Virus record (IMG/VR): IMGVR_UViG_3300021134_000257
Coordinates: 1 to 26,659 of that record
DNA: 26,659 bases
From: a virus
Reading direction: 5' to 3' (one strand)
Shown here: piece after piece, positions 1 to 26,659 of the stretch
How positions within the stretch are numbered: position 1 is the first letter of the stretch
Layout: each line of letters starts with the position of its first letter
Program-made: the position numbers and the translations under genes
The notes under the pieces: model-generated
Told to the model about the DNA's origin: nothing
Database searches by the model: none
Seen by the model: only the letters and a program-made list of their open reading frames with translations

Positions 1-369
1 ATGTGAGATGGTTAGAGGGTTCTTTGCGTTAGCGCCTGATACGTCAACTACAAGTGCTGTGTGCCATCCGGTTCCTGGTCCATAAACAATAACATCACCT
101 GGTTGAACTTGGTTAAGAGGAATTTTAGTTCCATGAGCAAGTAAAGTTCCTGTGTAACCCGTGTGATTGTACGATTGAGCGTTTGGGTCTGGTGCGCCAG
201 CCCAATTGTAGCAAAGGGTGACAAAAGCAGAGCAGTCAGCGTTAACCGGCAGTACGCCAGGCTTGCCAATGCCACTCATGCGTAGTGGTCCTTCGGTGTA
301 GTTAAACTTTTCGTGGTTAGATGCAGCCCATTTGGCCCAAGTTACAATATTATTGCGAACATCAGTCAT
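1..369 (-). CDS. NlpC/P60-like cell-wall hydrolase (endolysin), N-terminal part
   Basis: The gene starts at ATG 369 and runs off the left edge; 123 codons are visible. The protein contains VNADCSAFV (Cys46 as likely nucleophile) and, about 57 residues later, GWHTALVVDV (His103 as likely second catalytic residue). The segment before that His, QPGDVIVYG, is the typical strand entry of NlpC/P60 and related CHAP peptidases. Such enzymes cut peptidoglycan stem peptides or cross-links. No signal peptide is visible, so release would need a holin or a particle-borne route. The start has a clear site, TAGGAG, five bases before ATG and overlapping the stop region of the preceding small gene. Its place directly after the tail fibre genes fits a lysis gene; a virion-associated tail lysin is possible. 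The third catalytic residue and any wall-binding domain lie outside the window. Family assignment is from motifs only. Confidence 0.8.
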   Translation of the reverse strand, partial: MTDVRNNIVTWAKWAASNHEKFNYTEGPLRMSGIGKPGVLPVNADCSAFVTLCYNWAGAPDPNAQSYNHTGYTGTLLAHGTKIPLNQVQPGDVIVYGPGTGWHTALVVDVSGANAKNPLTISH

Positions 370-377
370 TGTTTCTC

Positions 378-557
378 CTAAGGAAGTGAATTAGCAAACG
401 TCTTTAAACAATCATTATTACAAAACACTACTATCCCTGGAAAAGCAGATTTAGGTTCTCCATTGACTGAAGTTTGAAGGTAAAAGAAATCAGACTCACC
501 GTCAAGAACTTCTTTACAACCATCACATGTAATTATACTTGAAGTAGTTATTCCCAT
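378..557 (-). CDS. small zinc-ribbon-like protein (59 aa), downstream copy of a tandem pair
   Basis: The short frame starts at ATG 557 inside the end of the previous mini-gene and ends at TAG 378, nine bases before the endolysin start. It encodes 59 residues with CDGC at positions 11-14 and CNNDC at 46-50, a four-cysteine set able to bind one zinc ion. The first 15 residues (MGITTSSIITCDGCK) match the upstream mini-protein almost residue for residue, so the two are a tandem duplication. No good ribosome binding site precedes its ATG, which suggests translational coupling to the upstream frame. Function is unknown. Small two-Cys-pair proteins are common in phage late regions, but I cannot name a family. 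Support rests on the preserved cysteine motif, the paralogous N-terminus and tight packing between two genes. Confidence 0.7.
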   Translation of the reverse strand: MGITTSSIITCDGCKEVLDGESDFFYLQTSVNGEPKSAFPGIVVFCNNDCLKTFANSLP

Positions 558-640
558 GAGTAGTATTTTATCATGGATGGGCTAATTACTTCTGTCTTGC
601 ATCCATCACAAGTAATTACGCTTGTTGTGTTGATTCCCAT
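548..640 (-). CDS. 30-residue mini-protein, shortened copy of the neighbouring zinc-motif gene
   Basis: ATG 640 follows a near-perfect ribosome binding site (AAGGAGG, four bases upstream) directly after the tail fibre stop. The frame encodes 30 residues ending at TAA 548. Residues 1-15, MGINTTSVITCDGCK, are nearly identical to the next gene, but the protein stops before any second cysteine pair and therefore has only half of a zinc site. It may be a decayed duplicate kept as a translational leader for the downstream gene, since the downstream ATG lies inside it, or a functional mini-protein that dimerises around a metal. The strong binding site and short coupling make translation likely. Function is unknown. 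Confidence 0.6.
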   Translation of the reverse strand: MGINTTSVITCDGCKTEVISPSMIKYYSWE

Positions 641-649
641 TATGCCTCC

Positions 650-2734
650 TTAGACGATTCCTACAACACTAAGTGTAGAGAAGTTTATTTGACCAGTTCC
701 TGTGTTCCAGTTGCATCTCATTGTCATTGTTGAATTTGTTACTACTGGTGAAAGTGGCACATAAACAAGCGACCCTGAATAAGTATTTCTAGTGGTTGTT
801 AATGCTTGACCAATCGCAAAGTTTGCAACAAGGGCGTTACTTGGCCCTTCAATAATGTTTACAGAAAGAGTTGCGGAAGCAGATTGAGCATTTGCTTGAC
901 CCATAGAAAAAGTAATTAAAAACTTTGAATAAACGTATGTATCTGTATTAAAAACAACACTGTTAATTGCTACTGGGGAAGTTCCCACCGGAAGGGCTGT
1001 TGATTGAGGATTTGCACTCCACGCATCATTGTTTGGCGTAGAACCTGCAATGGCGACGATTGTGTATTTTTTTAGAGAATCATTCCATTGAACCGCACCG
1101 TTTCCACCACCGTTAGGCGAAGGTGTAAAAGTGTATTTACCGCCATCCCAATAAAGAATTGAACCATTACCAATAGAGCCAAATCCAGGAGTTGAACTCA
1201 TGTTTGTAAAAAGCCATTGCTGAGAAAGGTTATCCCAATACATAAGGCTTCCGTTAGACGGACTTGTGGTTCCGCTAACAGCCATACCTTGAATCTTGGC
1301 AACCGTTGGATTTGGGTAAGTTCCTGAAAGGTCACCACCAGCTGCACCTGATGGTGATGCCGCAGCTGGAGCCCAAGCCGTACCGTTCCATGTAAGAACG
1401 TATCCGGTAGTTGCACCAGTAGTTGTTCCCAAAGGCGAGCCGTTAATCTTGGCAACCGTTGGATTTGGGTATGTTCCAGTTAAGTTTCCACCAGCAGAAC
1501 TTCCAGAAAGAATTGGAGTTACAGCCGTGTATGAACTTCCGTTCCATTGAAGTATTTGTCCATTTGATAGAGAAACACTAGAAGTCCAGAAACCTCCATT
1601 CCAATACATAACTGAGCCGTTGCCAGTTGGAGCTCCTGTAGAGATAATTGCATTAGTGCCTGCATATGTGGAATAATAAAGAAAGTTTCCATTTGATATA
1701 GTAGTAAGGTTTAATGTATTGCCTTGCAATTTTGCAATTGTTGGGTTAGGGTATGTACCAGTTAAGTCACCGGCAGCAGTAGTTCCTGAAACTACAGGTG
1801 TTACTGCAATATATGAACTACCGTTCCATTGAAGTATTTGTCCGGTTCCAGGCGTTGCCGTTTGCACCCACCCAGCAGTGTTCCAATAAAGCATCTGCCC
1901 TGCAGCAGTCGGCGCCGCAAAAGGAGACCAAGAAAAACTTGTAGTACTATAACCAAGAAGACTTCCATTTGAAGGCGCGTTACTTCCTGTAACATTTAAT
2001 GTGTATCCTTGAAGTTTATTAACTGTCAAGTTTGAATAAAGACTACTTGCAAGGTCGCCGGTTGCAGTTGATGAAGTTGTAAGAACTGTTTGCGCTGTGT
2101 AAGAACTGCCATTCCAAACTAGTACTTGTCCGGTTCCAGGTGTTGCTGTTTGAATCCAACTGGCACTATTCCAATAAAGCATTTGTCCAGCGGCAGTTGG
2201 TGCTGCAAAAGGAGACCATGTAAAACTTGTAGTGCTGTACCCAAGAAGACTTCCATTTGAAGGAGCAGAATACCCAGTAACATTTAATGGGTATCCTTGA
2301 AGTGCATTTACAGTAGTTACTCCTGTGTTAGTTGTTGTGACATCAAATAAAAGAGATTGCGGAGTCCATGTTGAAGTTGAGTTGTTATAAATAAGAATTT
2401 GAGCATCAGTAGGCGCCGTTGCTGAGACTGCTTTACCTTGAATTTGTGTTGCGTTTCCAGTTCCTCCAGAAGAAGGAGACCATGCAGTTCCATCCCATGC
2501 AAGAACATAACCTACAGTTGCTCCTGTAGTAGTTCCGAGTGGAGAACCGTTAATTTTTACAACGTGAGCAGAAACTGCGCCACTGCCAGTTGCAGTAACA
2601 TCTCCAGTAAGTGCTGTAATGCCTGAACTTCCTCCTCCTCCAACAGAAGAAACCGGCGTCCACACTGCATCTGAACCTTTACCGGTTGACGTTAAGTAAA
2701 GTCCTTTTGTATTTGTTTGTGGAATGTTACTCAT
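650..2734 (-). CDS. repeat-rich tail fibre protein
   Basis: A 694-residue protein rich in Gly, Ser, Thr and Asn. Several modules of the type GDLTGTYPNPTVAKLQG recur (about residues 320-480), alternating with units such as GQILQWNGSSYTAV and GSLLGYSTTSFSW; these are characteristic of trimeric phage fibre shafts. Residues 148-243 and 244-339 form two direct 96-residue repeats. The last 125 or so residues lack the repeats and look like a globular tip, probably the receptor-binding end. The N-terminus (MSNIPQTNTKGLYLTSTGKG) presumably docks to the tail tip. ATG 2734 follows AAAGG at seven bases, just after the stop of the preceding C1q-like gene. It is the last large structural gene before the small zinc-motif genes and endolysin. 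Role in host recognition is inferred from composition and position. Confidence 0.8.
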   Translation of the reverse strand: MSNIPQTNTKGLYLTSTGKGSDAVWTPVSSVGGGGSSGITALTGDVTATGSGAVSAHVVKINGSPLGTTTGATVGYVLAWDGTAWSPSSGGTGNATQIQGKAVSATAPTDAQILIYNNSTSTWTPQSLLFDVTTTNTGVTTVNALQGYPLNVTGYSAPSNGSLLGYSTTSFTWSPFAAPTAAGQMLYWNSASWIQTATPGTGQVLVWNGSSYTAQTVLTTSSTATGDLASSLYSNLTVNKLQGYTLNVTGSNAPSNGSLLGYSTTSFSWSPFAAPTAAGQMLYWNTAGWVQTATPGTGQILQWNGSSYIAVTPVVSGTTAAGDLTGTYPNPTIAKLQGNTLNLTTISNGNFLYYSTYAGTNAIISTGAPTGNGSVMYWNGGFWTSSVSLSNGQILQWNGSSYTAVTPILSGSSAGGNLTGTYPNPTVAKINGSPLGTTTGATTGYVLTWNGTAWAPAAASPSGAAGGDLSGTYPNPTVAKIQGMAVSGTTSPSNGSLMYWDNLSQQWLFTNMSSTPGFGSIGNGSILYWDGGKYTFTPSPNGGGNGAVQWNDSLKKYTIVAIAGSTPNNDAWSANPQSTALPVGTSPVAINSVVFNTDTYVYSKFLITFSMGQANAQSASATLSVNIIEGPSNALVANFAIGQALTTTRNTYSGSLVYVPLSPVVTNSTMTMRCNWNTGTGQINFSTLSVVGIV
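1718..2293 (-). repeat. two tandem 288-bp direct repeats inside the tail fibre gene
   Basis: The stretches 2293-2006 and 2005-1718 encode 96-residue units that begin YPLNVTGYSAPSNGSLLGYS and YTLNVTGSNAPSNGSLLGYS and both end KLQG. The DNA is also alike: the segment around 1921 (aaggagacc) recurs at 2209, an offset of 288 bases, and the words acttccatttgaagg and catttaatg are shared. Units are intact in frame, so copy number could change by recombination without breaking the gene. Confidence 0.85.
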
Positions 2735-2743
2735 AACTTACCT

Positions 2744-3253
2744 TTATTGCGCACTCACTAATACTACTGACATATACGTAAGAAAAGTTCCAGTTGTGGC
2801 AAGTGAATCTTGAATTCCATAAATGTAAAGACCATTTGATGCAATTGCAGAAAGCGTGACCGGAGTACTGTTAGCAGAAAGATGCACAATGTCAGAAACT
2901 ACACTTGTGTATCCATTTACTGTTGCAATTGTTTGAACTGTTGTTCCTTTAGCTTTTATTGTTCCACCAAGTGTAATAACTGCTTGTCCGTATGTGCCTG
3001 CCGATGGACTTACATACGGAGCAGTTCCAGTTGCGCCAAAAGTTATTGCGCCAGACACTTGATAATAACCAGAAGTTGGCACGACAATTCCTGATGCAGA
3101 TGCGGTTGCTCCATTTGCAACTTCAGTTGTTACATTCCAAGGAACCACCGTCGTTCCAGAAATAGTTGTTGCATAAACGTAAGAAACACGAGCAAGTGGT
3201 TGCCCTGCTTTTGGTTTTATTGTACTAGAAAGATAGTAGAGTTCTGCTTCCAT
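2744..3253 (-). CDS. C1q-like tail-tip protein (third of three paralogues)
   Basis: A 169-residue protein, beta-rich and without cysteine. It shares with the two genes upstream the N-terminal block (here MEAELYYLSSTIKPKAGQP then LARV), the central phrase SGIVVPTSGYYQVSGAITF, and a closing strand YMSVVLVS. The pattern of a Trp, then G..VP..GyY.v, then a D.V.L turn and a final hydrophobic strand resembles C1q/TNF-like jelly rolls, which occur as trimeric host-binding tips in phage tails. The start ATG 3253 has GGAG only three bases upstream (TTAGGAGATTATG), overlapping the stop of the 743-residue gene. Probable role: trimeric appendage or fibre tip contacting host surface glycans. The fold is inferred from pattern, not from a search. 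Confidence 0.65.
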   Translation of the reverse strand: MEAELYYLSSTIKPKAGQPLARVSYVYATTISGTTVVPWNVTTEVANGATASASGIVVPTSGYYQVSGAITFGATGTAPYVSPSAGTYGQAVITLGGTIKAKGTTVQTIATVNGYTSVVSDIVHLSANSTPVTLSAIASNGLYIYGIQDSLATTGTFLTYMSVVLVSAQ

Positions 3254-3259
3254 AATCTC

Positions 3260-5491
3260 CTAAGGACTCACATACACAATTGATAAATAAGTCAAATTAG
3301 GGAGCCCAGTGGTTCCGTTTCCCCAAGCATAAACTTGACCACTATTTGTTGTTGCGTAAGCAGTAATTACAGCCGTCACTGATTCATTTTGCGTAAGGTA
3401 CACAAGGTCAGAAACAAGAACTCCGTATTCCAATGCTGTAGTTTGCTGGTTAATTTGGTTACTTCTTGCAATCAAAGTATCATTAGCATAAATATCCATA
3501 TAAGCATAAGAACCTGAAGTTAAGTTTCCGTAAGAAATTGAACTTGTAGAACTTAATTCTGCTCTTCCAATAACTTTGTACCAACCAGTTTTAGGCACTG
3601 TAAATCCGTCACCACTTGCAATCATTCCATTTACACAAAAAACTGCTGGTTGGCTCCAAGTTATTTCTGTTTGTGTGACTCCTGTATACGCAGTATCATA
3701 TGTTGTAACTGTGCCAGTACTAAATGTGTTTCCAAACACATAAGGAAGTGAAGTCCCAGCAAGTTGATTTTCGTAACTAAAAGTAGTAGGATTTGGCACA
3801 GAAAGAACTGTTACTGGAGAGTTGTTAAATCCAGAAAGAGAACTAATGTTTCCGCCTGCAATAGTTGCATTTGCAGAGTTTAAGTAAGAAAAATTATAGC
3901 CATCAATGTATGAAATTCCAGTTTGCAACCCATTAAATCCAGATAGTCCAGTAACATTAAATCCTACAACTGGTGTTTGGCTTGTATCGATTGAAGAATC
4001 ATACGTGAAGTTTAAAGAATCATTTACTGTAATGTTTGCTCCAGTTACTGTGAATCCTGATACTCCAGAAACATTTCCTCCAGATGCGGAACTTGCAATA
4101 GTGCTAGCATACGTAAGTGAAAGACTTGTTGGCACAGTTGTAATTGCGTATGTGCCACTAAATCCAGTTCCGTAAGACCATGTCCCACCGTAAGCAATTT
4201 GCGTTTGAGTTGAAGGAATAGAAAATGAAGTTGATGAAATAGGAGTTATTGTGTATGTTCCGCCGTAAGGAGAAGCTTGAGTTCCAACGTATCCAATAGA
4301 CATAGTGGAATGATTAGTAGTTCTAAAATAACAAGTTGTGGAAAAACTAAATGTTGGATATGTTTTACTTCCAATTACTACTGTGCCTGTACTTGTGACA
4401 ATTTGATTTCCATTAAATCCAGAGTTTCCACTCCAAGTTGCCGATGTTAAAAAAGCATCAAAAGAACTGAATGCAGTACGAACTTGAACAATTGTTGAAG
4501 ACGGACATGAATCAACAGTCCATGTTCCGTTGTATTTAGAATTTGTACCGGTGAGACCATTAACAGTAAAACTACTGCCTGGAACTAAACCGTGGTCATG
4601 TTGTGTGTAGTACCATACAGTAAAACCTGTAACAGGACTTCCAACAATTTCTGAAAGATTACCTGATGTTGAGACACCAGAAATGTTAACTGTATTTCCA
4701 GTTGATGCGCCATACGGAAGAGTTGCTGCATCTACAACAACAGTTGCAGTAGTAGTTCCTGTGTTTCCAGAAGTAGTAATTCCTGGCACAGTTCCTTGAT
4801 AAATAATGCTGTATCCAGCGGACCCTCCTGCAATTGTCACTGTGACTGCTGTTGTTGGTGCGTTTGAAGTAACAACTAAAGCATTGCCAGATGACGGAGT
4901 GTTTGGAGTAATTGAAGAAATTGAACCTGAGCCAGAAGGAACATACACGGTAACATTTTCTCCAACAGTTAATGTGTGCGGTGAAGAAGTATTGACTGTG
5001 ACTGCGCTTCCGTCTCCACTAATATCAACAATACCAGAAGAAATAGTCGAAAGATTATAAGAAATGCTTGCGGTGTTACCAGTTACAAATCCATGATTTG
5101 TAGTTGTGGTGACAGTGGCTGTTGAGCCATCTCCAACAATTGAAGCACCTGAAAGATTAACTGTATTATTTGCAATTGTAACTGCTGCATTGTCTTGTAG
5201 AACATGAGGCGTAGTTGTAGTGACAATTGCTGTTGTACCATCTCCAATAATAGTTGCAATTGAAGAGTTTGTTAAGTTATTTGCAATAGTGACAACTTCT
5301 CCGGGAACAAGTCCGTGAGAAGACTGAGTTGTAAGAGTTACAGTTGAAGCATTTTCAAGCGCAGAAATTGAAAACACGCCGATATTAGTTGCACTATTTG
5401 TGATGAGTTGAGAACCATAAAGAGCAATACGGCCTGCAGGTATTCTAAGATTTTCTTGATTAAATAAAAGATAAGAAAGTTCAGCGTCCAT
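3260..5491 (-). CDS. C1q-like tail protein with a very long repeat insertion
   Basis: A 743-residue protein. Residues 1 to about 35 (MDAELSYLLFNQENLRIPAG then RIALYG) and about 620-743 (W-QPAVF, then GFTVPKTGWYKVIGRAEL, ending YLSIVYVSP) align with the complete 164- and 169-residue paralogues on either side. Between them lie roughly 540 residues of beta-rich repeats. The first part has units of about 35 residues with GDGSTATVTTTTNHGFVTGN-type phrases; the middle has longer units such as HDHGLVPGSSFTVNGLTG. These resemble the 'HGL/HGF..Gd.V.I..' repeats known from large phage and bacterial surface proteins. The insertion sits in the loop after the first beta strand of the C1q-like unit. The start ATG 5491 has only a weak binding site. 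It probably forms a long side fibre; function is inferred. Confidence 0.65.
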   Translation of the reverse strand: MDAELSYLLFNQENLRIPAGRIALYGSQLITNSATNIGVFSISALENASTVTLTTQSSHGLVPGEVVTIANNLTNSSIATIIGDGTTAIVTTTTPHVLQDNAAVTIANNTVNLSGASIVGDGSTATVTTTTNHGFVTGNTASISYNLSTISSGIVDISGDGSAVTVNTSSPHTLTVGENVTVYVPSGSGSISSITPNTPSSGNALVVTSNAPTTAVTVTIAGGSAGYSIIYQGTVPGITTSGNTGTTTATVVVDAATLPYGASTGNTVNISGVSTSGNLSEIVGSPVTGFTVWYYTQHDHGLVPGSSFTVNGLTGTNSKYNGTWTVDSCPSSTIVQVRTAFSSFDAFLTSATWSGNSGFNGNQIVTSTGTVVIGSKTYPTFSFSTTCYFRTTNHSTMSIGYVGTQASPYGGTYTITPISSTSFSIPSTQTQIAYGGTWSYGTGFSGTYAITTVPTSLSLTYASTIASSASGGNVSGVSGFTVTGANITVNDSLNFTYDSSIDTSQTPVVGFNVTGLSGFNGLQTGISYIDGYNFSYLNSANATIAGGNISSLSGFNNSPVTVLSVPNPTTFSYENQLAGTSLPYVFGNTFSTGTVTTYDTAYTGVTQTEITWSQPAVFCVNGMIASGDGFTVPKTGWYKVIGRAELSSTSSISYGNLTSGSYAYMDIYANDTLIARSNQINQQTTALEYGVLVSDLVYLTQNESVTAVITAYATTNSGQVYAWGNGTTGLPNLTYLSIVYVSP

Positions 5492-5500
5492 AAATATTTT

Positions 5501-5995
5501 CTACGAGCAAACGTACGTTAAAGATAAGTAAGAAGAAGCCGTGTCTGAAACTCCAGCAGTCCATAAATAAATAGAACCGCCAGATGAAGCAGTAACTAAA
5601 GCTTTAACAACTCCTCCTTGTGGGACGTACACTAAATCTGCTGCTGCACTTGTGTATAAAGAATTAGATGCTGATTGAGCAATTGCCGTTCCTTGACTAT
5701 AGTTTATTCCATTCACAATTAAGTCTATTCTACCAAACGAACCTGAAGCAGGCCCAGAATAAGTAGAGCTAGAACTCGAACTAAATGTTGCTAATGCTTG
5801 CACAAGATAGTAACCTTGAAAAGGCACGGTAATCCCAGATGTTGCAGCAATCATTCCGTTTGTTGCAAAATCCGTGGCATTCCAAGTAGGAGAAAGAGTA
5901 GTTGAAATTAGTTGAGCACTTGTTGTATGCACTCGAGCTACTGGCTGGTTAACAGGTACGTTTTTTGTAAGTAGATAAAGAGTTCTTACATCCAT
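5501..5995 (-). CDS. C1q-like tail-tip protein (first of three paralogues)
   Basis: A 164-residue protein with the N-terminal block MDVRTLYLLTKNVPVNQPVA followed by RVH, a central SGITVPFQGYYLVQALATF, DLVYVPQGGVVKALV and a last strand YLSLTYVCS. These are the shared landmarks of the three-gene family here and fit a C1q/TNF-like jelly roll. The ATG at 5995 overlaps the stop of the previous gene (TAATG), so it is translationally coupled. It is the shortest and simplest version of the family and gives the boundaries against which the long insertion in the next gene can be seen. Likely role: trimeric tail-tip or fibre-tip domain for host attachment. No catalytic motif is visible. The fold assignment is by pattern only. 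Confidence 0.65.
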   Translation of the reverse strand: MDVRTLYLLTKNVPVNQPVARVHTTSAQLISTTLSPTWNATDFATNGMIAATSGITVPFQGYYLVQALATFSSSSSSTYSGPASGSFGRIDLIVNGINYSQGTAIAQSASNSLYTSAAADLVYVPQGGVVKALVTASSGGSIYLWTAGVSDTASSYLSLTYVCS

Positions 5996-6861
5996 TATGA
6001 AAGTTCCATTGTTGAAGTAAGTATCATCATTGGCTGGTTGTTTAATCCAGCAATACCGTCATAAAAATGAGAAGTTAAAGATGATGTTGTGTTTTTTCCA
6101 GTTGGGTCATATGTTACATCAGCAATGTATTGAATTGCTCCGCATGGATTTGTATACTTTACTGTAGACCATCTTGCAATGTTATCTTCAACAAATCCCA
6201 TAAAGTTTGGGAATGGCGAATTTGTAGCAGAAAAAAGAACTAATGAAAGCATTTGGTTATTTGTGTTAGAAGACCAGCCATTAACTGTTTGCACAACATA
6301 CGGTGGGAACGTGTACGTTAAAGAAGGAGATTCATCTGAATCTGGAACATAAACACGAGTATCTTGAAGAGCAATGTTAACTCCAAAATTAGTTCTTGTA
6401 CCGCCAGATTCAGTTAATACTAAGAATTTTCCAGTTACATTTGAAGGAAGAGGAATGTCAATCCATGTTGAAGGATAAATAAATGATGCAAATCCATAAC
6501 TTGAAAGAAGTGATAGCGTTCCATCATCATTAAGAAAAACTACAGCATTTGTTAATGCATCGTAAGCAGAAACTCCACCGTAAAAAGTGGCAAGTGACAT
6601 TATGTTATCACTTGTGCATGCACCATCTTTACTAAGACCAATGACTGAAGTATTTGTAATTATGTTATTGCCTTGCACTCCAAGAATTAGTTGATATTCG
6701 TCAACAAATCCTTCTACATCTGCATCGCTAAACAACGGGTTGTAGTACTGCGTTATAACATTTTGCCAAGACCCAACTTGAAAAACGCTATTACCATCAA
6801 TCCATGTTGCCATGCAATAAAGAGTAAGAAATCCCATGTCAGTTGTGTCTCTTACATACAC
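5995..6861 (-). CDS. tail protein segment in frame with the preceding kelch-like gene (possible readthrough part)
   Basis: The frame from GTG 6861 gives 288 residues, starting MYVRDTTDMGFLTLYCMATW. GGAA about five bases before that GTG could serve as a binding site. However, the frame is the same as that of the preceding 446-residue gene and stays open back to its TGA stop (6925-6927), only 21 sense codons away. Those codons encode DTGQGRPFQRSSLCSFSVGN followed by L, which reads like the start of a kelch blade (LP, then a GN-LVYV strand) continuing from the preceding protein. So this is either a separate GTG-started gene or the C-terminal third of one roughly 755-residue protein. The content is beta-rich, with no recognised catalytic motif. 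It belongs to the tail-tip adhesin set by position. Confidence 0.6.
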   Translation of the reverse strand: MYVRDTTDMGFLTLYCMATWIDGNSVFQVGSWQNVITQYYNPLFSDADVEGFVDEYQLILGVQGNNIITNTSVIGLSKDGACTSDNIMSLATFYGGVSAYDALTNAVVFLNDDGTLSLLSSYGFASFIYPSTWIDIPLPSNVTGKFLVLTESGGTRTNFGVNIALQDTRVYVPDSDESPSLTYTFPPYVVQTVNGWSSNTNNQMLSLVLFSATNSPFPNFMGFVEDNIARWSTVKYTNPCGAIQYIADVTYDPTGKNTTSSLTSHFYDGIAGLNNQPMMILTSTMELS

Positions 6862-6924
6862 AAGATTTCCAACACTAAAACTACAAAGACTTGAACGTTG
6901 AAATGGTCTTCCTTGGCCCGTGTC

Positions 6925-6927
6925 TCA
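6925..6927 (-). other. in-frame TGA between two parts of a kelch-like tail protein
   Basis: The 446-residue gene ends CCA TGA, and the same frame continues without another stop for 310 codons to 5995. The bases after the stop are GAC ACG GGC. Several unrelated genes in this window end with TGA (at 10099, 15059, 19150 and 24014), so TGA is an ordinary stop here and is not reassigned across the phage. The site may be a readthrough codon, a nonsense mutation (CGA to TGA would restore Arg), a sequencing error, or simply a gene boundary. Confidence 0.5.
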
Positions 6928-8265
6928 TGGAAGTTGTGGTGTTGGACTTAAAGAAGAAAGAACACCGGACGAATCTAGTATTGCATAGTATCCGTTATAT
7001 ATTTCTTGCCCATTAGAAACACCGCCAAAAATAAACAAATAATCAATTGAGTCAATAGTTACTACACTTAGAGAAGGAGTGACATCTGTTGAAAGAAGGT
7101 TAAATGCAGGAAAAGAAAATCCTTGAATTGTCCCGCTATTATTGTATGTAAGTTGAAGTGATTGCCATGTTCCCATAGTACCGTCTTGAGGAAAAGAAGC
7201 AGAATAAAGAGTTCCAGATGGTCCTATTGCATATAAAACAGAACAAGAAGGAGCAAATGTAATAGCAACTTTGTATTCTGGAAGAGGAGCGCCTTTTGAC
7301 CAAAGCCCGACTTCTCCAGTAAGATACTCTGCAAAATAAACATCATTTGTTGTAACTACTCCAGTATTTGAAGTAGATGCTGCATTTATTGCAGCAGTTG
7401 AATTTGAAGATGTGATGTTAGTAACTACAACATAAGTGGATGCATTTACAAATTGCGCGTCAGTTGAAGTTGTTAAAGAAATAAAAGAACCAACCGGATA
7501 GACTCCAGTGTTTCCAAATACAAATTGACATCCTAAAAGATAATTGTTTACTGCATCAACACTTGTGTATGAAATAGTAGTTGAATTAGAACCATCAAAT
7601 AAGATTGCATTTCCACCGAGTGTAGAAAAGTTAGCAATGTCAACAACGCTAATAATTCCATCATTAGAAGTAAATGAAGTTATTGTTGAAGAAGTAATAG
7701 TAACGCTATGAAAAGTTGTAGTTGTAAGTGACGCAGAAGGAATCATCGAACTATTCATTGAATAAAACGGCCCTGGAAGATACTCATTTCCATCAGTCCA
7801 GTTTGAAGATGGAAGTGCATTAAGTATTTCTTTTGGAATTGTCAAAGAATAAGAACTTACACCGTCAGGATAATAATGACCACCAGATGAAGTAGAACCT
7901 TGAAGAGATACGGTGACATCACAAGATGAAGAATAGTTATTCATAGTTGCATTGCTATTTGTAGCAAGTTGTAAATATGAAATTGGAATTCTAAGACGAG
8001 AACCACTAAATACGTTGATTCCATCAAGAGATTGCGCAATAGAAAAGTTTGTTATTCCATCTATTTGAGCCCAACCTGAAAAAGAAGTATTTGCAAATGG
8101 CCCACCAAATCCCATTGTTACTCCAGATGTTGAAGTAGTGAATCTTGGTATTGTGCCGTCAGAATAAGAAGAAACTAATGTGTGAACAGAAAGTTCTTGA
8201 TTTATGTCTGTAGAACTTATACCGTTAGTTTGCGGTACTGAATGCCAAGTATTTAATGTAGGCAT
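6925..8265 (-). CDS. adhesin-like tail-tip protein with kelch-like C-terminal part
   Basis: A 446-residue protein. The N-terminal half shares landmarks with its upstream neighbour: an early ELSVHTLVSSYSDGTIPRF segment, then CDVTVSLQGSTS, PDGVSSY and SLTIPKEILN, against QFLSVHN, CDVYVTLQGDT, PDGVVYA and YIPAEWLP there. The C-terminal third has beta-propeller-like phrases: WSKGAPLPEYKVAITF, GTWQSL, DYLFIFGGVSNGQEIYNGYY and SSLSPTPQLP. The last phrase ends at TGA just where another kelch blade would begin, so the gene may be cut short (see the TGA entry). ATG 8265 overlaps the previous stop (TAATG). It is probably a tail-tip surface protein for host contact; this is inferred from fold hints and location. 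Confidence 0.65.
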   Translation of the reverse strand: MPTLNTWHSVPQTNGISSTDINQELSVHTLVSSYSDGTIPRFTTSTSGVTMGFGGPFANTSFSGWAQIDGITNFSIAQSLDGINVFSGSRLRIPISYLQLATNSNATMNNYSSSCDVTVSLQGSTSSGGHYYPDGVSSYSLTIPKEILNALPSSNWTDGNEYLPGPFYSMNSSMIPSASLTTTTFHSVTITSSTITSFTSNDGIISVVDIANFSTLGGNAILFDGSNSTTISYTSVDAVNNYLLGCQFVFGNTGVYPVGSFISLTTSTDAQFVNASTYVVVTNITSSNSTAAINAASTSNTGVVTTNDVYFAEYLTGEVGLWSKGAPLPEYKVAITFAPSCSVLYAIGPSGTLYSASFPQDGTMGTWQSLQLTYNNSGTIQGFSFPAFNLLSTDVTPSLSVVTIDSIDYLFIFGGVSNGQEIYNGYYAILDSSGVLSSLSPTPQLP

Positions 8266-9569
8266 TATGACGCAGAAATCGGGGCATTTGCCGCATTATA
8301 AGAAAGTGAAATTGTTGAAGAAATACCAGCACCTGGATAAGACCATACAGTATTAGAGTTTGCAAACATCCCAATTGCATCAATGTAATGTATTTCTCCA
8401 TTTGCAAGATTACCAGTTGCTGGAAGCACATTAACAATAATTTTTGCGAGAACAGCATTTGCTGGCGCAAGAGCATTGGCATTGTAAGTTGGAGTAAATG
8501 TATTTGCAGAAGTCTCAGCGGTAAGAGTTCCTTGAGAAGTTGTAATAAGAACTTGCGCTCCTGTGTACCATTCAATGTCAACTCTAATGTTTCTTAAAGT
8601 ACTTGCTGGTGCAACATACGCAACAGCAGAATAGTGTGAACCTGATGTTACTGGAATGTATTGAATTCCAGTTGATGTGTTAGTAAGCGCGGTGCTAATT
8701 TTTGCAGAAGAAGGAGTTCCAGAAATAGTTAGTTTAGCAGAATGCGTTCCATTGTACGCAAGTGTTGTTGAAGTGGCTACACTTCCTCCAGTTGCAGTAA
8801 ACGTTCCAATGCTACTTTCAAAACTTGCATCATCTCTGCAAAGAAGATTGAAAGGAGCAGAAGGATATTTTGCTGCCCATTCTTGCACTGAGCTAATTAA
8901 ATTATTTCCATTGTATTGGTATCTTTTATGTAGAGCGCCGTTACCTTCATAAACATTTGTAAGATTTGAAGTACTTGCAATTGCAGTTTGAAGAGTTGAA
9001 TACATACGAATTGCGTAGCCGTAACTGTGAGATGTCCAACCAGTACCGTTGTACGTATATGCTCCAGTAGAATCGGTTGAATGAGTAAGAACTACGTCAT
9101 TAATGCTTGGAACAATGCAAGGAGCAGTTGAAACTGGAGTAAAAACAATGTTGTAATACGTGTACGAAGACATTGAATAGTTTAATGGGAATCCAGTAGT
9201 TGGGATTGTATTTTGCCCGCCACTTGGTAGCCATTCTGCTGGAATGTAACAAGAAGCATACACTACACCGTCAGGTCCTCCTCCAGTATCTCCTTGAAGA
9301 GTTACGTAAACGTCACATCCGGCATTTGTTGTTCCAAGTGCAACTGCAATCCATCCTAGATTAAGTGAACTTCCAACATTTGAAGTCTCAAATCTATAGG
9401 AAAGTTGTCCATTTGTTCCTAAAGAATCTGTTTGACTGGCAGCCGTAACAGTATTGATAAGAGAGCCGGCGTACGTAAATGTTGCATTGTGAACCGAAAG
9501 AAATTGATTAACTTGTCCAGAAAGAGTAGCTTGGCCAGCAGTTGCTGAAGACCATGAAGGAGTAGTCAT
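8265..9569 (-). CDS. adhesin-like tail-tip protein with carbohydrate-binding-like domain
   Basis: Starting at ATG 9569 (TAATG overlap with the previous stop) this encodes 434 residues from MTTPSWSSATAGQ. A TTG 63 bases upstream is in frame but lacks a binding site and would overlap the previous gene. The N-terminal domain is paralogous to that of the next gene (QFLSVHN, CDVYVTLQGDTGG, PDGVVYA, YIPAEWLP). From about residue 246 comes a segment DDASFESSIGTF, GGSVATSTTLAYNGTHSAKL and later YIDAIGMFAN. This is the layout of jelly-roll carbohydrate-binding modules of the CBM4/9 type (N-terminal FE-s strand, G.....G..S.kl, final iDdv-like strand). Likely role: binding of host cell-surface polysaccharide from the tail tip. 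Domain call is by pattern. Confidence 0.65.
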   Translation of the reverse strand: MTTPSWSSATAGQATLSGQVNQFLSVHNATFTYAGSLINTVTAASQTDSLGTNGQLSYRFETSNVGSSLNLGWIAVALGTTNAGCDVYVTLQGDTGGGPDGVVYASCYIPAEWLPSGGQNTIPTTGFPLNYSMSSYTYYNIVFTPVSTAPCIVPSINDVVLTHSTDSTGAYTYNGTGWTSHSYGYAIRMYSTLQTAIASTSNLTNVYEGNGALHKRYQYNGNNLISSVQEWAAKYPSAPFNLLCRDDASFESSIGTFTATGGSVATSTTLAYNGTHSAKLTISGTPSSAKISTALTNTSTGIQYIPVTSGSHYSAVAYVAPASTLRNIRVDIEWYTGAQVLITTSQGTLTAETSANTFTPTYNANALAPANAVLAKIIVNVLPATGNLANGEIHYIDAIGMFANSNTVWSYPGAGISSTISLSYNAANAPISAS

Positions 9570-10102
9570 TACCAAGCCACCGCGTAAAGAGAAAGTTGAA
9601 GAGAAAGAACTAAACTTTGTCCGACTGGCCAAGTAACTGTAGGATTAAATGCTGCATGGTCTAGCATATCTCCTGAGTTTGCTTGGTTTTCAGCAAGAAC
9701 AAAAACTCCAGCTTCAGTTAAAACATAGTCAGTATTTGAATTATTTATTGGAAATTGAAATTGCCATACAGCTTGTCCTGGATTTGAACCTACTGCTGAA
9801 ATGTATCCAGAAGCAGATGCAGTAGTACGACTAAGTTCTTGTTTAAGTTGCGTGTCTGAAATGGCTGGTGGAATTGTGTACACATCTCCAATGCCAATTG
9901 CACCGTAAATTGGAGTAATTATGTAAGGAGAAGTTCCAATGTCTGCGGCAATATCTTGCACTCCAAGATATGCTATTGCAGCAGCAACGTCAGAAAGTCC
10001 AGCAGTACAAATAGTATTGTCTTCCTCCCACATACCAGTTCGTATCTTGCCATCAAATGTCTCTACTTTAAGTTTTCCGTGGAAGTTTAGTCCTGCGTTC
10101 AT
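9569..10102 (-). CDS. tail-tip / fibre-connector protein
   Basis: From ATG 10102 the product is 177 residues (MNAGLNFHGKLKVETFDGKI). ATG 10108, two codons upstream, is also in frame. I prefer 10102 because AAGG lies nine bases upstream and it makes a four-base ATGA overlap with the previous stop. The sequence has a YIITPIYGAIGIGDVYTIPP segment, then DTQLKQELSRT, then YVLTEAGVFVLAENQANSG and MLDHAAFNP. The combination of a 'GiG..yt.P...d..L..El.Rt' block with '..EaG.F.......g.ml.ha.F.P' is common in phage proteins that join fibres to the tail tip. I do not recognise a specific named family. Its position between the hub region and the adhesin genes supports a structural tip role. Confidence 0.6.
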   Translation of the reverse strand: MNAGLNFHGKLKVETFDGKIRTGMWEEDNTICTAGLSDVAAAIAYLGVQDIAADIGTSPYIITPIYGAIGIGDVYTIPPAISDTQLKQELSRTTASASGYISAVGSNPGQAVWQFQFPINNSNTDYVLTEAGVFVLAENQANSGDMLDHAAFNPTVTWPVGQSLVLSLQLSLYAVAW

Positions 10103-10425
10103 TGCCATGCACCTTGTATGTAAGTAGTTCCATCATTATAAGTAGCTAAATTAGTTCTAGCAGTAATAACAATATTATCCATCATAATCATACCGTCTGA
10201 AGATGTTTGAAAAGTATACAGCACATCAGGAGAGTCTGCAGCAACTGTAGGGTCTGTATTTGAGTTTATTTGGTCATTAAGTGCGCCAATTGCATCAGCA
10301 ATTGTGTACGCTCTTTGGCCAGTTGCTGGAGTGTAGTACTGAACTGGAGAGTTTGGTTGCAATGCTGTAAAACCAGATGTTGAAAATGAAAGTGACAAAG
10401 AAGCATTTATTGAAATTATAGCCAT
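10099..10425 (-). CDS. small tail-tip protein of unknown function
   Basis: A 108-residue protein beginning MAIISINASLSLSFSTSGF. ATG 10425 overlaps the stop of the hub-like gene (TAATG) and its own TGA overlaps the next start, so it is coupled at both ends. The sequence contains QRAYTIADAIGALNDQIN (helical) and MIMMDNIVITARTNLATYND, with no cysteine or catalytic motif. I do not recognise a family. Size, coupling and location between a hub-like protein and a fibre-connector-like protein suggest a minor tail component; nothing more can be said from sequence. Confidence 0.6.
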   Translation of the reverse strand: MAIISINASLSLSFSTSGFTALQPNSPVQYYTPATGQRAYTIADAIGALNDQINSNTDPTVAADSPDVLYTFQTSSDGMIMMDNIVITARTNLATYNDGTTYIQGAWQ

Positions 10426-11951
10426 TAGTGCAGCACTCTAATCCCTGTCACAGAGCATTTTCTGTACCCACCTTGAGTAACATTTATTGTTTGTTGAGTA
10501 ATCATGTATTGAGCGTATAAACCTGGAGCAAAGTTTCTTTGCGAGTCAAGAAGAAGACTGCTATCTAATATAAATAGTTGACCTGCTCTCCAAAGTCCAA
10601 TCCATTCTTCATTTGTTGTAAAAACAATTTTTTCTTGCGGGTGACCGTATTCTGCAAGTTCTCTTGTTGCTCTTTGATATGCTCCAGCAGTAGTACTAAT
10701 TGATTGCTGGTTGACAACAATTGCAAATATGCCTTTATTGAGCCCTCCAATTGCATTCTGGGACTGCTTTAAATCTGCTTGTGCGGTAATAGTTGAACGA
10801 TATCTATACCACAAATGAATCACAGAACCAGTGGTTGGAATTGTGCCATAATTAGGCGTAACTTTTAAAGACCAAGTTCCATCATTATTTTGAGCAATTG
10901 TCCATGTATCTGTGACTGGAGTTACTCCATCAAAAATAGATATGCTTTGTTGCACGCCATTAACAGTGATTGCTGGAAGAACTGTCTTTTTTAGAGTTTG
11001 AGTTGTGACTGCTCTTGCTGAAGTATCTGGAACATAAGAAAGACGCCAATTTGAAGTTTGACCGTCTCCAACATAAGAATTAGTAGGCGGTTTCTTTAAA
11101 GTTGTTGAGTGAGTAATTGAACCGCCAACAACAAGTGCTCGATTGTAGAGAGAACTACCGTCAAATTCGTATTGAAGTCCTGCTCCTTGGTCTATGTGAC
11201 ATTCGTAATAAGAAAGATATCCTTCAACAGTAGGCTTGTCTGTGACAACAACTCCAGAGTCATACGCTTGTTGCTGGTCATAATAATGAAGATTTAATTG
11301 ACTATCTACGTACCAACCGTAAGCACTTTGAGAAGAAGCCATTTTTGATACTTTTTGAAGAGCAGAAGTCAAGTTTTGATAATGAATAACAGTACGTGGA
11401 AGAATAGGTCCAGGTTCAACAAATCCTCCATCGCTAACAAGAGATGCGTTAATTCCACAATTTGCTTTTTTAACTAAATCAACAACTGCATTTCCCATTG
11501 AAATACCTTCAAATGTTCCTTGAACAATTGCAGCATTAGCATATCCACTAAAGTCTACACAACTTAAAGCCCATTCTGCTTCTGTAGGAGAGTTTATGTA
11601 AAGTGTTTGCGTCTGAACATATCCATAAAAAAGAGTAGCATTATCATCAGCATCTTGAGGAAGTGCTCCTTGGCCAAGATAATAATTGTACGCAGTTTGG
11701 TCAAAAAGTTTTACTACTGAAAATGATGGAAAAACAAAACTTGGAGAAACTTTTAAGTTTGGTGGAACTCCGGTTGAATAGTTTGCATCAACAATAGAAA
11801 TTGTAGCCGTGTCGCCTTGACGACCAAAGTTTTGTGATACTGATATGCCATTTTGTCCACCTTGATATGCAAGATAGTGTCCATAATCAACTGTTGCGCT
11901 GTTAGGAGGTGTGATAAAACACGAAAGCTGCGGAGCAAGAGTGGCAGTCAT
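10425..11951 (-). CDS. tail hub / baseplate-like minor tail protein
   Basis: A 508-residue protein coded directly after the tape measure with a TAATG overlap (ATG 11951). In siphoviruses the genes after the tape measure form the distal tail (Dit) and hub/tail-associated proteins. Here the N-terminal 200 residues have GHYLAYQGGQNGISVSQNFG, FYGYVQTQTLYIN and WALSCVDFSGYAN, followed by NAVVDLVKKANCGINA and AYGWYVDSQLNLHYY. This order (strand 'f.G.v......... v.c.D....l', helix, then a W-v-d..g.lh strand) is that of gp27/gpD-like hub folds. The C-terminal part has TRELAEYGHPQEKIVFTTNE and ends YRKCSVTGIRVLH, which fits the final hub barrel. No peptidase or lysozyme motif is visible. Role: ring at the distal end of the tube, holding the fibres. 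Family level is inferred. Confidence 0.7.
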   Translation of the reverse strand: MTATLAPQLSCFITPPNSATVDYGHYLAYQGGQNGISVSQNFGRQGDTATISIVDANYSTGVPPNLKVSPSFVFPSFSVVKLFDQTAYNYYLGQGALPQDADDNATLFYGYVQTQTLYINSPTEAEWALSCVDFSGYANAAIVQGTFEGISMGNAVVDLVKKANCGINASLVSDGGFVEPGPILPRTVIHYQNLTSALQKVSKMASSQSAYGWYVDSQLNLHYYDQQQAYDSGVVVTDKPTVEGYLSYYECHIDQGAGLQYEFDGSSLYNRALVVGGSITHSTTLKKPPTNSYVGDGQTSNWRLSYVPDTSARAVTTQTLKKTVLPAITVNGVQQSISIFDGVTPVTDTWTIAQNNDGTWSLKVTPNYGTIPTTGSVIHLWYRYRSTITAQADLKQSQNAIGGLNKGIFAIVVNQQSISTTAGAYQRATRELAEYGHPQEKIVFTTNEEWIGLWRAGQLFILDSSLLLDSQRNFAPGLYAQYMITQQTINVTQGGYRKCSVTGIRVLH

Positions 11952-14890
11952 TAGTGTGTAAGAACTACACCAGCCTGTGGAAGTACCGTAGAATTAAGGT
12001 GCTTACCAAGAGCATTTGAGAAGTCGTTAAGAGAACCGTACACTGCTCCACTTACATTGACATTTACAATAGTTGTTCCGCCTTTTGAACCGCCAGTGCT
12101 TGAATATACTGGAGAAACTACTTTTTTATTTGTAAGATTTTTCATTTGGTTTGGAGTAAGAACAGTTTCTCCAGCTTGAAGAAGCGCTGGCACTTCTTGT
12201 CCAGGGTACCCTTGCACAACTCCACCTGTGTGGAAAGGCCATAGTTTTCCTACAAAATTGACAACCGTATTTAATCCAGGTATTTTATTTAAGACTGTCT
12301 TAAATGCATCCCAAACTTTTGATGCTGCATTTGTTATTCCTTTTGCAATACTTTCAATAATGTTAGTTCCAAAAGAAACCATGTCGCTTAATACTCCGCC
12401 TAGAAAGCTAAGAATTTTTGAACCAAGCGAGCCAAAGAAACTAAGAATTTTACCAAGTGCGCTAAGCACCGTCCCAACTGCTTTTTCAACAGAAGGACCG
12501 ATGGCTTCCCAAATCTTTTTCCATACTTCCCAAAGAAGTGTAATTCCTGCAACAATAAGTGCAATTGTAGCAATAAGTGGTAATAAAAGAATTCCAAGTG
12601 CAACCATTGCAATTTTCACAACTGCAACAATTAAATCAAAAATAGGCTTAAGAAGCTTCCATGCATCATCCCATATTTTTACAAAGAAATCTGCAACGTC
12701 TTTTGCAACTGTTTTAATTACTCCCCAAACAGTTGTCCAGTGTTTTACTAATTCGTACACTGCAAGTACTACGAGTGCTATAACGGCAATCACTGCAAGA
12801 ATTGGCCAAGTAACAGCCCAAATAGATGCGGCAAGTCCTACATTTGCAGTTTCTGCTGCTCCAGCAGCAATTGTTTCTCCTCCAAGCGCAGTATCTACAA
12901 TAGCAGTGTTTGCCGCCATAGTATCTTGTGCAACCTCTACTTCTCCGTTAGAAACAACAAGAGCTTCATTCATTGAAATCTGCTCAGTTATTTTTCCAAT
13001 AACTTTTTTGACTCCGTCAGAAACTGCTTTAAAGCCATCTCCTAAATTCTTAAATGCAGTTGTTGTTGCTCCTACTACTTTATTGCCAGCCCACATTATA
13101 GTTACAAAAAGACCAATACCTCCAACAACTTCCATAACAACTTTTACTAAATCTTTGTTTTTCCCAACAAAATCAGCAACTGGCTTTAAGACAGCGGCAA
13201 TGCTTCCAACAATTTTTTCCATAATTGGAAGAAACGCATTTCCAAGTTCAATGCGCACCGCAGTAATTGCATTATGCATTTTTGTCATTGAAGCTTCGTA
13301 AGTACTATTAGCTTTTCTAGCAGCTTCTTGAATTGCTTTTTGATTTTCAATTGATTTAGCTGCTTTGTCGTACCCGGCGCCTCCAGCAAGAATTGTTGGA
13401 AGAAGAGCTTTTGCTTGAGTACCGAAAAGAATTGTTGCAATACGAAGTTGGTCAGACTGGTTTTTCATTGCAGCAAGTTTTGGCCCTACTTGTTCAATAA
13501 CTCCTTTAATGCCGACAAACTTTCCACTTGAGTCAAACAGTTTTACATTTAATTGCGCTAATTCATTTTGTACAGGAGTGAGTTTTAATGCATTAAGTGT
13601 TTTTACGGACTCACCACTTTGAGTAATAAGTGTTTTAATTGACTTTAAGTATCCTGCGTATGCAGGACTGGTCTTAGAATATGATTTTATTTGCGCATCA
13701 AATGCTGCTGCACTCATACTACCGTGAGTATATGCAGTAGCCATTGCTTGTAATGAAGATGGAAGTGACTTAATAGCGTTATTGATTTCTCCTACTGTTG
13801 GCACCGTCGCTCTACCTGTTTTTAGCAATGTGTTAAGCATACTATTAAGAGCTTGCGATGACCTCTTTGGGTTCATTCCATGCTCAGTCATGTCTAGCAT
13901 CAAAGAAGTTGTATCTTTAATGCTTGGAGCAAGAATTCCTAATTGACCCTTCATACGAGTTATCTGTTGTGTGACCGCAGACATTCCTTGGCCAGTAAGA
14001 CGGCCTACGTTATAAAGTTCGCTTTCAGCAGTGGCAGCATCTTTCACATTTAATTGATACTGTTGCATAATTTTTGCAAGGTTAGTTGTGACCGTTGCAA
14101 GAGGCTGCCCAGATGCTGCTGCGCCTTCAGCAGCAACTTTCATAAAATCTACGGCGTCTTTAGCAGTTAGTGTGTGTTTTGTAAGTGTACTTAATTGACC
14201 AGCAACGGAACCGTAAGAACTTGCAATTGTTTGAGCACTAAAAATAGAACTTTCTGACATGTTCAAGAAAGATTGACCTATTTTGTCTGCCGCTTCCATT
14301 GGAAGATTAGCACTATTAGCAATTTTAATTACAGATTGTTGGTATTCTGCCGCTGCTTTTGCTGATTCATAACCAATACCAATAATTGCAGCAGTAACAA
14401 TTGCTGCTTTTGGACCAATTGAGTTTAATTTATCTACAGTTGATGTTCCTCCACCTACGCCTTCTGCTTGCGCTTGTAAGTTTAATGCATCGGTGTGGAC
14501 TTTTGTGGCAGCAGCGGCATCAAGTTCTGCTTTGTTAACCATTTGAAGAGTAGCCATGTACTCTTTAGACACAGCAATTTGCGCTTCTTTAGCTGCTATG
14601 TCGCCTTGTGATGCTTGCTCTGAAATTGTTTTGAACTCTGCAGTTACTGTATTAAGACGTTCTTGAGCAGTAATAAGTTCTTGTTGTTGTACATTTGCAA
14701 GTCCTCCAGCTATTTCAACATCATTAAGCGCCGTCGTCATAATTGTTCCGGATTGTTCCGCCGCATCTCCGGCAAGACCAAAATAATTACGAAGTTTTTG
14801 TATTTGCTCGTTTGCAAGACCGAACTGCTCTACAATGTTTTGAGTTGCTTCAATACCAAGAAGAAGTGTGAGGTCTTTAGTTAATGCCAC
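11951..14890 (-). CDS. tail tape measure protein
   Basis: A 979-residue protein starting at GTG 14890, with AAGG eight bases upstream. It sets tail length and is ejected with the DNA. Evidence: it lies right after the overlapping chaperone frames and is the longest gene. The helical N-terminal region is followed by a TP901-type core (around residue 186: SVIKIANSANLPMEAADKIG). Two hydrophobic segments follow, at about 684-715 (IWAVTWPILAVIAVIALVVL) and 747-780 (VAVVKIAMVALGILLLPLIA), which may cross the host membrane. Near the C-terminus (about 885) comes WPFHTGGVVQGYPGQEVPAL then LQAGETVL, a hallmark of tape measure proteins. The C-terminal TTIVNVNVSGAVYG segment probably binds the hub. Predicted tail length is about 147 nm. 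No lytic domain is seen. Confidence 0.93.
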   Translation of the reverse strand: MALTKDLTLLLGIEATQNIVEQFGLANEQIQKLRNYFGLAGDAAEQSGTIMTTALNDVEIAGGLANVQQQELITAQERLNTVTAEFKTISEQASQGDIAAKEAQIAVSKEYMATLQMVNKAELDAAAATKVHTDALNLQAQAEGVGGGTSTVDKLNSIGPKAAIVTAAIIGIGYESAKAAAEYQQSVIKIANSANLPMEAADKIGQSFLNMSESSIFSAQTIASSYGSVAGQLSTLTKHTLTAKDAVDFMKVAAEGAAASGQPLATVTTNLAKIMQQYQLNVKDAATAESELYNVGRLTGQGMSAVTQQITRMKGQLGILAPSIKDTTSLMLDMTEHGMNPKRSSQALNSMLNTLLKTGRATVPTVGEINNAIKSLPSSLQAMATAYTHGSMSAAAFDAQIKSYSKTSPAYAGYLKSIKTLITQSGESVKTLNALKLTPVQNELAQLNVKLFDSSGKFVGIKGVIEQVGPKLAAMKNQSDQLRIATILFGTQAKALLPTILAGGAGYDKAAKSIENQKAIQEAARKANSTYEASMTKMHNAITAVRIELGNAFLPIMEKIVGSIAAVLKPVADFVGKNKDLVKVVMEVVGGIGLFVTIMWAGNKVVGATTTAFKNLGDGFKAVSDGVKKVIGKITEQISMNEALVVSNGEVEVAQDTMAANTAIVDTALGGETIAAGAAETANVGLAASIWAVTWPILAVIAVIALVVLAVYELVKHWTTVWGVIKTVAKDVADFFVKIWDDAWKLLKPIFDLIVAVVKIAMVALGILLLPLIATIALIVAGITLLWEVWKKIWEAIGPSVEKAVGTVLSALGKILSFFGSLGSKILSFLGGVLSDMVSFGTNIIESIAKGITNAASKVWDAFKTVLNKIPGLNTVVNFVGKLWPFHTGGVVQGYPGQEVPALLQAGETVLTPNQMKNLTNKKVVSPVYSSTGGSKGGTTIVNVNVSGAVYGSLNDFSNALGKHLNSTVLPQAGVVLTH

Positions 14891-14892
14891 TC

Positions 14893-15201
14893 TTAGTACC
14901 TTTGCTTGCCTTTGTTAAGTTCAGCGTCCTGCTTGGCGCGCTGCCTATTTTCTTCATTGGCAATCACATTTATAATTGTAATATAGTCTTGAACTTCTTT
15001 AAGCGGTCTTAGCTTTAATGTTTCAAAGTTAAGACCTACGCGCTCATAGAGCGCATTTTCAATTAGAAACTTCTGTAGAGACGGATGCTCCGCCGAGACT
15101 TTCATTCCCATTATCGCGGCTCTCACCGCCGTCACGAAATTGAATCTCATCTTCTCCAGAACGAGGCTTAGAAGCTTCGTTAATTCTTTCATAGATGTCA
15201 A
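14893..15201 (-). CDS. tail assembly chaperone, frameshift extension (T-like part)
   Basis: This frame overlaps the end of the first chaperone frame by at least 140 bases and is +1 relative to it. It is open from about 15240 to TAA 14893, four bases before the tape measure start. The given start is a TTG with no binding site, so the product is almost certainly made only as an extension of the first protein after a ribosomal frameshift. The segment FLIENALYERVGLNFETLKL, then RPLKEVQDYITIINVIANEE and a charged tail, matches the pattern of second chaperone domains (helix, 'r.Gl...l...p..ev.dy..i...e'). In lambda the equivalent gpGT fusion recruits tube protein onto the tape measure. With a slip at 15106-15109 the fusion would have about 204 residues. 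Confidence 0.75.
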   Translation of the reverse strand: MTSMKELTKLLSLVLEKMRFNFVTAVRAAIMGMKVSAEHPSLQKFLIENALYERVGLNFETLKLRPLKEVQDYITIINVIANEENRQRAKQDAELNKGKQRY

Positions 15202-15508
15202 TAAAAACTGCCTGTGGAAGGCGACTAATTGAATTGTGCTTTAATTTGGCTGGTGTAAGTGGTAAGTCATTTCCTTCTTCATCAGTAAGATTCCAATCAA
15301 CAATTGCACGGTAAACTAGTTCGTTTTGATACGCAATAGTGTCTGGTTCTGCTGTAAGATTATTGCCACTCATTGACATTTTACCAAGAAGTGCTCTTTG
15401 AGCTGCTTCATAGTCCTCTGCCGTAAGTGATGTTTTTATGTCAATCCAAAATCCTTTTGCGACAATTATTCGCTCAGGTTCGTTGAACAGTGATAAAAAT
15501 CCTGCCAT
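15059..15508 (-). CDS. tail assembly chaperone, first frame (G-like)
   Basis: A 149-residue protein from ATG 15508, which follows AGAGGAAG at a good distance. The central part, ELVYRAIVDWNLTDEEGNDL then PLTPAKLKHNSISRLPQAV, is the hallmark of actinophage tail assembly chaperones ('AiVdWNLtDe.G..lPlTp....i..lP..v'). The last 30 residues (GEDEIQFRDGGESRDNGNES and onward) are low-complexity, as expected for the linker at which the ribosome changes frame. The gene lies between tail tube and tape measure, the invariant position for this pair. It binds the tape measure during assembly and is not part of the virion. It is expressed both alone and, after frameshifting, as a longer fusion. Confidence 0.85.
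   Translation of the reverse strand: MAGFLSLFNEPERIIVAKGFWIDIKTSLTAEDYEAAQRALLGKMSMSGNNLTAEPDTIAYQNELVYRAIVDWNLTDEEGNDLPLTPAKLKHNSISRLPQAVFIDIYERINEASKPRSGEDEIQFRDGGESRDNGNESLGGASVSTEVSN
15106..15109 (-). other. candidate +1 slippery site GGGA in the chaperone overlap
   Basis: In the first frame the codons read AAT GGG AAT GAA; moving forward one base places the Gly tRNA on GGA, which an anticodon able to read both codons pairs perfectly, and the second frame then reads ATG AAA GTC. It lies about 50 bases before the first-frame stop. An alternative is the T5 run near 15207-15212 (GCA GTT TTT ATT), where a -2 slip keeps Phe pairing. No canonical -1 heptamer could give the required frame. Experimental proof is lacking. 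Confidence 0.3.
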
Positions 15509-15542
15509 ATAAATCTTCCTCTATCTTGTTGTCGGTTGTGTC

Positions 15543-16517
15543 CTAGTATGCTGTTGAAACGAGATTAGTAACTGTTGCGCCAATACTAGCAGTAGCAGTT
15601 GCCAAGTCGTATGATGCTTCAAAGTCAAGAGTAGACATAACAACGTTATCCATTTTGATGTCATCTGCATACTTTGAAAGGTTAATTTGTGGCAATGTAA
15701 TAGTCATTGCTTGGCCGCTTGGGTGAGTAAATGAAACATTAAGTGAACCTTGAGTTCCATTCATTAACTTAGTGTAGTAACCCCAGTCAGTGTCATCCAA
15801 ACTATCAAATACAACTTGAATTTGACCAGTAACTTTACGAGTTAAAGGAGTTAAAAATTGCAAATCGTGTGAACCATTAAATGTATATGTAGGTTTTAGA
15901 CCGTTTTCAATATCAATGCTTACACTTGTAACTTGAATCAAATTAGTGTTTCCAAAAACAGAAAGTTCTGCTTCAGCAAATACAAAAGGAGATTCATTAA
16001 CTACAGAAATTGGGCTACTTGGCGTGTCAAGTACTGTTGCACTTTTAGAAACAAGAGATGCTGTGAATTCAACAGCATTGTCTCCAGCAGAAGCTTTAAC
16101 GTTGTATTTTCCAACTTTAGAACCAGCAAATTGCAATGACTGGTACCCACCAATGTTCTTTTCAACAGTCATTGAATTCAAAGAATTTGCAGCAGCAATA
16201 GTGTGAAGATACTTTCCACCACCTGCACTTGTAACAGTGTCACTACCAATTGCAGCAACAAATAGCTCTAAACCATTTGTTGGAAAGAAAGGAGCGCTAA
16301 CGTCTCCAGCATGCTTGTATTCTCCATACAATGCAAAAACATTTACATCTCGAATACCCATAACAACTTGAGGGAAGAATAGACCTGGGTCAGACTCAAG
16401 TGTTACATCTGTGAATGGGACAAATGATGTAGGAGTTACCGGAGTACCGAATGTGGTCTCTTTAGCAATTCCTACGGCGGATAGGGAACCGTACTTTTCT
16501 ACAATCGGTGTGGTCAA
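15543..16517 (-). CDS. major tail tube protein
   Basis: A 324-residue protein, beta-rich, starting TTG 16517 with AGAGAGG three bases upstream. The N-terminus GIAKETTFGTPVTPTSFVPF followed by TDVTLESDPG is the classic opening of siphovirus tail tube proteins ('g.a.EttfGTp..ptsfip...').  Later come YKHAGDVSAPFFPTNGLEL and a run of strands including LTRKVTGQIQVVFDSLDDTD and SLNVSFTHPSGQAMTITLPQ. These are typical of a hexameric tube subunit, where long beta hairpins line the DNA channel. Position before the chaperones agrees. No Ig-like C-terminal domain is obvious. The TTG start is supported by the binding site and by the lack of any upstream ATG before a stop. Confidence 0.85.
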   Translation of the reverse strand: MTTPIVEKYGSLSAVGIAKETTFGTPVTPTSFVPFTDVTLESDPGLFFPQVVMGIRDVNVFALYGEYKHAGDVSAPFFPTNGLELFVAAIGSDTVTSAGGGKYLHTIAAANSLNSMTVEKNIGGYQSLQFAGSKVGKYNVKASAGDNAVEFTASLVSKSATVLDTPSSPISVVNESPFVFAEAELSVFGNTNLIQVTSVSIDIENGLKPTYTFNGSHDLQFLTPLTRKVTGQIQVVFDSLDDTDWGYYTKLMNGTQGSLNVSFTHPSGQAMTITLPQINLSKYADDIKMDNVVMSTLDFEASYDLATATASIGATVTNLVSTAY

Positions 16518-16530
16518 AAACCTCTCTTAA

Positions 16531-16797
16531 TTAGTTAGTTGGTGCATCAGAAGAGTCTGTTTTGACTTCTTCATTTGGCGTCGTTGTTGGTGAGTCCTCG
16601 ACTTTAGCGGTCGGCGCTTTTGAAGCTTTTGGAGCTTCTTTAGCTTGCTGACCGCTTACGCTCTCATATTGGTCAGGAAATGCAGTGAGAAGACGTTTTG
16701 CAAACTCATCGGTGACATCAATAATTGTGCCTGTGACAAGAGGAGCTACGTCAATCAAAGTCTTTTCAATAAGTCCAATGTATTTAAGTTGAGCCAT
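16531..16797 (-). CDS. small protein with acidic disordered tail, unknown function
   Basis: An 88-residue protein from ATG 16797. The first 45 residues (MAQLKYIGLIEKTLIDVAPL, then VTGTIIDVTDEFAKRLLTAF) form a small compact module. The pattern 'kyiG......i......G.v.dV.de.a..LL...P..ye' recurs in many small phage head-tail-region proteins of unknown role. The last 35 are Pro/Ala/Lys/Glu/Thr-rich and probably disordered (KEAPKASKAPTAKVEDSPTT and on). No strong ribosome binding site is at normal distance; AGGA lies 13 bases upstream, just at the stop of the preceding gene, whose frame is the same. Location between the gp10-like and tube genes suggests a neck or tail-assembly accessory. The function is not known to me. 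Confidence 0.65.
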   Translation of the reverse strand: MAQLKYIGLIEKTLIDVAPLVTGTIIDVTDEFAKRLLTAFPDQYESVSGQQAKEAPKASKAPTAKVEDSPTTTPNEEVKTDSSDAPTN

Positions 16798-16812
16798 AGA
16801 GTAGATATTATC

Positions 16813-17274
16813 CTAATCAGAAGTTGAAACTATAGTCATAGACTTACCAAATGCTTCTAAGACTAATGGTCGTATTTTTATTGCAACTTTTTTATTGAAA
16901 TCATTACCTTTTGTGTCTCCACGAACAACAGAAGAAGCAAAAACATAGTCTCCAAAGCCGTTCCTAAATCGCAATGCAAGAGTTTTTTGCGGAGTGATAA
17001 CTGTACCGCCAGTTGTAGGTTCAAGCACATACTTAGCATATGGCGCTGTAGAAACAAACTTTACTTTTACTGCACCAGTTAAAGGTTCAATTCTGTATCC
17101 TATTGAAGCTCTAAACCTTCCAGCATCTGGTTTTACATTACTAACTGGAGCATCTTTTTTAAGTTCCATAAGAACAATTGGAATGATTGTTGCCATTGCT
17201 CTTCTTTGAGTGGCCACCCAGTCAAACTCAAGTTTTTCTAGACCTCTAACTTTTGTAATAAAAGAACGTCTCAT
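16813..17274 (-). CDS. HK97 gp10-like head-tail joining protein
   Basis: A 153-residue protein, ATG 17274 in a TAATG overlap with the preceding gene. The sequence shows the signature of the HK97 gp10/neck family: an N-terminal helix, APVSNVKPDAGRFRASIGYR ('aP..tG.lr.sI..r'), then FVSTAPYAKYVLEPTTGGTV (the 'YA.y.e.Gt' block) and ITPQKTLALRFRNGFGDYVF ('i.P..a.al.f'). Members of this family lie between connector and tail terminator or tube genes and help join heads to tails. Length is normal for the family. The C-terminal helix (VAIKIRPLVLEAFGKSM) is also typical. Confidence 0.8.
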   Translation of the reverse strand: MRRSFITKVRGLEKLEFDWVATQRRAMATIIPIVLMELKKDAPVSNVKPDAGRFRASIGYRIEPLTGAVKVKFVSTAPYAKYVLEPTTGGTVITPQKTLALRFRNGFGDYVFASSVVRGDTKGNDFNKKVAIKIRPLVLEAFGKSMTIVSTSD

Positions 17275-17753
17275 TACGGTATTGACATTTCTTCAATTGT
17301 GAATTCAAGAAGAGCTTCGTATAAATACAATCTTTGGTCTGCAAGAACATGTGCAGGCGATTGTTGAATAGTAAATTGCTCACCAATTGCAACAAGTTGA
17401 GATTGTTCCCCAGTAAATGCATCTGTGACAGTAATTGACATAGGAGTAGTAACCCATGCGTTAACCACAGCATCAATTAAACTTGCAAATGCGGAGTCAG
17501 CATTTGGGTTGTTTGCATTATCTGGACTCATAAGCCAAACACTTACTATCCATGAAGTGTTTCTAAATCCAGTACCACGTTTAGCAGTTTGACGTTTATT
17601 AGTTCCACTTGTGACCCACACATAAGCAGCAGGCCCAGGAAGTTTTCCTGGATTTGGAGGAGTAATGTACGCAACCAAGTCTCTTCTATATAAGGGAGAA
17701 GAAATGCCATTTGTTATTTCTTTTGCTTTTGTTTGGATTACATTTACACCCAT
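17274..17753 (-). CDS. tail terminator-like protein
   Basis: A 159-residue protein from ATG 17753, overlapping the connector stop (TAATG). It has an N-terminal helix with VIQTKAKEITNGI, a Pro-rich segment (YITPPNPGKLPGPAAYVWVT), strands such as GFRNTSWIVSVWLMSPDN, the helix ADSAFASLIDAVVNAW, and a last strand YLYEALLEFTIEEMSI. The alpha/beta order and the position between the connector and gp10-like genes match tail terminator or completion proteins, which cap the tube at the head end. I cannot separate terminator from other neck proteins by sequence alone, so the name is provisional. Confidence 0.6.
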   Translation of the reverse strand: MGVNVIQTKAKEITNGISSPLYRRDLVAYITPPNPGKLPGPAAYVWVTSGTNKRQTAKRGTGFRNTSWIVSVWLMSPDNANNPNADSAFASLIDAVVNAWVTTPMSITVTDAFTGEQSQLVAIGEQFTIQQSPAHVLADQRLYLYEALLEFTIEEMSIP

Positions 17754-18664
17754 TAAATAACTCTTCTATATGGCTTAAGAATATCTTTTACATCTCCCAT
17801 AACAACGCTAATAGAAGCTCCTTGATTTACAACACTTCCAGGCATGTTTTGTACTGTTGTAGCAGTAGAACCACGAGCTAAAGCTTGGTAAGTTGCATGA
17901 AGAATAGCTGCTTGCTGGACATCTTCTGGAAGAGAAGAAATAATAATTTGAGACTGCGAATTTCCATTGTGAGAGTACATAAGAGGTGAAGTAAGTGTTG
18001 CAACTCCAGGACCACTTGAAACACTTGTAGACGCAATTTGCACATACTCAGTTTCGGCACCGTCGTAAATCCACATTCCTCTACCAACAGAGCCATTGAC
18101 CATTCCAGTGCAGTCATCAACAGTTACTGTTGTGTCTCCAATTGCAGCAGGTTGGACAATTCCAGCATGCGCCCAACCATTTGTATACGTAAGTTGAAGT
18201 CTAAATGCTTGGCGACCTCCCCACCAAGATACATAGCCTGGAGTAATCATAATTGCAGAAGGACCGGCAGCAGACTCAATTGAAATGCCACTTGAAATTG
18301 TTAAAGCATTTTCAACGTATAAAGCATTAACTGGAATTTGAGTCCAAGTAGGTCCAGCAGTAAGTGAAGAAGTATACTGAGCTCCTAAAACTTCTGTGAC
18401 TGGCCATCGTGATGTAACAACTCGAGTAAGTCCATTGTTAGCAGTTGTGAACCTCCAGTTAGGGCCTAGAAATTCTTCTACGTCCACCGTAGCACGAAGT
18501 GGTTGGTTACAATAGGCATCAATCCAGTGGGTTGCTCTCCAACAAATATTTGTTTGTTCAGCAAGTTGCGCGTCTGGGTCAGAGTCAAAATCTGGAATAG
18601 TTTCCCATGAAATTCCAGTAGGAGCGTTCTTAAGGATTGTTGGTGTTATGTATGGCGTTGCCAC
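17753..18664 (-). CDS. head-tail connector with an inserted beta domain
   Basis: A 303-residue protein starting GTG 18664 (GGAG, five bases upstream). The N-terminal part contains DAQLAEQTNICWRATHWIDA, a helix pair like that of connector proteins binding under the portal, followed by VEEFLGPNWRF and VTSRWPVTEVLG. The C-terminal helix LPEDVQQAAILHATYQALAR is also typical ('p.dv..A.....a..l..rg'). Between them, at about residues 198-260, sits an extra beta module: AAIGDTTVTVDDCTGMVNGS, GMWIYDGAETEYVQI and LTSPLMYSHN, a recurrent phage 'G...i.v.d..g...G..i.i.dg..tE.v' domain. Connectors of this class usually have 100-200 residues, so this one is enlarged. Role: ring between portal and neck. Confidence 0.7.
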   Translation of the reverse strand: MATPYITPTILKNAPTGISWETIPDFDSDPDAQLAEQTNICWRATHWIDAYCNQPLRATVDVEEFLGPNWRFTTANNGLTRVVTSRWPVTEVLGAQYTSSLTAGPTWTQIPVNALYVENALTISSGISIESAAGPSAIMITPGYVSWWGGRQAFRLQLTYTNGWAHAGIVQPAAIGDTTVTVDDCTGMVNGSVGRGMWIYDGAETEYVQIASTSVSSGPGVATLTSPLMYSHNGNSQSQIIISSLPEDVQQAAILHATYQALARGSTATTVQNMPGSVVNQGASISVVMGDVKDILKPYRRVI

Positions 18665-18666
18665 TT

Positions 18667-18906
18667 CTACTCCGCGCTAGTTTGTTGTGTTAGTCGTGCG
18701 TCTTCATTCTTCTTACATCTTGTGCACAACCAATTTTCAATAGCATGAGACCATCGAACATGCTTTTCACAAACAGCACCTCGACAATCGTCGCACCAAC
18801 TTACTACAAATCTGCCCGGTTTAGAGCAGCGAACGCATTTTCTAGCTGGCTGACCCACGACGAGCTGTTGTCTTTGCTCCACCGCGGACTGCTGCGGCTG
18901 CTTCAC
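18667..18906 (-). CDS. double zinc-finger-like small protein
   Basis: A 79-residue protein from GTG 18906 (GGAA seven bases upstream); a TTG at 18921 is a possible longer start but its AAAGG touches the codon. Either way the gene overlaps the end of the previous one by more than 60 bases. The protein has CVRC, then WCDDC, CEKHVRWSH and finally CTRC, that is seven cysteines and two histidines arranged for two metal sites, similar in layout to treble-clef or B-box folds. The N-terminal 25 residues are Gln-rich (KQPQQSAVEQRQQLVVGQPA). I do not recognise a named family. Position between the capsid and connector genes suggests a structural or assembly accessory; DNA or protein binding is possible. 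The DNA here is more GC-rich than nearby genes. Confidence 0.65.
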   Translation of the reverse strand: MKQPQQSAVEQRQQLVVGQPARKCVRCSKPGRFVVSWCDDCRGAVCEKHVRWSHAIENWLCTRCKKNEDARLTQQTSAE

Positions 18907-19153
18907 GAGCAGATTCCGCAACCTTTAGTTGCTCAAAACGAGCAATGTCTTTTCCAGCAAGTTCGGCATCTTGTTGCTCGTCATATGTCAATGGAACATT
19001 GCGAATATTATTTACCCAACCCATTTTGATAAGTTCTGGTTCGCATACAACGCAACTAACGCTAATGTATGTTTCATTTTTTGTGCGTACATGTGAATGC
19101 CCAGCACCAGAAATTGTTACTATGTCAATGTCACTTTGTCCGTAGACTGTCAT
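18842..19153 (-). CDS. small protein with a single CxxC, unknown function
   Basis: A 103-residue protein from ATG 19153, overlapping the previous stop as ATGA. The N-terminal half is beta-like (DIDIVTISGAGHSHVRTKNE, then TYISVSCVVCEPELIKMGWV) with one CVVC pair and a His pair that might join it in metal binding. A helical segment rich in Asp/Glu/Ala follows (LTYDEQQDAELAGKDIARFE and onward), and a basic end (GGAKTTARRGSAS). I do not recognise the family. The context, second of three small genes between capsid and connector, points to a head accessory. The last part of the gene overlaps the next frame. Confidence 0.6.
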   Translation of the reverse strand: MTVYGQSDIDIVTISGAGHSHVRTKNETYISVSCVVCEPELIKMGWVNNIRNVPLTYDEQQDAELAGKDIARFEQLKVAESAREAAAAVRGGAKTTARRGSAS

Positions 19154-19437
19154 GTTGTCTCCTGAATCTTCATTTCACTGCCGCATTTAGGGCATGTGTC
19201 TTGCCACTTCCAACCAGTAAAGAAACAACCAGTGCATTCAGCACCTCCGCCCTTTACATGCCCGAAGCCTAAAGCCGTCCTTGTAATAACACCAGTTTGT
19301 GCTACTCCAGATTTCATTGCTTGACGCACGTCTCTTGGCTCATCAATTGTGACTTTACCTTGGCGATTAGCGTCAATCTTTTTTCCATTTGGAAGTTCGA
19401 TTCCCGTGCAACCTGGTGGAACTGAAATAGATGTCAT
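19150..19437 (-). CDS. small protein with C-terminal zinc ribbon
   Basis: A 95-residue protein from ATG 19437; TAGGAA upstream is the binding site. The first 45 residues include VPPGCTGIELPNGKKIDANR then QGKVTIDEPRDVRQAMKSG, a beta-hairpin and helix pattern often seen in small phage proteins ('p.g.tgie..nG.ky.a...G.v.v.d..da..l'). The last 30 carry CTGC and CPKC spaced by 11 residues, a compact zinc ribbon (CTGCFFTGWKWQDTCPKCGS). It is the first gene after the capsid terminator. Function is unknown; association with capsids is inferred from position only. Confidence 0.65.
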   Translation of the reverse strand: MTSISVPPGCTGIELPNGKKIDANRQGKVTIDEPRDVRQAMKSGVAQTGVITRTALGFGHVKGGGAECTGCFFTGWKWQDTCPKCGSEMKIQETT

Positions 19438-19470
19438 TAGTGTTTCCTACTTAATTGTTTTGATGACTTA

Positions 19471-19476
19471 ATTATA
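19471..19476 (-). promoter_or_regulatory. possible -10 element TATAAT after the capsid terminator
   Basis: On the minus strand TATAAT follows immediately after the terminator's T-rich stretch and lies 34 bases before the next start codon. The position where a -35 box would fall lies in the terminator stem and does not resemble TTGACA. Such a promoter would restart transcription of the connector and tail genes, but the match may be chance in AT-rich DNA. Confidence 0.25.
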
Positions 19477-19477
19477 C

Positions 19478-19510
19478 AAAAGAAAACGGCGGTGGTTTGC
19501 ACCACCGCCG
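19478..19510 (-). terminator. Rho-independent terminator after the major capsid gene
   Basis: A perfect 10-bp inverted repeat (CGGCGGTGGT, loop GCAA on the minus strand, ACCACCGCCG) at 19487-19510 is followed on the minus strand by TTTTCTTTTG. The stem is almost all G/C in an AT-rich surround, and it lies 20 bases after the capsid stop codon. It should end or reduce transcription after the capsid gene, giving more capsid than downstream mRNA. The GNRA-type GCAA loop adds stability. Confidence 0.92.
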
Positions 19511-19530
19511 AATTCTTTGTAAAAATAATA

Positions 19531-21348
19531 CTAGGCGTTTGTACCACCGAGTGCAGCAGTTGACTGCTGTAGACCCTGGATAACACCATTGTATTGTGGC
19601 GCGTAGTTAACGAGTGCACCGTACATGTAAATACTGTAACGGAACGAAGCGTCAATTACTGGCCAGTTGATTGACAGGTAGTCCTGAACCATAACGTTTT
19701 CCCAAACGTTGGAGACGTTGCTCCAAGACATTGGGAGTGTGTATGAGTTAAGGAATGCAGTACCTTGAGTCAGCCAAGGGTGAACAACGCAGCGGAGAAT
19801 GCTACGGGTGATAGGGTTCTGAACTTCAGAAACCGCAGCACCTGTGCGTACTCCACCTACATCATCGCTTGATAGGAACAAACGGTAGTTTGTGTTTGCT
19901 CCTGAAGCAATGATTTCATCAGCAAGACGAGCGATGTCTGAACCTTCTGCAACCAATTCTGCAGGGTCGGCACGGAATCCACCAGTTTGCGATGCGTTAC
20001 CAGTTGCTGCTGAACCACCGTTCCACATTGCTTCAAGAGCAGTGAAAAGAACATTGTGTGTCAGAGTACTGTTGACTGACTTGTTGATGTATGAACCAGT
20101 AAATCCAGCAGGATAAACTCCAGCACCACCAGCAGCTCCACCAGCGTGTCCGTCAAGAATTGACAGCCAGCCTTCGTAGTCATTCGACGAGTATGTACCC
20201 GTGTCAGATGCAGGTGGGTTTGTTCCAGAACCAGGTACAGTTCCTTGTAGTGTAAATGTGGTTGCACCAACATTAGCAGCCATGAGGTAGTAGCCGGCAA
20301 GACTTCCAGGAGCAGATGCAGCATTAGCAACATAAATGTTGTACTGGTAAGCACCGTTTACTGGAGCAATCTTAACGTCAATCACCTTATTAGCAGCAGC
20401 AGCAACGTAAGCGGCTGTCCCGCTGTTAATTGTTGTTTCACCAAAGTAGTTCTTTGCAGTTACTACAACATAAATGTTGTTTGTAGTAGCGCTAAGTGCT
20501 GTCTCTGCTGAAGTAGGTGCACGCAATGTTAGTGTTGGGTTTGCTGGGGCGGCTAGAGCAGCACTTGTTCCTGAAAGGAGTGTGTACTCTTCACCAAGCA
20601 TGAATTCCTGCAGCAATACCAAGTTGGCAAGAGCAGAAATGTCCTCAAAGCCCTGACCGGCAAATTGAGCAAGCCATGATAGCGATTCGCTCAAACCGAA
20701 GAACTTGTAAGGAATGTTCATGTCGGTCGCATTTTGCGCGCCAGAGGCAGGCAAGTTTAGCGGCCAGTTCCCACCGATTGACTGACCAGATGGAATTTCC
20801 GAGATGGAAATACGCTGGTTAGGAACGCCAGTCTCAGAACCAGAAATTCCGGTTACGAGCTTAGCACGGTGTGAGGTACCCTGACCTGCGACGCGTGGGA
20901 CTTTGTTGCGGAGAGGCGAGTACACCGGGTAGATGAGTCGCGAAGGAGCAACAAGGTCAAACGGTACGAAGCCGGAGCTAAGAGGAGACGAAAGCGTAAT
21001 GTTCTTGCCAAGCTCGGCAGAAAGAACGCCGTTCAACTCATTAACGAGTTGTCCGTATCCTGGGTTGTTACCTTCAGTAAGGAAAAGACCAAACTGTGAG
21101 GTGAATGCTGGGTTGATGCTCTTACGAACTGAGTCAGGGTTTGAAACGGAATTCTTAACAGATGTGCGAAGAGCACGTTCTGCTTCGAATGAACGCTTAA
21201 AGATTTCGCCATCGTCGGTCAGTGGCTGGTTGCCACCAATCTTAGCGAATCCAGCACCCTTGACCAGGTTAGGCATACGACCCGAAATCATGTCAGATGC
21301 ACCCGAATAACGAGTTGCGTCGACAGCAGTGTCAGTTAAATTAGCCAG
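19531..21348 (-). CDS. major capsid protein (HK97-type, with Ig-like insertion)
   Basis: The protein is 605 residues if it begins at CTG 21348, or 586 from ATG 21291. The CTG follows GGAGG and three T bases and gives MANLTDTAVDATRYSGASD in front of the ATG-encoded Met; the ATG itself has only a weak site and the frame upstream of CTG is closed by TAG. The gene follows the prohead protease-scaffold, the usual order. HK97-type features include a helical N-arm (EAERALRTSVKNSVSNPDSV), PSRLIYPVYSPLRNKVPRVA (E-loop region) and a C-terminal RYSIYMYGALVNYAPQYNGV. Residues about 265-380 form an insertion with PTLTLRAPTSAET, NIYVVVTAKNYFGETTINSG and YNIYVANA, an Ig/fibronectin-like domain likely displayed on the capsid surface. 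It is followed by a strong terminator. Confidence 0.88.
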   Translation of the reverse strand: MANLTDTAVDATRYSGASDMISGRMPNLVKGAGFAKIGGNQPLTDDGEIFKRSFEAERALRTSVKNSVSNPDSVRKSINPAFTSQFGLFLTEGNNPGYGQLVNELNGVLSAELGKNITLSSPLSSGFVPFDLVAPSRLIYPVYSPLRNKVPRVAGQGTSHRAKLVTGISGSETGVPNQRISISEIPSGQSIGGNWPLNLPASGAQNATDMNIPYKFFGLSESLSWLAQFAGQGFEDISALANLVLLQEFMLGEEYTLLSGTSAALAAPANPTLTLRAPTSAETALSATTNNIYVVVTAKNYFGETTINSGTAAYVAAAANKVIDVKIAPVNGAYQYNIYVANAASAPGSLAGYYLMAANVGATTFTLQGTVPGSGTNPPASDTGTYSSNDYEGWLSILDGHAGGAAGGAGVYPAGFTGSYINKSVNSTLTHNVLFTALEAMWNGGSAATGNASQTGGFRADPAELVAEGSDIARLADEIIASGANTNYRLFLSSDDVGGVRTGAAVSEVQNPITRSILRCVVHPWLTQGTAFLNSYTLPMSWSNVSNVWENVMVQDYLSINWPVIDASFRYSIYMYGALVNYAPQYNGVIQGLQQSTAALGGTNA

Positions 21349-21356
21349 AAACCTCC
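21346..21356 (-). promoter_or_regulatory. ribosome binding site and CTG start of the capsid gene
   Basis: The minus strand reads GGAGGTTTCTGGCT; GGAGG is 21352-21356 and CTG 21346-21348, with only three bases between. No ATG, GTG or TTG exists in the capsid frame between the upstream TAG and ATG 21291. The same TTTCTGGCT follows GGAG at the start of the protease gene. Confidence 0.6.
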
Positions 21357-21379
21357 AAAGTTTCTAATAGTGGATTAAA

Positions 21380-23512
21380 CTACTCAGTCTCGAATGAGAC
21401 TTTTTCGAGCAGTGTTCGCAGTTGACTCTCTGCACGCATGCGAAGTTCTGGGTTACCAGACTTCGTCATTTCGCTTAGATAAGCTACTTGCTCTTTGAGA
21501 CCGTCCTCGGCAGTACGACGAAGCACATCGGCTTCAGTTGCTGCCTTTTCAATAGCTCGCTCTACCGCTACCGTACCCCTAACAGGGGCCTTGGCTGGGT
21601 CTGGTTCGCTACTAAACTTTTTGACTTCTGATTGCATTGCACTGAGAGTTTGGTTCATTTCAGCAAACTTCTCTTGTGTCTGTTGTTCAATCAATGTCTT
21701 TACAATTTCACTGAGCTTGTCAGTGTCAAACAATATATCGCCGTCAGTTGTTGCAATTGCCTTGACGATTGTGCTAGCTTCTTCTGGCGTGTCAGTCTCT
21801 TCTGGGAGTTCGCCGTTCTTCTTGAGAAGCTTACGAGCTTTCTTAAGAGCCTTGGCTTGCTTAAGTGCTTTACGTTCTGCCTTTGTAAGGTCAGGAGTTG
21901 CTCCAGCAGCAATGCTGCGAATTCCTCCGTCAGTACTTAGCGATTGAACTCCTGCAAACGACATTCCAGCACCTTGGTCTAGTGTGCAGATTGTTGGGTA
22001 AGCAGCAGCAATGTGGTCGTGAAGTGCGGATAGTGCATTCATAGCTACATCAGCAGTTGCAGCAGCAATTTGGTCTGCTGCAGTTGCGTTTGAAGGTGTG
22101 TGGCTTCCGCTGTTTTCAGGAGATGGACTTTCTTGGCCGTCAGTAAGAGGTCCACGAGTAAAGTCGTCTCCATCAACTGTCACATTAGACACTGGAATGC
22201 GTGGGTTTGCTCCAGTAGAAGTTGATGGTGTACGACCAGTTGTAAGGTAAGGACGCTTAAATTGTCCAGGCGTAATGCTTCCTGGAGTTGGGTGCGCGTC
22301 TGGGTACTCATCTGAGAATGCCTTACTAATAGCAACTCGCGCGGCTTCAATGTCTGCGGCTTTCATTGTAGAAAGAGTGGTTGCAGCGCCAACGGCACTT
22401 GCAAGAGCAGCAATTTGACTTGGCTCACCAGTTTCTGCAATTGAACTTAGAAGTGTACGAATAACTTCTGGTTCAAGAACTGCTTTGTAACCATTCTTTT
22501 CAATAGATGGGTGAGCAGATGCGATGACAGTTGGAGAGTAGGCGTCACAAGTTGCATCATGAGCACGACGAAGAGCGTAAGAAATGCCTTCAATCATTTT
22601 TTGAGCATCTCCTTCGTCTTCATTGTCTCCGCCTTGGTCCAAGTCATCTTCTTTATCATCATCTTCATCATCTTTTTCTTCATCATCAGAATTGCCTTTT
22701 TCAATTTCTGACTCCATCATGCCTTTACCCATGCACTTTTTACATTCAGCGTCATCAACGCTTCCTGTGCCCTTGCATGCTTCGCATTCAGTTGAACCTT
22801 TAACGACTTCTGCGTTTTCTACTTTTGTAGCGCAATCTGGGCAATCAACGTTACCTTCTTTGATTTTTCCAGTGCCTTGACATGTAGCGCAAGCAGCGTC
22901 TTCAGCTTTTACAATGTTTTCTTCATTCATGGAAGATTGTTCTTTCTCATCAGTTTGACGCTTCATAATTGTGCCGATAGGCGTCAAAGTTTTCTCTAGT
23001 TTTTTAATTTCCGTCTTAGAACGCTTAACAATGTTAAACCTTGCCGTAGGCAAAGCCGGAAAGTCTACAATTGAGACTTCCGAAAAAACACCATCCGTTA
23101 CGCGTCCTTGCTTAGCAACTTTGTCACGAATAATTCGTGGTTTAGAGATGCCAACGCTAAATGCACTGTACACGCCTTCTTTAACGAGTTTAACTGCGCC
23201 TGGCTCTACAATTCGAGCAGTCAGGTACACTCCGTCTGGGCGTGATGTGTCGATTTCAATAGCCTTACCAGCAGGTGGCATGTTTGTTGAGTGCATTTGG
23301 CGAATGTTTCCGAATGTTGCTGCCCATGCTGTAAGACCTTTGCGAGAAAAGTCTAGGTCGATGATTTGGTCATCAAGGTCGACTGTATCGCTTGTGCAAA
23401 GACCAGAGACGATTACGCTACCGTCTGACTGTTCTTCCATTTTGAGAATAGGAATACCAATTGTAACGTCTCCACCGGTTTCAACTATTACCTCATCATT
23501 AATGTGAGCCAG
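21380..23512 (-). CDS. prohead protease fused to DnaJ-type zinc domain and scaffold
   Basis: From CTG 23512 the protein has 710 residues; from ATG 23440 it has 686. The 24 extra residues (MAHINDEVIVETGGDVTIGI then PILK) supply the family's usual first strand, and GGAG precedes the CTG while nothing precedes the ATG. In ATG numbering, residues 1-140 are an S78-type (HK97-like) protease: RQMHS (His50), YSAFSVGIS (Ser95) and EVSIVDFPALPTARF. At 184-240 lie CATCQGTG, CPDC, CEACKGTG and CKKCMGKG, the four-motif layout of the DnaJ zinc domain. An acidic stretch (SDDEEKDDEDDDKEDDLDQG) follows. The rest is low-complexity and helical, ending in a coiled-coil-like ERAIEKAATEADVLRRTAED segment: a probable scaffold. 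The protease would mature the capsid and remove the scaffold. Confidence 0.85.
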   Translation of the reverse strand: MAHINDEVIVETGGDVTIGIPILKMEEQSDGSVIVSGLCTSDTVDLDDQIIDLDFSRKGLTAWAATFGNIRQMHSTNMPPAGKAIEIDTSRPDGVYLTARIVEPGAVKLVKEGVYSAFSVGISKPRIIRDKVAKQGRVTDGVFSEVSIVDFPALPTARFNIVKRSKTEIKKLEKTLTPIGTIMKRQTDEKEQSSMNEENIVKAEDAACATCQGTGKIKEGNVDCPDCATKVENAEVVKGSTECEACKGTGSVDDAECKKCMGKGMMESEIEKGNSDDEEKDDEDDDKEDDLDQGGDNEDEGDAQKMIEGISYALRRAHDATCDAYSPTVIASAHPSIEKNGYKAVLEPEVIRTLLSSIAETGEPSQIAALASAVGAATTLSTMKAADIEAARVAISKAFSDEYPDAHPTPGSITPGQFKRPYLTTGRTPSTSTGANPRIPVSNVTVDGDDFTRGPLTDGQESPSPENSGSHTPSNATAADQIAAATADVAMNALSALHDHIAAAYPTICTLDQGAGMSFAGVQSLSTDGGIRSIAAGATPDLTKAERKALKQAKALKKARKLLKKNGELPEETDTPEEASTIVKAIATTDGDILFDTDKLSEIVKTLIEQQTQEKFAEMNQTLSAMQSEVKKFSSEPDPAKAPVRGTVAVERAIEKAATEADVLRRTAEDGLKEQVAYLSEMTKSGNPELRMRAESQLRTLLEKVSFETE

Positions 23513-23520
23513 AAATCTCC
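23510..23520 (-). promoter_or_regulatory. ribosome binding site and CTG start of the protease-scaffold gene
   Basis: The minus strand reads GGAGATTTCTGGCTCAC; GGAG is 23517-23520 and CTG 23510-23512. The frame upstream is closed by TAG within seven codons and holds no ATG, GTG or TTG. The only other nearby ATGs (in TTAATGATGAGG) are out of frame and meet TAA at once. Confidence 0.55.
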
Positions 23521-23539
23521 ATATTGTCTAGAGTAAATA

Positions 23540-23565
23540 GAGTCATAGACTAGTGTCCAAGACTC
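23540..23565. repeat. imperfect inverted repeat in the leader of the protease gene
   Basis: GAGTC at 23540-23544 pairs with GACTC at 23561-23565, and inside it GAC/GTC pairs around TAGT with a three-base internal loop on each side. It lies in the 74-base gap between the 144-residue gene and the protease gene, the largest gap in the head region. There is no T tract, so it is not a standard terminator; it may be a leader hairpin or chance. Confidence 0.25.
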
Positions 23566-23586
23566 ATGTTCATAATAATACTACTT

Positions 23587-24021
23587 TTATACATCAAAGT
23601 TTGCACGTTCTTGTTTTTCTAATTTTCCATCAATAAGTATAAACTTGTTTTGAACAATTGGACCTATTTTGATTTCTTCGTACCAACCATCGCAATCACC
23701 GTCGTTAGAGATGTCAACGTTGTATCCAGGTAAAAGAAAGGTTGAATTTGAGAATTGAAACGAAGGATTTTCATAAAGAGAAAGCACTATTCTATAGAAT
23801 GCTGCTGCCATTGATGCAGGATTAGATTCTTTTACCACCAGAGTAGGAATGCCCACTAATTGGCCAATAGGAAACGTAGTAGAACCAGCGAATGCCATGC
23901 AACTTACTTCAATTTCAACATCTTCATCGCTACAAGTAAATTCCCCATCCATTGAAAGAGATGCGTCAATGGGTTCTCTATCATCAAATGTTGCTCTTGC
24001 ATTCCAACGAATTTCATCCAT
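23587..24021 (-). CDS. hypothetical protein, 144 aa
   Basis: An acidic, beta-rich 144-residue protein from ATG 24021; AGCAGG eight bases upstream lies in the end of the metallopeptidase gene, which it overlaps by eight bases. Visible features are DEIRWNARATFDDREPIDAS at the start, then CSDEDVEIEVSCMAFAGSTT, a helix-like NPASMAAAFYRIVLSLYENP, and NVDISNDGDCDGWYEEIKIG. Three cysteines are scattered without a metal motif. I do not recognise a family. Lying between a MuF-type protein and the prohead protease, it may be a head accessory or inhibitor-like partner, but no sequence signal shows this. Confidence 0.65.
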   Translation of the reverse strand: MDEIRWNARATFDDREPIDASLSMDGEFTCSDEDVEIEVSCMAFAGSTTFPIGQLVGIPTLVVKESNPASMAAAFYRIVLSLYENPSFQFSNSTFLLPGYNVDISNDGDCDGWYEEIKIGPIVQNKFILIDGKLEKQERANFDV

Positions 24022-25906
24022 TATTTTTACCTGCTGCTATAACTAGTCCATAGATAAAGTTTTGGAAGTCTCTATCTCCATACATGTAACTTCCACCTAC
24101 AAACTTTGAACCAGTAGCTTTTTGTGGACGTATGTCACCAAAGTCAATTGGACTTTTTAGCAATCCTTCCATACCAGTAGACAATATTTCGTTGCCAGTC
24201 GCGCCATACCATGTTCCAGTGTACGCAATTCTAAAATTGTCTGGGTCTCCTTTATTTCCTCCAACGTTAGCATTTATTCTTTGTTTTGGGCACCTATCTC
24301 TCCAAAATGCTTTTTGAACATCATTTACATCTCTAATTGAATGCTCAATGTAATGCATATATTCATGAAGAGTTGTAGAAACTTGGTAGTTAAGATTAGA
24401 GCCACCAAGTAACAATCTTATTTTTTGCTCACTAGAACGAAAAAATGACCTTCCAATAATTGTGTCTTTAGTAACAACTTCAAGTTGTGGAAGTGTACTA
24501 TTTCCTTTATCAATCCAGTCTTTTGGAATGTATTGCGAAATTGAATCAAATAATTGCTTTCCTAAAATTGCATTTCCTGTAAGTTTTGCTTGAATGTCTC
24601 CAGACCCTCCTAGTTGGCGAAGACTTCCGAGAACTTTCCATTGTGTTTCTGCGTATAAAGAAATTAGAGGCGCATTTTGTTTTTCAAGAACACTTGCTTC
24701 TTCTTTAAAATTAGTTATTGCACTTATTCTTTCTTTTTGATATTCTCTATACGCTCCGTAAGTCTTATCAAACTTATCAATAAGTGTTTGAGAAACTGCC
24801 TCTTTAGGCACTGTTAAAAGTTCAAATTCTTGGTTTCTTAGCGCTTGAATAACATCAAATTGTGGAACTATAGAAAATGTTTTGTACCGTTCTTCTTTGG
24901 TATTTGCGTAATCTGTCATGCTGGCAGTCACAAGAGTAATGCCAGCATTACGAAAAGCTTCTTCATTATCTGCATAAAGTTTAGCCATAGATACTCGTCC
25001 AACTTCTTCATGAGTTGTTACGCCAGTAGCATAATTAGGCAGAGTTCGAACAACAATGTCTCCTGCATCTTTTATTAGTGGAGAATTATATGAACTTCCA
25101 GTAATAATTGGAGACTCAAGCATTCTAGAGTAAGGTTGTAAGTTTTCTGCTGGTATTCCAGCTTTAATAAGAGCATCAAACAACACTTTATTTGTAATCT
25201 TTACCATGTTTTCTCTATACTCTTGCTTAACTTGTGTCTCTATCTTTTCTATTGCATTATTTAATCTTTTGCCTTGTTGAACATATTTATAGTAGCGTTC
25301 TTGAAGTTCATCAACTTTTTTCTGGTCTGGCCTTTCAAGTAAGCCTGCTTTTACACGAGCTTCTTCAAATTGTCTTTCAATTTCAGTTGTAACTTTTGCT
25401 CCAATTAAACGAGTAATTTCAAGAGCTTTATCTGCAGCATCTCTACGTTCTTGAAGAGTGCTAAACGAACCTGGAGTTCGTAATTGCTCAGCAATTTTGT
25501 CGTATTCTTTTGTAAGTTGTTTAATTTCTTTTTCAAACGCCGCATTAGTTTCTGGCTTTGACCCGACAGCAACTGGAGGAGTGACAGTTTGAGTGGCAGA
25601 AGCACGAGTTTCAGACGCGTTTACTAATGGGTAGTGCTTGTTGCCGCTAATGTTGAATTTGACTCGAGTGCCATCGTCTTTTACTCCAACAACATTATGA
25701 TATGAAGAACCTGGCTTATCTTCAGGTTTAATTGAAATAACAGTTACATCTCCGTGGCGACCCCATGTAATTTTGTCGCCAGCTTGTACTTCACCACCAA
25801 GTTTCATTCCAGCAATTGGAGCAGAACTCTCTTCAGCAAATCGTCCGTGATAGTCTCGCTCTTGGTCTTCTTCAAACTTGAATAATAGTAAGTACTTTTG
25901 GTTCAA
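24014..25906 (-). CDS. MuF-associated minor head protein with HExxH metallopeptidase domain
   Basis: A 630-residue protein starting TTG 25906, with AGTAGG three T bases upstream. Residues 17-23 read RDYHGRF, the short motif found at domain joints of many phage head and MuF proteins ('RD.HGRFa'). Residues 115-230 are charged and helical (coiled-coil-like). At 514-522 is HEYMHYIEH, an HExxHxxxH zinc-peptidase motif, followed by RIAYTGTWYGATGNEILSTG and MEGLL. The pair 'Y.g..Y....nEilS.G.E.l' after HExxH is typical of metallopeptidase-like domains attached to phage MuF proteins. It could act as a protease injected with the DNA or during head maturation. It is upstream of the protease and capsid genes, the standard place for minor head proteins. 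Catalysis is inferred. Confidence 0.7.
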   Translation of the reverse strand: MNQKYLLLFKFEEDQERDYHGRFAEESSAPIAGMKLGGEVQAGDKITWGRHGDVTVISIKPEDKPGSSYHNVVGVKDDGTRVKFNISGNKHYPLVNASETRASATQTVTPPVAVGSKPETNAAFEKEIKQLTKEYDKIAEQLRTPGSFSTLQERRDAADKALEITRLIGAKVTTEIERQFEEARVKAGLLERPDQKKVDELQERYYKYVQQGKRLNNAIEKIETQVKQEYRENMVKITNKVLFDALIKAGIPAENLQPYSRMLESPIITGSSYNSPLIKDAGDIVVRTLPNYATGVTTHEEVGRVSMAKLYADNEEAFRNAGITLVTASMTDYANTKEERYKTFSIVPQFDVIQALRNQEFELLTVPKEAVSQTLIDKFDKTYGAYREYQKERISAITNFKEEASVLEKQNAPLISLYAETQWKVLGSLRQLGGSGDIQAKLTGNAILGKQLFDSISQYIPKDWIDKGNSTLPQLEVVTKDTIIGRSFFRSSEQKIRLLLGGSNLNYQVSTTLHEYMHYIEHSIRDVNDVQKAFWRDRCPKQRINANVGGNKGDPDNFRIAYTGTWYGATGNEILSTGMEGLLKSPIDFGDIRPQKATGSKFVGGSYMYGDRDFQNFIYGLVIAAGKNNG

Positions 25907-25913
25907 AAACCTA

Positions 25914-26138
25914 CTATTCTAAATTGTCAGAGTTAAAGAATTCATCTATTTTTTGCTGCACATCTTTACTTGGGTCATCAATGAAACTCCAATATCCTCT
26001 ACCAAGTATAGCGTGGACACTTATTTCATTTGAAATTGAATCTAAAGAATTGTCGTAAATGTAACCTTTGTCGCCGTTTTTACCCGCTACAATGTAGCGT
26101 TCTCCTTGTTGCGCAATAGCAATATATTTTTTCGGCAT
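25914..26138 (-). CDS. hypothetical protein, 74 aa
   Basis: A 74-residue protein from ATG 26138, with AGGA at a normal distance (ATAGGATAAACACATG). The N-terminal part (KKYIAIAQQGERYIVAGKNG then DKGYIYDNS) is a small beta sheet by pattern; the end (SKDVQQKIDEFFNSDNLE) is an acidic helix. No cysteine or known motif. Its stop is seven bases before the TTG start of the metallopeptidase gene, so the two are probably co-translated. A role as immunity or chaperone partner of one of the two MuF-type neighbours is conceivable, but nothing in the sequence proves it. Confidence 0.65.
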   Translation of the reverse strand: MPKKYIAIAQQGERYIVAGKNGDKGYIYDNSLDSISNEISVHAILGRGYWSFIDDPSKDVQQKIDEFFNSDNLE

Positions 26139-26176
26139 GTGTTTATCCTATCATTTCTTGTTTACACTTGACATGA

Positions 26177-26659
26177 TTATCGTTTTGGTTTTTCTGGGAT
26201 TAAACTTGAATCAATTTTTGTAAAGTTTTTTGAGTCAAAGTTTGGATAAGCAATTTCATAATAAATGCCAAGTGATTCAAGTTTTTTTACTGCTGAGTCT
26301 GAAGGTCTTCCATTAGTAAAAATAATTTTTTCAATGTCTGATGCAGTTGGATGCGTTCCACCAATTTGAACTTCGTAATACTCTCCTATGTGCGGTTGCT
26401 CGCCATTAAGTCCCGGAATCTTGTCTTCTGGTCCAGTTGCACCGACATCCATTCTTTCATGCATTGGAACTGGAGCGCTTGGGTCTGCGCTTACTGCTAA
26501 CTCGTAAGGGATTGCAGTTACTTGAGCGTAGTCAAGTGAATCTCCAGGAGTAACTGTTGAATTTGCAAGTACGGAATCTTTTAGAACAATTGTTGAATCA
26601 CCGAAGTGAGATAAATCATCATTTGCTTGAGTATTTTGCCACGCAATAGTATCTTTATT
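26177..26659 (-). CDS. C-terminal part of a MuF-associated, ADP-ribosyltransferase-like head protein (partial)
   Basis: The frame is open to the right edge, so 160 codons of a longer gene are seen; an ATG at 26464 is internal. The visible part reads SHFGDSTIVLKDSVLANSTV then TPGDSLDYAQV, and later GEYYEVQIGGTHPTASDIEK and KKLESLGIYYEI. In many actinophage MuF-type proteins a C-terminal domain reminiscent of ADP-ribosyltransferases ends with 'G...lvl...v...tT.t.GDSL' and 'yvE.qi.Gg....di..i.f.....l...Gi'. The match is by eye and moderate. If right, the truncated upstream part would contain the MuF or portal-linked region. The catalytic residues are not in view. Confidence 0.5.
   Translation of the reverse strand, partial: NKDTIAWQNTQANDDLSHFGDSTIVLKDSVLANSTVTPGDSLDYAQVTAIPYELAVSADPSAPVPMHERMDVGATGPEDKIPGLNGEQPHIGEYYEVQIGGTHPTASDIEKIIFTNGRPSDSAVKKLESLGIYYEIAYPNFDSKNFTKIDSSLIPEKPKR

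Follow-up and report, generated by a model that had tools for sequence, protein, structure and literature searches.

Introduction

Start codons other than AUG, GUG and UUG are usually isolated curiosities in bacteria and phages. Among bacterial genes, infC, which encodes IF3, and pcnB begin at AUU. The locus described here resembles these two genes in that a conserved start codon of the kind discriminated against by IF3 appears to lie behind a Shine-Dalgarno (SD) site. It differs in that several phage virion genes are involved, the codon is CUG (or AUA/AUC), a UUU context is shared, and no phage IF3 gene was found. Another point of comparison is provided by crAss-like and related phages, in which a stop codon is recoded in late genes. 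Here too, a coding peculiarity that could delay translation sits on late genes; however, it is the start that is unusual and not the code. The capsid gene contains no in-frame stop and no matching suppressor tRNA was found, which sets this phage apart from the stop-recoding phages.

CTG starts have been proposed in phages before. ORF10 of phage phiB124-14 is annotated with a CTG start (PMC3338817), an annotation guide allows CTG, ATT and ATC as phage starts (PMC8785237), and one further study considered CTG starts and found none (PMC9503643). ORF10 and the guide concern the same codon, but as single annotation choices, whereas the starts reported here are conserved across lineages and genes and were tested by comparison. 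In chloroplast genes, conserved non-AUG starts with context effects are seen as an extra regulatory layer (PMC9845219); unlike the present case, these are mostly GUG or UUG, are organellar, and have no virion module marked by a common UUU-CUG signal. In the literature outside subscription papers, phage CTG starts appeared only as single annotated cases. Non-AUG initiation is therefore known already, and what is new, as far as could be found, is a putative conserved virion start class of CUG, AUA and AUC with a fixed context.

Start site of the major capsid gene

We analysed a 26,659-nt stretch of viral DNA from IMG/VR (the window), in which the major capsid gene lies on the minus strand. Its frame reads TAG (21366-21364) AAA CTT TGG AGG TTT CTG (21348-21346) GCT AAT TTA ... 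GAC ATG (21291). The initial annotation had described this frame as open for 24 codons upstream of the ATG, back to a TAG, with no ATG, GTG or TTG. The minus-strand reading bore this out: 24 sense codons, without an ATG, GTG or TTG among them, separate the ATG from the in-frame TAG (21364-21366) that closes the frame 5' of the CTG. The perfect GGAGG said to stand three bases before the CTG was also found, with the SD sequence at 21352-21356, a TTT spacer at 21349-21351 and the predicted start codon CTG at 21346-21348, all on the minus strand. The TTT abuts the start codon, is common to the CTG-start genes and is rare before ATG starts. A start at this codon adds 19 residues to the capsid protein, as had been proposed. 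The extension (21292-21348, minus strand) would encode LANLTDTAVDATRYSGASD, the first codon being read as fMet, and the predicted N-terminal peptide of the CTG-started protein is ANLTDTAVDATR. From CTG to stop, the gene encodes 605 amino acids (19531-21348, minus strand). Separate assemblies (L002, L003, L004) contain nearly identical capsid genes that carry this CTG too, and the agreement of these independent assemblies excludes an assembly or sequencing error.

We then compared the extension with that of relatives. The first search gave 22 relatives, and later searches with alignments raised this to about 100 distinct capsid sequences and a few genome-assembly contigs. The extension is present in every member of a freshwater clade with 69-88% identity (L005 to L013). 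In the protein alignment, the block RYSGASD|M(I) spans the position of ATG 21291 uninterrupted, and the relatives place RYSGASD|M behind a start of their own. Over the last ten extension codons, pairwise differences were 177 synonymous versus 46 nonsynonymous, with a third-position bias of 205 versus 48 and 26. These codon differences indicate that the extension residues evolve as coding sequence under purifying selection. At the homologous start, the codon is CTG in L005, L006, L008 and L009-L011 and ATC in L007/L015, TTG in L012 and an ordinary ATG in L013 (MAHTDASDAGRYSGASDMIAGRMP), with an SD site before each. In distinct freshwater sequences, CTG was counted six times and ATC once.

Translation from ATG 21291, with an upstream frame that is open by accident, would fit the facts that this is the first ATG and that GGTG stands eight bases before it. 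However, the upstream residues are conserved under purifying selection, and in L012 (TTG) and L013 (ATG) the start lies ahead of the same residues, so that we regard this explanation as extremely improbable. The initial annotation had named homologues that begin at ATG 21291, with the upstream residues not conserved, as the observation that would speak against its proposal. The comparison gave the opposite result: RYSGASD is kept throughout the freshwater clade, and the relatives carry the extension together with their own SD site and start codon 17-20 codons upstream. Since a conserved extension with its own starts in relatives places the beginning of translation upstream of ATG 21291, and the window offers only the CTG there, CTG 21348 is almost certainly the true capsid start.

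Identity of the capsid protein and host group

The only PHROG match of the capsid protein was phrog_13692, a family without assigned function. An AlphaFold2 model built from 67 family sequences reached a mean pLDDT of 75.6 and replaced an earlier model from 16 sequences (pLDDT 46). The best Foldseek matches of this model were phage capsids, both in the PDB (E = 5.9e-10) and in BFVD (capsid of Arthrobacter phage Jasmine, E = 4.1e-12); the TM-scores were low because of inserts. On the strength of this model, the protein is an HK97-type major capsid protein, which agrees with the capsid identity initially given to the gene. Capsid proteins are as a rule the virion proteins made in the largest amount. 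Alicyclobacillus phage MMB025 has a remote homologue, annotated as the major head protein, and directly before it lies an annotated head maturation protease that matches the gene upstream of the capsid gene in the window. The HK97 gene order of portal, protease and capsid was found as well, with the protease homologue directly upstream and a portal homologue upstream in G002.

The capsid model (19531-21348, minus strand) also contains a confident beta-rich, Ig-like insert within the HK97-type fold at about residues 270-380, and short tail-protein matches in BFVD lie on a domain of this Ig-like kind. Capsid genes of some distant members are split by inserts, of which L164:1608-1947 and L107:3910-4254 match the Rfam group I intron (RF00028); the capsid genes of L108 and L187 show further breaks.

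WhiB-like genes, which are a marker of actinophages (PMC10202952), were found in G002 (two), G003 (two) and G007 (one), and none was found in the shorter G001 and G004. The WhiB genes of these relatives point to actinobacterial hosts, mostly from freshwater. Among 397 actinobacterial genomes, one (Arthrobacter terricola) carried a prophage of the family, the capsid gene of which starts with GTG.

Capsid start codons in the wider family

In the wider family, the capsid start was ATG in 37 distinct sequences, GTG in 31, CTG in 8, ATA in 3, TTG in 2 and ATC in 1, as tallied by hand from printed contexts for distinct sequences with a callable start. Codons other than ATG, GTG and TTG thus stood at the start in 12 of the 82. 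On the capsid tree, the start states require at least four changes (the freshwater clade; CTG in L067 with L101; ATA in L089; ATA in L016/L017), and ATA, ATC and CTG recur independently elsewhere in the capsid family. Fourfold-degenerate capsid sites are 18-68% identical between members. Cultured phages yielded only remote relatives, in which the capsid start is ATG.

The CTG might be a start without any regulatory role, in which a strong SD site and abundant late mRNA tolerate a weak codon that drifts among near-cognates. The variation of the capsid start among CTG, ATC, TTG and ATG inside one clade is in line with such drift, and the head protease gene bears on the same point.

Start site of the head protease gene

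The head protease/scaffold gene adjoins the capsid gene upstream (21380-23512, minus strand; 710 amino acids from CTG to stop). Its identity rests on the MMB025 homologue and on PHROG families of head maturation proteases, which it matches weakly. In the open reading frame list this gene had 686 amino acids from ATG 23440, and the predicted CTG start at 23510-23512 (minus strand) adds 24 residues; the predicted N-terminal peptide is AHINDEVIVETGGDVTIGIPILK. The start context reads TAG ACA ATA TGG AGA TTT CTG GCT CAC, with GGAGATTTCTGGCT at 23520-23507 and a ribosome-binding stretch GGAG-A-TTT at 23513-23520 (minus strand). The 14-mer GGAGRTTTCTGGCT has two exact copies in the window, both at the starts of these adjacent head genes, and its expected number by chance was 0 (100 shuffles). 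At about residues 208-264, the protease/scaffold protein has a cysteine cluster like the DnaJ CXXCXGXG zinc domain (PF00684, below cut-off), which is kept in the clade and visible in L107/L108 as well.

Among nine lineages, the protease gene starts with CTG in eight and with TTG in one, and ATG and GTG do not occur, although protein identity falls to 46%. Of the 17 columns in this alignment that are Leu in all nine rows, just one keeps a single codon in eight or more rows. A weak CTG kept over such divergence without any ATG or GTG is hard to account for without selection. Start codon drift is favoured by the wider family, where the protease gene starts mostly with GTG and weak starts are the rule; it does not explain why CTG persists in 8/9 lineages in the face of saturated synonymous divergence.

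The protease sites also bear on whether ribosomes enter these frames through stop readthrough or a frameshift, coming from the upstream gene or from an out-of-frame ATG ten bases before the protease CTG. Such an ATG is present at -10 in five protease sites (ATATGG or ACATGG), and the upstream stop of L005 is in frame with the capsid gene. However, the ATG is absent from L012, L013 and L015 and from every capsid site, the frame relation to the upstream gene varies among relatives, and an SD site at initiation distance is present in all. We assign next to no probability to entry of this kind.

Tail, portal and other late genes

A simple gene finder was run on the larger relatives, and we then inspected the starts of other late genes. 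The window carries a tail gene matching phrog_290 'minor tail protein' (15543-16517, minus strand), probably the tail tube by its position and fold class. It starts with TTG in AGGTTTTTGAC (16515-16517, minus strand), and the same codon is CTG in five lineages (G001, G002, G003, G004, L267). More distant tail genes show GGAGGATTT-ATA (L278), GGAGGATTT-ATC (L281) and GGAGGTTCA-ATC (G008). A late gene of 630 amino acids in the window starts with TTG in AGTAGGTTTTTGAAC (25904-25906, minus strand), and its large homologue in G002 has SD-TTT-CTG. The portal gene starts with CTG in G003 and with TTG in three other relatives, and a small gene of the lysis block or tail block has a CTG start in three relatives. 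In G003, a gene in the head-connector position starts with ATC and an NlpC/P60 gene with ATA. The same CTG signal on the protease gene (23512) and, in relatives, on the tail gene and other late genes indicates a shared signal and not the oddity of one gene.

Two further observations were made in these relatives. In G008 (L220-L222; GC 65%), ATA, ATC and perhaps ACG starts occur on several virion genes in an unrelated context, behind AGGAGGT..TCA (for example at record positions 12915, 14837 and 27109, all on the minus strand). The portal protein of G002 (L197:14842-18621, minus strand) has 1260 amino acids and a ParB_N-like region in its C-terminal part (PF02195 below cut-off, several ParB PHROGs).

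A shared start context

To place the CTG starts against the rest of the coding sequence, we counted codons that follow an SD-TTT in frame in five related contigs. Near gene starts this codon was CTG in 15 of 42 cases, and inside genes in 0 of 85 (Fisher p = 8e-9), and CTG makes up 0.4% of internal codons in these contigs. In G002 and G003, SD-TTT-CTG occurred in 9 of 73 late-block genes versus 0 of 156 other genes, with the block limits set by the analyst. Across the clade, TTT precedes CTG, ATC and ATA starts, and only 3 of 166 ATG starts; the ATG genes of these phages have A-rich spacers, with A at -1 in half of them. In 12 of 17 unusual starts the aligned SD distance was 3, whereas it ranged from 2 to 9 in ATG genes. 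Because these 17 were selected in part by their TTT, its fixation among them is by construction, and the same filter entered some of the rank counts for the TTT class. Sites found through homology alone carry TTT too (protease of L012 and L013, capsid of L007, L278 and L281); the sole departure among homology-found sites is the protease of L007/L015, with GGAGATATTCTG.

The genes agree with the class of IF3-discriminated starts in having no usable canonical start, a near-cognate codon at initiation distance from the SD site, and conservation of that codon among homologues (protease 8/9; capsid, six freshwater sequences). Comparison of these sequences makes it very probable that a conserved, shared start signal is under selection here. 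It is also probable, with good though slightly lower confidence, that a start class of the form SD(GGAG/AGG)-N0-1-TTT-CTG-GC serves a subset of virion genes in this actinophage clade. TTG or ATG stands in the same genes of some relatives (L012, L013, L131, L005), which shows that CTG is dispensable there.

Drift without a role is further opposed by the TTT context, which is common to unrelated genes and absent from the ATG genes, and by the early genes, which should be hit as well and among which no such start was seen. We consider drift a doubtful explanation, though one of appreciable weight. A different kind of conserved signal would be an RNA operator. RGGAG-N-UUUCUGGC at the ribosome-binding site would then be recognised by a protein of the phage or the host that switches a virion regulon off or on, and the CTG would be kept as part of the bound sequence. 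Near-identical 14-base strings at two genes of the window and at several genes of relatives could be read in this way, as could the conservation of bases flanking the codon on both sides. On the other hand, TCA-ATA/ATC in G008 and GTA-CTG in G013 fit a constraint on the codon better than a single operator. Folding energy did not differ between unusual and ATG starts (p = 0.22), which gives no sign of extra structure, and no Rfam family was found. An operator is therefore distinctly unlikely.

Possible mechanism and role

If the CTG codons are used as proposed, SD pairing would place the ribosome at the CUG, and initiator fMet-tRNA would read it with a first-position mismatch. Pairing between A37/A38 of the initiator tRNA and the UU at -2/-1 may partly compensate for the weak codon. 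Esposito et al. 2003 (cited in PMC9841429) reportedly found that initiation at a weak start codon is strengthened when a U precedes it, through extended codon-anticodon pairing. That work was mutational and concerned a chloroplast gene, whereas the TTT-CTG context here is natural and repeated. Other ATA-using lineages lack TTT (TCA in G008), and the idea of extended pairing leaves them uncovered. In mycobacteria, CTG made up 0.03% of selected leadered starts (PMC4633059); with CTG nearly unselected there, an actinobacterial host of these phages would have to differ, or the context must help.

IF3 discriminates against start codons except AUG, GUG and UUG (PMC4611024). Since CUG, AUA and AUC are among the codons that it discriminates against, the likeliest purpose of the starts would be to hold down or condition virion-protein synthesis. 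The weak codon may be kept because it limits or times this synthesis, or ties it to the state of the initiation machinery. We put forward IF3-linked timing or dosage of late proteins as the purpose tentatively, with less than even confidence. A more specific and unlikely version is that the start codon itself marks out the virion genes as one translational regulon. SD-UUU-CUG (AUA/AUC in sister lineages) would become efficient only once infection has modified the initiation machinery, for instance by way of a phage protein, so far unrecognised, that makes IF3 less stringent or changes the initiator tRNA.

We searched for such components in these phages. An IF3 gene (PF00707) and ribosomal protein S21 (PF01165) were not found in the phages examined, several contigs being fragmentary and most genes lacking a known function. 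No tRNA gene was found in the window, G001, G002 or G004; G003 had only tRNA-Asp and G007 only tRNA-Gly, with no initiator-like tRNA. It is also conceivable that near-cognate starts serve as an escape and keep late genes translatable after initiator tRNA has been cleaved or has run low. Such a shift of initiation towards elongator codons is reported for VapC-like nucleases (PMC3905216), and the late virion genes are those that would be exposed. However, no PIN/VapC-type nuclease gene (PF01850) was found in the phages tested, and the protection would not extend to the numerous late genes of these phages that start with ATG. This makes escape highly improbable.

Codon rarity was considered as well. 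CTG is the rarest or nearly the rarest Leu codon in the freshwater clade (1.4-6.8 per 1000 in G001-G004 and the window), and ATA is rare in G007/G008 (1.3-2.1 per 1000). The idea that the starts are rare elongation codons was rejected as a general rule, as CTG is common in G013.

Implications

The weakest class of start codon appears to be selectively kept on several genes for products that are usually required in large numbers, and in a host phylum for which CTG was measured to be nearly inactive (mycobacteria). These genes break a rule on the start codons used for abundant proteins in bacteria and phages. In practical terms, automatic annotation shortens capsid, protease and tail proteins across many public contigs, by 19 and 24 residues for the capsid and protease proteins of the window, and the purpose of the near-cognate starts becomes open to simple reporter tests. 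If the regulon reading is true, capsid, scaffold/protease and tail tube would be switched on together through the start codon. The findings hint at a translational layer in the late control of very abundant freshwater phages.
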